This document shows positions 1 to 64,000 of a stretch of 64,000 nt of DNA, piece after piece. Below the pieces are notes generated by a model. The model had not been told where the DNA came from and made no database searches. It was given only the letters and a program-made list of their open reading frames with translations. Where the stretch lies: NCBI RefSeq assembly GCF_014764385.1, contig NZ_CP061714.1, forward strand, positions 496,001-560,000. The letters are read 5' to 3'. The stretch's first letter is position 1; the number at the start of each line of letters is the position of its first letter. A program made the translations under genes and the position numbers. The stretch comes from Luteimonas sp. MC1825. GTDB lineage: Bacteria > Pseudomonadota > Gammaproteobacteria > Xanthomonadales > Xanthomonadaceae.

Positions 1-1
1 G

Positions 2-1015
2 GGCCACCCCGACTACTACCAGGACCTGGCCGAGCGCCTCGCCGCCGAGACGCCGGGGGCGTACTTCATCAACCAGTTCGGCAACCCCGACAACCCGGCC
101 GCGCACGAGCACGGCACCGGCCCGGAGATCCTGCGCCAGATGGCCGAGGTCGGCGGGCTGGATGCGATCGTCTTCGGCTGCGGCAGCTCCGGCACGATGA
201 GCGGGCTGTCGCGCTGCTTCGCCACGCAGGCGCCGGACGTGGAGATGGTGCTGGCCGATCCGGTCGGCTCGATCCTTGCCGAGTACATCAACGAGGGCAC
301 GCTCAGCGACAAGTCGGCCAGCTGGATGGTGGAGGGCATCGGCGAGGACTTCCTGCCGTCGATCTCCGATTTCTCGCGGGTGAAGAAGGCCTATGCGATC
401 ACCGACAAGGAGAGCTTCCTGACCGCGCGCGAGCTGCTGGCCAAGGAGGGCATCCTGGGCGGCTCCTCCACCGGCACGCTGCTGGCCGCGGCGCTGAAGT
501 ACTGCCGCGAGCAGACCACGCCGAAGAAGGTGCTGGTGTTCGTCTGCGACACCGGCAACAAGTACCTGTCGAAGATGTACAACGACTACTGGATGCTCGA
601 CAACGGCTTCATCGAGCGCGAGCAGCACGGCGACCTGCGCGACCTGATCCTGCGCCCGTATTCGCAGCGCGACACCGTGGTGGTCGGGCGCAACGACCTG
701 CTGGTTACCGCCTACCAGCGCATGAAGCTGTACGAGATCTCGCAGCTGCCGGTGATGGACGGCGACGACCTGGTCGGCATCCTCGACGAGTCGGATGTGC
801 TGCTGCACGTCTACGGTGACGAGGCCCGGTTCCGCGACCCGGTGTCGACCGCCATGGCCAGCAAGCTGGAAGTGCTGGACGTGAAATCGCCGATCGAGTC
901 GCTGCTGCCGGTGTTCGACCGCGGCCAGGTGGCGATCGTGATGGACGGCAGCCGTTTCCTCGGCCTGATCACCCGGATCGACTTGCTGAACTGGCTCCGC
1001 CGCCGGGTGAACTGA
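2..1015 (+). CDS. cbs: Cystathionine beta-synthase, 3' part (5' end outside window)
   Basis: Reading frame open from base 2 with no start in the window, so the N-terminal part, including the expected PLP-lysine motif, is missing. What remains is the end of a fold-type II PLP enzyme: the phosphate-binding loop GCGSSGTMSG and a second glycine-rich segment, GGSSTGT. Two CBS domains follow, roughly the last 125 residues, ending with GLITRIDLLNWLRRR. This is the arrangement of pyridoxal cystathionine beta-synthases, which condense homocysteine with serine or cysteine. The cystathionine gamma-lyase/synthase gene directly downstream on the same strand fits a reverse transsulfuration pair. A cysteine synthase with accessory CBS domains is the alternative; the separate CysK at 58.9 kb makes that less likely. 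Confidence 0.88.
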   Translation, partial: GHPDYYQDLAERLAAETPGAYFINQFGNPDNPAAHEHGTGPEILRQMAEVGGLDAIVFGCGSSGTMSGLSRCFATQAPDVEMVLADPVGSILAEYINEGTLSDKSASWMVEGIGEDFLPSISDFSRVKKAYAITDKESFLTARELLAKEGILGGSSTGTLLAAALKYCREQTTPKKVLVFVCDTGNKYLSKMYNDYWMLDNGFIEREQHGDLRDLILRPYSQRDTVVVGRNDLLVTAYQRMKLYEISQLPVMDGDDLVGILDESDVLLHVYGDEARFRDPVSTAMASKLEVLDVKSPIESLLPVFDRGQVAIVMDGSRFLGLITRIDLLNWLRRRVN

Positions 1016-1051
1016 GCCCCTCCGCGGGGCTGGCCACCGCTGGCCCGATGC

Positions 1052-1057
1052 TACAAT
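1052..1057 (+). promoter_or_regulatory. Candidate -10 box for the metB gene
   Basis: TACAAT lies 30 bases upstream of the preferred metB start at 1087. No clear -35 box is visible. The hexamer sits inside the longer in-frame start at 1048, which argues that the shorter start is used. Confidence 0.35.
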
Positions 1058-1086
1058 CCGCAGTCTTTTCAAGCGGATGTGAAGGC

Positions 1087-2283
1087 ATGCACGACGATCA
1101 GGGACACGGCGGCGCGGACACGTCCGGGTGGGGCCATGGCACCCGGGCGATCCACGCCGGGCAGTCGCCGGATCCCTCCACCGGCGCGGTCATGGTGCCG
1201 ATCTACGCGACCTCCACGTACGCGCAGTCCAGCCCGGGCGTGCACCAGGGCTTCGAGTATTCGCGCACCCACAACCCCACCCGCTTTGCCTACGAGCGCT
1301 GCGTGGCCGGGCTTGAAGGCGGCAGCCGCGGCTTCGCGTTCGCCTCCGGCCTCGCCGCCAGCGCGACCGTGCTGGAGCTGCTCGACAGCGGCGCGCACGT
1401 CATCGCCATGGACGACCTCTACGGCGGCAGCTACCGGCTGTTCGAACGCGTGCGCCGGCGCACCGCGGCGCTGGACTTCAGCTTCGTCGACCTGACCGAC
1501 CCCGCCGCGTTCGAAGCCGCGATCACGCCGCAGACGCGGATGGTCTGGGTCGAAACCCCCACCAACCCGATGCTCAAGGTCGTCGACCTGAAGGCGATCT
1601 CCGCGATCGCCCGCAGGCACGGCCTGCTGATGGTGGTCGACAGCACCTTCGCCTCGCCGATCCTGCAGCGCCCGCTGGAACATGGCGCCGACATGGTGCT
1701 GCACTCGGCCACCAAGTACCTCAACGGCCACTCCGACATGGTCGGCGGCATGGTGGTGGTGGGCGACAACGCCGATCTCGGCGAGCAGCTGGCGTTCCTG
1801 CAGAATTCGGTGGGCGCGGTGCAGGGGCCGTTCGACAGCTTCCTCGCGCTGCGCGGGCTGAAGACCCTGCACCTGCGCATGCGCGCGCACTGCGACAACG
1901 CGCTGGCGCTGGCGAAGCACCTCGAGTCCCATCCGGCGATCGAGCAGGTGATCTATCCCGGCCTGCCGTCGCATCCGCACCACGCGCTCGCCGGACGGCA
2001 GATGGACGGCTTCGGCGGCATCGTGTCGGTGGTGGTGAAGGGCGGCCTCGCCGGTGCCACGCGCTTCTGCGAGCGCCTGAAGATCTTCACGCTGGCCGAG
2101 TCGCTGGGCGGCGTGGAGAGCCTGGTCAACCATCCGGCGGTGATGACGCATGCGTCGATCCCGGTGGAGCGCCGCGCAGTGCTCGGGATCAGCGATGCGC
2201 TGGTGCGTCTGAGCGTCGGGGTGGAGGACGTGGCCGACCTGATGGCCGACATCGAGGCGGCACTGGACAGCGTCGCTCCATGA
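1087..2283 (+). CDS. metB: Cystathionine gamma-lyase/gamma-synthase (Cys/Met metabolism PLP enzyme)
   Basis: A 398-residue fold-type I PLP enzyme of the Cys/Met metabolism family, full length. Family motifs include the early YSRTHNPTR segment, the VDSTFASP region and the Schiff-base lysine in HSATKYLNGH (about Lys210). Substrate is either cystathionine (lyase, giving cysteine) or O-succinylhomoserine plus cysteine (synthase). The upstream CBS gene favours the lyase, but sequence alone does not settle it. An in-frame ATG at 1048 overlaps a -10-like TACAAT, so the start at 1087 is chosen. The stop overlaps the start of the next gene in an ATGA. In Xanthomonas the gene in this position marks one edge of the LPS locus. 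Confidence 0.9.
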   Translation: MHDDQGHGGADTSGWGHGTRAIHAGQSPDPSTGAVMVPIYATSTYAQSSPGVHQGFEYSRTHNPTRFAYERCVAGLEGGSRGFAFASGLAASATVLELLDSGAHVIAMDDLYGGSYRLFERVRRRTAALDFSFVDLTDPAAFEAAITPQTRMVWVETPTNPMLKVVDLKAISAIARRHGLLMVVDSTFASPILQRPLEHGADMVLHSATKYLNGHSDMVGGMVVVGDNADLGEQLAFLQNSVGAVQGPFDSFLALRGLKTLHLRMRAHCDNALALAKHLESHPAIEQVIYPGLPSHPHHALAGRQMDGFGGIVSVVVKGGLAGATRFCERLKIFTLAESLGGVESLVNHPAVMTHASIPVERRAVLGISDALVRLSVGVEDVADLMADIEAALDSVAP

Positions 2284-3260
2284 CCCAAACCCCGGGCGCG
2301 GATTCCAGCCACGGGGCGGGCGTGCCATTGGCGCTGGCCTTTGCCGTGTCCGGCGTGGTGTCCGAGGGTGACGCCGGGCCCCGCCTCGGCTACCGCTGCG
2401 CGGGCGAGGGGTACGACCCCGCGCGTCGCGTCGCCGGCGTGGTGGTCGGCATCGACGATGGCGTCAGCCTGCGCTTCGCGCTGCCGGCGGCATCGGTCGA
2501 TTTCATCCTGCTGGAGCCGGCCGCGATTTCCGGCCATTACAGCGTCACGCACATGGTGTACGCCGGCACGCCTGTCGATGACCTCGCGCGGCGCGTGATG
2601 GCGGCGCACGAGCGCCTGGGCGACGCCGCAGGAGCGGGCGCCATCGCCTTCTCCAATGATCGCGGGCGCCCTTCGCTGGAGCTGGATGTCCGCGGCCTCG
2701 GTGCTGTCGGCGGCGGGCAGCACCTGGAGCTGGTGCTGCGTCGCGAGGCCGACGGCGTCGCGGCGGCCGATGCGTTCGCGCGCGTCCTGGCGGCGATCGG
2801 CCGCGGGCAGGACGCCGACCACGCTGCCGGCGCGCGCCTGGCCCGGACGCTGCAGGCCCTGTCGGCGCGCATGGACGGGCTCGCGGCCGCCATCGACACG
2901 CGTGCGGACGGGCCGGGGCAATCCGGTCTGGCCGACGCGATCCAGGCGCTGGTCGCCGCCGGCGCTGCGCGCGACGAACGCATCGCGAGGCTCGAGCGGC
3001 AGTTGGCTGCTCTGGCCGACGTTCTAGGGCGCACCGAAGTGTCGCTGGCTGCGCTCGCGCCCGTGGTGGAAAACGCCGCGGCCCGCCAGGCGGCGGCGGA
3101 AGCCGCCGCGGTCGAGGCGCGCGGGCAGGCCGCGCGCGATGGCGGCGCGGTGCGAAACGAGCTCGCGTCGCTGCAGGAGCAGGTCCGGCACGTGGCGGAT
3201 TCGATGGACAACCTGTTCTGGCGTCGCTGGTCGCGGCGGCTGCGCGGAGGTGGCCGGTGA
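2280..3260 (+). CDS. Uncharacterised coiled-coil protein at head of glycan operon
   Basis: A 326-residue protein whose family I do not recognise. The N-terminal 110 or so residues look like a beta-rich soluble domain. From about residue 170 it is alanine-, arginine- and glutamate-rich with heptad-like spacing (RIARLERQLAALADVLG, later ELASLQEQVRHVADSMDNL), so probably coiled coil, ending in a strongly basic tail. No signal peptide or transmembrane segment. It overlaps metB by ATGA at its start and the first glycosyltransferase by 4 bases at its end, so it is very likely co-translated with the glycosyltransferases. A scaffold or chain-length role like other coiled-coil partners of ABC-dependent O-antigen systems is possible but only inferred. 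Confidence 0.7.
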   Translation: MTQTPGADSSHGAGVPLALAFAVSGVVSEGDAGPRLGYRCAGEGYDPARRVAGVVVGIDDGVSLRFALPAASVDFILLEPAAISGHYSVTHMVYAGTPVDDLARRVMAAHERLGDAAGAGAIAFSNDRGRPSLELDVRGLGAVGGGQHLELVLRREADGVAAADAFARVLAAIGRGQDADHAAGARLARTLQALSARMDGLAAAIDTRADGPGQSGLADAIQALVAAGAARDERIARLERQLAALADVLGRTEVSLAALAPVVENAAARQAAAEAAAVEARGQAARDGGAVRNELASLQEQVRHVADSMDNLFWRRWSRRLRGGGR

Positions 3261-5539
3261 CCGGCAGCGCGCCGGCCGCGGACGCGCCGCGTAACGAGGT
3301 GCTCGGGTATTCCCCGCTGCACCAGCTGCAGCTGCTTGCCGATGACGCGTGGCTGGCGACCGGTGACGACCCGTATTTCCTGGTGGAGTTGCCCGACGCG
3401 GTTCGCGATGGCGGCGTCGTGCGCATCAGCGTCGAACTCGACGGCGAGCATCTGCAGCGGCCCTGCCTCTATCTCGATTCCGGCAGCGGCTGGAACGAGT
3501 CGGGACGCGTCGAGCTCCTTCCCGACGGCCCGCGGCACTGGACCGCGCTCGCGTGCGTCGAGGCGCTGGCCGGTCCGGCACGCTTCGACCCCAGCGAGCG
3601 CGCCGGGCGCTTCCGTCTTGGCATGCTCGCGCTCGAGCGGGTGGCGCCGGCGGCGCTGATGGTGGAGCTGCTCGCGCGTGATGCGGCGGCCCACCCGGAA
3701 TCGGCCGCCGACGTGCTCGCACGCGCGGCGGCAATGGCGCAATCCTCCGGCCACCAGGCGACGTGCGAGTGGTTGCTCGCTGGCGGCCCCGATCGCGTGC
3801 GCGAGCCGCCGGGGTCGTACGCCGGGTGGATTCGCCTGCACGATTCGCCGACCCCGGCCGAGCTGTCCGCGCTGCGCTCTGCGGTGCGCGCGCTGCCGGC
3901 GCGACCCCTGCTGTCGCTGTTGCTTCCGGTGTCGGGCGAGCGCCACGACCTGCTGCAGGCCTGCGTCGCGTCCCTGCGCGCGCAGTGCTATCCCGACTGG
4001 GAGCTGCTGCTGGTCTGCGACGCGCAGACGCTGTCGACGCCGATGCGTGACGCGGTGGACGCGGCGGTTGCCGCCAGCAGCCGTATCCGCATCGCTCCCG
4101 CGCCGGCAGACGATGCGGCGGCCTGGAACCTCGCGCTGGCCGCGGCGGGCGGCGCCTGGGTGGGCGTGATCGAGGGTGCACCGCTGTTCGCGCCGCACGC
4201 CCTGGCGGCACTGGCCGCGGCCGCGGCCGCGCGTCCGGACGCCGGCATGATCTATTCCGACTGCGACCGGATCGATGCGGCCGGGCGCCGCCATGCGCCG
4301 AGCTTTCGCCCTGACTGGAACCCGGACCTGTTCCTGGCGCGCGACTACATCGGTGCCGCGGTGCTGTTCGATGTCGGCCTGGTGCGCAAGGCCGGCGGTT
4401 TCCGCGCCGATCATGCCCCCGCCATGGTCGGCGACCTGGCGCTGCGCTGCGTCGGGCTTGCCGACGCGACGCCGGTCCACGTGCCGATGGTGCTGTCGCA
4501 CTGGCCCGACGGCGCGGGTATCGACCTGGCCGCGCGCGCCGAAGCGCGCCGAGCGGCGCTGCGCGGGCACCTTGGCGATCGCGTCGTTGCGGTCGAGTCG
4601 GCGGGTGACGGCGCGCGCCTGCGCTGGCCGCTGCCGGCGCAGCCGCCGCGCGTCAGCATCCTCGTTCCCACGCGTGATCGTGTCGACCTGCTGCGCCTTT
4701 GCGTGGAGAGCATCCTGTCGCTCACCACCTACCCCGATTTCGAGCTGGTGGTGATCGACAACGGATCCAGCGATGCCGAAGCGCTCGACTACCTGGCGTC
4801 GCTCGACCCGCGGACGCGTGTTCGCGTGCTGCGCTACGACCTGCCGTTCAACTATTCGGCGATCAACAACTTCGCCGTGGCGCAGGCCGAGGGCGACGTG
4901 GTGGCACTGCTCAACAACGACATCGAGGTGATCTCGCCGCACTGGCTCGACGAGATGGTCGCGCATGCGTTGCGCCCGGGCATCGGCGCGGTAGGCGCGA
5001 TGCTCTACTACCCCGACGACACCATCCAGCATGCCGGGGTGGTGGTGGGCCTGGGCGGCGTTGCCGGCCACGTCTATTCCCGCCAGCCACGGGGCAGCAC
5101 GGGCGAGGAGGGGCGTGCCGCACTCGTCCAGAACCTCGCGGCGGTCACGGCCGCCTGCCTGGTGGTGACCAGGTCGGCATGGGATGCGGTCGGCGGCCTG
5201 GATGAGGCGCTGGTGGTGGCGTTCAACGACATCGACTTCTGCCTGCGCCTGCGCAAGGCCGGCTACCGCAACCTGTGGACCCCGCACGCCGAGCTGTACC
5301 ACCACGAGTCCGCGAGCCGCGGCAGCGAGGACACGGAAGAGAAGCTGCGCCGGTTCCACTCCGAGGTGGCCTTCATGATCGAACGCTGGGGCGCGGTGCT
5401 TCACGACGACCCGGCCTACAATCCCAACCTTTCGCTCGCACACGGCGCGGCCAACGAGTTCGCTTCGCCCCCCCGCCGTGGGATGCGCCGGTGGCTGGAC
5501 GATGCGCTCGCGGGCATGTCCTGTATCCGGCGGCAATGA
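3257..5539 (+). CDS. Two-domain GT2 glycosyltransferase with a degenerate first domain
   Basis: A 760-residue protein. Residues about 10-130 look like a beta-sandwich. About 217-440 is a GT-A fold beginning LLSLLLPVSG. About 466-720 is a second GT2 domain beginning VSILVPTRDR, with ILYYP-like and AELYHHESA segments and its metal-binding NND near 553. The second domain looks active. In the first, the acidic DHDD seen at the same place in the neighbouring paralogue is replaced by EGAP (about residue 305), and DDAS is replaced by CDAQ, so catalysis there is doubtful. No membrane segments; a cytoplasmic enzyme of surface-glycan assembly. Overlaps the upstream coiled-coil gene; the paralogue follows 18 bases downstream. 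Confidence 0.85.
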   Translation: MTGSAPAADAPRNEVLGYSPLHQLQLLADDAWLATGDDPYFLVELPDAVRDGGVVRISVELDGEHLQRPCLYLDSGSGWNESGRVELLPDGPRHWTALACVEALAGPARFDPSERAGRFRLGMLALERVAPAALMVELLARDAAAHPESAADVLARAAAMAQSSGHQATCEWLLAGGPDRVREPPGSYAGWIRLHDSPTPAELSALRSAVRALPARPLLSLLLPVSGERHDLLQACVASLRAQCYPDWELLLVCDAQTLSTPMRDAVDAAVAASSRIRIAPAPADDAAAWNLALAAAGGAWVGVIEGAPLFAPHALAALAAAAAARPDAGMIYSDCDRIDAAGRRHAPSFRPDWNPDLFLARDYIGAAVLFDVGLVRKAGGFRADHAPAMVGDLALRCVGLADATPVHVPMVLSHWPDGAGIDLAARAEARRAALRGHLGDRVVAVESAGDGARLRWPLPAQPPRVSILVPTRDRVDLLRLCVESILSLTTYPDFELVVIDNGSSDAEALDYLASLDPRTRVRVLRYDLPFNYSAINNFAVAQAEGDVVALLNNDIEVISPHWLDEMVAHALRPGIGAVGAMLYYPDDTIQHAGVVVGLGGVAGHVYSRQPRGSTGEEGRAALVQNLAAVTAACLVVTRSAWDAVGGLDEALVVAFNDIDFCLRLRKAGYRNLWTPHAELYHHESASRGSEDTEEKLRRFHSEVAFMIERWGAVLHDDPAYNPNLSLAHGAANEFASPPRRGMRRWLDDALAGMSCIRRQ

Positions 5540-5557
5540 TCGATCCTGGATGATCCG

Positions 5558-7885
5558 ATGAAGCAAATTGACGACGCCCGCCAGTCCGCGGGCGCGATCC
5601 TGTCGCTGCCGATGCAGCCGATCAACCACGTGCGTACCGTCAGCGAGGAGCGCGGCTGGGAAGCGGTCGGCAACGACCCCGCGTTCCGCTGCACCTTGCC
5701 GGAGGGCGGGCTGGAAGCCGGCTGGTACGAAGTGGACGTCGCGCTGGAGCTGCTGCAGGGCCCCGAGCTGTGGAGCTATTTCTATCCCGATTATGGCGAT
5801 CCGGACCTCGAGCGCCACAAGGTGTTCGTGCCGGGGCGTGCCGCGGGTGGTGGACGCCAGCGTGCGATCGTCCTCTTCACCAACCATGTCCACCGCCTGC
5901 GCCTGGACCCGGCGGTGGCGGTGTGCAGGTTCCGCCTCGACGACCTGCGGCTGCGACGGATCGGGCGTCGCGACGCGGCGCGCGGGATGCTGCGCGAGGT
6001 GCTCGGCCACCACGCCAACGGCGTTGGCGAGACGTTGCGACGCGCGGCAGGACTGGCGGGGCAGCTGTTGTCCGGCGGCGCATCGGCGTTCGCCGCGCGC
6101 CTGTACGCGCTGTATTCGCGCGCCCCTGCCGGCAGCGCCAACGTCGGCTACCAGACCTGGGTGGATCTCTACGATTCCTGCTCCACCGAGGTGCTCGAGG
6201 CCGCCGGCAGGCAGGCCGCTGCGCTCGCGGTGCAGCCGCTGTTCTCGATCATCGTGCCCGTCTATGACACGCACGAGCGGTGGCTGCGCAAGTGCGTGGC
6301 CAGCGTCCGGCGGCAGGTGTACGGGAACTGGGAGCTGTGCCTGTCCGACGATGCCTCACCCTCGCCGCACGTCCGCAGGCTGCTCGCCGAACTGTCGGCG
6401 GAGGATCCGCGCATCAAGGTGGTCCACCGCGACAGCAACGGACATATTTCCGCCGCGTCCAACAGCGCCATCGAGGAGGCTTCCGGCGACTGGCTGGTGC
6501 TCCTCGACCATGACGACGAGCTGCATCCGCGCGCGCTGGCCGAACTGGCGGAGGCGATCAACCGTTTCCCGCACTGGAAGCTGATCTTCAGCGACGAGGA
6601 CAAGATCGACGAGAACGGCGTCCGCTTCGACCCGTACATGAAGTCGGACTGGAACTACGACCTGTTCCTGTCGCACAACTGCATCAGCCATCTCGGCGCG
6701 TACGACGCCGCCATGGTGCGCGAGGTGGGCGGTTTCCGCGTAGGGATCGAGGGCAGCCAGGACTGGGACCTGGCACTGCGCTGCATCGAGCGCATCCGCC
6801 CTGACCAGGTGGGTCACATCCCAAAGGTCCTGTACCACTGGCGCGCGATCAAGGGGTCCACCGCGCTCGCCCCGCAGGAGAAGGGCTATGCGCACCACGC
6901 CGGCCTGCGCGCGATCGCCGGGCACCTGGAGCGCACCGCGTCCTCGGGTCGCGTGGAGGAAATCCCGGGACAGCACGGCAACTACCGCGTCCGCTATGCG
7001 GTGCCCGATCCGGCCCCGCTGGTCAGCATCATCATCCCGACCCGCGACAAGGTGGAACTGCTGAGGGCCTGCATCGACTCCATCGTCGGGAAGACCACGT
7101 ACCCCGCGTACGAGATCGTCGTGGTCGACAACCAGTCGTCGCAGCAGGATGCGCTGGACTACCTCACGTCGCTGCGCGGCGATCCGCGCGTGCGGGTCGT
7201 CGGGTTTGACGCGCCGTTCAACTACTCGCGCATCAACAACCACGCGGTGGCCGCGGCGCGCGGCAGCGTGCTGTGCCTGATGAACAACGACATCACCGTG
7301 ATCACCCCCGGCTGGCTCGAGGAAATGGTCGGCCACGCCTGCCGTCCCGGCATCGGCGCGGTGGGCGCCATCCTGTATTACCCCAACGACACCATCCAGC
7401 ATGCGGGCGTCATCCTGGGTGCGCATGGCGTCGCCGCGCATGCCTATGCAGGCCACGGGCGCGGCTACCCCGGGCACATGAGCCGGGCGCGCCTGATACA
7501 GGAACTCAGCGCGGTCACGGCTGCCTGCCTGGTCGTCACCCGCGAGGCCTACGAAAGCGTGGGTGGCCTGGACCCGTTGCTGAGCGTCGCGTTCAACGAT
7601 GTCGATTTCTGCCTGCGGCTGCGCGAGGCGGGCTATCGCAACGTGTGGACGCCGTACGCGGAGCTGTACCACCACGAGTCCGCGACCCGTGGCTACGAGA
7701 CGTCCCCCGAGAAGATGGAGCGCTTCAACGGCGAAGTGGTCTTCATGCGCAACCGTTGGGGCGAAGCCTTGCAGTACGATCCCGCCTACAACCGCAACCT
7801 GAGCATCAACGACGAGCTGTACCAGCTGGCCTACCCGCCGCGTGAGCAGTGGCCGGGCCCGCCGCTGCGGGCCCTCGACCGCTGA
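5558..7885 (+). CDS. Two-domain GT2 glycosyltransferase, both domains intact
   Basis: A 775-residue paralogue of the preceding gene. It has an N-terminal beta-rich domain (about 10-130), a first GT2 domain starting FSIIVPVYD (about 229) with DDAS and LDHDDELHP (metal-binding DHDD near 317-320), and a second starting VSIIIPTRDK (about 489) with LMNNDITVI near 574. Both keep acidic metal-binding motifs, so it may add two different sugars or a repeating disaccharide from nucleotide-sugar donors in the cytoplasm. The second domain shares long near-identical stretches with the upstream gene (NDTIQHAGV, AVTAACLVVTR, AELYHHESA), consistent with tandem duplication. Acceptor and donor cannot be told from sequence. 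Confidence 0.88.
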   Translation: MKQIDDARQSAGAILSLPMQPINHVRTVSEERGWEAVGNDPAFRCTLPEGGLEAGWYEVDVALELLQGPELWSYFYPDYGDPDLERHKVFVPGRAAGGGRQRAIVLFTNHVHRLRLDPAVAVCRFRLDDLRLRRIGRRDAARGMLREVLGHHANGVGETLRRAAGLAGQLLSGGASAFAARLYALYSRAPAGSANVGYQTWVDLYDSCSTEVLEAAGRQAAALAVQPLFSIIVPVYDTHERWLRKCVASVRRQVYGNWELCLSDDASPSPHVRRLLAELSAEDPRIKVVHRDSNGHISAASNSAIEEASGDWLVLLDHDDELHPRALAELAEAINRFPHWKLIFSDEDKIDENGVRFDPYMKSDWNYDLFLSHNCISHLGAYDAAMVREVGGFRVGIEGSQDWDLALRCIERIRPDQVGHIPKVLYHWRAIKGSTALAPQEKGYAHHAGLRAIAGHLERTASSGRVEEIPGQHGNYRVRYAVPDPAPLVSIIIPTRDKVELLRACIDSIVGKTTYPAYEIVVVDNQSSQQDALDYLTSLRGDPRVRVVGFDAPFNYSRINNHAVAAARGSVLCLMNNDITVITPGWLEEMVGHACRPGIGAVGAILYYPNDTIQHAGVILGAHGVAAHAYAGHGRGYPGHMSRARLIQELSAVTAACLVVTREAYESVGGLDPLLSVAFNDVDFCLRLREAGYRNVWTPYAELYHHESATRGYETSPEKMERFNGEVVFMRNRWGEALQYDPAYNRNLSINDELYQLAYPPREQWPGPPLRALDR

Positions 7886-7924
7886 TCCCGGCGCGCGGCG
7901 TGCGGCGTGCGCGCGATACCGGCA

Positions 7925-7968
7925 TTCCAACGACCTTCCCACGATTTTCCAACGATCTTCCAACGACT
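7925..7968. repeat. Four 11-bp tandem repeats upstream of a lipoprotein gene
   Basis: Four contiguous copies with no gaps: TTCCAACGACC, TTCCCACGATT, TTCCAACGATC and TTCCAACGACT. They end 9 bases before the lipoprotein start codon and directly abut its ribosome binding region (GGAGA). The spacing equals one DNA turn, so all units face the same side of the helix. Confidence 0.9.
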
Positions 7969-7977
7969 GGAGACACC

Positions 7978-8526
7978 ATGAACAAGATGATCCTGATGGC
8001 CCCCGCCCTGATTGCGGGCCTGCTGGTTGCCGGGTGCGGCGAGCGCCCGGCCGATGGCGCGGCGGTGGCCGAGCCCGCCGCCACGCCTGCAGCGCCTGCT
8101 CCGGAGGCGAGCGTCGCCGCCCCGGTCGCCGCCACCACCGTCCCCTACGCGATGATGACCGGCGCACCCACGGCCGGCCATTGCGCGCTGGACGTGGTCA
8201 ACGGAATCCATGCTCCGTCGGTGACCGTGCCGGTGGGCAGCAAGGCGTCGTTCGGCGGCTGGGCTGCCAGTCCGGAGATCCAGGTGCCGGTAGATGCGCT
8301 GTTCGTGCTGGCCAACGGCACCGACAGCCATGCCGTGCCGCTCGTGGCCGGCGCGGAGCGTCCGGACGTCGCCGCCGCCCTGGCCAGCGACGCGCTCGCC
8401 CAGGCCGGCTACAACCTCGAGATCGACCTCGCCGCAGTTCCCGCGGGCAGCTACGACCTGGTGATCGTCCTCGACCAGGCGAGCTCGGCCTACTGCGACC
8501 TCGGCACCCGGCTGGTGCTGGAGTGA
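7978..8526 (+). CDS. Small lipoprotein of unknown function
   Basis: A 182-residue protein with a clear lipoprotein signal: MNKM, a hydrophobic stretch, then the lipobox LVAGC, predicting lipidation at Cys20. An alanine/proline-rich linker (to about residue 50) leads to a compact domain of about 125 residues with hydrophobic beta-strand-like segments and a terminal CDLGTRLVLE strand. I do not recognise the family. The start at 7978 follows a good Shine-Dalgarno (CTGGAGAC); an in-frame upstream extension would run through the tandem repeats and remove the signal sequence. It sits between a glycosyltransferase and the glycan exporter genes, so an envelope role connected with the polysaccharide is plausible but unproven. 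Confidence 0.75.
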   Translation: MNKMILMAPALIAGLLVAGCGERPADGAAVAEPAATPAAPAPEASVAAPVAATTVPYAMMTGAPTAGHCALDVVNGIHAPSVTVPVGSKASFGGWAASPEIQVPVDALFVLANGTDSHAVPLVAGAERPDVAAALASDALAQAGYNLEIDLAAVPAGSYDLVIVLDQASSAYCDLGTRLVLE

Positions 8527-8544
8527 TTCCAGGCCGCCACGCCA

Positions 8545-9390
8545 ATGCCTGATCGGGCTGCACGCACGCTGGCCCCGCCGCGAAGGTGGCGGGCGCTCGC
8601 GCCATTCTCGGCACTCGGGCGGCATGCCGACCTGACACGCGAGCTGGTGCTGCGCGACATCCTGGGGCGCTATCGGGGGGCCACGTTCGGCCTGCTCTGG
8701 TCGCTGCTCGGGCCGCTGCTGATGTTGGTGATCTACACGGTCGCCTTCGGGCAGATCCTGGGCAGCCGCTGGAACCAGGCGTCCAACGCCGAGGCCCCGT
8801 TCGGCGTGGTGCTGTTCCTCGGCATCATGGTGCACGGCTTCTTCGCGGAGTGCCTGGCGCGCTCGCCGCGCCTGATGGTGGACAACAGCAACTACGTCAA
8901 GCGCGTGGTGTTTCCGCTGCACATCCTGCCGTGGACGGTGATGCTGTCGGCCAGCTTCCACCTGGTGGCCAACGTCATCGTGTTCGCGTTGCTGGCGAAG
9001 ATCCTCGCGGGCACGTTCTCGCCCTGGATCGTGCTGGTTCCCGTGGTGATGCTGCCGCTGGCGCTGCTGGCGGTGGCGGTGGGCTGGCTGGCGTCGTCCT
9101 TGGGCGTGTACCTGCGTGACCTCAGCCAGGCGATCCCGGTGATCGTGACGGCACTGCTGTTCCTGTCATCGGCGATCGTGCCGGTGGAGGCGCTGTCGGA
9201 GAAGTACCAGCTGGTCTTCCAGCTCAATCCGCTGACCTTCTTCATCGACGAGGTGCGCGAGGTCGCGCTGTGGGGCAGGCCGCCGGACTGGATTGGCCTC
9301 GCCTGGCGCGGCATGGCCAGCGTCGTGGTGCTGTACGCGTCGTATGCCTGGTTCCGCGCCACCAGCCGGGGTTTCGCCGATGTCCTCTGA
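8545..9390 (+). CDS. wzm: Polysaccharide/O-antigen ABC exporter, permease subunit (Wzm-type)
   Basis: A 281-residue ABC-2 type permease. After a short cytoplasmic N-terminus with ELVLRDILGRYRGA, typical of Wzm proteins, it has about six hydrophobic segments (for example LLWSLLGPLLMLVIYTVAF and the pair near residues 130-190). Length matches the family. It moves an undecaprenyl-diphosphate-linked glycan across the inner membrane together with the ATPase encoded by the next gene, whose start lies 11 bases inside this one. The pairing with a Wzt carrying a C-terminal sugar-binding domain makes LPS O-antigen (rather than capsule or teichoic acid) the likeliest cargo. Confidence 0.92.
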   Translation: MPDRAARTLAPPRRWRALAPFSALGRHADLTRELVLRDILGRYRGATFGLLWSLLGPLLMLVIYTVAFGQILGSRWNQASNAEAPFGVVLFLGIMVHGFFAECLARSPRLMVDNSNYVKRVVFPLHILPWTVMLSASFHLVANVIVFALLAKILAGTFSPWIVLVPVVMLPLALLAVAVGWLASSLGVYLRDLSQAIPVIVTALLFLSSAIVPVEALSEKYQLVFQLNPLTFFIDEVREVALWGRPPDWIGLAWRGMASVVVLYASYAWFRATSRGFADVL

Positions 9391-10744
9391 TCCGGTGATC
9401 CGCCTGCGGGGCGTCGGCAAGGCGTTCCCCATGTTCAGCAAGCCGTACCAGCAACTGCTGCACGTGCTTGCGCCGAGCGTGCGGCCGGTCGCCAAGTTCC
9501 ATGCCCTGAGGGACGTGAACCTCGACATCCGCCGCGGCGAGAGCATCGGCGTGATCGGCCGCAACGGCTCCGGCAAGTCCACGCTGCTGCAGATCATGGC
9601 CGGCATCCTGCAACCCTCGACCGGCGAGTTGATGGTGTCGGCACGCATCGCGGCCCTGCTCGAGCTGGGCGCGGGCTTCAATCCCGAGTTCACCGGGCGC
9701 GAGAACGTGCGCATGAACGCGGCGCTGCTCGGCCTCAGCCAGCGCCAGATCGACGACCGCATGGACGCCATCCTCGCGTTCGCCGAGATCGGGAGCCACG
9801 TCGACCAGCAGGTCAAGACGTATTCCAGCGGCATGTTCATGCGCCTCGCGTTCGCGGTCGCCGTGCACACCGATCCTGACGTCCTGATTGTGGACGAGGC
9901 GCTGTCGGTAGGCGACATCTACTTCCAGCGCAAGTGTTTCAAGCGCATCGAGCAGATGCGCCAGGACGGTTGCACGCTGCTGTTCGTGACCCACGCGATC
10001 GATTCGGTCCTGCAGCTCTGTGACCGCGGCATCGTGCTTGATGGCGGGCGCGTCGTGTTCGACGGCGACGCGCAGCCGGCGGTCAAGCAGTACCTCAAGG
10101 TGGTGTTCGGCGAATTGCAGCAGGAGCCGGAGCCGGACGATGTGCCGATCGAGCCGGCCACCGAAGCCGATGCCGAAGCCGAAGCCACGCAGGAACGCAA
10201 CGAGATCGCGGACTTCATGGCCGGCGGTGCGCGCGAGCTGATGGCCACGCGGCCCGGCTACAACCGCGACGAGACGCGGCTCGGAGACGGGCGTGCGCGT
10301 ACCGTCGACTGCATGGTGGTGGGCGATCACGGCAACGGACCACTGGTGCCCGCGCGCTCGCCGTTCAAGCTGCTGGTCCGCTATCACGCGCCACAGGCGC
10401 TGGACCGGCTGATCTTCGGACTGCGCGTCTGCACCGTCACTGGCGCGGTCGTGTACAGCTCCAACACCCTGGTGTCCAAGGGCGAGCTGTACCGCTGCGC
10501 TGCCGGCACCACGGCCGTGGCGGAGTTCGACCTGCGCTGTTCATTGCTGCGCGGGCAGTATTTCGTGACGGTAGGCGTCTCGCAGCTCGACGAGGACGGC
10601 CACGAGATCCATGCGGTCGACCGCCGGTCCGACGTGCTCATCCTCACCGTCACCGGCGAGCTCAACCACGCCGAAGGCGTGGCCGACATGGAAGCGGGAT
10701 TCAGCCTGGACGCACAGGCCGGCGCGATCCAGCCGATGGGATGA
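9380..10744 (+). CDS. wzt: Polysaccharide/O-antigen ABC exporter ATPase with C-terminal carbohydrate-binding domain (Wzt-type)
   Basis: 454 residues. Residues 1-250 form an ABC ATPase: Walker A GRNGSGKST, signature YSSGMFMRLAFA and Walker B VLIVDEALSVGD. After a charged linker rich in Glu and Ala (about 250-290), a beta-rich C-terminal domain of about 150 residues matches the Wzt C-terminal module that recognises the O-antigen's non-reducing end in systems such as E. coli O9a. The start ATG lies inside the end of wzm, and the stop overlaps the next start (ATGA), so all three genes are coupled. The long C-terminal domain predicts that export depends on a specific chain end. Confidence 0.93.
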   Translation: MSSDPVIRLRGVGKAFPMFSKPYQQLLHVLAPSVRPVAKFHALRDVNLDIRRGESIGVIGRNGSGKSTLLQIMAGILQPSTGELMVSARIAALLELGAGFNPEFTGRENVRMNAALLGLSQRQIDDRMDAILAFAEIGSHVDQQVKTYSSGMFMRLAFAVAVHTDPDVLIVDEALSVGDIYFQRKCFKRIEQMRQDGCTLLFVTHAIDSVLQLCDRGIVLDGGRVVFDGDAQPAVKQYLKVVFGELQQEPEPDDVPIEPATEADAEAEATQERNEIADFMAGGARELMATRPGYNRDETRLGDGRARTVDCMVVGDHGNGPLVPARSPFKLLVRYHAPQALDRLIFGLRVCTVTGAVVYSSNTLVSKGELYRCAAGTTAVAEFDLRCSLLRGQYFVTVGVSQLDEDGHEIHAVDRRSDVLILTVTGELNHAEGVADMEAGFSLDAQAGAIQPMG

Positions 10745-13700
10745 GCGACATGACGCCCTGGCCCGTGGATCAGTTCCTGGTGTCGTCGGTGAACGGCGGC
10801 GGGCTGTTCCTGCTCGGGCCGGGCGGACTTGAGCGCTTGTCGAAAGTGGATACGACCGGCGTGGCGCTGGTGCCGACCGGTGCCGTGCTGGCCCGCCAGG
10901 CGGAAGGCTTTGCCGAGCTGCGCTGGCTGCGGGGCCGTGACGTCGTGCGGGTAAGCCTTGCGGCGGAGTCGCTCGATCTCCACGACCTCACGTGGCACGC
11001 GGATCGCCTGTATGTCGTCGCGACGCAGCACAACCTGATCCGCGAGCTCGATCACGACTTCGCGCTCCTGCGCCAATGGTCGTTCCCCGGCGAACAGGAC
11101 TCGCAGCACATCAACTCCGTGTGCGTGCACGATGGCCGACTCCTCGCCTCGCGGTTCGGCCGGTTTGCCACGCACAGGGGCTACAAGGGCGTGACCGGCG
11201 GGGCTGGCGAGGTCTTCGACGTCGAGTCGGGCGAAGTCCTCATCGATGGGCTGTCACAACCGCATTCGCTGGTGTCGCATGAAGGGCACCTGTGGCTGTG
11301 CGATTCGGAAGCGCGCACCGTGCGGCGTTACCGCGACTTCCGCGAGGACGGCGCGTTCCTGCTGGACGCTTACGTCCGCGGGCTTGCATTCGGTTCGGCT
11401 GGCCAGCTGCATGTCGGACTCAGCCGCAGCCGCAACGCGGCGCCGGGCGGCATCGCGTCGGCCTGCGTGGCCGTCTTCGACGTCGCCAGCATGCGCGAAC
11501 TCGGGCGCGTGCCGCTGCCGGTCGACGAGGTCTACGACATCGTTCCGGTTCCCACCGCGGCCGTCGACGACCTGCGCACGGCGGCGTTTGCCGACGCCGT
11601 TGCCGAGTACGACACACTCGTCGACGCCCGCAACCGCGCCGCGGCGGAGGTCACCGACGCGCTCAGGGAGCTGTCCACGATCCACCACGCAGCCAACCTG
11701 CGAATCGCGGAACTCGAAGCCGCGACCGCTGCAACCGCGGCGCAGCTGGAGGAAACGCGACGGCTGCTGGTCGCGTCGGAAGCACGGGACAGCGAGGATT
11801 CTGCTTGGGCAGGCATGCTCGAAGCCGAGGTGGAGCGGCTGTGGTCGGCCCTGGCAACCGGGGCGCGGGCGGAGGCGACGCTCGCCGGCGGCGGCGTGCT
11901 GGCGCCGCGCGTGTCGCGCGCCGACCTGCCGGTGGCCGGCCTCGCGTTCGCGGTGCATGACGCACCGCTGGTGACGATCCTGGTCGCGTCCTACGGCCAC
12001 TTCGACCAGACCCGCCGCTGCCTGGAGTCGATCCGCGATGCCGGCGCAGACGCGGCGTTCGAGGTGATCCTGGTCGAGGATGCCTCGGGCGAGGTGGAGA
12101 TGGACCGGTTTGCCCACGTTCCGGGCCTGGTCTACCGGCGCAATGACACCAACCTCGGCTTCCTGCGCTCGGTCAATGCCGCGCTGCCGCTCGTGCGCGG
12201 CGCCTGCCTGCATCTCCTCAACAACGACACCGTGGTCACTCCGGGGTGGCTGGATGCGCTGTTGCGGACGTTCGCCATCTTTCACGACTGCGGGATCGCG
12301 GGCTCGATGCTGGTGTATCCCGACGGCCGCCTCCAGGAGGCGGGCGGGATCGTGTGGTCCGACGCGTCGGGCTGCAATGTCGGGCGCGGTGGCGAGCCGT
12401 CCGACCCGCAGTTCGCCGCCGTGCGCGAGGTCGACTACGTCTCCGGCGCCTCGGTCATGGTGCGCACGGAGCTGTTCCGCCAACTCGGTGGCTTCGACGA
12501 GCGCTACGCCCCGGCGTATTACGAAGACACCGACCTCGCATTCCGCCTGCGCGACCGCGGGCTCCTGGCCTTCTTCCAGCCCGCGTCGGTCGTGGTGCAC
12601 CAGGAAGGCCTGTCGCACGGCACAGACGAAGGCGCCGGCGGCAAGGCATGGCAGGCGCGCAACCGGGAGGTCTTCCGCGAGCGCTGGGCAGTCGAGCTGG
12701 CGCGTGCGCAGCTACCGCCGGGCGAACACCCGTTCCTCGCGCGCAGCCGTGCGCAGCTGAAGAAGACGGTGCTGGTTGTGGACGACCTTCCGCCGCATAC
12801 CGATCGCGACGCCGGCTCTCGGGCGATGTGGCAGTTGATGCGGCTGCTCTGGATGCGCGGCCTCGACGTCAAGTTCTGGAGCCATCGCGTCGAGGGCGAA
12901 CAGCCCTATCTCGACCTGCTGGCGATGCATGCCATCGAACTGGTCGGCAACGGCGAGGGTGGCCGCGCGTTCGATGCGTGGATGCAGGTACATGGACGGT
13001 ACGTCGACTACGTCGTGCTAAGCCGGCCGCACGTGGCCATGGAGGCGCTCGATGCAGTACGCCGCCACTCGGTGGCGAAGGTGCTGTACTACGGCCACGA
13101 CGTACACCACCTGCGCCTGCAGGGTGCGCATGCCGTGCTTGGCACCGATGACGACGCCATTCAGGCGGACACGCTGCAGGCCATCGAGCAGCGCATCTGG
13201 GGTGCCGCCGACCTGGTCCTGTACCCGTCGCGCGACGAGACCGCGCGCGTCGAGTCGTGGCAACGCGCGAACGGCGCACACGGGCAGGCCCGCACCGTGC
13301 CGCTGTTCGCGTATGGGCCGCCGCCGGCATTGCCCGCACATGCAGGTCATGCCCTGGCCGGCCGCGACAGCATGCTGTTCGTCGGCGGGTTCGCCCACGC
13401 ACCCAACGCGGACGGCATCCTCTGGTTCGCCCGTGAGGTGTGGCCGCTGGTGCACCGGCAGGTGCCCGCGCTGCGGCTCGTTGTGGTCGGCGCCGATCCG
13501 GGCGAAGCGGTTCGCGCGCTCGCGGGCGAGGGCGTCGAGATCACCGGCGAGGTCAGCGAAGACGACCTCGTCGCGGCCTATGGCCGCGCCCGGGTGGCGG
13601 TCGCGCCGCTGCGGTTCGGTGCCGGCGTCAAGGGCAAGGTGCTGGAAGCGCTGCATGCCGGCGTGCCTTGCGTCACCACGCCCGTGGGTGCGCAGGGCCT

Positions 13701-13929
13701 GGATGATGCCGATGGCCTGGTGGTGGCCGCGGATCCGGCCGCGATGGCTGCCGCGATCGTCCGCCTGGCCACCGACGCCGATGCATGGATGCACGCGTCG
13801 GGCGCGGGCCAGGCGTTCATCCTCGCGAACTTCTCCCCGCAGACGGTATGGGAGGCGATCTCGGAGGTGGTGGACGCCACGCCGTACCTCGACGTGAGAT
13901 CACGGCTCGCCCTGTTCCAGGGGCCTTGA
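10741..13929 (+). CDS. Tri-domain glycosyltransferase (beta-propeller-like / GT2 / GT4)
   Basis: A 1062-residue multidomain protein. Residues 1-280 form a repetitive beta-rich domain resembling DUF4915/TIGR03032 proteins (VNGGGLFLL at the start, LWLCDSEARTVRRY later); that assignment is tentative. About 284-375 is a coiled-coil stretch. About 410-640 is a GT2 domain (VTILVASYG, LLNNDTVVTPGWL). About 674-1055 is a GT-B domain of the GT4 type (TVLVVDDLPPH, LFVGGFAHAPNADG, GVKGKVLEALHAGVPC with the conserved donor-binding glutamate). No membrane helices. Two catalytic domains suggest consecutive sugar additions by one polypeptide. Last gene of the + strand operon. Confidence 0.85.
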   Translation: MSDMTPWPVDQFLVSSVNGGGLFLLGPGGLERLSKVDTTGVALVPTGAVLARQAEGFAELRWLRGRDVVRVSLAAESLDLHDLTWHADRLYVVATQHNLIRELDHDFALLRQWSFPGEQDSQHINSVCVHDGRLLASRFGRFATHRGYKGVTGGAGEVFDVESGEVLIDGLSQPHSLVSHEGHLWLCDSEARTVRRYRDFREDGAFLLDAYVRGLAFGSAGQLHVGLSRSRNAAPGGIASACVAVFDVASMRELGRVPLPVDEVYDIVPVPTAAVDDLRTAAFADAVAEYDTLVDARNRAAAEVTDALRELSTIHHAANLRIAELEAATAATAAQLEETRRLLVASEARDSEDSAWAGMLEAEVERLWSALATGARAEATLAGGGVLAPRVSRADLPVAGLAFAVHDAPLVTILVASYGHFDQTRRCLESIRDAGADAAFEVILVEDASGEVEMDRFAHVPGLVYRRNDTNLGFLRSVNAALPLVRGACLHLLNNDTVVTPGWLDALLRTFAIFHDCGIAGSMLVYPDGRLQEAGGIVWSDASGCNVGRGGEPSDPQFAAVREVDYVSGASVMVRTELFRQLGGFDERYAPAYYEDTDLAFRLRDRGLLAFFQPASVVVHQEGLSHGTDEGAGGKAWQARNREVFRERWAVELARAQLPPGEHPFLARSRAQLKKTVLVVDDLPPHTDRDAGSRAMWQLMRLLWMRGLDVKFWSHRVEGEQPYLDLLAMHAIELVGNGEGGRAFDAWMQVHGRYVDYVVLSRPHVAMEALDAVRRHSVAKVLYYGHDVHHLRLQGAHAVLGTDDDAIQADTLQAIEQRIWGAADLVLYPSRDETARVESWQRANGAHGQARTVPLFAYGPPPALPAHAGHALAGRDSMLFVGGFAHAPNADGILWFAREVWPLVHRQVPALRLVVVGADPGEAVRALAGEGVEITGEVSEDDLVAAYGRARVAVAPLRFGAGVKGKVLEALHAGVPCVTTPVGAQGLDDADGLVVAADPAAMAAAIVRLATDADAWMHASGAGQAFILANFSPQTVWEAISEVVDATPYLDVRSRLALFQGP

Positions 13930-14090
13930 AACGGGCACCTCGACACGAGTGTCGAATCGAAGAGGTCAGACTGGACGTCGACGGCTTGGGCATGAAGACT
14001 CCGCATTGCCGGATAGAGTCGAGGGCCTCTAGAACGCGGACACCGACGCTCCAGCGGGGCATCATCAACTCGATGACGTGCAGGGGACTG

Positions 14091-16130
14091 TCACCACGCG
14101 GCTCCGTGATAGCGCATCTGGATGTTGTTGAGCGCATCAAAGGTCAACGCCGGCACGCACAGCACGCAGGCGAGCAACAGCAGCCTGAGGGCGGGTCCCG
14201 CGCGCAGCGCGCAGAAGACCAGAAGAAAGGCGAGCGTGGGAAGGAAGTAGCGACCCTGCAAACCCTGGATCATCGGCGCGTCCGCGTGCGTCCATGCCAG
14301 GAACAGTGGGAGGGCCAACAACGCCAGCGAGCCAAGCGCGGCTCCGATGGCGAGTACCCGGGTCAGCAACGGGATGCGCATGCCATCGGGGTTCGTCCAC
14401 AGGCTTGCGAACAGCATGGCGCCTGCGGCGGAGTAGGCCCAACTCGACAGCGGTATGTCCAGCCAGCCGAGCCGGCCGATCATGGACTGGTAAAGCCCAA
14501 GCATGCCGTCGCCGAAGAACGTGTTGTATGCCATGCGTGCGATCACCGTCGGCTGCTCTATCAGCATTGCCAGGTTCGCCTCCGGGTCCACGCCTGATCT
14601 GGGATGCACTTTGCCTGCCGACCGGATCGTCCATGCGGCATGCACGATCCAGGGAAGGATCATCGCCGTCATGGCAAGCTCGGCGTAGCGGCCGCGCGCG
14701 ACGCGATATGCCGGGTAACAGAACAGCACGGCGACCAGTATCCAAGCCGCGCCTGGCTTCGCGAGGGCCAGTATCAAGGCGAGCCCCGGCAGGACCATGC
14801 GCGCGCGCTCCGGCGCGAATGTCCCGCCGGCGACGCCGGAGACCACGCCCAGGAAACAGAAACTCAGCGACAACACCAGCGAATCCGCACTGATCGACGC
14901 CACCTGGCTGAGGGTCATCGGCAGCAACGCGATCACGAACAGCGCCCATTTGCCGAACGCCGCATGGCGGATGCCGTAAGCGACCAGGCAAGCGCCAATG
15001 AGCAGGTTGAAGAAACGGGCCAGGTCCAGGAAGGTGTCAAAGCTGGTGCCGATCCTGCACGAGGCGGCCAGAACCAGCGAGGGGACGGCATAGAGGTGCG
15101 GAGCGTACTGGTCGGCGGACGTGGGCAGCGCCCGTGCTGCTCGATTGCATGCCAGCGGCTGTTCCAGAAGCCGTTGCAGTTCAGCGTCGTCGAGCACACC
15201 GGGTCGCTCGACACGGTCACGGAGCGTCCCGTACATCGCATTCACATCGACGACCGGCACGGAGCCGGAGTCTCCCAGCCAAGCGCCGCCATGTATCTTG
15301 GCTATCTTGCTGAGATGGGCCACCTCGTCGGGCACGCCATTGGGTGGCAGTGTCTGGAGGATGAGCGTACCGAGCCCAAGCATGAGCACCAAAGCGAGCC
15401 AATGCGCGCGATGCCAGCACCACTCGAAGCTTGATGTCACGAACCGCGACACACCCGGCGCGCCGTCCACGATGCGCAGCGCGGCGAAAAGTGCAGCCAG
15501 TGTGGTCAGTGCGGCGAGCGACATTGCCGCAAGCCACAGGGTGGACGTGCGGGCCGCTGGCTGTGTCCGTGCCTTGAGGACCACGTAGGGATCAGGTGCG
15601 AGCCTGGAAGGCTCGAGCACCATGCACGTCTCTTCGTGCCGGATCTCCATTCCGTTGGTCGCGACTACGTCGTATAGGAACTTCGTGCCATCGCGGCCCC
15701 GGAGTTCGCAGAGCCGCAGAGGAGCGCTGCCCGGGGCGGGGTCGATTCTCAGGTGGCTGGCGTCACCTGAAGACAGCCGCAGCCGGATCTTCTCTTTCGG
15801 TGACTGGATTCCGACGACGTCCGATGCGCCCTCGGTGAAACCACCATCCGCCGAATGGAATACCTGAAGCTTTGTCGGCTCCGAAGCTCCCGCTTCGAAC
15901 TTCACGGTTGCACGCGTATGCAGCCAGGCGCCCGCGAGCACCATGGTCGCGGTAAAGGCCAGCAGCAATGCCGCCGCCAGGCGCCAGCGGCGCGCGGCAA
16001 CGCGCGCTCGCAACCATGCTGCAGGGGACTCGCTCTGTCCGGCCCGGAAGGTGGGTTCGGGGTTTGGAGAACTCGCAGGCACAGGCACTCCCTCGGTGTG
16101 CGACAACGCTTTCCGGCGCCCCGCGCGCAT
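14091..16130 (-). CDS. Polytopic membrane protein, DUF2142-like
   Basis: About 679 residues, transcribed towards the glycan operon. The cytoplasmic N-terminus (about 70 residues) leads to a membrane helix (RLAAALLLAFTATMVLAGAW), a periplasmic beta domain of about 170 residues and some ten further hydrophobic helices. The pattern, including PPNGVPDEVAH after a helix, resembles the DUF2142 membrane family found in O-antigen loci and thought to be GT-C-like. Two adjacent ATGs (16133 and 16130) follow GGAG; the second has better spacing and is used. An upstream extension to 16268 lacks a ribosome site. By-eye GC (about 58-63% in sampled lines) is lower than its neighbours, hinting at later acquisition. 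Confidence 0.75.
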   Translation of the reverse strand: MRAGRRKALSHTEGVPVPASSPNPEPTFRAGQSESPAAWLRARVAARRWRLAAALLLAFTATMVLAGAWLHTRATVKFEAGASEPTKLQVFHSADGGFTEGASDVVGIQSPKEKIRLRLSSGDASHLRIDPAPGSAPLRLCELRGRDGTKFLYDVVATNGMEIRHEETCMVLEPSRLAPDPYVVLKARTQPAARTSTLWLAAMSLAALTTLAALFAALRIVDGAPGVSRFVTSSFEWCWHRAHWLALVLMLGLGTLILQTLPPNGVPDEVAHLSKIAKIHGGAWLGDSGSVPVVDVNAMYGTLRDRVERPGVLDDAELQRLLEQPLACNRAARALPTSADQYAPHLYAVPSLVLAASCRIGTSFDTFLDLARFFNLLIGACLVAYGIRHAAFGKWALFVIALLPMTLSQVASISADSLVLSLSFCFLGVVSGVAGGTFAPERARMVLPGLALILALAKPGAAWILVAVLFCYPAYRVARGRYAELAMTAMILPWIVHAAWTIRSAGKVHPRSGVDPEANLAMLIEQPTVIARMAYNTFFGDGMLGLYQSMIGRLGWLDIPLSSWAYSAAGAMLFASLWTNPDGMRIPLLTRVLAIGAALGSLALLALPLFLAWTHADAPMIQGLQGRYFLPTLAFLLVFCALRAGPALRLLLLACVLCVPALTFDALNNIQMRYHGAAW

Positions 16131-16291
16131 CATGTCTCCGAACTTTCGGATGGGCAGGGCGCGGCCAAGCTGGCGGCCGCGAAGTATACCGGGGGCGGGG
16201 ACAGCGAGGCGCCCGTCCAGAACGCACCGGGCCCGGCACGTAAACGCCGAAGTCTGGTTGCTGCGCAAGGCCTGACTGCCCTAAAGGACGC

Positions 16292-16319
16292 TTGTCGTCG
16301 CATGGGTCCCCGCTAGACT
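16292..16319 (+). promoter_or_regulatory. Candidate sigma70-like promoter for scoAB
   Basis: TTGTCG (16292-16297) and TAGACT (16314-16319) are separated by 16 bases and lie 30 bases before the chosen scoA ATG. This placement also argues against a TTG start at 16292. Confidence 0.4.
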
Positions 16320-16348
16320 TGCGGGATACGACCCTGGAGCTGCCAGAC

Positions 16349-17110
16349 ATGACCCATCACGCCACGCCGCACGCCGGCAGCGCATCGCCGCCGGCAGGCT
16401 CGCCCGCCGGAAAGGTCTTTCCCTCCGCCGACGCGGCCCTGCACGGACTCGTCGCCGACAACCAGACCCTCGCCGTGGGCGGCTTTGGCTTGTGCGGCAT
16501 CCCGGAGGCCCTGATCGCCGCGCTGCGCGATTCGGGCGTGACCGGCCTCACCGCGATCTCCAACAACGCCGGCGTCGACGGCTTCGGCCTCGGCCAGCTG
16601 CTTGCCACGCGCCAGATCCGCAAGATGATTTCGTCCTACGTGGGCGAGAACAAGGAGTTCGAGCGCCAGTACCTGGGTGGCGAACTCGAGCTCGAGTTCA
16701 ACCCGCAAGGCACGCTGGCCGAGCGCCTGCGCGCCGGCGGCGCGGGCATCCCGGCATTCTTCACCGCCACCGGCTACGGCACCATCGTCGCCGAGGGCAA
16801 GGAGACGCGCGAGTTCGCAGGCAAGCACTACGTGATGGAAACCGCGCTGGTCGCCGACGTGTCGCTCGTCAAGGCCTGGAAGGCCGACCGCGCCGGCAAC
16901 CTGGTATTCCGCAAGACCGCGCGCAACTTCAATCCGGCCTGCGCCATGGCCGGCAAGGCGTGCGTGGCCGAGGTGGAGGTGCTGGTGGAGGTGGGCGACA
17001 TCGATCCCGACCAGGTGCACCTGCCCGGCATCTACGTCGACCGCATCGTGGTCAACGCCACGCCGGAGAAGCGCATCGAACAGCGCACCGTGCGCGAAGG
17101 AGGCAAGTGA
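16349..17110 (+). CDS. scoA: 3-oxoacid CoA-transferase, subunit A
   Basis: 253 residues, family I CoA-transferase alpha subunit: the glycine loop [10 protein letters not shown] near residue 44, [12 protein letters not shown] and [10 protein letters not shown]. With subunit B it transfers CoA from succinyl-CoA to a 3-oxoacid such as acetoacetate, in the cytoplasm. Start at 16349 follows GGAG with about 9 bases spacing. Stop and the scoB start share one base (TGATG), so the subunits are coupled. It lies inside the metB-etfA interval among glycan genes; CoA-transferase-like genes (lpsI/lpsJ) have, as I recall, been described near the Xanthomonas LPS locus, so a link beyond ketone metabolism is possible. 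Confidence 0.92.
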
Positions 17111-17745
17111 TGGCCTGGACCCGCGACCAGATGGCGCAGCGCGCCGCGCGCGAGCTTGCCGACGGCATGTACGTCAACCTCGGCATTGGCCTGCCCACCA
17201 TGGTGGCCAACCATATTCCCGAGGGCGTGGACGTGTGGCTGCAGTCCGAGAACGGCCTGCTCGGCATCGGCCCGTTCCCCACCGAGGATGAACTCGACGC
17301 CGACCTGATCAACGCCGGCAAGCAGACCGTCACCGCGCGCGCCGGAGCCAGCTACTTCGGCAGCCACGACTCGTTCGCGATGATCCGCGGTGGGCACATC
17401 GACCTGGCGATCCTCGGCGCGATGGAGGTCACCGACAAGGGCGACCTGGCCAACTGGATGGTGCCCGGCAAGATGGTCAAGGGCATGGGCGGCGCGATGG
17501 ACCTGGTGGCCGGCGTGAAGCGCGTGGTGGTGCTGATGGAACACTGCACCAAGGGCGGCGAGCCGAAGATCCTGCCCGAGTGCACGTTGCCGCTGACCGG
17601 CGTGGGCGTGGTGAGCCGGATCATCACCGAGCTGGCGGTGTTCGACGTTACCGCGGACGGGCTGCAGCTCGTGGAGGCCGCGGAGGGCGTCGACGAGGAC
17701 ACACTGCGCGCGAAGACGGGCGTGCCGTTCCGCAAGGGGGCCTGA
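17110..17745 (+). CDS. scoB: 3-oxoacid CoA-transferase, subunit B
   Basis: 211 residues, family I CoA-transferase beta subunit. The catalytic glutamate is in SENG (about Glu47), which forms the enzyme-CoA thioester intermediate; GLGIGLPT-like ([12 protein letters not shown]) and KGMGGAMDL segments are also conserved. Overlaps scoA by one base and is followed 47 bases downstream by a bidirectional terminator. A much longer in-frame reading extends upstream through scoA but is a GC-rich artefact, since the normal family length fits the ATG at 17110. Confidence 0.93.
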
Positions 17746-17791
17746 GGCACGTGTTCCGCACCTGACCGGGTGCGGAGCAAGCCCGCAAGTG

Positions 17792-17818
17792 AAAAAGGCC
17801 GCAATCGCGGCCTCTTTC
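17792..17818. terminator. Bidirectional intrinsic terminator between scoB and etfA
   Basis: AAAAA, then stem GGCCGC, loop AATC, stem GCGGCC, then TCTTT. The A-run on one side and T-run on the other allow it to end transcription of scoAB (+) and etfBA (-), which converge here. Confidence 0.85.
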
Positions 17819-17855
17819 GTTGCTGCTGGCGATCTTGCCGCGCCGCCGGCCGGGC

Positions 17856-18800
17856 TCAGCCGCCGAGCGCAGCCTCCAGCTCCGGCAGCACCTGGAACAG
17901 GTCACCCACCAGGCCGATGTCGGCCACTTCGAAGATCGCCGAGTCGGCGTCCTTGTTGATGGCGACGATGGTGCCGGCGTCCTTGATGCCGGTCAGGTGC
18001 TGAATCGCGCCGGAGATGCCGATCGCGACATACAGCTCCGGGGCGATGATCTTGCCGGTCTGGCCGACCTGCATCTCGTTGGGGCAGTAGCCGGCGTCGA
18101 CCGCGGCGCGTGATGCGCCCACCGCCGCGCCGAGCCTGTCGGCGAACTTGTAGATCACGTCGAAGTTCTCCTTCGAGCCCACGCCGCGGCCACCCGACAC
18201 CACGCGGCGCGCCGACTGCAGGTCGGGGCGATCGCTGGAGCCCGCGGCGAGCCCGACGAAGCGGGTATGGGTTGGCAGCGTCGCTTCGACGCTCGCCGCT
18301 TCGACCGCGGCACTGCCGCCCTTGCCGGCTTCCTTCCACGACGCGGTGCGCACGGTGGCCACCACGACCTGGTCGCCAGCCGCTTCCACGGTGACGATCG
18401 CATTGCCGGCGTAGATCGGGCGCTTGAACACATGGCTGCCTTCGACGGCCATGATGTCGGAGACCTGCGCGGTGCCGAGGAGCGCGGCCACGCACGGCAT
18501 CAGGTCCTTGCCGAACGTGGTCGAGGGGCCGAACACATGCGTGTAGCCGGCAGCCAGCGCGGCCACCTGCGGCGCGAGTACCTGGGCGATGGCGTGTTCG
18601 TTGGCGGCGTTGGCCACGGTGAGCACGCGCGTGACGCCGGCGATCTGCGCGGCTTCCGCGGCGACGGCGGCGGGATCGGCCGCCAGCACCACGATGTCGA
18701 TGGCTTCGGGCGACAGCGCCTGCGCGGCGGTGACGCACTTGGCGGTGGATGCGTTGAGCTTGCCGCCGAGGTGTTCGGCAACGATCAGGACTTTGGCCAT
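17856..18800 (-). CDS. etfA: Electron transfer flavoprotein, alpha subunit
   Basis: 314 residues, full length. N-terminal half begins AKVLIVAEHLGGKLN; the C-terminal FAD-binding domain carries VVSGGRGVGSKENFD, the flavin phosphate-binding region, and ELYVAIGISGAIQHLTG. With EtfB it carries electrons from acyl-CoA and other dehydrogenases to the ETF-quinone oxidoreductase encoded at 32.5-34.2 kb. Its start overlaps the etfB stop by one base. In Xanthomonas this gene marks the second edge of the variable LPS locus. Confidence 0.96.
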   Translation of the reverse strand: MAKVLIVAEHLGGKLNASTAKCVTAAQALSPEAIDIVVLAADPAAVAAEAAQIAGVTRVLTVANAANEHAIAQVLAPQVAALAAGYTHVFGPSTTFGKDLMPCVAALLGTAQVSDIMAVEGSHVFKRPIYAGNAIVTVEAAGDQVVVATVRTASWKEAGKGGSAAVEAASVEATLPTHTRFVGLAAGSSDRPDLQSARRVVSGGRGVGSKENFDVIYKFADRLGAAVGASRAAVDAGYCPNEMQVGQTGKIIAPELYVAIGISGAIQHLTGIKDAGTIVAINKDADSAIFEVADIGLVGDLFQVLPELEAALGG

Positions 18801-19552
18801 CAGAGCAACCCCTTTTCCTTCAGTGCGGCAACCAGCTCGGCCGCGTCCTTGACCATCACGCCCTTGCTGCGCATTGCCGGCGCGGCGTACTGCGTGGCCT
18901 TGAGCGCGCCGCCGGCCTCGACGCCGAGGTCGGCCCAGGGGATCGACTCGAGCGGCTTGGACTTGGCCTTCATGATGTCGGGCAGCTTGATGAAGCGCGG
19001 CTCGTTGAGGCGCAGGTCGGTGGTGATGACCGCCGGCAGGTCCACTTCCAGCGTCTCCAGGCCGGCGTCGACCTCGCGGGTCACCGTGGCCTTGCCGTCG
19101 GCCACCTCGAGCTTCGACGCGAACGTGGCCTGCGGGCGGCCCCAGAGCGTGGCCAGCATCTGTCCGGTCTGGCTGGCGTCGTCGTCGATCGCCTGCTTGC
19201 CGAGGATCACCAGGTCCGGCTGCTCCTTCTCCACGAGCTTGAGGAACGCACGCGCTGCGGCCAGCGGCTGCACGTCCTGGCCGGCGTCGATGACCACGTG
19301 GATGGCGCGGTTGGCGCCCATGGCCAGGCCGTTGCGCAGGTGCGGCTGCGCGTCGGCGGGCGCGATGGTGGCGACCACGACTTCGGTGGCGATGCCCTTG
19401 TCGCGCAGGCGAAGGGCTTCTTCCAGCGCGATCTCGTCGAAGGGGTTGGCCGACAGCTTGACACCGTCGGTGATCACGCCGGTACCGTCCGGCTTGACCT
19501 GGATGCGGACGTTGTAGTCCACCACGCGCTTGTAGCCGACGAGGATTTTCAT
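18800..19552 (-). CDS. etfB: Electron transfer flavoprotein, beta subunit
   Basis: 250 residues with the family N-terminus MKILVGYKRVVDYNVRI, the conserved NPFDEIALEEALRL segment and the recognition region near ILGKQAIDDDASQTGQ. Normal length. Binds AMP and partners EtfA. First gene of the etfBA operon on the - strand; the 94 bases upstream contain competing hairpins and a TAAAAT box. Confidence 0.96.
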   Translation of the reverse strand: MKILVGYKRVVDYNVRIQVKPDGTGVITDGVKLSANPFDEIALEEALRLRDKGIATEVVVATIAPADAQPHLRNGLAMGANRAIHVVIDAGQDVQPLAAARAFLKLVEKEQPDLVILGKQAIDDDASQTGQMLATLWGRPQATFASKLEVADGKATVTREVDAGLETLEVDLPAVITTDLRLNEPRFIKLPDIMKAKSKPLESIPWADLGVEAGGALKATQYAAPAMRSKGVMVKDAAELVAALKEKGLL

Positions 19553-19585
19553 CGTTGCGGTGCGTCCTTGGGGGTAGGGCGGAAA

Positions 19586-19613
19586 CCCGCGATTTTAGCG
19601 GGCCTTGGCCCGC
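19586..19613 (-). promoter_or_regulatory. Competing hairpins and -10-like box upstream of etfB
   Basis: Read on the - strand, GCGGGCC-AA-GGCCCGC (19613 to 19598) is followed by a second possible hairpin, CCCGC-TAAAATC-GCGGG then TTTCC (19602 to 19583). The two share CCCGC, so only one can form at a time. TAAAAT (19597 to 19592) could be the etfB -10 box; no good -35 is seen. It may end gtrA transcription, start etfBA, or both. Confidence 0.4.
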
Positions 19614-19646
19614 GGCGCGAACTTGGCCGCCGTGGTGGCGCGGCCA

Positions 19647-20054
19647 TCATGCCCCGACGGCAGGCCGCAGCACGCGCCGCCCGAGCAGGAACGTCACCGG
19701 CATGCTCGCCGCCACCGAGAGGAACGGCGCCAGGCGCGGGTCGATGTCGAGCGGTCCGATGGCCAGTTCCAGCACGCTGGCACCCACCGCCCAGCCGGCC
19801 AGGCACACCAGCGGCCATGCGGCGAAGCTGCGCCATCCACGCCGCGCGCGGAACGCGTAGCGGGTGTGCAGCAGGTAACCAAGGCCCACGCCGACCACGA
19901 AGCACACGGCGTACGCCGCCTGCGGCGCCATCCACGGCAGCAGCAGCCAGTACACGATCAGGCAGGCGACGGTGTTTGTGCCGCCGGCGACGACGAAGCG
20001 TACGAAGGTGGCGGCCGTGCCGTGGTGGCGCAGCGCAGCCAGCAGCCTGTTCAT
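19647..20054 (-). CDS. GtrA-like small membrane protein (polyprenyl-linked sugar flippase type)
   Basis: 135 residues with four hydrophobic helices, starting RFVVAGGTNTVACLIVYWLL and containing GLGYLLHTRYAFR between helices two and three, the GtrA/PF04138 pattern. GtrA proteins are thought to flip undecaprenyl-phosphate-linked monosaccharides made by GtrB-type transferases. Here a GtrB-like GT2 lies two genes upstream in the same operon. The start ATG overlaps the stop of the WxcM-like gene (ATGA). Last gene of this operon. Confidence 0.85.
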   Translation of the reverse strand: MNRLLAALRHHGTAATFVRFVVAGGTNTVACLIVYWLLLPWMAPQAAYAVCFVVGVGLGYLLHTRYAFRARRGWRSFAAWPLVCLAGWAVGASVLELAIGPLDIDPRLAPFLSVAASMPVTFLLGRRVLRPAVGA

Positions 20055-21022
20055 GCGCCGGGCGCGGCGGCGGCCAGCGCCAGGAACGCGTCGTAGTCGC
20101 GGATGTAGTCGCCTGCGTCGTAGGGGTGCGAGGCGAATACCAGCAGCACCGCATCGGGCGAATAGCGGTACTGCGTGCCCCAGGTCATCGGCGGCAGGTG
20201 CAGGCCGCGTTCGGGGGCGTCGAGGGTGAACTCGCGGCGGTGCAGGCCGTCGTCGGCAAGCACCCGCACCGAGCCGTGCACGCAGACCAGGAACTGGTGG
20301 CATTCCCGGTGCGCGTGTTCGCCGCGGGTCTCGCGCGATGGCACGTCGAACACCAGGAAGTACCGCACCGGCGCGAACGGCAGGTCGCGCGCAAACTCGC
20401 CCACTGACAGCGAGCCGCGCAGGTCGATGAAGCGCGGCAACCGCACCATGCGTGCGCTGCCGGTGCCGGCATCGGCGGGGTCGGCGGCGGCGGCGGCGGC
20501 AACAGCGTTGCCGGCATGCGTGCCGGGCGCGCCGGCGAGCACCTGGCCGGCGTCGTCGTCGGTGACATAGCCGACGATGCGTGCCGGGTTGCCGACCACG
20601 ATCGCGTTGGCCGGCACCGAACGGGTGACCACCGCGCCGGCGCCGATCATCGCGCCGCGGCCGATGCGCACGCCCGGCAGCAGCGTGGCGTTGGCGCCGA
20701 TCGACGCGCCGTCCTCGACCACGGTTTCCGCGAAGCGCTCCGGGCGCTGCCGGCTGCGCGGGAACAGGTCGTTGCTGAAGGTGGCATTGGGGCCGACGAA
20801 CACGTCGTCACCCAGGCGCACGCCATCCCAGAGCTGCACGCCGCACTTGATGGTGGTGCGGTCGCCCACCACCACGTCGCCTTCGATGAACACGCCGTCG
20901 CAGACATTGCAGTCGCGGCCGATGCGCGCGCCGGGCAACACGTGCGCAAACGCCCACACCCGCGTGCCGGCGCCGACGGTGTCGCTCTCGCACAGCGCGT
21001 TGGGGTGCACGTAATGGCTCAT
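20051..21022 (-). CDS. wxcM: WxcM-like bifunctional sugar N-acetyltransferase / dTDP-4-keto sugar 3,4-ketoisomerase
   Basis: 323 residues in two domains. About 1-185 is a left-handed beta-helix acyltransferase with hexapeptide repeats (VGAGTRVWAFAHV, IGANATLLPGVRIG, IGAGAVVTRSVPANAIV, VGNPARIVGYV). After an Ala-rich linker, about 200-323 is a cupin of the FdtA/QdtA type (RYFLVFDVPSRETRGEHAHR, CHQFLVCVHGSVRVL). This fusion is known as WxcM in Xanthomonas. The cupin converts dTDP-4-keto-6-deoxyglucose to the 3-keto isomer, the adjacent aminotransferase adds the amine and the first domain acetylates it. Product is dTDP-Fuc3NAc or dTDP-Qui3NAc; sequence alone does not decide. ATGA overlaps at both ends. 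Confidence 0.88.
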   Translation of the reverse strand: MSHYVHPNALCESDTVGAGTRVWAFAHVLPGARIGRDCNVCDGVFIEGDVVVGDRTTIKCGVQLWDGVRLGDDVFVGPNATFSNDLFPRSRQRPERFAETVVEDGASIGANATLLPGVRIGRGAMIGAGAVVTRSVPANAIVVGNPARIVGYVTDDDAGQVLAGAPGTHAGNAVAAAAAADPADAGTGSARMVRLPRFIDLRGSLSVGEFARDLPFAPVRYFLVFDVPSRETRGEHAHRECHQFLVCVHGSVRVLADDGLHRREFTLDAPERGLHLPPMTWGTQYRYSPDAVLLVFASHPYDAGDYIRDYDAFLALAAAAPGA

Positions 21023-21978
21023 GTGGCGTCGCCCTCGAAGGTCTGCTCGCTGTGCACCAGCGCCAGCGGCCGGGCCTTGGTGTTCTCGAACGCGCGCCAG
21101 GCGTAGCTGCCCACCACGCCGAGGCCCAGCGTGTTGATGGCGCCGAAGAACAGGATGGTGAACACCGTGGCCGCATAGCCCGGCACGGTCACCCACCCCG
21201 ACACCTTGGCCACCACCACCACCAGCGCCAGCGCCACCGCCACCACCAGCGCGAGCGCACCGGTCGCGAACAGGATGCGCACCGGCAGGTCGCTGAAGGC
21301 GAACACGCTGTCGGAGAAATACTTGAGCTTCTTGCCCAGCGTCCACGCGCTGCGGCCGTGGGTTCGGCGGCGTCGCGGGTAGGGCAGGAACGCGCGCCGC
21401 CCGCCCAGCCAGAACAGCTGCGCCAGCAGGCTTGTGTTGGACTCGCGCATCGCCACCAGGCGGTCGCGGAAGTCGGCGCTGACCGCGAAGATGTCCACGC
21501 CGCCGCGCGGGATGTCGGGCATCACCAGGCGCCGGTACAGCGACCAGAACAGCGTGGACAGCAGCCTGCCGACGAACGGGTCGTCGCGACCGTCGCGCAC
21601 ACCGAAGCCGACATCGGCGCGCCCGTCGCGCAGCGCGGCGAGGAAGCGCAGCGCGAGTTCCGGCGGCTCCTGCAGGTCGGCCGCCATCACCGCGATCACC
21701 TGGCCGCGCGCCCTTTCCAGGCCGACGCGGATCGCCGGGAAGGCGCCGAAGTTGCGGGTCAGTTCCACCAGCTGCGCCGGGAAGCCCGCGCTCGGCAATG
21801 CGTCGCGCAGCAGCGCATGGCTGTCGTCGGGGCTGCCGTCGACCACCAGCACCGCCTCGAAGCCGCCCTCGACCTCGCGCGCCAGGCCGCGCAGGGCGTC
21901 GAGCAGCGCCGCGATCGAGCCGGCATTGCGGTACACCGGCACCACCACCGAGAGCGCGGGCGTCAGAAGCGGTTGCAT
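21019..21978 (-). CDS. GtrB/ArnC-like GT2 glycosyltransferase with C-terminal membrane helices
   Basis: 319 residues: a GT2 domain (LSVVVPVYRNAGSIAALL, VVDGSPDDS, VELTRNFGAFPAIRVG) followed by two hydrophobic helices (about 230-255 and 268-295), the layout of polyprenyl-phosphate sugar transferases. The usual DADLQ motif reads AADLQEPPE, so the first acidic residue is changed. Expected job: loading a sugar, probably the 3-acetamido-dideoxyhexose made by its neighbours, onto undecaprenyl phosphate on the cytoplasmic face for GtrA to flip. Overlaps the aminotransferase gene by 16 bases. Confidence 0.85.
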   Translation of the reverse strand: MQPLLTPALSVVVPVYRNAGSIAALLDALRGLAREVEGGFEAVLVVDGSPDDSHALLRDALPSAGFPAQLVELTRNFGAFPAIRVGLERARGQVIAVMAADLQEPPELALRFLAALRDGRADVGFGVRDGRDDPFVGRLLSTLFWSLYRRLVMPDIPRGGVDIFAVSADFRDRLVAMRESNTSLLAQLFWLGGRRAFLPYPRRRRTHGRSAWTLGKKLKYFSDSVFAFSDLPVRILFATGALALVVAVALALVVVVAKVSGWVTVPGYAATVFTILFFGAINTLGLGVVGSYAWRAFENTKARPLALVHSEQTFEGDAT

Positions 21979-23069
21979 GCGGCGGTCACCCTCTCGGCTT
22001 CGTCATCGGTCAGCTCCGGGAAGCATGGCAGGGTCAGCGCGGTGCGCGCCTGGCGTTCGGTCACCGGCAGCGACCGGCCCGCGTGGCGCCCGGCGAGGCA
22101 GGGCTGCTGGTGGTCGGGCAGGGGGTAGTGCACATCGCTGGCGATGCCGGCGGCGTCGAGGTGCGCACGCAGCGCATCGCGGGATTCGCTGTGCACCACG
22201 TAGAGATGCGCCACGTACTCGTTGCCGGCGACCGCCGGCACCGCGATGCGCGGATTGGCGATGCACTGCGAGTAGCGGTTGGCGATGTCGCGGCGGCGCC
22301 GGTTCCAGGCGTCAAGCAGCGGCAGCTTGATCGACAGCACGCGTGCCTGCAGTTCATCCAGGCGGCTGTTGCGGCCGCCTTGCAGGGTGTTGACGTATTT
22401 CTGTTCCCAGCCGTACTGGCGCAGCGCGCGCAGGCGCGCGGCGATCCCGGCGTCGCGGGTGACGACGGCGCCGGCATCGCCCAGCGCGCCGAGGTTCTTG
22501 GTGGGATAGAAACTGAAGGCCGCGGCATCGCCGAATGCGCCGGCGCGGCGGCCGTCGGCGCTGCGCGCGCCATGCGCCTGCGCGCAATCCTCCACGAGCG
22601 CGGCGCCATGCGCGCGGCAGGTCTCGGCAATGGCGTCGATCCGCGCGAGGCGGCCATACAGGTGCGTGGCGACCACCGCGCGCAGCGGCCCGTCGCTGTC
22701 GCAGGCGCGCGCGAGCTGCGCCGGATCCAGCGTGGCGTCATCACCGACATCGACGAACACCGGTTCCGCGCCGCAGGCCAGCGTGGCCGTGGTGGCGTAC
22801 ATGGCGGCGTTGGCGGGCACCGCGACGCGGTCGCCTGGCACGACGCCAACGGACTTCAGTGCAAGCTCCAGCGCGTCACTGCCGTTGCCGACGCCGACGC
22901 AGTGGGCGACGCCGCAATACGCGGCAAAGGCGGACTCGAACGCCGCGACGCCCGGACCCAGCACGTACTGCCCGCTGTCCACCACGTCCGCCAGCGCCGC
23001 GGCGAGCTCGACGCGCAGCGCGGCCACGTGGCGCACCAGCGAATTGACGGGAACAAGGGGTGGGCGCAT
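21963..23069 (-). CDS. DegT/DnrJ/EryC1-family dTDP-3-keto-6-deoxyhexose aminotransferase (FdtB/WxcK-like)
   Basis: 368 residues. PLP lysine in FYPTKNLGALGDAG (about Lys191), substrate/cofactor segments VGNGSDALELAL and VEDCAQAHGA, and QYGWEQKYVN, typical of 3-aminotransferases such as FdtB/QdtB. It aminates the keto sugar produced by the neighbouring FdtA-like cupin domain. First gene of a four-gene - strand operon and divergent from a polytopic membrane protein gene; the 122-base gap holds both promoters. Confidence 0.88.
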   Translation of the reverse strand: MRPPLVPVNSLVRHVAALRVELAAALADVVDSGQYVLGPGVAAFESAFAAYCGVAHCVGVGNGSDALELALKSVGVVPGDRVAVPANAAMYATTATLACGAEPVFVDVGDDATLDPAQLARACDSDGPLRAVVATHLYGRLARIDAIAETCRAHGAALVEDCAQAHGARSADGRRAGAFGDAAAFSFYPTKNLGALGDAGAVVTRDAGIAARLRALRQYGWEQKYVNTLQGGRNSRLDELQARVLSIKLPLLDAWNRRRRDIANRYSQCIANPRIAVPAVAGNEYVAHLYVVHSESRDALRAHLDAAGIASDVHYPLPDHQQPCLAGRHAGRSLPVTERQARTALTLPCFPELTDDEAERVTAACNRF

Positions 23070-23151
23070 GCGTCACGGCGGGACCGGTTGGCCTGCATTC
23101 TGCCAGAAGCCGGCGTGGCACCCGCCGCACCGGACGGCGGCGGCGCCACGC

Positions 23152-23157
23152 TATGAT
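23152..23157 (+). promoter_or_regulatory. Candidate -10 box for the membrane protein gene at 23192
   Basis: TATGAT in the divergent intergenic region, 34 bases before the chosen start. No recognisable -35. It supports the 23192 start over the in-frame ATG at 23168, which would be almost leaderless. Confidence 0.35.
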
Positions 23158-23191
23158 CGGCCGCCGCATGCGGCAGGCCCAGGACACCACG

Positions 23192-24736
23192 ATGACCACC
23201 GAGCCCTCCAGCCCCGTCCCGCACGGGCGCGACCGCGCGCATGCGGCGATGCTGCTGCTCGTGCTGGCGGCGACGCATCTGGTGTTCAACTTCGTGCTGA
23301 CGCCGAACAGCCCGTTCCCCAACCACCCGGACGACTTCTCGTTCCTCGCCGGCACGCTCGCCGACATGGGCTGGGACTGGAAGCGCCCGGTGTCGACCAA
23401 CGTGATCTTCCTGGTCGCCGCAGGCGGCCAGCTGGCGTCCTACGTGGTGCTCAACGCGTCGGCGGTGCTGGTGGCCTGGCTTGCGCTGCTGCTGGTGCGC
23501 GATGTCTTCGACGTGCGTCCGGGCGTGCTTGCGGCGCTGGCCTGCGGCGCCGTGCTGTCCAGCCATCCCGCCGCGCTGCAGCACGGCAAGTACCTCGGGC
23601 TGATGACCAACCTGGTGTCGCACGGCTTCGGCCTGGCCTGCCTGCTGCTGCTGTGGCACGGCTGGCGACGCGCCAGTGCCTGGCGGTGCGCGCTTGCGGC
23701 GCTGGCCTACCTGGCCAGCGCGTTCGCCAAGGAGGATTTCGTGCTGCCGCCGTTGCTGCTCGTCGCGCTGCTGTGGGCGCCTGGTAGCGCATGCCTGCCG
23801 GTGGGGCGCGGCGCCACGCCGTGGCCGCGTGGGTCACGGATTGCGCTATCGGTGCTGTTTGTCGCGATTGCCGTCGGCTCGATGGCGTGGCAGGCCTATG
23901 ACCGGAATCCCTTTGTCGCCGGACTGTTCACGCCCGACAGCAGCAGCGCGTCGTACGCGGTGGAGCTCGCGCCCGCGGCACTGCTGCGTGCGTTTGGCAT
24001 GTTGTTCTTCGGCTACACATGGGTGGCGACACTGCTGGCCGCTGCGGCATGGGCCGCCCTGTGGGTCGCGGCGCCGACGCTGCGCGTGCGCCTGGCCTGG
24101 TTCGCGGCGACGGTGGTCTCGCTCGCGGTGCCGTACGCGCTGATTCCCAACAACATGCCGGTGTACCGGGCGTATGCGTGGCTGCCGTGGATGGCAGCCA
24201 TCGTCGCAGTCGCGCTGACGTTGCTCGCGCAGCGCGTTCCACGGCACGCGGCGATGCCGCGCCGCGCGGTGCCCGCGCTGGCCGCGATCGCGGTTGCGCT
24301 GGGCGCGGCGCTGCTGCACCACGATGCACGGCTCGATCTCGCCGCGCGCTACGCGGCCGGCGAGTCGGTCAACCGGCACATGCTCGACGCCCTCGAGCAG
24401 GAGCGTGCCGCGCTGCAGGATGCGCCCCTGGTGGGGCTGCACGGGCTGGGCGAGAACTCGCCCTGGTGCGGCAACGGCACGGTCTACCTGGCCCGCAAGC
24501 GGGGCTTTCAACAGCGCTGGCTGGTGTTGGCCCCGGGCGAGACGTCGTGCTACCGGAACCCCGCGCAGGGCGGCCGCAAGCCGCGGCACGACCTGCGGGT
24601 GTCAGTTGCACCGCCTGCCCACGCGTGTTCGCAGCCAACGCTGCCGGTGCTGGTGTTCGACGCCCACGGGCGCGGCACGCGCATGACCGGCCGCGACCTG
24701 TGCGCCGCCAGCGGCGGTGCCGTGGCCGGACCCTAG
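23192..24736 (+). CDS. Polytopic membrane protein, putative GT-C-type glycosyltransferase
   Basis: 514 residues with about nine or ten hydrophobic helices, and a periplasm-facing first loop rich in charged residues (NHPDDFSFLAGTL). A C-terminal soluble region of about 120 residues holds three cysteines within a short span. The organisation resembles GT-C enzymes that use polyprenyl-phosphate sugars, but no signature identifies the family. AGGA eight bases before the ATG supports the start. It is divergent from the dTDP-amino-sugar operon that would supply its donor. Its TAG stop overlaps the opposing gene's TAG in the palindrome CTAG. Confidence 0.7.
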   Translation: MTTEPSSPVPHGRDRAHAAMLLLVLAATHLVFNFVLTPNSPFPNHPDDFSFLAGTLADMGWDWKRPVSTNVIFLVAAGGQLASYVVLNASAVLVAWLALLLVRDVFDVRPGVLAALACGAVLSSHPAALQHGKYLGLMTNLVSHGFGLACLLLLWHGWRRASAWRCALAALAYLASAFAKEDFVLPPLLLVALLWAPGSACLPVGRGATPWPRGSRIALSVLFVAIAVGSMAWQAYDRNPFVAGLFTPDSSSASYAVELAPAALLRAFGMLFFGYTWVATLLAAAAWAALWVAAPTLRVRLAWFAATVVSLAVPYALIPNNMPVYRAYAWLPWMAAIVAVALTLLAQRVPRHAAMPRRAVPALAAIAVALGAALLHHDARLDLAARYAAGESVNRHMLDALEQERAALQDAPLVGLHGLGENSPWCGNGTVYLARKRGFQQRWLVLAPGETSCYRNPAQGGRKPRHDLRVSVAPPAHACSQPTLPVLVFDAHGRGTRMTGRDLCAASGGAVAGP

Positions 24737-26964
24737 GGCGCCTGCGACGCGCCAGTCCGGCCCATCAACTGGCCGGGACGCTCGATGCGCACGCTGTGGC
24801 GTCCGCGCGCCGGAATCGCCAGCGCGACCTGGTAGCCGTTGACGCGGAACATCGGCGCGGTGTGGCCGTCGACGGTGGCGCGCCAGCGTGCGGCGGGATC
24901 CTCGTTGAGCACCAGCAGGCCAGGGCCGTCCGCATCCACCGTCGCCAGCAGCACCGTGCCTGCGTTGCGCTGCAGGGTGACGCGGCCGCCGATGCGCCCC
25001 GGGCCGGCATGCGCCACGGCATCGACGCCGGCGGGCAGGTCGATGGCACGCACCAGCGCGCGCAATGGCGAAACCGGCCCTGCTGCAAGCAGCGTGGTGA
25101 CCGGGTCGTCCACCACGTCCATGCCACCGGCCAGGAAATACAGGCGCGGCAAGGCATCGGGATGGGTGCGCAGCACCAGGCCCGGGCGCAGGCGCTCGTC
25201 GCCGGGGCGCGCATCGGCTTCCGGCCACAGCGACCAGCGCACGCCGTACAGCGCCATGACCAGCGGGGTTGCCTGCGCCAGCAGCCGGTACTTCGCGTAC
25301 TCGGCCGGGCCGATGCCGCCATGGATCGAGCGGAAGCCATGCATGGTCCAGGCATGCGTCAGCAGGTGGGCATTGTCGATGCTGCCACCGAGCATGAAAC
25401 GGTAGCGGTCGCGCAATGGCAGCCGTGCGGCCAGCGCCGCGGCGTCGGCATGCGCCTGCACGCGGTCGGCATGGAACAGCATCGCGTCGTCGCGGGCAAA
25501 GCGCTTGTTGTGCATGAACGGCGCCCACGCACTGCCCGCCAGCAGCGCCACGCAGGCCAGGGCGAGGGCGATGCCACCGCCGCGCCGAGCGCGCAGGCAC
25601 CAGCCGAGCGCCGCGAAGGCGACCACCGACGCGAGCAGGGCGCCGCCGCGGTAGCCGCTGCCGCCGGCCAGGGTGAGGGCGGCCGTGGCCGCGACGGCGA
25701 ACACGCCCAGCCACGCCCACGGATCGCGCAGCAGCGCCGGCGGCGTGCGCAGCCGCAATGACTGCAGGCCCAGCGCGGCGAGCGGCAACAGCAGCACGAC
25801 CGCCAGGCACGACCACCAGGTCAGTTCGCGCACCTTGTTCGCCAGCGGCACCGCGGCAAGCAGCGATGCCATCGGCAGGAAACACGACACCGCCGCCAGC
25901 AGCGCGACCACCAGCAGCGCGCGCGCGAAGCGCGTGGCGGGCAGCACCGGCAACCAGCGCCCGAAGACCGCAAGCGCGGCCAGCACGACCGCGGCCCCCA
26001 GGTAGGCATTGCCGATGCCGCGGCGGTATTCGAACGCCACCAGCAGCCCGGCATCGACGGGCGCCAGCGCGTGGTGGCGGAGCGCGGCCACCGGGACGGG
26101 CTGGTTGCCGACCACATGCCCGCCCGATTCACCCAGCCAGCGGATCGCGCGCGCGTGGAAGGCCAGGATTTCGGAGAGATAGGGCCAAGTGGCCGCGAAC
26201 ACCAGCGCCGCGGCCAGCGCCAGCCATGCGCTGGTGGTGGCGAACGCACGCCGCGCATCGCTGTCGCGTGCCGGCACGGCCTGCGCCGCGACCGCCAGCC
26301 ACGCCACGCCCGATGCCCATGCCGCGAACACCAGGTTCTGCGCGGGATGCGCATACACCAGCAGCGTCGCCGCGGCCGCCAGTGCGAACGCCATCGGCGC
26401 CTGCGCCCGCCATCCGGGCACCGCGTACAGGCGCGCCTGCGCGGCCAGCACCCAGGGCAGCCAGGCCATGCCGGCGATGATGTGCGGCCAGCCGGCCGCG
26501 CTGCGCACCGCGGGGAACCACGGCAGCGCCAGGCCCACCGCGCACGCCAGCGCCATGCGCACGCCGAGCGCGCGGGCCAGCGCGCAGCCGCCTGCACCGA
26601 GCAGGGCGAGGTGCAGCATGACGATGAAGTTCAAGCGGTCCAGTGTCGCCGCGGGCGATGCATCCGCCCCCGCCCAGTTGAAATACAGCGGATAAAGCAT
26701 GTGGTAGTTGGGGTTCGACCAGTTCGACTCTCCGGCCCGCACGCCCTCGGTGTACATCGCGGCCAGCGGGCCTTCCGCGGCGATGGCGCGGCTGGCCTCG
26801 TTGAAGAACGCCAGCAGCATGTCGGCCTGGTCCGGGCCGCGCGCGAGGGTTTCGCCCGCGTAGTGGACGCGGGCGATCGCGAACACCGCCGCCATCACCG
26901 CGAGCAGCAGCGCCAGCTCGCGCAGCAAGCGCATCGACCAGTGCCTTGCCTGCGGCGGGCGCAT
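24733..26964 (-). CDS. YfhO-like polytopic membrane protein
   Basis: 743 residues with about twelve hydrophobic helices and a large periplasmic C-terminal beta region. The C-terminus (GLLVLNEDPAARWRATVDG, then VNGYQVALAIPARGRHSVR) matches the end of YfhO-family proteins, which glycosylate teichoic acid or related polymers from lipid carriers in Firmicutes. An aromatic, Asn-rich first periplasmic loop (SNWSNPNYHMLYPLYFNW) follows helix 1. Start at 26964 lies one base after the wecE stop (TGACATG); a second in-frame Met is ten codons in. A longer upstream reading into wecE is rejected. Putative periplasmic glycosyltransferase of the second amino-sugar module. Confidence 0.75.
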   Translation of the reverse strand: MRPPQARHWSMRLLRELALLLAVMAAVFAIARVHYAGETLARGPDQADMLLAFFNEASRAIAAEGPLAAMYTEGVRAGESNWSNPNYHMLYPLYFNWAGADASPAATLDRLNFIVMLHLALLGAGGCALARALGVRMALACAVGLALPWFPAVRSAAGWPHIIAGMAWLPWVLAAQARLYAVPGWRAQAPMAFALAAAATLLVYAHPAQNLVFAAWASGVAWLAVAAQAVPARDSDARRAFATTSAWLALAAALVFAATWPYLSEILAFHARAIRWLGESGGHVVGNQPVPVAALRHHALAPVDAGLLVAFEYRRGIGNAYLGAAVVLAALAVFGRWLPVLPATRFARALLVVALLAAVSCFLPMASLLAAVPLANKVRELTWWSCLAVVLLLPLAALGLQSLRLRTPPALLRDPWAWLGVFAVAATAALTLAGGSGYRGGALLASVVAFAALGWCLRARRGGGIALALACVALLAGSAWAPFMHNKRFARDDAMLFHADRVQAHADAAALAARLPLRDRYRFMLGGSIDNAHLLTHAWTMHGFRSIHGGIGPAEYAKYRLLAQATPLVMALYGVRWSLWPEADARPGDERLRPGLVLRTHPDALPRLYFLAGGMDVVDDPVTTLLAAGPVSPLRALVRAIDLPAGVDAVAHAGPGRIGGRVTLQRNAGTVLLATVDADGPGLLVLNEDPAARWRATVDGHTAPMFRVNGYQVALAIPARGRHSVRIERPGQLMGRTGASQAP

Positions 26965-26965
26965 G

Positions 26966-28114
26966 TCAGTCAAGCGTATGCAGCGCGCGGTCGGCAGCCT
27001 CGAGCACGCGGTCCATGTGTGCGTCCAGGCCGATCCACATCGGCAGCCTGAACAGGCGCGCGGCGACGTCGTCGGTGATCTCCAGCGTGCCGTGCGCGCG
27101 GCCCAGGCGGGCCCCGGCGGGCGAGGAGTGCAGCGGCACGTAATGGAACACCGACAGCACGCCGTCGGCGCGCAGCGATTCCAGGATGCGCGTGCGCGAT
27201 GCCAGGTCGGGTGCCAGCAGGTAGTACATGTGGGCGTTGTGCTCGCAGTGCGCAGGCACCACCGGGCGGCGCACGCGCCCGGCCTGCTCGTGCGCCTGTG
27301 CCCACGCGTGATATCGCGCCCACAGCGCGAGGCGCCCATCGGTGAGCGCGCGCGCGTGGTCGAGCTGGGCCGCCAGGAACGCCGCCGTGATCTCGCCGGG
27401 CAGGAACGACGAGCCGAGGTCGCACCAGGTGTAGCGGTCCACTTCGCCGCGGTAGAAGCGGCCGCGGTCGGTGCCCTTCTCGCGGATGATCTCGGCGCGC
27501 GCGACCAGCGCCGGGTCGTTGACCAGCAGCGCGCCGCCTTCGCCGCAGATCACGTTCTTGGTCTCGTGGAAGCTGAGCGTGCCCAGCGCGCCAATGCTGC
27601 CCAGCGGCCGGCCGCGCCAGCGCGACATGATCCCCTGCGCGGCGTCCTCCACCACCACCAGGCCGTGGCGCGCGGCGATGGCCAGGATCACGTCCATCTC
27701 GCAGCCGACGCCGGCGTAATGCACCACGCAGATGGCGCGCGTGCGCGGCGTCACCGCCGCCTCGACCAGGCGTTCGTCGATGTTGAGCGTGTCCGCGCGC
27801 ACGTCGACGAACACCGGCGTGGCGCCGCGCAGCACGAACGCGTTGGCGGTGGAGACGAACGTGTACGAGGGCAGGATCACCTCGTCGCCGGGGCCGACGT
27901 CGGCGAGCAGCGCCGACATCTCCAGTGCCGCGGTGCAGGAATGGGTGAGCAGCGCGCGCCTGGCGCCGGTCTCGCGCTCCAGCCAGGCGTGGCAGCGGCG
28001 GGTGTACGCGCCGTCGCCGGACAGGTGACCCGCGGCATGCGCGCCGGCGATGTTGGTGAGTTCGCCGCCGGTCATGTGCGGGCGGTTGAAGGGGATCATG
28101 CCGGGCGCACTCAT
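26966..28114 (-). CDS. wecE: dTDP-4-amino-4,6-dideoxygalactose transaminase
   Basis: 382 residues, close throughout to E. coli WecE/RffA: IPFNRPHMTGGEL near the start, LPSYTFVSTANAFVLRGA, VVHYAGVGCEMD, SFHETKN with the PLP lysine (about Lys186), EIIREKGTDRGRFYRGEVD and VFHYVPLH. It aminates dTDP-4-keto-6-deoxyglucose at C4, giving dTDP-Fuc4N, with glutamate as donor. Start at 28114 overlaps the methyltransferase stop (ATGA); Met6 (IPFN start) is possible. The WecD-like acetyltransferase two genes upstream completes the route. Confidence 0.93.
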   Translation of the reverse strand: MSAPGMIPFNRPHMTGGELTNIAGAHAAGHLSGDGAYTRRCHAWLERETGARRALLTHSCTAALEMSALLADVGPGDEVILPSYTFVSTANAFVLRGATPVFVDVRADTLNIDERLVEAAVTPRTRAICVVHYAGVGCEMDVILAIAARHGLVVVEDAAQGIMSRWRGRPLGSIGALGTLSFHETKNVICGEGGALLVNDPALVARAEIIREKGTDRGRFYRGEVDRYTWCDLGSSFLPGEITAAFLAAQLDHARALTDGRLALWARYHAWAQAHEQAGRVRRPVVPAHCEHNAHMYYLLAPDLASRTRILESLRADGVLSVFHYVPLHSSPAGARLGRAHGTLEITDDVAARLFRLPMWIGLDAHMDRVLEAADRALHTLD

Positions 28115-28878
28115 GCGTGCACCGCCTTGCGCGCGATCACCACGCGGCTGCCGCCCAGCGGCAGCCGGATCCCGCATGCCACCAGCGCGCCTTCGATGCG
28201 CATCGCCAGGTCGAGCAGCGCATCGACGGGCCGTGGCAACGCCAGTTCGGCGAGCGGGTCATGGGCGGCGCCGGGGCGGCGCGGCCGCAGCCGCGACAGC
28301 ACCATCAGCGGCAGCAGCACGCCGGTGAAGCTGCCGCTCCAGGTGATCGAGAAGCCCGCGGCGCGCAGCTTGGCCTCCAGCTCGCCGCGCGCGTAGCGGC
28401 GCACGTGGTGCGCGGCGACGTCCTGTTCGCTCCACAGCCACGGATGCTGCGGAACGCTCAGCGCCGCGATGCCGCCGGCCCGCAGGGCCTGGTGGATGCT
28501 GCGCAGTGCGGCGCCGTCGTCATCGATGTGCTCGAGCACGTCGTAGGCACCGATCGCGTCGAAGCCCGCGTCGAACGGCAGCGCGCGCGCATCGAGCTGC
28601 AGCAGGCTGGCGCGCGGCACGCGTGCGCGTGCATAGGGCAGGCTGTCGGCGAGGAACTCGCTGCCGCTGATGCGCCAGCCGGGAAAGCGTTCGGCCACCG
28701 CGGCGAGCACGAAACCGGTGCCGCAGCCGACTTCAAGGTAGTCGCGCACGTGCCCGGCATGACGCGCAAGCAGGCGCAGCAGCAGGCGGTTGCGCGCGCG
28801 GAACCAGAAGTTGCCGGCCTCGAGCGCCGCCAGCTTTGGAAAGAACGCCGCGTCATAGCCGCCGCTGCGCGCGCCCAT
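28111..28878 (-). CDS. Class I SAM-dependent methyltransferase
   Basis: 255 residues. Motif I is LEVGCGTGFVLAAVAERFPG, then YDVLEHIDDDGAAL and LRAGGIAALSVPQHPWLWSEQD, the pattern of UbiE/Methyltransf_11-type enzymes of glycan and quinone pathways. Acceptor unknown; within this operon a sugar or its carrier is the best guess. The ATG at 28878 shares a base with the upstream stop (TGATG); a GTG one codon earlier is less likely. Confidence 0.82.
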   Translation of the reverse strand: MGARSGGYDAAFFPKLAALEAGNFWFRARNRLLLRLLARHAGHVRDYLEVGCGTGFVLAAVAERFPGWRISGSEFLADSLPYARARVPRASLLQLDARALPFDAGFDAIGAYDVLEHIDDDGAALRSIHQALRAGGIAALSVPQHPWLWSEQDVAAHHVRRYARGELEAKLRAAGFSITWSGSFTGVLLPLMVLSRLRPRRPGAAHDPLAELALPRPVDALLDLAMRIEGALVACGIRLPLGGSRVVIARKAVHA

Positions 28879-29912
28879 CACGTACGGAACCCGGCCTGCA
28901 CCAGCGCGCAGGCGCGTCCGGCATCGTCGCGCAGCCAGGCATTGGCGCGGCGCCGGCCACCGCTGGCGGCCCAGCCTTGGCGGAGTTCGAGCCTATGGGC
29001 GCGGCGCGCATCCGGCACGGCCAGCGGCAGCTGCGCCAGGCTGTCGAGCTGCACCGGCGCGCCACAGGCATCGGCAAGCAGGGTGGCGATGTCGCCGACC
29101 GGCAGCGGCCACCCGTCGGCCTGGTCGCGCAGCGCGCCGGCGGCGTAGCCACGTGACACCGTGGGCACGCCCGGCGCACCGAGCATCGCGTTGACATGCA
29201 GCGTGTCGTACGCGGCGTACAGGTGGTATCCCTCGCGCGCCCAGACCTTCTGCACGGCGAAGTTGTCGACCTTGGTGGACATGCGCATTTCCGCGAACCC
29301 GAGCGCCCGGTAGTGGCGCTGCGTGTGGCGGATCAGGTCGCCGAACAGGCCGCTGCCGGCTTCCGAGGGCAGCACGCCGTAGATGCCGCCGTTGGCGATG
29401 CCGGCCGCGGCGTCGGCCTCGCAGCAGGCGAAGGCGACGATGCGCCCCGCGCGGCGTGCCACCCAGCTCGCGGTACGCGCGCCGCCGCGATGGGCCAGCG
29501 CCCATTCGCGGTAGCCGGCCAGGGCCAGCTCCGGTGCGAACAGCGGATTGGCGAAGTAGTGGCTGGCGTAGCCGCCGAAACTGGCATCGACCAGTGCGGC
29601 CAGCGCGTCGTCATCGGCCGGCGTGGCCGGGCTGATGTCCACGTCGGCATTGGCGGGCGCATGCGGCACGCGGCGCTGCAGGTCGACCGTGTAATAGACC
29701 AGCACCCCGGCATCGATCACCTCGAAGCCGAGGCCGGCAAGCGCGCGCACCTGCTGCGACGCACCCACCGGCAGGCGGTAGATGGCGACGTCGGCGGCGC
29801 TGGCCAGCAGCGCCGGCAGCGGATCGCCGTCGAGCCGCGTGGCGCGCCAGACATCGAGGCCGAAACGCGCGCTGTCGGGCGCCGAGCGGGCGAGGCCGGC
29901 ATGCTCAAGCAT
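28878..29912 (-). CDS. WecD-like dTDP-4-amino-sugar N-acyltransferase (GNAT) with C-terminal extension
   Basis: 344 residues. The first 90 or so residues and the GNAT core (about 90-245) follow the layout of E. coli WecD, which acetylates dTDP-Fuc4N: an ALAGLGFEVIDAG segment, then VARRAGRIVAFACCEAD, the acetyl-CoA loop region VLPSEAGSGLFGDLIRH and KVDNFAVQKVWAREGYHL. E. coli WecD is about 224 residues, so the last 95 residues here are extra; they look like an alpha/beta domain with hotdog-like strands (RRANAWLRDDAGRACALVQ). Adjacent wecE supplies the substrate. Overlaps the GT2 gene by 8 bases. Confidence 0.75.
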   Translation of the reverse strand: MLEHAGLARSAPDSARFGLDVWRATRLDGDPLPALLASAADVAIYRLPVGASQQVRALAGLGFEVIDAGVLVYYTVDLQRRVPHAPANADVDISPATPADDDALAALVDASFGGYASHYFANPLFAPELALAGYREWALAHRGGARTASWVARRAGRIVAFACCEADAAAGIANGGIYGVLPSEAGSGLFGDLIRHTQRHYRALGFAEMRMSTKVDNFAVQKVWAREGYHLYAAYDTLHVNAMLGAPGVPTVSRGYAAGALRDQADGWPLPVGDIATLLADACGAPVQLDSLAQLPLAVPDARRAHRLELRQGWAASGGRRRANAWLRDDAGRACALVQAGFRT

Positions 29913-30867
29913 CGAACACGGGCTCCACCGCGGACGTTTCCCGCTCCACCACGAACGCCGGCCGGCGCTTGCTGTCCTTGAAGACCTGGCCGACGTACAG
30001 GCCGACCACGCCGACGCAGAACATCAGGATCCCGCACAGCAGCCAGATCGACGCGATGATGCTGGTGTAGCCGGCCACGCCGGTGCGGCCGCTGAAATAC
30101 AGCCATACCGCCGCCAGCACCACGGCGAACGAGAACAGCGACACGCCCATGCCCAGCTTGACCACCAGGCGCAGCGGCTTGTCCGAGTGCGACAGCACGA
30201 TCGACAGCGCAAGGCGGGCGGCCGCGCGCAGGCTGTACGCACTGCGTCCTGCAGCGCGCTCGGCGTGCACCACCGGCAGCGACGCAGACGGCAGGCCGGT
30301 CCAGCGCACCATCAACGGAAAGCAGCGCTCGCTTTCGGGCATGCGCAGCAACAGGTCCACCACGCGCCGCGAATACACGCCGAAGTTGGCGACGCGATGG
30401 TCCTGCGGCACGCCGGACAGCCAGCCGAGCAGGCGGTAGAAGCACCACGAGCTCAGTCGTTTGCCGAGCGTGTCGCGGCGCCCGGTGCGTTGTGCATGGA
30501 CGATGTCCACGCCTTCGCGCGCACGCTCCAGCAGCGACGGGATCGCCTCCGGGGCGTCCTGCAGGTCGCAGTCCATCACCGCCACGTGGGCGCCGCGCGC
30601 GTGTTCGAGCCCCGCGTAGATCGCCGCGTGCTGTCCGAAGTTGCGCGACAGGCGCAGTCCGCGCACCTGCGGGTGGCGCAACGCAAGGTCCTCGATGCGC
30701 ATCCAGGCGCCATCCGGGCTGGCGTCGTCGACCAGCAGGATTTCAAGCCGCTCGTGGTCGTCGAACGCGCGCAGGCAGCGCTCCACGAGGTCCTCCACGC
30801 AGCCCGCGCAGCCGTAGACCGGCGTGACGATGCTGAGCGTGGGTGGCGATGGCGGAGCGGTGGGCAT
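29905..30867 (-). CDS. GtrB/ArnC-like GT2 glycosyltransferase with C-terminal membrane helices
   Basis: 320 residues. GT2 domain with LSIVTPVYGCAGCVEDLVE, LLVDDASPDGAW, LSRNFGQHAAIYAGL and an intact metal-binding MDCDLQDAPE, then SERCFPLMVRW and two hydrophobic helices near the C-terminus (GVSLFSFAVVLAAVWLYF and a second). This is the layout of polyprenyl-phosphate sugar transferases. First gene of the wecE operon, so it probably loads the 4-amino sugar (or its acylated form) onto undecaprenyl phosphate. Met at 30867 is chosen because the 20-residue upstream extension is not family-like. Confidence 0.86.
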   Translation of the reverse strand: MPTAPPSPPTLSIVTPVYGCAGCVEDLVERCLRAFDDHERLEILLVDDASPDGAWMRIEDLALRHPQVRGLRLSRNFGQHAAIYAGLEHARGAHVAVMDCDLQDAPEAIPSLLERAREGVDIVHAQRTGRRDTLGKRLSSWCFYRLLGWLSGVPQDHRVANFGVYSRRVVDLLLRMPESERCFPLMVRWTGLPSASLPVVHAERAAGRSAYSLRAAARLALSIVLSHSDKPLRLVVKLGMGVSLFSFAVVLAAVWLYFSGRTGVAGYTSIIASIWLLCGILMFCVGVVGLYVGQVFKDSKRRPAFVVERETSAVEPVFDA

Positions 30868-30957
30868 GGTTCGCGGCGCTGCGGAAGGTGCCGGGCAATA
30901 GTGCCGCAAGCCGCGCCCAATGGACATCGCGCCGCCAGGCGCTACGGTGGTCGCCGC

Positions 30958-30963
30958 TATACT
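30958..30963 (+). promoter_or_regulatory. Candidate -10 box for the membrane protein gene at 30993
   Basis: TATACT, 30 bases upstream of the start, in the 125-base divergent region. No convincing -35 at the right distance. Confidence 0.4.
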
Positions 30964-30992
30964 CGCGACCGGTCAACACCGGCACCGAACGC

Positions 30993-32510
30993 ATGCCCTC
31001 GAGCCCCGCGCGCGCACCCGGCGCACCGCGCCACGCGCCCCAGCTCGCCTGGCTGCTGGCGCTGCCCGCGTTGCTGGCGATCGCGCATGCCGTCGCGCTC
31101 GCCGGCAGCATCGCCAATCCGCTGGTGTACTCCGACAACTGGACCTTCATCGAGACCTTCCTGAAGGTGGCGCTGGAGGAGGGCGCCGGCTTCGGCGATT
31201 TCCTCGTCAAGCGGGCCGGCGTCGACCACGCGCAACCGCTGGGCAAGCTGCTGATGCTCGCCAACGCGCGCTGGGCCGGACTCGACTTCATGCTTGAAGC
31301 GCGCGTGGCGCTGGCCTGCGTGGTGGCCGGCTGGGTGCTGCTCTGCGCCGTGGTGCTGCGCGGACGCGGCGGGCATGTGCCGGCGGCGCCGCTGGTCGTG
31401 TTGTTGCTGGCCGCGATCCTGGTGGTGCAGCTGGCCCCGGCCAGCGTGGATGTCTATGCCTACCCGATGGTGCTGATGGCGCACGCGTTCTACCTGTCGG
31501 CCTTCGCCGTGCTGGCCACGTCCTGGCACGCCTACCGCGGCGGGCCCGCGTGGACGCTGGTCGTGGCCATGGCCGCCTGCGGCATCGTCGGCGACGACTC
31601 GGCGATCCTGCTGGTCGCCGCCACCGTGCCCGCGCTGCTGCTGGCCGGTGCGCGCGAACAGCGCCTGCGTGGCGCGTGGCGTGTCGTCGCGCTGCTGGTG
31701 CTGGTGCTGCTGGCCTGTCGTGGCGCGTACGCGCTGTTCGGCGAGATCCGCGGCAGCACCAGTGCCGATTTCAACGTCGGGCTGGCCGCGCGGGTCGCCG
31801 GCCTGGCCGCGCAGTGGCGGGACGCGTGGGCGTGGCTGGCCACGCCGCTCAGCGCGGGGCTGGTGTCGGGCGCGGCGCTGCGCGCGATGCTGGGCGACGG
31901 CTGGCTGGCGGCGCGCATCGCGTTGGCGGTGCTGGTGGGTGCCGGGCATGCATGGTTCTGGTGGCGGGCGTGGCGCCTGCGCCCGGGGGCGGCCTGGTTC
32001 CTCGCGGTCGCGCTGATGCTGCTGTTCTACGCGATGGTCGCCGGCGTGCTGTTCGGCCGGGTATTCGTGCGTGGCACCGCCTTCCTCGACCAGGGGCGCT
32101 ACTCGGTGTTCTATCAGGTCGGCATTGTCGCGTTGCTGCTGATGGCGCTGGCCGAGGGCGCGCTCGCGACGGGGCGTTCGCGCGCGCTCGCGTGGTCCGC
32201 CGCGGCGGCCTTGCTGCTGCTGCAGCTGCCGCTGGCACTGCACGCCTGGCAGCAGGTGCCGGGCCACCGCGACGCCTACGCGCACATGGCGCGCGACATG
32301 GCCGCGATGGCGCGTGACCCGCTGCATCCGCCGGCCGGGTGTGCGGTCGGCGTCGACGTCTGCGTGCGCCCCGAGGCCTCGCGCGTGGCGCTGATGGCGA
32401 TGCTGGTCGAACATCGCCTGAACCTGTTCTCGCCGCGGTTCCGCGCCCGCCACCCCGAGCTGGCGCGCGCCGCAGGACCGCTGCCGCAGCCCGCGGCGCC
32501 GGCGGACTGA
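30993..32510 (+). CDS. Polytopic membrane protein of unknown function
   Basis: 505 residues with about ten hydrophobic helices. The first helix is followed by a periplasmic loop with SDNWTFIETFLKVALEEG, and a later loop has GDDSAILL and a CAVGVDVCVRP cysteine pair near the C-terminus. The overall plan is like the membrane protein at 23192 (acidic first loop, C-terminal soluble tail with cysteines), so it may be another GT-C-type transferase, but no family signature is clear. Divergent from the wecE operon. Its stop lies 13 bases from the opposing ETF-quinone oxidoreductase stop. Confidence 0.68.
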   Translation: MPSSPARAPGAPRHAPQLAWLLALPALLAIAHAVALAGSIANPLVYSDNWTFIETFLKVALEEGAGFGDFLVKRAGVDHAQPLGKLLMLANARWAGLDFMLEARVALACVVAGWVLLCAVVLRGRGGHVPAAPLVVLLLAAILVVQLAPASVDVYAYPMVLMAHAFYLSAFAVLATSWHAYRGGPAWTLVVAMAACGIVGDDSAILLVAATVPALLLAGAREQRLRGAWRVVALLVLVLLACRGAYALFGEIRGSTSADFNVGLAARVAGLAAQWRDAWAWLATPLSAGLVSGAALRAMLGDGWLAARIALAVLVGAGHAWFWWRAWRLRPGAAWFLAVALMLLFYAMVAGVLFGRVFVRGTAFLDQGRYSVFYQVGIVALLLMALAEGALATGRSRALAWSAAAALLLLQLPLALHAWQQVPGHRDAYAHMARDMAAMARDPLHPPAGCAVGVDVCVRPEASRVALMAMLVEHRLNLFSPRFRARHPELARAAGPLPQPAAPAD

Positions 32511-32523
32511 GCGGGCGCGTCGC

Positions 32524-34179
32524 CTACAGGTTCTGGTAGTTCGGCCCCGCGCCGCCTTCCGGCGTTACCCAGGTGATGATCTCGTAGGGATCCTTGATGT
32601 CGCAGGTCTTGCAGTGCACGCAGTTGGCGGCGTTGATCTGCAGCCGCTTGCCGTGCGCGGCCTGCGCGTCCTCGACGATCTCGTATACGCCGGCCGGGCA
32701 GAAGCGCGTGCAGGGGTTGCCGTACTCCTCGGCGCAGCGCGTCACGCAGACTTCGGTGTCGTGCACCAGCAGGTGCACCGGCTGGTCCTCGTCATGCTCG
32801 GTGGCGGCAAAGTACACGCCGGCGAGCCGGTCGCGCGGCGCGAGGTCACGCTTCACGTAGTCGCGGTCCGGCTGCGCCTGGCCACCGAGCCTGTCCAGCG
32901 ATGACCAGTCGGGCGTGACCTTGAGCGTCCATGGGGTATGCCCGCCGAGCGCCGTTTCCAGCGCCGCATTGGCCAGTCCGAACCACAATCCCTTCTTGAA
33001 GCCGGGCTTGATGTTGCGCACCGCGCGCAGCTCGCGCATGGCGTCGGACTCGCGCAGCTTCGCGTCGTAGCCTTCCGCCGCCAGGTCGCCGGCGGCAAGG
33101 TGTTCGGCGGCGAGCATGCCGGAACGGATCGCCTGGTGGGTGCCCTTGATCTTGGGCACGTTGAGCAGGCCCGCGGTATCGCCGATCAGCAGCGCGCCGG
33201 GCATCTCCACCTTGGGCAGCGACTGCCACCCTCCGGTGACGATGGCGCGCGCGCCGGCGGACAGGATGGTGCCGCCCTCAAGCAGCGGCTTGACCGTGGG
33301 GTGGTTCTTCCACTGCTGGAACGCCTCCCACGGCCGGTATTCCGGGTCGCTGTAATCGAGGCCGCTGACGTAGCCCAGCGCCACCTGGTCGTTCTCGAGG
33401 TGGTAAAGGAAGCTGCCGCCATAGGTGTTGTTGTCCGCCGGCCAGCCGAGCGAATGCACGATCTTGCCGGGCGTCACGCGGCCCGCGGGCAGCTGCCACA
33501 GCTCCTTGATGCCGATCGAATACGCCTGCGGGTCGCTGTCGGCATCGAGCTCGAAACGCTTCACCAGGCGCTTGGTGAGGTGTCCGCGCGCACCTTCGGC
33601 GAGCACGGTGACCTTGGCATGGATGTCGATGCCGGCGGTGTAGCCCGCCTTCTCCGAGCCGTCGCGGGCGATGCCCATGTCGCCGATGCGCACGCCGGTG
33701 ACGCGGCCGTCGGCGGCGTGCAGCGTCTGCGCGGCGGAGAAACCCGGATAGATCTCCACGCCCAGTGCCTCGGCCTGCGGCGCCAGCCACGCGCACATCG
33801 CGCCGAGGCTGACGATGAAGTTGCCGTGGTTGCGCATGCCCGGCGGCACCATCGGGAACTTGCGGCCGCCGTCCTTCGTCAGGTACCAGAGCTCGTCCTC
33901 GCCGGCCGGTACGCACACCGGCGGCGGGTTGTCGCGCCAGCCCGGCAGCAGGGCATCGAGCGGACCCGGCTCGATCACCGCACCGGACAGGATGTGCGCG
34001 CCGATGGTGCTCGATTTCTCGATGACGCACACCGAGATGTCGGGGTTGAGCTGCTTCAGGCGGATCGCGAAGGCCAGGCCGGCGGGGCCGGCGCCCACCG
34101 TCACGACGTCGTATTCCATGACATCGCGCTCGGGCTCGGGCACGTCGACGGTGGTGGCAGGTTCGGCTGGCTGGTTCAT
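32524..34179 (-). CDS. Electron transfer flavoprotein-ubiquinone oxidoreductase
   Basis: 551 residues. N-terminal FAD-binding loop VVTVGAGPAGLAFAIRL, then SGAVIEPGPLDALLPGW, the quinone-binding and FAD region GDTAGLLNVPKIKGTHQAI, and a C-terminal 4Fe-4S domain with CTRFCPAGVYE and CVHCKTCDIKDP. It passes electrons from EtfAB (17.9-19.5 kb) into the quinone pool at the inner membrane. Start at 34179 gives the normal length. A much longer upstream reading through alkB is spurious. Confidence 0.95.
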   Translation of the reverse strand: MNQPAEPATTVDVPEPERDVMEYDVVTVGAGPAGLAFAIRLKQLNPDISVCVIEKSSTIGAHILSGAVIEPGPLDALLPGWRDNPPPVCVPAGEDELWYLTKDGGRKFPMVPPGMRNHGNFIVSLGAMCAWLAPQAEALGVEIYPGFSAAQTLHAADGRVTGVRIGDMGIARDGSEKAGYTAGIDIHAKVTVLAEGARGHLTKRLVKRFELDADSDPQAYSIGIKELWQLPAGRVTPGKIVHSLGWPADNNTYGGSFLYHLENDQVALGYVSGLDYSDPEYRPWEAFQQWKNHPTVKPLLEGGTILSAGARAIVTGGWQSLPKVEMPGALLIGDTAGLLNVPKIKGTHQAIRSGMLAAEHLAAGDLAAEGYDAKLRESDAMRELRAVRNIKPGFKKGLWFGLANAALETALGGHTPWTLKVTPDWSSLDRLGGQAQPDRDYVKRDLAPRDRLAGVYFAATEHDEDQPVHLLVHDTEVCVTRCAEEYGNPCTRFCPAGVYEIVEDAQAAHGKRLQINAANCVHCKTCDIKDPYEIITWVTPEGGAGPNYQNL

Positions 34180-34269
34180 GCGTGCGGCCCGTATTGCAGT
34201 GCGGTGATTGTCGCGGCTCGCGCGGTGCGCGGCAAACCGCCGTGGCGGTGAAGTGCTAGCGTGCGCGCC

Positions 34270-34878
34270 ATGGCGCTCATCCCGGTCACGCTCGAAGGAG
34301 CCGATCTCGCGTTTGCTCCGGCCTGGCTTGCGCAGGACGCAGCGGACGCGCTGTTCGCGCACCTGCAGGCCGAGGTGCCGTGGTCCGTGCATCGCATCCG
34401 CCTGTTCGGGCGCCTGGTCGATTCGCCGCGCCTGTCGTGCTGGATCGGCGACCCCGGTGCCGGCTACACCTATTCCGGCACGCGCTTCGAACCGCATCCG
34501 TGGCCACCGCTGCTGGCGGACCTGCGCGTGCGGGTGGCCGAAACCTGCGGCGAGGAGTTCAACAGCGTGCTCGCCAATCTCTACCGCGACGGCCGCGACA
34601 GCATGGGCTGGCACCGCGACGACGAGCCGGAACTCGGGCCGCGGCCGGTGATCGCATCGCTGAGCCTGGGGGCCACGCGGCGCTTCGTGCTGAAAGAGCG
34701 GGTTGGCGCCGGTTCGGCGGTCGCGCCGCGGAAGCGGGTGTTCGAGCTTGGCCACGGCAGCCTGCTGCGCATGGCCGGCGACACCCAGCGCCATTACCGC
34801 CATGCGCTGCCGCGCACCGCGCGCCCGGTGGGGCCGCGGATCAACCTGACATTCCGCAGGATCCGCTCAGCGCCTTGA
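34270..34878 (+). CDS. alkB: AlkB-family 2-oxoglutarate/Fe(II) dioxygenase (alkylated DNA repair)
   Basis: 202 residues, the size of the ALKBH2/3-like bacterial group. Iron ligands: WHRDDEPELG (His115, Asp117) and HYRHALP (His178); the 2-oxoglutarate-binding arginines are in INLTFRRI. NLYRDGRDSMGWH and SLSLGATRRF are typical of the family. It removes alkyl groups such as 1-methyladenine and 3-methylcytosine by oxidation. ATG at 34270 is preferred over a GTG at 34261. Its 3' end overlaps the opposing lipoprotein gene by 12 bases. Confidence 0.92.
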   Translation: MALIPVTLEGADLAFAPAWLAQDAADALFAHLQAEVPWSVHRIRLFGRLVDSPRLSCWIGDPGAGYTYSGTRFEPHPWPPLLADLRVRVAETCGEEFNSVLANLYRDGRDSMGWHRDDEPELGPRPVIASLSLGATRRFVLKERVGAGSAVAPRKRVFELGHGSLLRMAGDTQRHYRHALPRTARPVGPRINLTFRRIRSAP

Positions 34879-35532
34879 AGCGGATGCCGGCGGCGGTGCC
34901 GTGCGGGCATGCCCGGCACCGGTGGACAGCGTCCAGCCGGACACGTCGCGGCCAAGCGCCTCCAGCGCGGTGGTGAAGGTGGCGGCAACCGTCGCCACGT
35001 CGGTGCCCGCCGCAGGCTCCGCCACGGTGAAGGTGCGCGACGCCACGATGCCCTGCGAGCGCGCATGCAGCAGCTTGGCGTGCAGTTCGATGGTCGCCGC
35101 CGGCGTGGCGCGACCGGCGTAGTCGGCCTCGAAGCGGCGCAGGTCGAGCAGCAGGCGATAGTCGGGTGCCACGCCGCTGCCGCGGCGGGACACGCCGGCG
35201 ATGTGTCCGGAGTCTTCCAGCGTGCGCAGCACCACCTCTTCGACCATGTCGGTCGGCGAGCGCGCCCAGCTGGCACCCGAATACACCTGCAGCTCGCCGG
35301 GAGACGGGCGCACCGCGATGCGGAAGGTGTCGACGGTGCGCGCGGCGCTCGGCGGATTGATGGCGAGCTGCCAGTCGACGCGCGGCCACGCGGGGTCGGC
35401 GGCCACGCGCGGGTCGGGCGCGTAGATCGCCGCGCGCTCGCGCTCGCCGGCGCCGCCCAGGATCGAACAGGCGCCGAGCGCCAGTGCGGTGGCCGCGACG
35501 GCCATGCGTGCGAGTGCGGTCATGGGTTTCAT
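34867..35532 (-). CDS. ABC-type transport auxiliary lipoprotein (PqiC-like) of the Mla-like operon
   Basis: 221 residues. Signal peptide with lipobox LALGACS, then the ABC_trans_aux fold pattern: VDWQLAINPPSAARTVDTFRIAV, LQVYSGASWARSPTDMVEEVVLRTLEDSG, YRLLLDLRRFEADY. These lipoproteins act at the outer membrane with MlaD/PqiB-type proteins. Start overlaps the mlaD stop (ATGA) and Met4 is an alternative. Last gene of the operon; its 3' end overlaps alkB. Confidence 0.87.
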   Translation of the reverse strand: MKPMTALARMAVAATALALGACSILGGAGERERAAIYAPDPRVAADPAWPRVDWQLAINPPSAARTVDTFRIAVRPSPGELQVYSGASWARSPTDMVEEVVLRTLEDSGHIAGVSRRGSGVAPDYRLLLDLRRFEADYAGRATPAATIELHAKLLHARSQGIVASRTFTVAEPAAGTDVATVAATFTTALEALGRDVSGWTLSTGAGHARTAPPPASASRR

Positions 35533-36455
35533 TCGGGTTCGAACTCCTTCGGCGCGTCACGGCCGAGCAGGTAGCGCGCGGGATTGGAATCGAAGCGGTC
35601 GCCGATGCGGCGCAGGTCGCGCACCAGCGAACGCAGCTCCGACAGCGTCGGGCCGAGCTGTGCCAGACCGTCGTTGGCGAAGCTGTTGATGGCGTTGCGG
35701 TTCTCGCCAAGGATCAGGTCGGCGCTGTTGGCGGCGGAATCCATCTTGGCCAGCGTTGATTCCAGGTCCGCCACCAGCCCGGGCAGCTTGGCCACGAACT
35801 CGCGCTCGAGCCCCGTCATCGCGCGGTTGGAGGTTTCCACCACGTCCACCAGGTTCTCGCTGGCCAGGCGTGCGTTGACGATCAGCGCGGCCAGGTCCTC
35901 GCGCTGGCCGGCGACCGCGCCCGTCATGCCTTCGATGTTCTCCAGCGTGCGCGCGATGCGTTCGACGTTTTCCTCGCTGAGCACCAGGTCGAGGCGCGCG
36001 ACCAGGCGGTTGGCGGTGTCGGCGATGTTCTGCAGCGCCGAGGCTTCGGTGAGGATCACCGGGATCGCGCCGTTCTCGCGCGCCTCCAGGTGCGGCGCGT
36101 CCGGGCTGCCGCCGGTGAGCTGGATGAAGGTCGAGCCGGTCAGCCCCGTCACCGAGAGCTTGGCGCGGGTGTCGATCTTGACCGGTACGCCGGCCTCCAC
36201 CCGGATCCGCGCCACCACGCGCCGCGGATCCTGCGGCGCCAGCGACAGCGCGTCCAGCGTGCCCACCGCGATGCCGTTGTACTGCACCACGCTGCCTTCA
36301 AGCAGGCCGGTGACCGGCTCGTTGAACACCACGTGGTAGCTCCGCCAGTTGCGGTCGGTGGAGAACTTGGCGGCCCACAGACCGAACACCAGCAACGCGA
36401 GCGCCGCGGCCAGGGTGAAGGCGCCGATCAGCACGTAGTTGGCCTTGGTTTCCAT
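35529..36455 (-). CDS. mlaD: MlaD-like MCE-domain protein
   Basis: 308 residues: a short cytoplasmic N-terminus, one membrane helix (YVLIGAFTLAAALALLVFGLW), an MCE domain (VFNEPVTGLLEGSVVQYNGIAVG, then KLSVTGLTGSTFIQLTGG) and a long alpha-helical region with repeated coiled-coil-like segments to the C-terminus. Longer than E. coli MlaD (about 183 residues), because of the helical tail. Anchored in the inner membrane with a periplasmic ring that carries lipids. Preceded by mlaF (2-base gap) and overlapping the lipoprotein gene. Confidence 0.9.
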   Translation of the reverse strand: METKANYVLIGAFTLAAALALLVFGLWAAKFSTDRNWRSYHVVFNEPVTGLLEGSVVQYNGIAVGTLDALSLAPQDPRRVVARIRVEAGVPVKIDTRAKLSVTGLTGSTFIQLTGGSPDAPHLEARENGAIPVILTEASALQNIADTANRLVARLDLVLSEENVERIARTLENIEGMTGAVAGQREDLAALIVNARLASENLVDVVETSNRAMTGLEREFVAKLPGLVADLESTLAKMDSAANSADLILGENRNAINSFANDGLAQLGPTLSELRSLVRDLRRIGDRFDSNPARYLLGRDAPKEFEPE

Positions 36456-36457
36456 CG

Positions 36458-37252
36458 TCAAGTGTCCTCGGCGGCGCGCTGTGTCGCCCGTTGTGCCGCG
36501 CGACCACGCGGACCATTGAAATATTCCTGCACCCAGGGGTGCTCGAGGCGCTCGATCTCCGCCAGTGGCCCCACGGCCACCACCTTGCGGTCGGCCAGCA
36601 CGGCTACGCGGTCGCAGACAGCGTACAGGGTGTCCAGGTCGTGGGTGATGAGGAACACCGTGAGCCCCAGTGCCTGCTGCAGGGTGCGGGTGAGGTGGTC
36701 GAAGGCCGACGCGCCGATCGGATCCAGGCCGGCCGTGGGCTCGTCCAGGAACAGCAGTGGCGGGTCCAGCGCCAGCGCGCGCGCAAGGCCGGCGCGCTTG
36801 CGCATGCCGCCGGAGAGCTGCGACGGCAGCTTGGCGAGTGCGTCCGCCGGCAGCCCGGCCAGCTTGATCTTGAGCAGCGCGAGCTCGTAGCGCAGCGAGT
36901 CGTCCAGCGCCGGATAGTGCTCCAGCAGCGGCACTTCGACGTTCTCGCCCACGGTGAGCGACGAGAACAGGGCGCCGTCCTGGAACAGCACGCCGGTGCG
37001 CCGCTCGACATAGGTGCGGTCGGCGGGATCGTCGGACGCGCTGTCGACGCCCATCACCTCGATGGTGCCGGCATCGGGCTTGCGCAGGCCGATGATCGAG
37101 CGCATCAGCACCGACTTGCCGCTGCCCGAGCCACCCACCACGCCGAGGATCTCGCCGCGGCGCACGTCGAGGTCGAGGTCCTCGTGCACCACCTGCTCGC
37201 CGAAGCGGGTGCACAGCCCGCGGACGCGGATGATCGGCTCGTCGTTGCTCAC
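36458..37252 (-). CDS. mlaF: MlaF-like ABC transporter ATPase
   Basis: 264 residues with Walker A GGSGSGKSV, signature QLSGGMRKRAGLARALA, Walker B LLFLDEPTAGLDP and the H-loop LITHDLDTLYAVCD; VLFQDGALFSSLTVGENV is typical of the MlaF family. Starts at a GTG whose last bases overlap the mlaE stop (GTGA). Drives lipid transport with MlaE and MlaD. Confidence 0.93.
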   Translation of the reverse strand: MSNDEPIIRVRGLCTRFGEQVVHEDLDLDVRRGEILGVVGGSGSGKSVLMRSIIGLRKPDAGTIEVMGVDSASDDPADRTYVERRTGVLFQDGALFSSLTVGENVEVPLLEHYPALDDSLRYELALLKIKLAGLPADALAKLPSQLSGGMRKRAGLARALALDPPLLFLDEPTAGLDPIGASAFDHLTRTLQQALGLTVFLITHDLDTLYAVCDRVAVLADRKVVAVGPLAEIERLEHPWVQEYFNGPRGRAAQRATQRAAEDT

Positions 37253-38367
37253 CAGCCCACCTGCATGTACCAGATCGCGGCCAGCGCGTCGAAGATGATC
37301 ACCAGCGAGATCGTCTGCACCACGCTGGACGTGGTGCGCTCGCCGACCGACTGCGCGGTGCCCTTGACCTGCAGCCCCTCCAGGCAGCCGATCAGGCCGA
37401 TCACCATCGCGAACAGCGGCGCCTTGGACATGCCGACCAGGAAGTGCCGGATCTCCATCTGGTCGTGCATCCGCGCCAGGTACGCCTGTGGCGGGATGCC
37501 GAGCTCGAACGCGCCCACCGCCATGCCCCCCAGCAGGCCCGACACCATGGCGATGAAGGTCAGCAGCGGCAGCATCACCAGCAGCGCCAGCAGCCGCGGG
37601 ATGACCAGCACGTCGACCGGATCCAGGCCCAGGGTGCGCATCGCGTCGATCTCCTCGCGGCTCACCATCGCGCCGATCTGCGCGGTGAACGCGCTGGCGG
37701 TGCGGCCGGCCAGCAGGATCGAGGTCAGCAGCACGCCGAACTCGCGCAGGAAGGCGATCGACACCAGCTCCACGACGAAGATGGTGGCGCCGAAGTCGAC
37801 CAGGATGTTGGCGCCGAGGAAGGCGATCACCGCGCCGACCAGGAACGACAGCAGGATCACCAGCGGCACCGCGTCCAGCCCGACCTGCTCCATGTGGAAC
37901 ACGGTGGCGGTGCCGCGGAACCGGCGCGGTTCCTTCACCATGCGCAGCATCTTGACGAGGTTCTCGCCGAGGAAGCTCACCAGCGCGACGGTCTCGTTCC
38001 AGTTGTCCTTGACCGCGAAGCCCAGACGCCCGAGCGCCGCGGCGAAGCCGTACTCGCGGCGCTTGCGCGGCCGGTCGTCCACCACGTCCTCGATCGCCGC
38101 CACCAGCGCGTGGTGGTCCTCGTGGAATTCGAGGGACTCGAGCCCGAGGTCGCGGGAACGCGCGAAGCGCATCAGCTGCAGCACGCCGATGGTGTCGAGA
38201 CGCTCCACGCCTCGCGCGTCGATGCCGGCAATGCCGTCGGGCGCGGCGCGCAGCGCGGCGGTGAAGACCTCGGCGTTGCGCAGCGTCCAGCGCCCGACCA
38301 GCCGCCAGCGCCCGGCGTCGTCCGGGTCGGGGGCCATGCTGGGCGCGGTGGTGGCGGGGACTGGCAT
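37249..38367 (-). CDS. mlaE: MlaE-like permease with N-terminal STAS domain
   Basis: 372 residues. The first 100 or so look like a STAS domain (WRLVGRWTLRN, GIDARGVERLDTIGVLQLMR), the fold of separate MlaB proteins. The permease domain follows (about 130-372), with FRGTATVFHMEQVGLDAVPL, FLREFGVLLTSILLAGRTASAF and AMRTLGLDPVDVLVIPR and about five membrane helices. The operon is mlaE-mlaF-mlaD-lipoprotein with no separate mlaB or mlaC. It probably shuttles phospholipids between membranes to keep outer-membrane asymmetry. Divergent from thrE. Confidence 0.9.
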   Translation of the reverse strand: MPVPATTAPSMAPDPDDAGRWRLVGRWTLRNAEVFTAALRAAPDGIAGIDARGVERLDTIGVLQLMRFARSRDLGLESLEFHEDHHALVAAIEDVVDDRPRKRREYGFAAALGRLGFAVKDNWNETVALVSFLGENLVKMLRMVKEPRRFRGTATVFHMEQVGLDAVPLVILLSFLVGAVIAFLGANILVDFGATIFVVELVSIAFLREFGVLLTSILLAGRTASAFTAQIGAMVSREEIDAMRTLGLDPVDVLVIPRLLALLVMLPLLTFIAMVSGLLGGMAVGAFELGIPPQAYLARMHDQMEIRHFLVGMSKAPLFAMVIGLIGCLEGLQVKGTAQSVGERTTSSVVQTISLVIIFDALAAIWYMQVGW

Positions 38368-38415
38368 CGTGCGTGGGCGGGTCGTCGCGAAGTTGCACGG
38401 AGGATACCGAACACC

Positions 38416-38442
38416 GTGAAGGCGGCGCATGCGATCCTTCAC
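38416..38442. promoter_or_regulatory. Inverted repeat in the mlaE-thrE divergent region
   Basis: GTGAAGG and CCTTCAC (7 bp, perfect) separated by 13 bases, ending 3 bases before the thrE start. It could be an operator or an RNA hairpin that hides the thrE start region. No partner protein is evident. Confidence 0.35.
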
Positions 38443-38445
38443 GCC

Positions 38446-39690
38446 ATGTCGCGACCGTTCCCCCAACAGGCCTACGCCGCCCGTATCGCCTTCATGGTCG
38501 AACTGGCCGAACACCTGCACGCCTATGGCACCACCTCGCCACGCCTGGAAGGCGCGCTGGTGCAGGTGGCGGAGCGCCTCGGGCTGGAATGCGAGCCCTC
38601 GGCCAGCCCCACCGCGATGGTGCTGTCGTTCAGCGATCCGATGCGGCCACCGGGCGACAGCGACACCACGCGCGTGATCCGCATGCCGCCCGGCGAGACC
38701 GACCTGTCGCGGCTGTGCGACGTCGACCGCATCGCGGAGGAGGTCCTCGCGGGCGACATCGACGTGGCTGCCGGCCATGCCGCGCTGCGCGCGCTCGACC
38801 GTCCGGCCGGCAAGCGCGGCAACGCCCTGCAGGTCCTTGGATTCAGCCTCGCCGCGGCCGGCGTGGCCGGACTGCTGCGCCTGCCGTGGCTCGAGATCGC
38901 GCTCACGGCAGCGATCGGGCTGGTGATCGGCATGCTGCACAAGGCCGCGCGCACCCGCCCGCGCCTGCGCGAAGCCGGTGATGCGGTCAGTGCCATGGTC
39001 GCCGCTGCGATCACCATCCTGGTGGCCGCCTGGGTGGTGCCGCTCAACCTCAACACCGTGATCATCTCGGCATTGATCGTGCTCATGCCCGGGTTGGCGC
39101 TGACCAATGCGATCAACGAACTGACCAGCCAGCACCTGATGTCGGGCACCGCGCGATTCGCCGGCGCGGTGGCGACCATGATCATGCTCACCGTGGGCAC
39201 GATGATCGCGCTTGGCGCGGCGGAGCTGGTCGGGATCGAGCCGCAGGTGCGCGCGTGGCGGCCGCAGCCCGACTGGGTGGAGTGGTGCGCGCTCGCCCTG
39301 GCGTCGTTCGCGTTCGCGGTGCTGTTCCGCGCCAAGCCGCGCGATTACTGGCTGGTGATGGTGTCGGCGGTGGGCGCGTACCTGGTGTCGCGGCTGGCGG
39401 GTGGCGCTTGGGGCAGCGAGGTCGGGATCTTCCTGGCCGCCCTGCTGGTCACCGTGGCCGGCAACGGCTACGCGCGCTGGGCCAAGCGCCCGGGCGCGGT
39501 GGTGCGCGTGCCGGGCATCATCCTGATGGTCCCCGGAAGCTCCAGCGTGCGCACGCTGATGACCTCGATCCAGCAGCAGGACCTGGTGGCCGGCCAGGAC
39601 GCGGCACTCGCCGTGGTCAACATCCTGCTGGCGATCGTCGCCGGCCTGATCTTCGGCAACCTGGCGTTGCCGGCGCGTCGCAACCTGTAG
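38446..39690 (+). CDS. Threonine/serine exporter, ThrE family
   Basis: 414 residues. N-terminal cytosolic domain with ERLGLECEPSASPTAMVLSF and LCDVDRIAEEVLAGDIDVAAG, then about ten helices: the DUF1212 (ThrE) part followed by the C-terminal ThrE_2 part (AVVRVPGIILMVPGSSSVRTL). Both halves are fused in one chain, as in Corynebacterium ThrE. Predicted proton-motive-force-driven threonine/serine export. ATG at 38446 has a weak ribosome site; an in-frame GTG at 38416 would add ten residues. Confidence 0.85.
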   Translation: MSRPFPQQAYAARIAFMVELAEHLHAYGTTSPRLEGALVQVAERLGLECEPSASPTAMVLSFSDPMRPPGDSDTTRVIRMPPGETDLSRLCDVDRIAEEVLAGDIDVAAGHAALRALDRPAGKRGNALQVLGFSLAAAGVAGLLRLPWLEIALTAAIGLVIGMLHKAARTRPRLREAGDAVSAMVAAAITILVAAWVVPLNLNTVIISALIVLMPGLALTNAINELTSQHLMSGTARFAGAVATMIMLTVGTMIALGAAELVGIEPQVRAWRPQPDWVEWCALALASFAFAVLFRAKPRDYWLVMVSAVGAYLVSRLAGGAWGSEVGIFLAALLVTVAGNGYARWAKRPGAVVRVPGIILMVPGSSSVRTLMTSIQQQDLVAGQDAALAVVNILLAIVAGLIFGNLALPARRNL

Positions 39691-39695
39691 CCGGC

Positions 39696-39717
39696 CTTCC
39701 CCCGCGTGCGGGGGAAG
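39696..39717. terminator. Perfect 10-bp hairpin between convergent thrE and hns
   Basis: CTTCCCCCGC-GT-GCGGGGGAAG, starting six bases after the thrE stop. There is no T-run, so a strictly intrinsic terminator is not certain; it may be a transcript-end-stabilising hairpin or a dispersed intergenic palindrome. Confidence 0.6.
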
Positions 39718-39756
39718 ATGCCCGAAGGGCAGGTCGCGGCAATCCCGCGTGGACGC

Positions 39757-40143
39757 TTACTCGCTGGCGATCAGGAACTCTTCGGCCGACTTGCCGGCGG
39801 CCAGCTGCGCGGCCAGCCAGCGCGGCTTCATGCCGCGGCCGGTCCAGGTTTCCGCCGGGTTTTCCGGGTTACGGTACTTCGGCGCGACCTTGCCGAGGGT
39901 GCGGCCGGCCTTGGCGGGCTTGGCGGCCTTGCCGGTCTTGCGCGTGGCCGCGGGCGCCGCGCCGGCCGCGCCGGTGCCGAACAGCTCCGCGATGGTGTAG
40001 CCCTCGGCGGCCGCGGCGGCCTTGAGCCTGGCGCGCACCGTGGTGATCGGCTTGCGCTTCTTCAGCGTGGTCTTGCGCGCCTTCGCCTTGTTGATGAGGG
40101 TGTCCAGTTCCTTCGCGGACAGGTTCTGCAGGTCGATTGCCAT
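39757..40143 (-). CDS. H-NS family nucleoid-associated protein
   Basis: 128 residues. Helical N-terminal oligomerisation part (LSAKELDTLINKAKARKTTLKKRK), a basic Ala/Lys linker and the C-terminal H-NS DNA-binding domain: KYRNPENPAETWTGRGMKPRW with the TWTGRG minor-groove motif. Binds AT-rich DNA and silences acquired genes. Start at 40143 (MAIDLQNLS) excludes a 13-residue upstream reading. Downstream of proS on the same strand. Confidence 0.92.
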   Translation of the reverse strand: MAIDLQNLSAKELDTLINKAKARKTTLKKRKPITTVRARLKAAAAAEGYTIAELFGTGAAGAAPAATRKTGKAAKPAKAGRTLGKVAPKYRNPENPAETWTGRGMKPRWLAAQLAAGKSAEEFLIASE

Positions 40144-40200
40144 CGTGTGCTCCGGTTGTAATGCAGGGGGAGGGCGGCGCATTGCCGGCCCGGTTTCATT

Positions 40201-41934
40201 TCAATGCGGGCGCGCGGCCACGCGTGCGAACAGCGCCTCGCGATCGAGGCTCTCGGCCTCGGCGGCTGTGCGCGCGCGGTATTCGAACGTGCCGGATTCC
40301 AGCCCGCGCGCCGAGACCACCACGCGATGCGGGATGCCGAGCAGCTCCATGTCGGCGAACATCGGGCCCGGACGCAGGCCGCGGTCGTCGAGCACCACGT
40401 CGACGCCGGCCGCGGCCAGGTCGTCATGCAGCGCGGTCGCAGCGGCCAGCACGGCGGGATCGTTCTTCGGATTGATCACGCACACCGCGACCGCCCACGG
40501 CGCCATCGCCTCGGGCCAGATGATCCCGGCGGCGTCGTGGTTCTGCTCGATGGCGGCGGCGACGATGCGCGACACGCCGATGCCGTAGCAGCCCATCATC
40601 GGCACCACGGCCTTGCCGGTGTCGTCGAGCACCTTGCAGTCCATGGCGCGCGCGTAGGTGTCGCCGAGCTGGAAGATGTGGCCGACCTCGATGCCGCGCA
40701 CGATGCGCAGCACGCCGCCGTCCTCGGCGCGATCGCCGTCGACCACGCTGCGCACGTCGGCGACCGTGTCCGGCTCCGGCAGGTCGCGGCCCCAGTTCAC
40801 GCCGGCGAGGTGCTCGCCGGGGCGGTTGGCACCGACCACGAAGTCGGCCATCGCCGCGACGTCGCGGTCGGCGACCACGCGCACCGGGCGCGCCGGCGCC
40901 ACCGGGCCGAGGAAGCCGGGCTCGCAGCCAAGGTGCTCGAGGATCTCGGCTTCGGTGGCCAGGCGGTATGCGCCCAGGCCGGGCACCTTGCCCAGCTTCA
41001 CTTCGTTGGCGTCGTGGTCGCCGCGCACCAGCACCAGCACGAACTGCGGCTGCCCGTCGGCGTCGTGGCCCATCACGGCCACCGACTTCACCGTGCGCTG
41101 CAGGGCGATGCCCATCAGCGTAGCGACGTCGGCGCAGGTCTTCTGCACGGGCGTTGCGATCGCGTGCATGTCTTCGGACGCGGCCGCGCGCGGCGCAGGA
41201 TCCGCGGCGCGCGCGGCCTCGACGTTGGCGGCGTAGCCGGCCGCGTCATTGCTGCCGGTGTCCGACCAGGCGATCGCGTCCTCGCCGGACTCGGCAAGCA
41301 CGTGGAACTCCTGCGAGGCGTCGCCGCCGATTGCGCCGGAGTCCGCCAGCACGGCGCGGAAGCGCAGGCCCAGGCGGCTGAAGATGCGGGTGTAGGCGGC
41401 ATGCATGCGCGCGTACGAATGCGCCATGCCCTCGGCGTCGATGTCGAACGAATAGGCGTCCTTCATCAGGAACTCGCGCGCGCGCATCACGCCGAAACGC
41501 GGACGGATCTCGTCGCGGAACTTGGCCTGCACCTGGTAGAAGGTGACCGGCAGCTGCTTGTAGCTCGCCAGCTCCTGGCGCGCGAAGTCGGTGATGACCT
41601 CCTCGTGCGTGGGCCCGTAGGCGTACTCGGCGTCCTTGCGGTCGCGGATCTTCAGCAGCTGGCCGCCGAACTTTTCCCAGCGCCCGGTTTCCTCCCACAA
41701 TTCGCGCGGCTGGATCGACGGCATCAGCATTTCCAGCGCGCCGGCGGCGTCCATTTCCTCGCGCACCACCGCTTCCACGCGGCGCAGCACGCGCAGGCCG
41801 AGCGGCGACCAGGTGTAGATGCCGGCGGCGAGCTTGCGGATCATTCCCGCCTTGAGCATCAGCTTGTGGCTGACCAGCTCGGCTTCGGCCGGGGTTTCCT
41901 TTTCGGTGCGGAGATGGAACTGCGACAGGCGCAT
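40201..41934 (-). CDS. proS: Prolyl-tRNA synthetase
   Basis: 577 residues, bacterial-type ProRS. N-terminal [15 protein letters not shown], class II motif 2 region ([21 protein letters not shown]), the inserted editing domain between motifs 2 and 3 (about 225-410, with [16 protein letters not shown]), motif 3 ([17 protein letters not shown]) and the anticodon-binding domain. The editing insert clears Ala-tRNA(Pro). Full length. Confidence 0.97.
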
Positions 41935-42019
41935 CGGCGGCTTGTGGTCGTGGCGAGGCCGCTGATTGTGCCATGCAGCACGGGCGGGGCCGCATCCGGC
42001 GCGCCGCGGCGCGCCTGCG

Positions 42020-42298
42020 TCAGCGGCGCCGGCCGTCGACTTCGATGCCGTCGCGCGGCTGGATATCGACCTTTTCGAAGTGCCGGCCGCGCGGCGGTGG
42101 CTCCTGTGTCACCTGCACCACGCCGGCATCGTCGGTCCAGCGATAGAGCACCGGGCGTGCGTCTTCGGCGTTGGCAGCGGCAGCCTGCTCCGCGCGTGCG
42201 CGGCGTGGGTCGTCGGTCGCTTCGGGCTCGCGCGAGAACCACCAGGCCACCGCGATCCCGGCGGCGATGCCTGCAACCACGGCCCAGCGGGTATCCAA
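42020..42298 (-). CDS. Small membrane-anchored DUF4124-like protein
   Basis: 92 residues: an N-terminal hydrophobic helix ([17 protein letters not shown]), a charged Ala-rich linker and a short DUF4124-type segment ([18 protein letters not shown]). The only upstream start for this length is TTG at 42298; a GTG at 42280 would trim six residues, so the start is uncertain. Function unknown; DUF4124 proteins are small envelope proteins common in this group. Follows another DUF4124 gene after 12 bases. Confidence 0.7.
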
Positions 42299-42310
42299 CG
42301 CGGCGTGCCG

Positions 42311-42697
42311 TCAGGGCGTGCAGTAGGCCTTCACCGCCGCCTGCGCGAATTCCATCTGGTTGGCGCGCTGCGTGGGGTCCAGCACCTGGTCGGGCTTGCC
42401 GTCACCGTCGGTGTCCTGCTGCACGTCGCCGCTGGTCTGCAGCGCGGCGATGTTGGCGCGCGCCGCTGCGCACTGCGCGTTCTCCGGCGCCACCACCGCG
42501 GCCTGGGCGACCGGGGCCGCGCTGCCGGCGGCGTTGATCACGCGCTGCTCGTAGCGGCCATTGGCCGGGGGCGTCTGCGAATAGTGGGTAACGCCGCTGG
42601 CGTCCTTCCACTGGTAGACCTCGCCGGCAGTCTGCTGCGCGTGGGCGGCGGGAAGCGCGGCCAGTGCGATGGCGATGCCGAGGACGATGCGGTTCAT
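42311..42697 (-). CDS. Exported DUF4124 protein
   Basis: 128 residues. Signal peptide MNRIVLGIAIALAALPAAHA with likely cleavage before QQT, then the DUF4124 motif VYQWKDASGVTHYSQTPP. The C-terminal half has a calcium-loop-like DTDGDGKPD and two or three cysteines. Good Shine-Dalgarno (CAGGAGAC) upstream of the ATG at 42697. A long in-frame extension upstream over pssA is spurious. Function unknown. Confidence 0.85.
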   Translation of the reverse strand: MNRIVLGIAIALAALPAAHAQQTAGEVYQWKDASGVTHYSQTPPANGRYEQRVINAAGSAAPVAQAAVVAPENAQCAAARANIAALQTSGDVQQDTDGDGKPDQVLDPTQRANQMEFAQAAVKAYCTP

Positions 42698-42832
42698 GCG
42701 GGGTCTCCTGTCTGCGAAGGCGTTGGCCCGGGATTGCAGCACCGGGCGGCGGCCGGCGCAAGCACGGCGGCGTGGTTCCGTGACCGGCACGCCGCGGGTG
42801 GTGGCCGGCGCCCCGCGGGTACACTTGCCGCC

Positions 42833-43609
42833 ATGGATGACCAGACGCCCCAGCCGCGCCGCGCGCGCGGCATCTACCTGCTGCCCAACTTGTTCACGAC
42901 GGGTGGGCTGTTCGGCGGGTTCTTCGCCATCATCGCGGCGTCGCAGGGGCGGATCGAAGCCGCTTGCATCGCGATCTTCGTGGCCGCCATCCTCGATGGC
43001 CTCGATGGCCGCGTGGCGCGGCTCACCAACACCCAGAGCGACTTCGGCGTGCAATACGACTCGCTGTCCGACCTGGTGAGCTTCGGCATGGCGCCGGCGC
43101 TGGTGATGTACCACTGGTCGCTGGTGGCGATGAAGTTCGACGGCACCACGCTGGGCAAGGTCGGCTGGCTGGCCGCGTTCCTGTATGCCGCCTGCGCGGC
43201 GCTGCGCCTGGCGCGTTTCAACAGCCAGGTCGGCAAGGTCGACAGCCGCTGGTTCATCGGCCTGGCCAGCCCGGCCGCCGCCGGGGTGATGGCCAGCTCG
43301 GTGTGGACCTTCCACACGCTCGACCTCAGCGGCGAGGCGATGCGCTACGCGGCACTGGCGATCACCGTGGTCTGCGGCCTGCTGATGGTCAGCCAGTTCC
43401 GCTACACCAGCTTCAAGGGCAGGGGCAGGGGCCCCGGCTCGGACCGGGTGCCGTTCTTTTCGCTGCTGCTGATCGTGGCGGCGCTGATCGCGCTGTGGAT
43501 CGATCCGCCCAAGACCCTGCTCGCGGTGCTGGGCGTGTACGCGCTGTCCGGCCCGGCGCTGTGGCTGTGGCGCCTGCGCCGCACGCGCACCGGCGGTGGC
43601 GTGGCGTGA
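42833..43609 (+). CDS. pssA: CDP-diacylglycerol-serine O-phosphatidyltransferase
   Basis: 258 residues with about eight hydrophobic helices. The CDP-alcohol phosphatidyltransferase signature DGxxARx8GxxxDxxxD is exact (DGRVARL, then FGVQYDSLSD, residues about 60-82). YLLPNLFTTGGLFGGFFAI near the N-terminus is typical of PssA. Makes phosphatidylserine, the precursor of phosphatidylethanolamine, at the inner membrane. Its stop overlaps the holD GTG start (GTGA). Confidence 0.93.
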   Translation: MDDQTPQPRRARGIYLLPNLFTTGGLFGGFFAIIAASQGRIEAACIAIFVAAILDGLDGRVARLTNTQSDFGVQYDSLSDLVSFGMAPALVMYHWSLVAMKFDGTTLGKVGWLAAFLYAACAALRLARFNSQVGKVDSRWFIGLASPAAAGVMASSVWTFHTLDLSGEAMRYAALAITVVCGLLMVSQFRYTSFKGRGRGPGSDRVPFFSLLLIVAALIALWIDPPKTLLAVLGVYALSGPALWLWRLRRTRTGGGVA

Positions 43610-43869
43610 ACTGGGACCCGTGGCAGCGCGAGGTGCTGGAGGCGCTCGGCCACCAGGTCTATGCGCGCGCGCCGGTGCCCGGTGACGAAGTGCCGGACGA
43701 TGCACTCGCGCACGCCCTGCTGCGCGCCGCGCGCCGCGCGATCGACGATCCGGGCGCCGCGGCGCTGCTGCGTTCGCTGCCGCCGCTGGCGTCGCTGCGC
43801 GCCGATCCGCGCGCCAAGCGCGCGCTGTGGCCGCGGCTGCGCGCGCTGCGTGGTGGCACGCCACGATGA
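43606..43869 (+). CDS. holD: DNA polymerase III psi subunit, compact form (HolD-like)
   Basis: 87 residues. The N-terminus (NWDPWQREVLEALGHQVYA) resembles the HolD start region and the C-terminus (LRADPRAKRALWPRLRAL) aligns with the E. coli HolD end (LRANPTARAALWQQI). The gene precedes rimI, as holD does in E. coli. E. coli psi is about 137 residues; here the middle is shorter. Psi joins the chi subunit (HolC, encoded at 47.3 kb) to the clamp loader. Start is a GTG overlapping the pssA stop; stop overlaps the rimI start (ATGA). Confidence 0.72.
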   Translation: MNWDPWQREVLEALGHQVYARAPVPGDEVPDDALAHALLRAARRAIDDPGAAALLRSLPPLASLRADPRAKRALWPRLRALRGGTPR

Positions 43870-44339
43870 GCGCCGCGGTCGAGCCCGCGCCGCAGCCGAC
43901 CATGCGGCCGATGCGCGAGGCCGACCTGGATGCGGTGATGGTGGTGGAGCGCCGCGCCTACCCGTACCCGTGGACGCCGGGCATCTTCCGCGACTGCCTG
44001 CGTTCGGGCTATCCGGCGTGGGTGCTGGCGCTCGACGGCGCGCTCATCGGCCACGGCGTGCTCAGCATCGCCGCCGACGAGGCGCACGTACTCAACGTCT
44101 GCGTCGATCCCGACCGCCAGGGCCGTGGCTACGGCCGGCACCTGCTGCGCGCGCTGCTGCGCGAAGCGCGCGGGCGCGGCGCCTGCCGGGTGTTCCTTGA
44201 AGTGCGTCCGTCCAATCCCAACGCCATCGCCCTCTACGAGGACGAAGGCTTCAACGAGATCGGCCGCCGCCCGCGCTATTACCCCGCCGACCAGGGCCGC
44301 GAGGACGCCATCGTGATGGCGATCGAGCTGTTCGACTGA
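43866..44339 (+). CDS. rimI: Ribosomal protein S18 alanine N-acetyltransferase
   Basis: 157-residue GNAT protein: AYPYPWTPGIFRDCLRSGY near the N-terminus, VLNVCVDPDRQGRGYGRHLL (acetyl-CoA loop) and PSNPNAIALYEDEGFNEIGRR, typical of RimI. Acetylates the N-terminal alanine of S18. Third gene of the coupled pssA-holD-rimI unit; convergent with valS. Confidence 0.93.
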   Translation: MSAAVEPAPQPTMRPMREADLDAVMVVERRAYPYPWTPGIFRDCLRSGYPAWVLALDGALIGHGVLSIAADEAHVLNVCVDPDRQGRGYGRHLLRALLREARGRGACRVFLEVRPSNPNAIALYEDEGFNEIGRRPRYYPADQGREDAIVMAIELFD

Positions 44340-44360
44340 ATGCCGTGGTGACGCAGGCGG

Positions 44361-47258
44361 CTAGAGCCGCGCGCGCTGCGCCGCCAGCGTGTCGCGCTGC
44401 GCATTCCAGTCGGCCAGGCGCGTGCGCTCCTGTTCGACCACCGCCGCCGGCGCGTTGCTGACGAAGGTCTCGCTGGCCAGCTTGGCCTGCGACTTGGCCA
44501 ACTCGCCCGCCACGCGCTTCAGTTCCTTGTCGAGCCTGGTGCGTTCGGCATCCAGGTCCACCAGGCCGTCGAGCGGCACGTAAAGCCGCAGTTCGCCGAC
44601 CATCGCGGCGGCGGACGGCGGCGGCTCGTCAGCGGCCACCTCGATCGCCTCGATCCGGTTGAGGAACCTGAGCTCGGGGGCGAAGCGCGCCGCGCGCGCC
44701 GCGTCGTCGGCGCTGCCACCTGCCAGCAGCAGGCGGATCGATTTCGCCGGCGACACGCCGAGTTCGCTGCGGATGCGGCGCAGCGCGGACACCATCGCCT
44801 TCAGCCACTCCACGTCGGCCTCGGCGCGCGCCACGTCCAGGCCGGCGAAATCGCCCGCCTGCGGGTAGCGCTGCAGCATGATGGTGTCGGCGGTGATGCC
44901 CAGCCTTGGCGCGACCTGCAGCCACAGCTCCTCCGTGACGAACGGCACCAGTGGATGCAGCAGGCGCAGCAGGCGCTCGAGCACCAGCAGCAGCGTGCGG
45001 CGCGTGCTGTCGGCCGCGGCGCGGCCTTCCGCCGTGCCGGTGTCGCCCTGCAGCGCCGGCTTGGCCAGTTCGACGAACCAGTCGCAGAACTCATTCCACG
45101 CGAACTCGTACAGCGCCTGCGCCAGCAGGTCGAAGCGGTAGCTGGCGAAGTGCGCCTCGGCCTCGGCGGTGACGGCGGCGAGGCGGGCGAGGATCCACTT
45201 CTCCGGATCGGTGACCGGCGTGAAGGGAAGGTCCTCGGCGTTGCCCGCGGCAACAGGGCTCGTGGCCGCCATGCCTTCGGTGTTCATCAGCACGAAGCGC
45301 GTGGCGTTCCACAGCTTGTTGCAGAAGTTCTTGTAGCCCTCGGCGCGGGCGAGGTCGAACTTGATGTCGCGGCCGGGGCCGGCGAGCGCGGCCATGGTGA
45401 AGCGCAGCGCGTCGGCGCCGAACGCGGGGATGCCGTCGGGGAACTCCTTGCGCGTGGCCCTGGCGATCTTGTCGGCCATCTTCGGCTGCATCAGGCCGCT
45501 GGTGCGCTTCGCGACCAGGTCGTCGAGCGTGATGCCGTCGATCAGGTCCAGCGGGTCGAGGATGTTGCCCTTCGACTTGGACATCTTCTGGCCGTCCTTG
45601 TCGCGGACGAGGCCCGTGACATAGACGTCGTGGAACGGCACCTGGCCGGTCAGCTGGTCGGTCATCATGATCATCCGGGCGACCCAGAAGAAGATGATGT
45701 CGAAGCCGGTGACCAGCACGCTCGATGGCAGGAACTGTTCGAAGCCGCGCTCGCGCATGGCCCCGGCATCTGGCCAGCCCATGGTGCTGAACGGCCACAG
45801 CGCCGAGGAGAACCAGGTCTCCAGCACATCGCTGTCCTGGCTGAGCGGGCCGCCGTAGCCGGCTTCGGTGGCGCGCGCACGCGCCTCGGCCTCGTCGCGG
45901 CCGACGTAGATCGCGCCGTCGTCGGCGTACCACGCGGGGATGCGGTGGCCCCACCACAGCTGGCGACTGATGCACCAGTCCTGGATGTTCTCCATCCAGT
46001 GGCGATAGGTGTTGATCCAGTTGCCGGGCACGAACTTCACCCGTCCCGGCTCGCCGTCGACGCCGTCCGCCAGGTCCAGCCCGCGCTGCGCTAGGTCGTC
46101 CATCTTCACGAACCACTGGTCGGTGAGGTAAGGCTCGATGACCTGGCCGGTGCGGTCGCCGCGCGGCACCTGCAGCTTGTGCGGCGCGGTTTCCACCAGC
46201 AGGCCGGCGGCCTCCAGGTCGGCGAGCACGGCCTTGCGCGCGTCATAGCGGTCCAGGCCGCGGTAGTGGGCCGGGATGGCATCGTCGTCGGACACCACCT
46301 GCGCGTCCGGGGTGAGGATGTTGACCATGGGCAGCGCATGGCGCTGGCCCACCGCGTAGTCGTTGAAGTCGTGCGCGGGCGTCACCTTGACCACGCCGGT
46401 GCCGAACGCGCGATCGACGTAGGCGTCGGCGATCACCGGGATCGCGCGCCCGGTCAGCGGCAGGGTCACGCTGCGGCCCACCAGGTGCGCGTAGCGCGCG
46501 TCCTCTGGATGCACCATCACCGCGCTGTCGCCGAGCATGGTTTCCGGGCGCGTGGTGGCGACGACGAGATAGTCGCGGGTCTCGCGCAGGGTCTCGTTGC
46601 CGTCGGCATCGCGCTCGACGTGTTCGTAATGCGCGCCATCCGCCAGCGGGTAGGCGATCGACCACAGAAAGCCGTCCTCCTCCTCGCTCACCACTTCCAG
46701 GTCGGAGATCGCGGTCTTCAGCACCGGGTCCCAGTTGACCAGGCGCTGGCCGCGGTAGACCAGGCCCTCGCCATGCATGCGCACGAAGGCTTCGACCACC
46801 GCCGTGGACGCGATCGGATCCATGGTGAACACGCTGCGCGACCAGTCGCCGGATGTACCGACGCGGCGCATCTGCTGCGCGATGGTGTCGCCGGACTGGC
46901 CCTTCCACTCCCATACCTTGTCGATGAAGCGCTCGCGCCCGAGCGAATCGCGGGTTTCGCCCTGGCCCTCGCGGTCGAGGTTGCGCGCCACCACCATCTC
47001 GGTGGCGATGCCGGCGTGGTCGGTGCCCATCTGCCACAGCGTGCGGAAGCCGCGCATGCGGTGGTAGCGGACCAGTGCGTCCTGCAGCGTGTGCTGGAAC
47101 GCATGGCCCATGTGCAGGGTGCCGGTGACATTGGGCGGCGGCAGCAGGATCGAGTACGCGGGTCCGTCGCCGCAGGGCGCGAACACGCCGCTGGCTTCCC
47201 ACTGGGCGTACAGGCGGGATTCGAAGGACTTGGGGTCGTAGCCGGTGGCAAGGGTCAT
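44361..47258 (-). CDS. valS: Valyl-tRNA synthetase
   Basis: 965 residues, full length. Class I motifs [14 protein letters not shown] (HIGH type) and KMSKSKGN; the editing domain lies between them, and a C-terminal coiled-coil arm carries a [16 protein letters not shown] segment. Third gene of pepA-holC-valS on the - strand. Confidence 0.98.
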
Positions 47259-47301
47259 TCAGGGACTCGTGGTCGGGGCAGGGCGGGGGCGGACCCCCGC
47301 G

Positions 47302-47742
47302 TCACATGTCGTATTTCTTCAGGTCGAGGCCGCGCGCCTTGTACTGCCTCCAGCGCTCGCGCAGCGGGCCGCGGGCGGAGTCGTCGGCGGGTACCACCTC
47401 GAGCACGCGCTCGAAGGCGCCCTCGACGGCGGCATCGCGCAGGTTGAGCACCAGCGGACGCAGCGGCACGTCGGCTTCGGGCGGGGCGATGAGCACGTCG
47501 GCCTCCTCCTCCTCGCCGCCGCCATCCTCGGGCTCCAGGCCTGCGATCTGGTGCGGCACGTAGGCGTCGGGCTCGAACGACCACAGCAGGTCGTCGAGCC
47601 GTTCGGCCTGCGCCGCGTCGCGCGCCAGCACCAGCATCGGCTGGCCGGCGGCCAGCGCCTTCTTCGCCAGTTCGCAGACCAGCAACAGCGGCTCGTCGCG
47701 GAAGCGCGGTTTCGCGATCAGGTAGAAGTCGGCGCGGGCCAC
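47302..47742 (-). CDS. holC: DNA polymerase III chi subunit
   Basis: 146 residues, close to E. coli HolC (147). Begins ARADFYLIAKPRF, then LLLVCELAKKALAAGQPMLVLA, DDLLWSFEPDAYVPHQIAG and PLVLNLRDAAVEGAFERVLEVV, ending WRQYKARGLDLKKYDM. Chi links the clamp loader (through psi) to SSB. An acidic GGGEEEEAD insertion lies mid-protein. Starts at a GTG 8 bases after the pepA stop. Confidence 0.92.
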   Translation of the reverse strand: MARADFYLIAKPRFRDEPLLLVCELAKKALAAGQPMLVLARDAAQAERLDDLLWSFEPDAYVPHQIAGLEPEDGGGEEEEADVLIAPPEADVPLRPLVLNLRDAAVEGAFERVLEVVPADDSARGPLRERWRQYKARGLDLKKYDM

Positions 47743-47750
47743 GGGCGGGC

Positions 47751-49229
47751 TCAGCCCGCCTGGTCCAGCAGCCACTGCGACAGCAGGCCGACCGGACGCC
47801 CGGTGGCCAGCCCGTTCTTGCCGCTGTGGCTGGCGCTGCCGGCGATGTCGAGGTGCGCCCAGCGCTGGCCCTCGGTGAAGCGCGCCAGGAAGCAGCCCGC
47901 GGTCACCGCGCCGGCCCAGCGGCCGCCGATGTTGTAGACGTCGGCGAAGCTGGAATCGAGCATGGTCTGGTACTCGTCCCACAGCGGCAGGCGCCAGGCG
48001 CGGTCGAACACCTCTTCGCCCGCGGCCAGCAGTTCCTGGCCGAGGTCGTCGTGCTTGGTCATGAGGCCGGTCGCGAAGCTGCCCAGGGCGACCATGCAGG
48101 CGCCGGTGAGCGTGGCCACGTCGACCAGCGCCTGCGGCTCGAAGCGCTGCGCATAGGTCAGCGCGTCGCACAGGATCAGGCGGCCCTCGGCGTCGGTGTT
48201 GCCGACTTCGATGGTCTTGCCGGACATGCTGGTGAGGATGTCGGAGGGGCGGTAGGCGTTGCCGTCGATGGCGTTCTCGACCGCCGGCACCACCACCACG
48301 AGGTTGATCGGGAGGTCCATGCCGGCCGCGGCGACGAAGGTGCCCATCACCGAACCGGCGCCGAGCATGTCGTACTTCATCTCCTCGATGCCGCCCTGGG
48401 TCTTCAGGTTGACGCCGCCGGTGTCGAAGGTGATGCCCTTGCCGACCAGCACGTAGGGCTTGGCGTCACCGCCGTTGTTCCACTTCAGCACGATCAGCCT
48501 GGGGGCGTTGGCCGAGCCGCGGGCGACCGCCAGCAGCGAACCCATGCCGAGCTTCTCCATGTCCTCGCGCTCGAGGACCTCGCAGCCGGCCTTGTCGAAA
48601 CGGGCGGCGAAATCGCTGGCCTGCTGCGCCAGGTAGGCGGGATTGCAGATGTTGGGCGGCAGGTGGCCAAGTTCGCGGGTGAACTCGACGCCGGCGGCGA
48701 TCGCCTGGCCCTGGGCCAGTGCGACGCTGTCGCTGCCGGTGATCTCCAGGCGTTCCAGGCCCTTCTCGTCGCGCTTCTTGTTCTTCTCGCCGAGCGTGGC
48801 GATGTAGCGGTAGCTCGCGTGGCTGGCGGCGATGGCGGCCTGGCGGATCGCCCAGGCGGCGTCGCGGCCGGCAACCTCGAGCTCGGACAGGGTCAGCAGC
48901 GCCGAACGCGCCGGTCCGGTGCGCAGCGCGCGCGCGGCATCGGCCACGGCTTTCAGGTACTGCGGCACCGCGAACTTTCCGGCATCGCCCAGGCCGATCA
49001 CCAGCACCCGCGGCGCGGCAACGCCCGGCAGGTCCAGCAGCAGCGTGGTGCGGCCGGTGGCGCCATCGAGGTCGCCGCGGGCGGCGAGTGCCGACAGGCG
49101 GCCACCACTGGCCTCGTCGAGCGCGCGGGCCGACGGCGCGAGGGTCTTGTCGGCATAGGCGCCTACGACCACGCAGTCGACCTGGGCGGCGGCGGGTGGG
49201 GTCTGGTTCAGGGCAAGTTGAAGGCTCAT
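47751..49229 (-). CDS. pepA: Leucyl aminopeptidase (cytosol aminopeptidase, M17)
   Basis: 492 residues with the M17 signature NTDAEGRL and the metal-binding [15 protein letters not shown] (more often DSGG) and [11 protein letters not shown]. Two-metal aminopeptidase; E. coli PepA is also a DNA-binding protein in Xer recombination and carAB control. First gene of pepA-holC-valS, divergent from lptF. Confidence 0.96.
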
Positions 49230-49264
49230 GGGATCCTGTTCTGCGGTTCTCGTGAAGTGTTCCT

Positions 49265-49270
49265 TACAAT
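49265..49270 (+). promoter_or_regulatory. Candidate -10 box in the pepA-lptF divergent region
   Basis: TACAAT about 103 bases before lptF; a second possible -10, TAGAAT, lies at 49280-49285. The 143-base gap must serve both directions. No clear -35 seen. Confidence 0.3.
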
Positions 49271-49372
49271 CGGCGCTTCTAGAATGCGGCGGATGCGCCG
49301 CAGCGCCAGGTCCTGGCGCGGCCGATGCGGTGTATGGACGAACCCCCGATTCTAATGCAAGGCCGCTGCCGG

Positions 49373-50473
49373 ATGCCGAAGCTCGACTCCTACCTGTTCC
49401 GCGAATTCGCCCAGGCCACCTTCGCGGCGCTGGTCGTGCTGCTGATCGTGAGCCTTGGCGGGGTGTTCGCGGACGTGCTGGGCGACATCGCCCGCGGACG
49501 GGTGCCGGCCGGGCTGATGCTGTCGCAGCTGGGCCTGCAGGTCCTCAACTACCTGCCGCTGATCCTGCCGCTGGGACTGATGCTGGGCCTGTTGCTGGCG
49601 GTCGGGCGGCTGTACCGGGATTCGGAGATGCCGGTGCTGATCGCCACCGGCGTCGGGCCGCGACGCCTGCTGCGCCCGCTGATGATGCTGGTGCTGCCGG
49701 TGGCCGGTTTCATCGGCGCGTGTTCGCTGTGGCTCGGGCCCTGGGCCAACGACTACTCGCAGCGGATGGTGGCCGAAGGCAACCGCAGCCTGCTGCTGGC
49801 GGGGCTTGAGGCGGGGCGCTTCGTCGAACTGCCCGGCGGCGGCGGCGTGGTGTACGTGGGCGCGATGTCCGACGACGGCTCCGCGCTGGCGCGGGTGTTC
49901 GTCTACCGCTCCGACGAGGAGCGCATGGACGTGACCACCGCGCGCACCGGGTCCCTCGCGGTCGACGGTGCCGAGCGCTACCTGAAGCTCGACCAGGGCT
50001 TCCGCGTCGAAGGTCCGCTCGCCGACGGCCTGGATTTCCGGATGATGCGCTACGCCGGCAACGAGATGCGCCTGCCGGATGCCGAGACCCGTCCGGCCAG
50101 CGAGAACCCCGAATACGACTCCACCCTCGCGCTGCTCGGCGATGCCCGCCCCGAGGCGCGCGCGCAGCTGCACGCGCGCATCGCACCGCCGCTGCTGGCG
50201 CTGGCCTTTGCCCTGCTCGCGGTGCCGCTTGCACGCAGCCCGCCACGCCAGGCGCGCTACGGCCGCATCGTGCTCGGCTTCCTCGCCTACGTGATCGGCA
50301 TCAACCTCATGCTGCTGGGCACCGAGTGGATCGCCGACGGCAAGATCCCGGCGGCGCTGGGCCTGTGGTGGCTGGTTCTGCCGCTGCTGGCGCTGGGCGC
50401 GTGGATGTATGTCCGCGACGGCAGCGTGGCCGCGCCGCGGCGGCGCAAGCGCACGGCGGAGGCGGCGCGATGA
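49373..50473 (+). CDS. lptF: LPS export permease LptF
   Basis: 366 residues. N-terminal [23 protein letters not shown] and three helices, a large periplasmic beta-jellyroll (about 125-260), then three C-terminal helices ([20 protein letters not shown]). With LptG and LptB it extracts LPS from the inner membrane. Start at 49373 removes a non-family 16-residue extension. Its stop overlaps the lptG start (ATGA). Confidence 0.95.
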
Positions 50474-51579
50474 TGCCGTTCCCGAAGATCCACGACCTGT
50501 ACGCCGCGCGCACCGTGGCGGTGACGGTGCTGCTGACCTGGATGGTGCTGGTGGGCCTGGACGCCGTGCTCGCCGGCGTGCAGGAGATCAAGCACATGGG
50601 CGATGGCGACTACGGCTTCGTCAGCGTGGTCACCTACGTGGCCTATACCGTGCCGCGGCGCGCCTACGTGATGTTCCCGACCGCGGCGGTGATCGGCACG
50701 CTGATGGGCCTGGGCCAGCTGGCCGCGACCACCGAGCTCACCGCGCTGCGCGCGCTGGGCGTGTCGCGGCGCCGACTGAGCCTGTCGGTGGCGGCGCCGC
50801 TGGTGCTGCTCACCCTCGCCATGATGCTCAACGGCGAGACGCTCGCGCCGGGCGCGCAGCGCAGCGCGGACGCCATGAAGTCGGCGGCGCGCTCACGGGA
50901 CATGATCGTGGCGCAGTACTCGGGCCTGTGGGCGCGCGAGGGCAACACCTTCCTCAACGCGACCAGCGGCCAGGAACGCAGCGACAAGGGCGATACCTGG
51001 CTCGAGCTCAATGGCGTGCGGCTGTTCGAGTTCGACGACGACGGCCGCCTGGAGTCGATCGCCGACGCCGGGGTGGCGGAGCACCGCGCCAGCGGCTGGC
51101 TGCTGCGCGACGTGCGGCGCGTGTATTTCGAGCCGCGCCAGGTCACCGCGACCAGCATCGTCGAAGAGCGCTGGGAGTCGCAGCTCGACGCCGCGGCGCT
51201 CGCCGCCAGCGCCGGCAGCGCGTTCCGTCCGCGCTACATGCCGGCCCGCGACCTGGCCGAAGGCATCGAATATCGCAGGCGCAACCGCCTGGATGCCAGC
51301 GAGTTCGAGGAGCACTACTGGGGTCGCTGGTTCTACCCGTTCAACGTGCTGGCCCTGTGCCTGGCGGCGATCCCGTTCGCGTTCGGCTCGCTGCGCAGCG
51401 GCGGGCTGGGGCGGCGGCTGTTCATCGGCATCGTGTTCGCGCTCGGATTCTGGTTGCTGCAGGCGCAGGCGGTGAAGCTCGCGGCGGTGTACCGCTTCGA
51501 CTACCGGCTGGCCTACACGGTGCCGCCGACGGTGATGCTGGTCGTGTCCTGGCTGCTTTTCCGACGCCGGAGTGGGTGA
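50470..51579 (+). CDS. lptG: LPS export permease LptG
   Basis: 369 residues: FPKIHDLYAARTVAVTVLLTW at the start, TELTALRALGVSRRRLSLSV after helix three, periplasmic jellyroll (about 135-275), then FYPFNVLALCLAAIPFAFGSLRS and the last helices. Partner of LptF. Two adjacent ATGs (50470, 50473) precede PFPKIHD; either may start translation. Confidence 0.95.
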   Translation: MMPFPKIHDLYAARTVAVTVLLTWMVLVGLDAVLAGVQEIKHMGDGDYGFVSVVTYVAYTVPRRAYVMFPTAAVIGTLMGLGQLAATTELTALRALGVSRRRLSLSVAAPLVLLTLAMMLNGETLAPGAQRSADAMKSAARSRDMIVAQYSGLWAREGNTFLNATSGQERSDKGDTWLELNGVRLFEFDDDGRLESIADAGVAEHRASGWLLRDVRRVYFEPRQVTATSIVEERWESQLDAAALAASAGSAFRPRYMPARDLAEGIEYRRRNRLDASEFEEHYWGRWFYPFNVLALCLAAIPFAFGSLRSGGLGRRLFIGIVFALGFWLLQAQAVKLAAVYRFDYRLAYTVPPTVMLVVSWLLFRRRSG

Positions 51580-51705
51580 AACCCGCGGTTGCGGCGTCGC
51601 GGGCCGGCAGGTAAACAGTGCATCCATGACTCCGGGCGGCGCGCCGCGCCCGGCAGCAGGGGATGGCGATAGGCCGGGGCGCAGCTACCAGACGGAGAGC
51701 AGAAG

Positions 51706-52185
51706 ATGCAGAGCAGCATGCGTATGGCCGCGGCCGTGGCCATGATCGTGGGTGTCGGCCTGTTGGCCATGGGCGACGCCGAAGCGCGGCGTGGCGGCAA
51801 GGAGAAGGGCACGCCGGCGTGGATGAACGAGAACGGTGAAGTCATCGATTCGACCGCGGTCGAGGCGGGCTACGGCGAGACCGTCACGGGGCTGGGCGAC
51901 TGGGAAGGCGAAATCACGGGCAAGCCGGCGCCCGGCAGCAAGTTCACCCAGCTCCAGATCGGCATGCCGATGAAGCAGGTCACCGACCTGGTGGGCCAGC
52001 CGACCGACCAGGGCGCCTACATCACCGCCAAGGCCTTCATCCCGTTCTTCTTCGGCGGCGACAAGCACCGCTACGAGATGGCCTACAAGGGCCAGGGCCG
52101 CCTGGTGTTCGCCGGCGAGTCGATGGGCACCGGCGGCAACCTGATCTGGATCATCCACAACAAGGACGACTCGGGCTACCGCTGA
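51706..52185 (+). CDS. Exported BamE/SmpA-like protein without lipobox
   Basis: 159 residues. Signal peptide (MRMAAAVAMIVGVGLLAMGDAEA) with no lipobox cysteine, then a linker. About residues 80-155 follow the BamE/SmpA pattern: FTQLQIGMPMKQVTDLVGQPTDQG and RYEMAYKGQGRLVFAG, ending in a strand. BamE proteins are normally lipoproteins of the outer-membrane beta-barrel machine; this one would be a soluble periplasmic relative. Preceded by AGAGCAGAAG as ribosome site. Stands alone between lptG and the repeat element upstream of pgk. Confidence 0.75.
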   Translation: MQSSMRMAAAVAMIVGVGLLAMGDAEARRGGKEKGTPAWMNENGEVIDSTAVEAGYGETVTGLGDWEGEITGKPAPGSKFTQLQIGMPMKQVTDLVGQPTDQGAYITAKAFIPFFFGGDKHRYEMAYKGQGRLVFAGESMGTGGNLIWIIHNKDDSGYR

Positions 52186-52212
52186 GACGTGCTTTGTGCC
52201 GGGACGTGCCGT

Positions 52213-52243
52213 GCGCGTGCGCAGCATTTAAAGCGCGTGCGCA
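52213..52243. repeat. 11-bp direct repeat pair flanking TTTAAA
   Basis: GCGCGTGCGCA at 52213-52223 and again at 52233-52243, 20 bases apart, with TTTAAA between them. It lies just outside the first composite hairpin element, 28 bases after the BamE-like gene. Confidence 0.7.
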
Positions 52244-52328
52244 AGCTGCAGGCCCCCGGGACGAATGTCCCCCGGCCTTCGCCTATGCGAAGGCCTCCTC
52301 CTTGATTTCGCCCCGAGGGCCTGCAGCT
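52244..52328 (-). repeat. Composite double-hairpin repeat, copy A
   Basis: Outer stem AGCTGCAGGCCCCCGGG (52244-52260) with CCCGAGGGCCTGCAGCT (52312-52328), 16 of 17 paired. Inner stem GGCCTTCGC (52274-52282) with GCGAAGGCC (52287-52295), loop CTAT. The conserved internal loop is TGTCCCCC on one side and TCCTCCTTGATTTC on the other. Inverted relative to copy B. With copy B it occupies most of the 408-base gene-free stretch upstream of pgk. Confidence 0.92.
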
Positions 52329-52418
52329 CGCGTCGGGGCGTTGGCGGCGCGGTGATCCTGCGGCCCACGGAGCAGCCGGTTTTTTGCTTTCTTCCAAGCG
52401 CCGCGACGCTGACGCGAC

Positions 52419-52509
52419 GGGTGTGAATGCCCTTGGGTGCGAAATCAAGGAGGAGGCCTCCGCGGCAGCGGAGGCCGGGGGACATTCGCACCCAAGGGCA
52501 TTCGCACCC
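52419..52509 (+). repeat. Composite double-hairpin repeat, copy B
   Basis: Outer stem 52419-52443 with 52485-52509, 24 of 25 positions paired. Inner stem GGCCTCCGC (52455-52463) with GCGGAGGCC (52468-52476), loop GGCA. Internal loop ATCAAGGAGGA on the left and GGGGACA on the right, as in the other copies. Ninety bases separate it from copy A. Confidence 0.92.
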
Positions 52510-52535
52510 GCACGCAGCGCCCCGCGCCCCAGCGT

Positions 52536-52564
52536 TTGAATCCGCCAGCGCCGCCGCCGACAAT
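52536..52564 (+). promoter_or_regulatory. pgk: Candidate pgk promoter
   Basis: TTGAAT (52536-52541) and GACAAT (52559-52564) with 17 bases between, 30 bases before the pgk start. Immediately downstream of repeat copy B. Confidence 0.6.
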
Positions 52565-52593
52565 ACCGGCCCCCGGAACCACGGCAGCCACGC

Positions 52594-53769
52594 ATGACCA
52601 TCCTCCGCATGACCGACCTCGACCTTGCCGGCAAGCGCGTCCTGGTGCGCCAGGACCTCAACGTGCCGGTGGCCGACGGCCGCGTCACCTCCGACCAGCG
52701 CATCACCGCGTCGCTGCCGACCTTGCGCGCGCTGCTCGACGCCGGTGCCGCGGTGATGGTCATGTCGCACCTCGGTCGTCCCACGGAAGGCAGCTGGAGC
52801 GAAGCGGATTCGCTCGCGCCGGTCGCCCTGCGCCTGTCGGAGCTGCTTGGCCGCGACGTGCCGCTGGTGCGCGAGTATCTCGACGGTGCCGACGTGGCGC
52901 CGGGCCAGCTGGTGCTGCTCGAGAACTGCCGCATGAACGTCGGCGAGAAGGCCGATGACGAAGCACTGGCGAAGCGTTATGCCGCGTTGTGCGACGTGTT
53001 CGTCATGGACGCCTTCGGCACCGCGCACCGCGCGCAGGCGTCCACCCACGGCGTGATCCGACACGCCGCGCAGGCGGTCGGCGGGCCGTTGCTGATGGCC
53101 GAACTCGACGCGCTGGCCAAGGCCCTGCACGCACCGGCGCGGCCGCTGCTGGCGATCGTCGCCGGCTCCAAGGTGTCCACCAAGCTCGAGCTGCTGTCGT
53201 CGCTGGTCGGCAAGGTCGACCAGCTGATCGTGGGTGGCGGCATCGCCAACACCTTCATCGCCGCGCAGGGCCATGGCGTCGGGGCCTCGCTGCACGAAGC
53301 CGACCTGCTGGACACCGCGCGCGACATCATGGCCAAGGCGCACGCGCGCGGCGCCGACATCCCCGTGCCGACCGACGTGGTGGTGGCACCGGCGTTCAGT
53401 GCCGACGCGCCTGCCACGGTGAAGGCGGTCGATGCGATCGCCGACGGCGACATGGTGCTCGATATCGGTCCGGAGACCGCCGTGCGCTACGCGGAGATGA
53501 TCGCGAAAGCCGGCACGGTGTTGTGGAACGGCCCCGTCGGAGTGTTCGAGTTCGACGCGTTCGGCAAGGGCACCGAGACGCTGGCGCGCGCGATCGCGGC
53601 CTCGCCGGCGTTCTCGATCGCCGGCGGCGGCGACACGCTGGCGGCGGTCGACAAGTACGGTATCGCCGGCGACATCTCCTACATCTCCACCGGTGGTGGC
53701 GCGTTCCTGGAGTTCCTGGAGGGCAAGGTGCTGCCCGCCGTGGCCGCGCTGGAGCAGCGCGGCGGCTGA
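52594..53769 (+). CDS. pgk: Phosphoglycerate kinase
   Basis: 391 residues, normal length. [18 protein letters not shown] at the N-terminus, [59 protein letters not shown] and the C-terminal [12 protein letters not shown] nucleotide loop are all family hallmarks. Converts 1,3-bisphosphoglycerate plus ADP to 3-phosphoglycerate and ATP. First gene of a pgk - DUF3857 - pyk - fba array. Confidence 0.97.
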
Positions 53770-53840
53770 GCACCTGCGCCGCGCCGCGACCTTCGTGTAG
53801 GCTCCCGAACGGGGTCGGGGGGCCGGCCGGGGGAGCATGG

Positions 53841-55865
53841 ATGATGCGTTGGCTTGTCGGATTGGCTTGCCTGTTGTTGCCTGTCGCTGTCGCCGCGCAG
53901 GCCACACACGCGCGCGGGGAGTTCAACTTCGCCATCGAGCCCGAGCCGGGCTTCGTGGAACGCGTGGACGTGCCGGTGCAATGGGACCCGGCCGCGCCCG
54001 GCCATGACGAGCCGCGCTGGCGCTACTGGTGGTACGACGCACAGAGCGACCGCCGCGGTGGCGCCGACCACCAGTACGTGGAGCATGTGTTCGAACCGCG
54101 CGCGACCTCGCTGCTCGGCGAGGCGGGGCGCTTCCAGGTGTCGTTCAACCCCGACTACCAGACACTGGCCTTCCACCGCGTGGAGTTGCGCCGAGACGGC
54201 CGCTGGGTGGACCGGCTGGTGCCGGAGCGGATCTCGCTTGCGCGGCGCGAGCGCGGGTTCGAGCAGGACCTCGCCGATGGCCTGGTCTCGGCGCTGGTGG
54301 TGCTGGACGATGTGCGCGTCGGCGACGTGGTGCGTGTCTCGTATTCGGTCCGGGGCAGCAATCCGGTGCTCGCCGGACAGGTCTCCGACTGGTCGCAGCT
54401 GGGCTGGCGCAATCCGGTGCTCGGCAATCGCCTGCGCGTGCTGTACGACCCGGGCACGCTGCCCGCCGTCCACCGCGAACACACCGATGCCGAAGCCGTG
54501 GTGACCAGGCGCGATGACGGCGTGGAAGTGGTCGTGTCCAGCGCGGCGACTGCCGCCGTGCTCGACGAAGGCGACTATCCCGCCTGGCACCAGCCGTTCC
54601 CGCAGGTGCAGGTGGCCGCGGCACGCAGCTGGGCGGACGTGGTCGCCTGGGCGCTGCCCCTATATCCGGAACCACCGCCGCTGCCGGCGGACCTGGAATC
54701 GCGCCTGCGCGAGTGGGCGAGGATCCGCAGCCCGCTGGAGCGGCTGACCGCGGTGGCGCGGGCGGTGCAGGACGAAGTCCGCTATTTCGGCGTGGAGATG
54801 GGTGAGAACACCCACAGGCCGAGCGCGCCCGGGGTCACCTGGGAGCGGCGCTTTGGGGACTGCAAGGACAAGTCCTACCTGCTGGTGACGCTGTTGCGCC
54901 GGCTCGACATCCACGCCGAACCCGCGCTCGCCTCGATCGGCCGCGGCCGCGCGGTCGCCGGTTTCGTGCCCTCGGCGTCCGACTTCGACCACGTCATCGT
55001 CCGGGTCCGCCTCGGGCGCGAGGTGCGCTGGGTGGATCCCACGCAGACCTACCGCGGTGGCGCCGCGGGCGATGCCGACCTCAGCAGCTACGGCATGGTG
55101 CTGCCGCTGGCGGCGGGCTCCGCGGCCATGGTCGAGGTCGCGGCTCCCACCGTCGCGCCGGGTGGCGTGCATGTCACCGAGCGCTACATGCCCGCGGCCG
55201 ACGCCCGGGAGGTCACGCTGGAAATCGCCACGGTGTACAGCGGCGACTCCGCCGACGCCATGCGCCGCGGCGCGGCGACCGAGCGGCGCGAGGAACGCGG
55301 CCAGCGCTATGCCGACTACTACCGCAAGCGCCTCGGTGAACTCGACCAGGTCGTGCTGCCCGTGGTCCTGGACGACCGTGACGGCAACCGCATCACGGTC
55401 ACCGAGACCTACCTGCTGAAGGATGCGCTGCAGGCCGAAGGCGCCGCGCGCGCGATGGATACCTACGCGGAGTCGCTGGACTCGCCGAGCCGCCTGCCGT
55501 CGGTGATGCAGCGCCGTGGTCCCCTGGCCGCCAGCCAGCGCGGCCGCTACCGCCACGACATCGAATTCCACATCCCCGAAGGCTGGAGCGCGCGCTTCGG
55601 GAAGGAGCGCGATGCGCAGGCGGTCGATGGCCTCGAATACAGCCGCGAGGTCGACGTGCTGGATGGCGTGGCCGCGGTGCGCTACCAGCTCGACATCGCC
55701 GGGCGCGACGTCGCGCCGGGCGAGGTGCGCACGCACGTGGGCGGCCTGCGCAAGGTGCGCGAAGGCCTGTCGGCGCGGTTGCGCTTCCAGCCGCCCGTGG
55801 CGCAGGCCTCGGCCGAACGCCGGCAGCGGCTGGAGGCCCTGCTGAAGGACACCGTGAAGAAATGA
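53841..55865 (+). CDS. Exported DUF3857/transglutaminase-like protein
   Basis: 674 residues. Signal peptide MMRWLVGLACLLLPVAVAAQ, a DUF3857 beta-sandwich (about 45-270), a transglutaminase-like core with an apparent catalytic triad, FGDCKDKSY (Cys341), FDHVIV (His384) and VDPTQTY (Asp399), and a long C-terminal beta region. Such proteins may act as periplasmic proteases or cross-linking enzymes; the substrate is unknown. GGGGGAG just before two adjacent ATGs (53841, 53844) fixes the start; the long upstream in-frame reading over pgk is spurious. It interrupts the glycolytic array. Confidence 0.88.
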   Translation: MMRWLVGLACLLLPVAVAAQATHARGEFNFAIEPEPGFVERVDVPVQWDPAAPGHDEPRWRYWWYDAQSDRRGGADHQYVEHVFEPRATSLLGEAGRFQVSFNPDYQTLAFHRVELRRDGRWVDRLVPERISLARRERGFEQDLADGLVSALVVLDDVRVGDVVRVSYSVRGSNPVLAGQVSDWSQLGWRNPVLGNRLRVLYDPGTLPAVHREHTDAEAVVTRRDDGVEVVVSSAATAAVLDEGDYPAWHQPFPQVQVAAARSWADVVAWALPLYPEPPPLPADLESRLREWARIRSPLERLTAVARAVQDEVRYFGVEMGENTHRPSAPGVTWERRFGDCKDKSYLLVTLLRRLDIHAEPALASIGRGRAVAGFVPSASDFDHVIVRVRLGREVRWVDPTQTYRGGAAGDADLSSYGMVLPLAAGSAAMVEVAAPTVAPGGVHVTERYMPAADAREVTLEIATVYSGDSADAMRRGAATERREERGQRYADYYRKRLGELDQVVLPVVLDDRDGNRITVTETYLLKDALQAEGAARAMDTYAESLDSPSRLPSVMQRRGPLAASQRGRYRHDIEFHIPEGWSARFGKERDAQAVDGLEYSREVDVLDGVAAVRYQLDIAGRDVAPGEVRTHVGGLRKVREGLSARLRFQPPVAQASAERRQRLEALLKDTVKK

Positions 55866-55979
55866 TGCGCATGGTGGGGCGCGTGCCGCGGCCGTACGCC
55901 CACCACTGATGCCGTACATGCGCCTCGGCTAGGATGGGCCAAGGCGCGCGATCCGCGCCATCCATCCTCCGAGGCCCGC

Positions 55980-57446
55980 ATGTCCGACCACCGCCGCCGT
56001 ACCCGCATCCTCGCCACCCTCGGGCCTGCGACCGACGCGCCCGGTGTCCTGGACGCGCTGCTGCAGGCCGGGGTGAACGCGGTGCGCCTCAATTTCTCGC
56101 ACGGTGATCCGGCCGACCAGGCGGCGCGTGCGCAGGCGGTGCGCGAGGCGGCGCAGCGTGCCGGCGTGGAGGTCGGCATCCTCGCCGACCTGCCGGGGCC
56201 CAAGATCCGCGTCGAGCGGTTTGCCGAAGGCCGCGTGGCGCTGGTCGCCGGCGCGCGCTTCGACCTCCTGGCCAGCGTCGACGCGCCGCCCGGCACGCAG
56301 CACGAGGTGGGCGTCAGCTACCTCGGCCTGCCCGGTGACCTCGCGCCGGGCGACGTGCTGATGCTCGACGATGGCATGGTGCAGCTGCGCGTGGAGCGCA
56401 TCCAGGGCCCGCGCATCGTCACCGTGGTGCTCAACGACTGCGTGCTGTCGGACCGCAAGGGGCTCAACAAGCTGGGCGGCGGGCTGTCGCTGGGCGCGCT
56501 CACCGGGCGCGACCGCGAACTGATCGCCGTCGCCGCGGGCATCGGCGTGGATTTCATCGCGGTGTCGTTCTGCCGCAACGCCGCCGACATGGACGAGGCC
56601 CGCGCCATCGCGCGCTCGCACGGCTCGGATGCGGCGATGGTGTCGAAGGTGGAGCGCGCCGAGGCGATCGAGAACCTCGGCGAGGTGATCGACGCCAGCG
56701 ACGTGGTGATGGTGGCGCGCGGCGACCTCGGCGTGGAGATCGGCGACGCCGAGCTGCCCGGCCTGCAGAAGAAGATCATCCGCGAGTCGCTGGCGCGCGG
56801 CAAAGTGGTGATCACCGCCACGCAGATGCTGCAGTCGATGGTCGACAGCCCGATGCCGACGCGCGCGGAAGTGCTTGACGTCGCCAACGCGGTGATCGAC
56901 GGCACCGACGCGGTGATGCTGTCGGCCGAGACCGCGGCCGGCAGTTTCCCGGTGCGTGCGGTGGAGGCGATGGCGCGCATCTGCGTGGGCGCCGAGCGCC
57001 AGTTCGCGCACGACACCGATTTCGAGGCCGCGCAGCGCAACCTCGAGCGCGCCGACCAGGCGATCGCGATGGCGGCGATGTTCCTGTCCGAGCACATCGG
57101 CGTGCGCGCGATCGTGGCGATGACCGAATCCGGCGGCACCGCGCGCTACCTGTCGCGCTACCGCTCGGGCGCGCCGATCTACGCGTTCTCGCGCCACGAC
57201 GGGGCGCGCCGGCGCATGACCCTGATGCGCGACGTGTTTCCGATGGGCTACGACAGCCGCGGCCAGACCGCGCTCGACGCCGCCCGTGGCAGCGTGCGCG
57301 CGCTGGTCGAGGCCGGCCTGCTGTCGGTCGGCGAGCGCGTGGTGTTCACCAGCGGCCAGCACATGGAGACCCACGGCGCCACCAACACGCTGCGCCTGCT
57401 GAAGGTCGGCGAGCAGGGCCACGCCGAGGGCCTGGGCGAGCTCTGA
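55980..57446 (+). CDS. pyk: Pyruvate kinase
   Basis: 488 residues. TRILATLGPATDAPGVL, RLNFSHGDP, ILADLPGPKIRVERF, the catalytic SKVERAEAIENL, MVARGDLGVEIG and the signature VVITATQMLQSM are all present, with a C-terminal allosteric domain ending in the HMETHGATNTLRLL segment. Converts phosphoenolpyruvate and ADP to pyruvate and ATP. Followed by fba after 73 bases with its own promoter. Confidence 0.97.
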   Translation: MSDHRRRTRILATLGPATDAPGVLDALLQAGVNAVRLNFSHGDPADQAARAQAVREAAQRAGVEVGILADLPGPKIRVERFAEGRVALVAGARFDLLASVDAPPGTQHEVGVSYLGLPGDLAPGDVLMLDDGMVQLRVERIQGPRIVTVVLNDCVLSDRKGLNKLGGGLSLGALTGRDRELIAVAAGIGVDFIAVSFCRNAADMDEARAIARSHGSDAAMVSKVERAEAIENLGEVIDASDVVMVARGDLGVEIGDAELPGLQKKIIRESLARGKVVITATQMLQSMVDSPMPTRAEVLDVANAVIDGTDAVMLSAETAAGSFPVRAVEAMARICVGAERQFAHDTDFEAAQRNLERADQAIAMAAMFLSEHIGVRAIVAMTESGGTARYLSRYRSGAPIYAFSRHDGARRRMTLMRDVFPMGYDSRGQTALDAARGSVRALVEAGLLSVGERVVFTSGQHMETHGATNTLRLLKVGEQGHAEGLGEL

Positions 57447-57481
57447 GGCCGCGCGCGGCGGCCCTGCAGGTGGCGAACGGC

Positions 57482-57487
57482 TATAAT
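57482..57487 (+). promoter_or_regulatory. fba: fba -10 box
   Basis: Perfect TATAAT 33 bases before the fba start. The -35 region is GC-rich with no TTGACA-like box, so activation by a regulator or an extended -10 is possible. Confidence 0.6.
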
Positions 57488-57519
57488 CGCCGGCCCTTCC
57501 CGTGCAGGACGCCAACACC

Positions 57520-58530
57520 ATGAGCATCGAATTGCTTGCCGAAACCGCCCTCGCCATGGTCGCCCCCGGCAAGGGCATCATCGCGATCGACGAATCCACC
57601 GCCACCATCGCCAAGCGTTTCGCCGGCGTGGGCATCGAGAACACCGAAGAGAACCGCCGCGCCTACCGCGAGCTGCTGCTCACCACGCCGCGGCTGTCCG
57701 AGCACATCAGCGGCGCGATCCTGTTCGACGAGACCATCCGCCAGAAGACGAAGGACGGCGTGCCGTTCGCCAAGTACATGTCCGACAACGGCATGATCCC
57801 GGGCATCAAGGTCGACAAGGGCACCCACGCGCTTGCCGGTTTCCCGGGTGAAGTGGTCACCGAGGGCCTCGACGGCCTGCGCGCGCGCCTCGAGGAGTAC
57901 TACAAGCTCGGCGCGCGCTTCGCCAAGTGGCGCGCGGTGATCAACATCGGCGAGGACGTGCCGTCGGGCACCTGCATCGAGGCCAACGCCCATGCGCTCG
58001 CGCGCTACGCCGCGCTGTGCCAGGAGCAGGGCCTGGTGCCGATGGTCGAGCCGGAAGTGATCATGGACGGCAACCACGACATCGAGACCTGCTACGAGGT
58101 GAGCGAGGTCACGCTGCGCGCGCTGTTCGACGCGCTGTACAACCAGAACGTCGCGCTCGAGGGCACCATCCTCAAGGCGTCGATGGTGCTGCCGGGCAAG
58201 GACTGCGAAGAGCAGGCCTCGGTCGAGGACGTCGCCGAAGCGACCCTGATGTGCCTCAAGTCGTCGGTGCCGGCCATCCTTCCGGGCATCGTGTTCCTGT
58301 CCGGCGGGCAGAGCGACGAGGACGCCACCGCGCACCTCGACGCCATGAACCGCCTCGGCCCGAACCCGTGGCCGCTCTCGTTCTCCTACGGCCGCGCGAT
58401 GCAGTCGGCGGCGCTGCAGCTGTGGTCGAAGGATCTCACCGGCAACTACGCCAAGGCGCAGCAGACGGTGTTCGCCCGCGCCCGCGACAACGGCCTCGCG
58501 GCGCTGGGCCAGTGGGGCGACAACGACTGA
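57520..58530 (+). CDS. fba: Fructose-bisphosphate aldolase, class I
   Basis: 336 residues, class I (lysine Schiff base) aldolase: GKGIIAIDESTATIAKRF near the N-terminus, the active-site lysine in ILKASMVLPG (about Lys219) and LSGGQSDEDATAHL. No metal-binding class II motifs. Start ATG at 57520 (MSIELLAET) preferred over a GTG at 57502. Followed by a strong terminator. Confidence 0.95.
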   Translation: MSIELLAETALAMVAPGKGIIAIDESTATIAKRFAGVGIENTEENRRAYRELLLTTPRLSEHISGAILFDETIRQKTKDGVPFAKYMSDNGMIPGIKVDKGTHALAGFPGEVVTEGLDGLRARLEEYYKLGARFAKWRAVINIGEDVPSGTCIEANAHALARYAALCQEQGLVPMVEPEVIMDGNHDIETCYEVSEVTLRALFDALYNQNVALEGTILKASMVLPGKDCEEQASVEDVAEATLMCLKSSVPAILPGIVFLSGGQSDEDATAHLDAMNRLGPNPWPLSFSYGRAMQSAALQLWSKDLTGNYAKAQQTVFARARDNGLAALGQWGDND

Positions 58531-58557
58531 CCCTGGTCTTCATCTGCTGGACCATGG

Positions 58558-58584
58558 AACGCCGGCTCACGCCGGCGTTTTCTT
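58558..58584 (+). terminator. Intrinsic terminator after fba
   Basis: AACGCCGGC, loop TCAC, GCCGGCGTT, then TTCTT. Nine-base-pair stem running into a T-run, 28 bases after the fba stop. Confidence 0.92.
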
Positions 58585-58605
58585 GTGGCGCGTAGGGCCC
58601 CTGTG

Positions 58606-58698
58606 GTGGCCGTGAGGCCGTGGCGGCTCATGTCCCCCGGCATCCGCCTGGCGGCGGATGCCTCCTCCTTGACTTCCCCGCCACGGCCTCCCGGCCAC
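58606..58698 (-). repeat. Composite double-hairpin repeat, copy C
   Basis: Outer stem 58606-58626 with 58678-58698, 20 of 21 paired. Inner stem GGCATCCGCC (58639-58648) with GGCGGATGCC (58653-58662), loop TGGC. Internal loop CATGTCCCCC and TCCTCCTTGACTTC. Same orientation as copy A, inverted relative to copy D. Copies C and D fill most of the 375-base gap between fba and cysK. Confidence 0.92.
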
Positions 58699-58790
58699 TT
58701 CGGGGCTCTGTGGCTGGCTGCCAGTACCGGAGCCATGCGCGAGATTGCGGGCTGTGGGCTTTGCTCCTGGACAACGCGTACTGCGGCGTA

Positions 58791-58886
58791 CCGGGTGCCA
58801 AGGCCCTTGAGGGCGAAGTCAAGGAGGAGGCGATGGCCGCAGGCCATCGCCGGGGGACATGAGTCCTCAAGGGCCTTGGTACCCGG
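58791..58886 (+). repeat. Composite double-hairpin repeat, copy D
   Basis: Outer stem 58791-58812 with 58865-58886, 21 of 22 paired. Inner stem GGCGATGGCC (58829-58838) with GGCCATCGCC (58842-58851), loop GCA. Internal loop GCGAAGTCAAGGAGGA and GGGGACATGAG. Lies just beyond the convergent cysK stop, 92 bases from copy C. Confidence 0.92.
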
Positions 58887-58905
58887 GGCCCATACCCCGG
58901 AACGC

Positions 58906-59862
58906 TCAGGGCAAACCCGCCAGCCACTCGTCGTCCGAGCCCTCGCTGACGCCTTCGAACAGCGGCGTGGAGAAGTAGCGCTCGCCGGTGTCGGGCAGCA
59001 TCGCCAGGATCACGTCGCCGTCGCGCGCGGTCTTCGCGACCGCAAGCGCGGCGGAGACCGTGGCGCCGGCCGAGATGCCGACGAAGATGCCTTCCTCGGC
59101 GGCAAGGCGGCGTGCGGTGGCGATGGCATCGGCGTCGGAGACCGACAGCACCTGGTCAGCGACATCGCGGTTGAGCACCTCGGGCACGAAGTCCGGCGTC
59201 CAGCCCTGGATCTTGTGCGGCGAAAACTCCTTGCCCTGCAGCAGCGCCGCCACTTCCGGCTCGCAGGTGGTGACTTTCACTTCCGGGCGCGCCAGCCGCA
59301 GCATCTCGCCGACGCCGGTGAGCGTGCCGCCGGTGCCCCAGCCGGTGACGAAATGGTCGAGCCGGCGCCCGGCGAAGTCCTGCAGGATCTCGGCCGCGGT
59401 GGTGTTGCGGTGGTAGGCGGGGTTGGCCGGGTTGGCGAACTGGCTGGCAAGGAACCAGCCGTGGGCGTCGGCGAGTTCCTGCGCGCGGCGCACCATGCCG
59501 CTGCCGCGTTCGGCGGCGGGCGTGAGGATGACCTTGGCGCCATAGGCGCGCATCAGCTTGCGGCGCTCGACCGAGAACGATTCGGCCATCGTCGCCACGA
59601 ACTTGTAGCCACGCGCGGCGCAGACCATCGCCAGCGCCACGCCGGTGTTGCCCGAGGTCGCCTCGACCACCGTGTCACCCGGCTTGAGCACGCCGCGCTG
59701 CTCGGCGTCGAGGATGATGGCGATCGCCAGCCGGTCCTTGACCGAGCCGCCGGGATTGAACGATTCGACTTTCGCGTACATGGCGACGTTGCCGGGTGCG
59801 ATGCGGTTGAGCCGCACGACCGGGGTGCCGCCGATGGTGTCGAGGATGCTGTCGTGGATCAT
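58906..59862 (-). CDS. cysK: Cysteine synthase A
   Basis: 318 residues: MIHDSILDTIGGTPVVRLN, PLP lysine in NPGGSVKDR (Lys42), EATSGNTGVALAM, GTGGTLTGVGEML and FVGISAGATVSAAL. Makes cysteine from O-acetylserine and sulfide. No CBS domains, unlike the truncated enzyme at the window start. Divergent from the RND efflux operon. Confidence 0.95.
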   Translation of the reverse strand: MIHDSILDTIGGTPVVRLNRIAPGNVAMYAKVESFNPGGSVKDRLAIAIILDAEQRGVLKPGDTVVEATSGNTGVALAMVCAARGYKFVATMAESFSVERRKLMRAYGAKVILTPAAERGSGMVRRAQELADAHGWFLASQFANPANPAYHRNTTAAEILQDFAGRRLDHFVTGWGTGGTLTGVGEMLRLARPEVKVTTCEPEVAALLQGKEFSPHKIQGWTPDFVPEVLNRDVADQVLSVSDADAIATARRLAAEEGIFVGISAGATVSAALAVAKTARDGDVILAMLPDTGERYFSTPLFEGVSEGSDDEWLAGLP

Positions 59863-60018
59863 GGCGTCGTCCTGGAGTGGGAGGGGACGGGGCCGCCGGC
59901 GCTGGCCCGCGATGCAGTGCCAGAGTGCGCCCTAACGCATGGGCGTGCCAGCGGTTGACCGCGACAGCGTGTTCCGCGTGCAAGTCTGATGGCACACGTG
60001 GCGGTCACCGGCAGCCCG

Positions 60019-60024
60019 TAGAAT
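60019..60024 (+). promoter_or_regulatory. Candidate -10 box for the RND efflux operon
   Basis: TAGAAT 30 bases before the adaptor-protein ATG at 60055; -35 not clear. Confidence 0.35.
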
Positions 60025-60054
60025 CCCGCGATTGCCCCACTTTCCTGCGTGAAG

Positions 60055-61191
60055 ATGCCCCGTTCCCCTGTTTCCGGATTGTTCCCGCGCTGCTGGCTGC
60101 CGGCCGCGCTCGCCTTGGCCCTCGCCGCCTGCGGAGGGAAGGATGCCCCGGCCGCGCGTGCCGAGGCCGCGGTCACGGTGACCACGGCCACCGTTGCGAT
60201 CCGTCCCTTCAACGACCGCATCCGTGCGCTGGCCACGGTCAACGCGCGCGAGTCCGTGGACGTGACCGCCAAGGTCAGCGAGACGGTCGACCGCGTGCAT
60301 TTCGAGAGCGGTGACGAAGTGGCCGCCGGTGCGCCGCTGGTGACGCTGAGCGGGCAGCAGCAGGACGCCGCGTTGGCGGCGGCCCGCGCCACCGCCAACG
60401 AGGCCGACCGCCTGTACCGGCGCCAGCAGGAACTGGCCGCGCAGCAGCTGATCGCGCGCGCCTCGCTCGACACCCAGGGCGCGACGCGCGACAGCGCCCG
60501 CGCCCAGGTGCGGCAGATCGAAGCCAACCTGCGCGACCGCGTGATCCGCGCGCCGTTCGCCGGCGTGCTCGGCATCCGCCAGGTCAGCCCGGGTGCGCTG
60601 GTCACGCCGGGCACGGTGATCGCCACGCTGGATGACATCGCGCGCGTGCATGTCGACTTCCCGGTGCCCGAGGCGCAGCTTGCGCACGTGGCGGCCGGGC
60701 AGCGCGTCGCCGGCACCAGCGGCGCATGGCCGGGCCGCAGCTTCGAAGGCACGGTGAGCATCGTCGATTCGCGCGTCGACGCCGCCACGCGCGCGGTCAT
60801 CGTACGCGCCGACTTCGCCAATGCCGAACGCCTGCTGCGCCCCGGCATGCTGCTGCAGGTCGAGCTGGAACGCCCGGCGCGCGATGCGCTGCTGGTGCCC
60901 GAGATCGCCATCGTGCAGGTCGGCCGCGACTCGTTCGTCTACCGGGTCAAGGCCGATGACACCGTGGAGCAGGTGATCGTGGCGGTGGGCGCGCGCGACG
61001 CGGGCAACGCGGAGGTGACCAGCGGCCTGGCCGTCGGCGACCGCATCGTCGTCGACGGCACCGGCAAGCTGCGCCCCGGGCTCGCCATCCGCGAGGCGGC
61101 GCCGGCATCCGTCGCGCCTGCGCCCGCCGCCGAACCCGCCGGTTCAATTGACCCCGTCGATTCCGCCACTGTCGCTCCAGCCGGGACCTGA
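60055..61191 (+). CDS. RND efflux periplasmic adaptor (membrane fusion) lipoprotein
   Basis: 378 residues. Lipoprotein signal with lipobox LAAC (Cys24), then the adaptor layout: lipoyl half (VNARESVDVTAKVSETVDRVHF), helical hairpin (AALAAARATANEADRLYRRQQEL), second lipoyl half (RDRVIRAPFAGVLGIRQVSPGALV), beta-barrel and membrane-proximal domain, and an Ala/Pro-rich tail. Works with the permease that starts 5 bases after its stop. ATG at 60055 preferred over a GTG two codons earlier. No outer-membrane channel gene in the window. Confidence 0.93.
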   Translation: MPRSPVSGLFPRCWLPAALALALAACGGKDAPAARAEAAVTVTTATVAIRPFNDRIRALATVNARESVDVTAKVSETVDRVHFESGDEVAAGAPLVTLSGQQQDAALAAARATANEADRLYRRQQELAAQQLIARASLDTQGATRDSARAQVRQIEANLRDRVIRAPFAGVLGIRQVSPGALVTPGTVIATLDDIARVHVDFPVPEAQLAHVAAGQRVAGTSGAWPGRSFEGTVSIVDSRVDAATRAVIVRADFANAERLLRPGMLLQVELERPARDALLVPEIAIVQVGRDSFVYRVKADDTVEQVIVAVGARDAGNAEVTSGLAVGDRIVVDGTGKLRPGLAIREAAPASVAPAPAAEPAGSIDPVDSATVAPAGT

Positions 61192-61196
61192 GCGCG

Positions 61197-64000
61197 ATGA
61201 GCCTGTCCGAACTGTCGATCCGTCGCCCTGTGTTCGCCACGGTGATGAGCCTGATGCTGATGGTGCTGGGCGTGCTGGCGTTCTCGCGCCTGACCCTGCG
61301 CGAGCTGCCGGCGATCGACCCGCCGATCGTCTCGGTGGATGTGTCCTATCCCGGCGCCTCGGCGGCGGTGGTGGAAACGCGCATCACCCAGGTGCTCGAG
61401 GATGCGCTGTCCGGTATCGAAGGCATCGAGACCATCCAGTCGCGCAGCGTCAACGGGCGCTCCGCGGTGACGCTCGAGTTCACCCTGCAGCGCGACATCG
61501 AGGCCGCGGCCAACGACGTGCGCGACGCGATCAGCGGCGTGGCCGACCGCCTGCCGGACGAGGCCGACCCGCCCGAGGTCGAGAAGGCCGACAGCGATTC
61601 GGACACGATCATCTGGCTCAACATGAGCTCCAGCAAGATGGACACGCTGGAGCTGTCGGACTACGCCGACCGCTACATCGTCGACCGGCTGTCGAGCCTC
61701 GACGGCGTGGCGCAGGTGCGCATCGGCGGGCGCCAGCGCTATGCCATGCGCATCTGGCTGGACAGCGCGGCGATGGCGGCACGCGGCATCACCCCGGCCG
61801 ACGTGGAAACCGTGCTGCGCGCGGAGAACGTGGAGCTGCCGGCGGGGCGCATCGAGTCGGAGACGCGCGACTTCACGCTGCGCGTCGAGCGCGGCTACAC
61901 CGAACCCAAGGATTTCGCGGCGATCCCGCTACGCAAGGGCGACGACGGCTACGTGGTGCGCCTCGGCGACGTGGCGGAAATCGAACTCGCCTCGGCCGAA
62001 CGTCGCGCCTATTACCACAGCAACGGGACGCCCAACATCGGCCTGGGCATCATCAAGACCTCGACCGCCAACGCGCTGGACGTCACCCGCGCGGCGCGCG
62101 CGATGGCGGTGGAGATCCAGAAGTCGCTGCCCGAGGGCACCGACATCTTCGTGGCCTACGACGACACGGTGTTCATCGAGGAATCGATCAAGCGCGTGTA
62201 CTGGACGCTGGCCGAAGCGATCGCCCTGGTGCTGCTGGTCATCTGGTTGTTCCTCGGCAGTTTCCGCGCGGCGCTGATCCCCGCGGTCACGGTGCCGGTG
62301 TGCCTGCTGGCGGCGTTCATTCCGCTGCTGCTGTTCGGCTACTCGATCAACCTGCTGACGCTGCTGGCGCTGGTGCTGGCGATCGGCCTGGTGGTGGACG
62401 ATGCGATCGTGGTGCTGGAGAACATCCAGCGCCGCGTGGACCTGGGCGAGCCGCGCCTGGTCGCTTCGGTGCGCGGCACGAAGCAGGTGGCGTTCGCGGT
62501 GATCGCCACCACCACGGTGCTGGTCGCGGTGTTCCTGCCGGTCGGCTTCATGGAAGGCAACACCGGGCGCCTGTTCCGCGAACTGTCGGTGGCGCTGGCC
62601 GGCGCGGTGGCGCTGTCGGCGTTCGTGGCGCTGACACTCACGCCGATGATGGCCTCGAAGATGGTGCGGCCGCACTCGGAAGAGAAATCGAACCCGGTGA
62701 ACCGCTGGTTCAACCGCCGCCTGGAGGCGGTCAGCAGCGGTTACCAGCGCCAGCTGCAGCGGCTCGGCGGCATGCGCCCGCGGTCGGTGCTGGGGCTGAT
62801 GCTTGGCGTCATGGCGCTGTGCATCGCCGGCATTGTCGGCCTCGGCAAGCTGGTGCCGTCGGAACTGGCACCGGCCGAGGACCGCGGCTCGTTCTTCGTC
62901 TCGATCGTCGGACCGGAGGGCGCCGGCTACGACTACACGGTGGAGCAGATCCGCGAGGTGGAGAAGGTGTTCGCCGGACGCGTGGCCGCCGATGGCAATG
63001 CCATCCGCCGCTTCAACAGCCGCGTGCCCGGCGGCTGGGGCGCGGGCGAGGAGATGCACACCGGCAACGTGATCGTGTTCCTCGAGGACTGGGACAAGCG
63101 CGACGAGTCGACCGCGGAAGTGGCCGAGTCGTTGCGCGCCGAACTCGACGGACTGACCGGCGTGCGCGCGCAGCCGCGCGTCGGCGGTGGCCTGGTGGGC
63201 AGCCGCGGGCAGCCGATCCAGCTGGTGCTCGGCGGGCCGGAGTACGCGGAAATCGCGCGCTGGCGCGACCTTGTCATGCAGCGCATGGAAGCCAATCCCG
63301 GCATGTTCTCGGTCGACTCCGACTACAAGGAGACGCGCCCGCAGATGCGCGTCAACATCAACCGCGAGCGCGCCGCCGACCTCGGCATCAGCGTGACCTC
63401 GATCGGGCGTGCACTCGAGACCATGATGGGCAGCCGCCAGGTCACGACCTTCGTGCAGGAAGGCGAGGAGTACGACGTGCTGGTGCAGGCCGGTCGCGCC
63501 GGGCGCGCGGCACCCGCCGACCTGACCGCGATCCAGGTGCGCACGCGCGACGGGGCGCTGGTGCCGCTGTCCAACGTGGTGTCGCTCAGCGAGCTGGCCG
63601 AGCCCGGCAGCCTCAACCGCTTCAACCGCATGCGCGCCATCACCATCACCGCCGGCCTCGCGCCGGGATACAGCATGGGCGAGGCGCTGGCGTTCCTGGA
63701 CGAGGTGGTACGCACCGAACTGCCCGACTACGCGCAGGTCGACTGGAAAGGCGAATCACGCGAGTACCAGCGCGCGGGCGGCGCGGTGCTGCTGACCTTC
63801 GCGCTGGCGCTGCTGGTGGTGTACCTGGTGCTGGCCGCGCAGTTCGAGAGCTTCGTGCATCCGTTCGTGATCATGCTGACGGTGCCGCTGGGCGTGCTCG
63901 GCGCGTTCATCGGCCTGGCCCTCACCGGTGGCACCTTGAACCTGTTCAGCCAGATCGGCGTGGTGATGCTGGTCGGGCTGGCGGCGAAGAACGGCATCCT
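61197..64000 (+). CDS. RND efflux permease, HAE1-type (3' end outside window)
   Basis: Open to the window edge; 934 codons visible of the usual 1020-1050. SIRRPVFATVMSLMLMVLG is the first helix, then PGASAAVVETRITQVLEDAL, the proton-relay aspartates in GLVVDDAIVVLENI, and VFLPVGFMEGNTGRLFREL. Two repeats of six helices with large periplasmic pore domains. Exports drugs or other amphiphiles using the proton gradient. Coupled to the adaptor gene. Confidence 0.95.
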   Translation, partial: MSLSELSIRRPVFATVMSLMLMVLGVLAFSRLTLRELPAIDPPIVSVDVSYPGASAAVVETRITQVLEDALSGIEGIETIQSRSVNGRSAVTLEFTLQRDIEAAANDVRDAISGVADRLPDEADPPEVEKADSDSDTIIWLNMSSSKMDTLELSDYADRYIVDRLSSLDGVAQVRIGGRQRYAMRIWLDSAAMAARGITPADVETVLRAENVELPAGRIESETRDFTLRVERGYTEPKDFAAIPLRKGDDGYVVRLGDVAEIELASAERRAYYHSNGTPNIGLGIIKTSTANALDVTRAARAMAVEIQKSLPEGTDIFVAYDDTVFIEESIKRVYWTLAEAIALVLLVIWLFLGSFRAALIPAVTVPVCLLAAFIPLLLFGYSINLLTLLALVLAIGLVVDDAIVVLENIQRRVDLGEPRLVASVRGTKQVAFAVIATTTVLVAVFLPVGFMEGNTGRLFRELSVALAGAVALSAFVALTLTPMMASKMVRPHSEEKSNPVNRWFNRRLEAVSSGYQRQLQRLGGMRPRSVLGLMLGVMALCIAGIVGLGKLVPSELAPAEDRGSFFVSIVGPEGAGYDYTVEQIREVEKVFAGRVAADGNAIRRFNSRVPGGWGAGEEMHTGNVIVFLEDWDKRDESTAEVAESLRAELDGLTGVRAQPRVGGGLVGSRGQPIQLVLGGPEYAEIARWRDLVMQRMEANPGMFSVDSDYKETRPQMRVNINRERAADLGISVTSIGRALETMMGSRQVTTFVQEGEEYDVLVQAGRAGRAAPADLTAIQVRTRDGALVPLSNVVSLSELAEPGSLNRFNRMRAITITAGLAPGYSMGEALAFLDEVVRTELPDYAQVDWKGESREYQRAGGAVLLTFALALLVVYLVLAAQFESFVHPFVIMLTVPLGVLGAFIGLALTGGTLNLFSQIGVVMLVGLAAKNGI

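Follow-up and report, generated by a model that had tools for sequence, protein, structure and literature searches.

Paired composite hairpins with a conserved purine-rich internal loop: a candidate family of REPIN-like mobile doublets in beta- and gamma-proteobacteria

Integron attC sites are folded single strands with conserved unpaired bases and a variable end, and in IS200/IS605 elements both end hairpins lie on the same strand. The closest known kinds of dispersed palindromic repeats are the REPs, REPINs and TIRtrons, which are described in the accessible text of the related literature (PMC3733652, PMC3116915, PMC8266576, PMC6006769). In the REPINs of Pseudomonas fluorescens SBW25, the replicating unit is an inverted doublet of REPs; it is extragenic, shows compensatory change in its stems, and leaves singlets as remnants. 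A hairpin is predicted for it in single-stranded DNA or mRNA, and its spacer is variable in sequence (PMC3116915, accessible text). REPs and BIMEs include GTAG- and CGTC-tagged families and the substrates of TnpAREP, and group 2 REPs have a required bulge in the stem (PMC3733652, PMC8266576), and the TIRs of TIRYT genes have GGGGWSAS in common (PMC3733652), again according to the accessible sections of these papers.

The present analysis concerns four composite hairpins, A to D, in a 64-kb window, by which we mean the whole stretch of 64,000 nucleotides of Luteimonas sp. MC1825 DNA that was analysed. An earlier note on this DNA had described A and B as composite double hairpins, and comparison of their folds with shuffled sequences confirms this at the same place: as single-stranded DNA, A is predicted to fold with -42.2 kcal/mol (z -9.2) and B with -45.9 kcal/mol (z -11.5), and 0 of 200 shuffles is as stable in either case. 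The conserved asymmetric internal loop of that note is found as well, with 11 nt on one side, 8 nt on the other and loop words common to A and B. Its outer stems of 17 and 25 bp have to be corrected to about 26 bp in both hairpins, the G.T pairs of the predicted folds included. The 5' loop word TCAAGGAGGAGGC is exact in A and B, and a search of the window yields two further exact occurrences at 58.6-58.9 kb; the 3' word GCCGGGGGACATTCG, likewise exact in these two hairpins, matches C and D with two mismatches. The loop-word matches give A, B, C and D, in agreement with the four copies counted before. What the earlier note missed is that A/B and C/D are two inverted pairs, each minus then plus, with different stems, and this is the key to the build and spread of the element. 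The features, in window coordinates, are:

51706..52185, plus strand: gene of 159 aa upstream of pair 1, with its stop 53 nt before the start of the pair
52239..52331, minus strand: hairpin A, left member of pair 1, with an outer stem of ~26 bp, an internal loop of 11 x 8 nt and an inner stem of 9 bp (predicted fold and covariance-model match G000:C1:548239-548331, 90.2 bits)
52262..52276, minus strand: 3' loop word GCCGGGGGACATTCG of A
52293..52305, minus strand: 5' loop word TCAAGGAGGAGGC of A, the last three bases of which are the first three of the inner stem
52332..52418, no strand: spacer of pair 1
52419..52511, plus strand: hairpin B, right member of pair 1 (predicted fold and covariance-model match G000:C1:548419-548511, 93.7 bits)
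52445..52457, plus strand: 5' loop word TCAAGGAGGAGGC of B
52474..52488, plus strand: 3' loop word GCCGGGGGACATTCG of B
52594..53769, plus strand: gene of 391 aa downstream of pair 1, the product of which we take to be phosphoglycerate kinase
58604..58698, minus strand: hairpin C, left member of pair 2, with outer-stem type II of the Luteimonas sp. MC1825 genome (predicted fold and covariance-model match G000:C1:554604-554698, 79.0 bits)
58699..58792, no strand: spacer of pair 2
58793..58886, plus strand: hairpin D, right member of pair 2, with outer-stem type I (predicted fold and covariance-model match G000:C1:554793-554886, 86.3 bits)

The element resembles attC sites in its fold as a single strand, its conserved unpaired bases and its variable end; unlike them, it occurs in dispersed pairs and not in a cassette array, and no R'/R'' boxes were noticed in its alignments. 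Unlike the ends of IS200/IS605, the members of a pair lie on opposite strands. The earlier note had offered REP/RAYT palindromes as the nearest idea. They are indeed the closest known kind, and the inverted, extragenic, dispersed doublets that mark REPs and REPINs are found in the hairpin family; two hallmarks of REPs are nevertheless missing, there being no Y1 transposase linked in the loci tested and no GTAG foot, neither GTAG nor CGTC being shared on the outer stem in alignments inspected by eye. With REPINs and their RAYT, as portrayed in the accessible text of PMC3116915, the element has in common the inverted doublet as a replicating unit, the extragenic location, the variable spacer, the compensatory changes, the singlet remnants and a hairpin predicted for single-stranded DNA or mRNA. 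It differs in that each half, rather than a short REP, is ~90 nt long and has two nested stems and a fixed asymmetric internal loop, in that its two halves usually have unlike outer stems, and in that no RAYT is linked in the loci tested and none was found in several genomes. The features shared with REPs and BIMEs are the many copies, the mostly intergenic location, the heterodimers of opposite orientation, the G.T pairs in the stems and, for group 2 REPs with their required bulge, an interrupted stem; nevertheless, the stems are of ~25 and 9 bp as compared with 6-13 bp in REPs (PMC3733652, PMC8266576, accessible sections), and the long, fixed, purine-rich internal loop is the same in beta- and gamma-proteobacteria.

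TIRtrons, in the accessible part of PMC3733652, have long inverted repeats that are sometimes self-complementary and occur in dimers, also in Stenotrophomonas. The GGGGWSAS of TIRYT resembles GGGGACAS here; with T, C or G as the next base, the 3' loop GGGGGACA agrees with it in part only. In contrast to TIRtrons, the Y1 genes of the positive genomes are not flanked by the hairpin in the loci tested, and many of the beta ones have another repeat. The self-complementary, close-set TIR repeats of S. maltophilia (K279a ORF 1152), compared by their description in the accessible text only, could be relatives. Since the element resembles REPs, REPINs and TIRtrons in doublet architecture and single-strand selection but departs from them in tag, stem design and enzyme, we call it functionally REPIN-like and not a member of the REPs or TIRtrons. 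The running text of the open-access literature, as far as it was accessible and with PMC2267715 included, yielded no description of such a family. Neither the window nor any of 8 further loci contains an Rfam 15 match that attains its gathering score, in keeping with the earlier note, which had recognised no named family; the matches at relaxed threshold (miRNA, snaR-A, isrG) lie far below gathering scores and were rejected as chance matches to long hairpins.

The family extends well beyond the window. The exact loop pattern has 18 copies in the 2.9-Mb genome of Luteimonas sp. MC1825, and a slightly shorter pattern has 22. The covariance-model search that had been proposed as a check finds 28 matches in this genome with model R1 (E up to 0.1, one of them core-only), which form 11 minus-plus pairs and 6 single hairpins, as well as copies in relatives. 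The shorter exact pattern is found in 7 of the 54 genera of the family and in 43 of its 297 genomes, with up to 64 copies and none in the reversed control; within the genus itself, 3 of 17 other genomes are positive by exact pattern. Among the matches listed, the positive gamma-proteobacteria are Luteimonas, Lysobacter, Thermomonas, Pseudoxanthomonas and Stenotrophomonas, and the beta-proteobacteria are Hydrogenophaga, Rhodoferax, Variovorax, Rubrivivax, Ramlibacter, Pelomonas, Sulfurisoma and a Rhodocyclaceae MAG. R1 gives 5 to 85 matches in each of 18 chosen positive genomes (150 candidates scored per genome), the highest number being that of the Rhodocyclaceae genome G673. In an even sample of the class, searched with stricter filters, 5 of 369 genomes matched and one of the five, G441, was without the loop; the family is therefore patchy. 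Plasmids carry the hairpin too: it is present on megaplasmids of Variovorax, and a Burkholderia plasmid typed as conjugative has a copy in which the inner stem is weak. No convincing match was found in phages. We thus have a large, strongly covarying sequence family with 5 to 85 matches per positive genome and no Rfam match. Several hairpin copies of the Stenotrophomonas type were also observed on contigs labelled Bacillus subtilis SK7B5 (L057, L067, L075, L101, L124); that assembly is probably contaminated or misnamed, and it is not counted as an occurrence in Bacillus.

Covariation was evaluated on 71 diverse copies with arms less than 70% alike, which remained of 73 selected after exclusion of L009, which lacks an outer stem, and L045, whose inner stem is long. 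Two coding-like chance matches without stems, L107 and L168, had been removed before this selection and before the count of pairs in 232 copies described below, and the copies from the SK7B5 contigs are included in both sets. Pairing is observed in 86.7% of the cells as compared with 57.4% after shuffling, double changes in 671 cells as compared with a shuffled mean of 223, and 30 of the 33 stem pairs vary on both sides. The covariation score is 0.694 as against 0.180 for shuffled columns, and it falls to 0.11-0.15 when the partner is slid by 1-3 columns; three inner pairs are fixed by the search pattern and hence uninformative. Covariation of the stems is overwhelming, and the earlier suggestion that it should hold on more copies is amply substantiated. 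The outer stem beside the loop is closed either by Watson-Crick pairs or by tandem A.G/G.A: column 24 with column 75 reads AT in 35 and AG in 31 copies, column 23 with column 76 reads GC in 34 and GA in 24, and a second set of G.A/A.G occurs at columns 18 and 20.

Long near-perfect stems are hot spots of template-switch correction, and recent copies of quasi-palindromes might be kept paired in this manner with no selection at all. Such correction would erase the unpaired loop, yet the loop is the most conserved part; nor does it predict an excess of G.T over A.C or structured copies with the same loop in both beta- and gamma-proteobacteria, and this explanation is hardly credible. The selected structure proposed in the earlier note is supported instead by compensatory change in both nested stems, by constraint on the loop at orthologous sites and by G.T in excess of A.C.

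A G.T pair on one strand is an A.C pair on the other, so that a cruciform or neutral decay would give equal counts of the two. Among 232 distinct copies scored symmetrically, the outer stems contain 198 G.T/T.G against 12 A.C/C.A (gamma 123 against 10, beta 75 against 2). The inner stems show a weaker bias of 63 against 26, and the 71 diverse copies give 108 against 15 in columns 2-17 and 146 against 30 over all 33 pairs. Where two related genomes are compared at orthologous sites, the one-sided changes in 25 hairpins are likewise 24 G.T and 3 A.C. The members of a pair lie on opposite strands, and the excess therefore cannot be explained by strand bias of replication or transcription or by strand-biased mutation. 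This indicates that one single strand is under selection, and the selected single-stranded fold is shown to be that of the strand reading AAGGAGGA...GGGGGAC. The G.T bias, orthologous sites included, is also expected of RNA and is therefore no proof of single-stranded DNA; its weakness in the inner stems is a further point against the mobile-doublet reading given below.

A strand-specific fold with one hairpin per strand would also suit a chromosomal single-strand signal, such as a hairpin for primase or PriA loading or another mark of replication or repair placed once per strand, which would need no transcription and would account for constraint in place. The patchy presence within the genus misfits a core replication signal, and we regard this as very unlikely indeed.

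The internal loop sets 11 nt (R-T-M-AAGGAGGA) against 8 nt (GGGGGACA). Its constraint in place is seen in G133 and G169, two genomes that are 88-96% identical over long matches. In 33 orthologous hairpins the loop has changed at 3 of 491 positions (plus 4 gapped), as compared with 74 of 1444 in the outer stem and 528 of 6268 in the flanks; the count is based on 16 locus pairs, from which L239 (not a true orthologue) and the misaligned L243 and L252 are excluded, and the copies entered it through an exact loop in one or both genomes, a mild bias only. The 74 covariance-model matches give the consensus [G/A]T[A/C]AAGGAGGA against GGGGGACA, many of them coming from one genome and the model itself being built from exact-loop copies. 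Since exact matching of the loop supplied most of the copies, loop conservation is overestimated in the wide sample; only the orthologue and model-match counts lessen that effect. Because the loop is fixed where the element is not visibly moving, either a factor is probably still acting on it or the copies have been co-opted by the host. The loop offers a precise handle for fishing out a binding protein.

A covarying variant of the loop, AAGGGGGA, has GGAGGAC in place of the usual AAGGAGGA with GGGGGAC. In 150 rows listed for a looser loop pattern, the bases at the two positions (5' side, 3' side) are A,G in 137, G,A in 6, A,A in 4, G,G in 1 and others in 2, so that a 5' G goes with a 3' A in 6 of 7 rows; the reversed control of this pattern gave 4 hits in 34 genomes. 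Loci passing the stem filter, most of which were collected by the A,G pattern, comprise 362 A,G, 9 G,A, 0 A,A, 1 G,G and 4 others, which makes G,A 9 of the 10 with 5' G. This suggests that A and G on opposite sides of the loop form a swappable A.G pair, although the four listed rows with A on both sides speak against strict coupling.

The unit consists of two hairpins pointing apart. All 11 pairs of Luteimonas sp. MC1825 are minus-then-plus, as are 40 of the 44 two-hairpin clusters at other loci and all 33 two-hit stretches among 40 stretches fetched, and the members usually belong to two different stem types within one genome. Spacers are variable in sequence and measure 27 to 109 nt in the nine pairs of the Luteimonas sp. 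MC1825 genome that are caught by the loop pattern; many are ~60 nt in the beta group, which includes several gamma loci. We also note that the spacer of the L062 pair includes a run of a short tandem repeat (AAGGCAC), which makes this spacer far longer than usual. In G673, fifteen complete pairs align and their similarity stops abruptly at the hairpin feet at both ends, with the exception of a few bases (GGTTAA) at one end. These many whole-pair copies with sharp ends show that the pair is copied and spread as a unit; inspection of the G673 pairs by eye showed no target-site duplication and no separate TIR. Nearly all compared copies are present in both G133 and G169, G133 being without one hairpin at three sites and having one extra hairpin at another. 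One of the G133 sites keeps part of an arm and has therefore lost the mate, so that at least some of the singles must be remnants of pairs.

The sharp ends of the doublet copies and the missing preference for the sense strand described below make spread as single-stranded DNA our first choice. In the reading that we prefer, with a slightly better than even chance, hairpins A to D are members of a widespread and apparently undescribed family of non-coding, REPIN/BIME-like mobile doublets of beta- and gamma-proteobacteria, which lie scattered between genes in many bacteria of soil and water. Two composite hairpins pointing apart, usually with different stems and a short variable spacer, make up the unit; a trans-acting protein may use the purine-rich internal loop to read the folded strand, and an enzyme other than the usual linked Y1 HUH transposase may spread it. 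Resident copies are probably either still acted upon by this factor or co-opted for some function of the host at gene 3' ends. Several observations weigh against mobile doublets: no mobilising enzyme was found, the compared G133/G169 sites include no clean empty/filled insertion site, the G673 pairs carry no target-site duplication, and a selfish repeat should decay in place, yet the loop is held, which a resident function fits better.

Gene context in Luteimonas sp. MC1825 was assigned with an in-house gene caller based on codon usage. None of the 28 copies overlaps a called gene, and the 17 sites comprise 9 convergent, 8 codirectional and 0 divergent settings. In 100 further clusters, 41 are convergent, 56 codirectional and 3 divergent, and 3 more overlap a gene call. 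The element is thus shown to sit between genes at gene 3' ends and rarely between divergent promoters. In the Luteimonas sp. MC1825 genome, some genes end 16-24 nt before a pair, which leaves no room for a terminator.

Constraint of the loop in place makes RNA action at gene ends the main rival. As a resident RNA element, the purine-loop strand would act as RNA and the pair as a two-way barrier at gene 3' ends: read-through from either side would form the far hairpin in sense just before the opposing gene, and an RNA-binding factor (a terminator, Rho or RNase system) would act on the loop. The location at gene 3' ends, the near absence between divergent genes, the genes that end closely before a pair and the G.T excess all favour such an element, as does a plasmid copy in sense orientation within an operon. 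That copy, at L352:2321-2640, has a weak inner stem and lies inside a catechol meta-cleavage operon on the Burkholderia anthina plasmid typed as conjugative; it adjoins another palindrome of C-run and G-run. The orientation data point the other way, since codirectional beta singles are 8 in sense and 13 in antisense, with no sense preference, and the G.T bias persists where both flanking genes are opposite to the hairpin (6 G.T against 1 A.C, in only 3 hairpins) and in divergent settings (3 against 0, in only 2 hairpins). The patchy distribution within the genus is a further objection.

Among the base runs near the hairpins, TTTTT occurs downstream of 7.8% and upstream of 8.1% of sense hairpins, and AAAAA on the selected strand downstream of 20% and upstream of 3.7%; we take the downstream A-runs to be the terminator that the opposing gene has in front of the unit. 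No TATAAT-like word was found in 102 nt on either side of the hairpins, and the -35-like word TT[TG]AC[AT], present upstream in 17% and downstream in 1.9%, is in our view the mate's loop in reverse complement. An intrinsic terminator was rejected for want of a T-run after the sense hairpin, and a promoter in the spacer was rejected, the spacers being unconserved and devoid of a TATAAT-like word. Together with the missing sense bias, the base runs argue weakly against a simple action in the mRNA of a neighbouring gene. We consider a resident RNA element a real possibility, though not the probable one, and it does not exclude spread as single-stranded DNA. An unrecognised element would be common to many genes of Lysobacteraceae and Comamonadaceae, should it be RNA in which the loop is read at gene 3' ends.

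An ordinary REP/REPIN or TIRtron repeat would be moved by the Y1 HUH transposase (RAYT/TIRYT) of its genome. The architecture of inverted extragenic doublets with compensatory stems and singlet remnants is the same (PMC3116915, accessible text), and the partial GGGGWSAS resemblance (PMC3733652, accessible text) points in this direction as well, as does the presence of Y1 genes in many hairpin genomes. The check for a REP-associated tyrosine transposase suggested in the earlier note turned out negative: the Luteimonas sp. MC1825 genome has no Y1 transposase gene (PF01797). A Y1 gene is present in 33 of 43 hairpin-positive genomes of the family and lacking in 10, this one included, as compared with presence in 17 of 24 comparison genomes, three of which were later found to hold hairpin copies. 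It is present in 23 and lacking in 5 of the 28 genomes reached from other loci, and none was found in the G673 assembly, which has 85 matches and may be incomplete. The loop pattern occurs within 1.5 kb of the Y1 gene at 0 of 41 loci, 38 of them from hairpin genomes and three (L169, L170, L174) from comparison genomes without the exact motif, and in 0 of 20 further stretches near Y1 genes of hairpin genomes; RAYT/TIRYT linkage was rejected on these counts. Many of 30 Y1 loci (L319-L348) are flanked by repeats of their own of the AATTGGGGTCAGATTCCAATT kind, which fit the GGGGWSAS described for TIRYT genes. Linkage to Y1 is already largely refuted, and with the GTAG/CGTC foot absent too, a Y1-driven repeat appears very unlikely.

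Other movers were considered. A MITE driven by an ISL3 transposase had been prompted by the GGTTCTTC ends in G065, where the pair at loci L179-L207 is part of a longer repeat of ~400 nt whose ends resemble TIRs (GGTTCTTCGCCCAAT.GAGGG). It was rejected: no ISL3 transposase scored over the cut-off in G000, G065, G133 or G169, one doing so in G213, and the G065 units have no matching 8-bp flanks at L182, the sole locus where both ends were found. The target-site duplication that, along with TIRs, marks MITEs of DDE transposases was seen neither in G673, which has no separate TIR either, nor at L182, the transposase search having covered ISL3. An autonomous copy with a gene between its hairpins was also rejected, as the one large gap examined (2.3 kb, G065) turned out to separate two units that flank an ordinary gene, and among proteins recurring beside the hairpin the recognisable clusters are ordinary genes or antisense frames. 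Known single-strand movers are thus not linked to the hairpin where tested. A mover other than a Y1 enzyme would mean that bacteria possess a further means of mobilising folded single strands. A more specific form of the mobile-doublet reading, which we hold to be doubtful, is that the family has its own enzyme outside the Y1 HUH family, which would recognise the hairpins through the fixed 11 x 8 purine-rich loop and copy them as a doublet across beta- and gamma-proteobacteria, resident copies being kept for a host function. In that case the loop may possibly be built of non-canonical pairs, with A.G swapping with G.A and tandem G.A adjoining, or contain a two-layer G-quadruplex of GG-A-GG and GG-G-GG.

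Two variants of the fold deserve mention. L108, L110, L070, L037, L039 and L040, from Pseudoxanthomonas, Luteimonas padinae and others, have in common a distinct stem type ending in ACGGGAAGTA/ATGAGCGGC. The beta-type copies of the Variovorax megaplasmids (L349-L351) contain an additional small internal loop of GCA against GGA between the outer stem and the core, which is readable as G.A, C-G, A.G.
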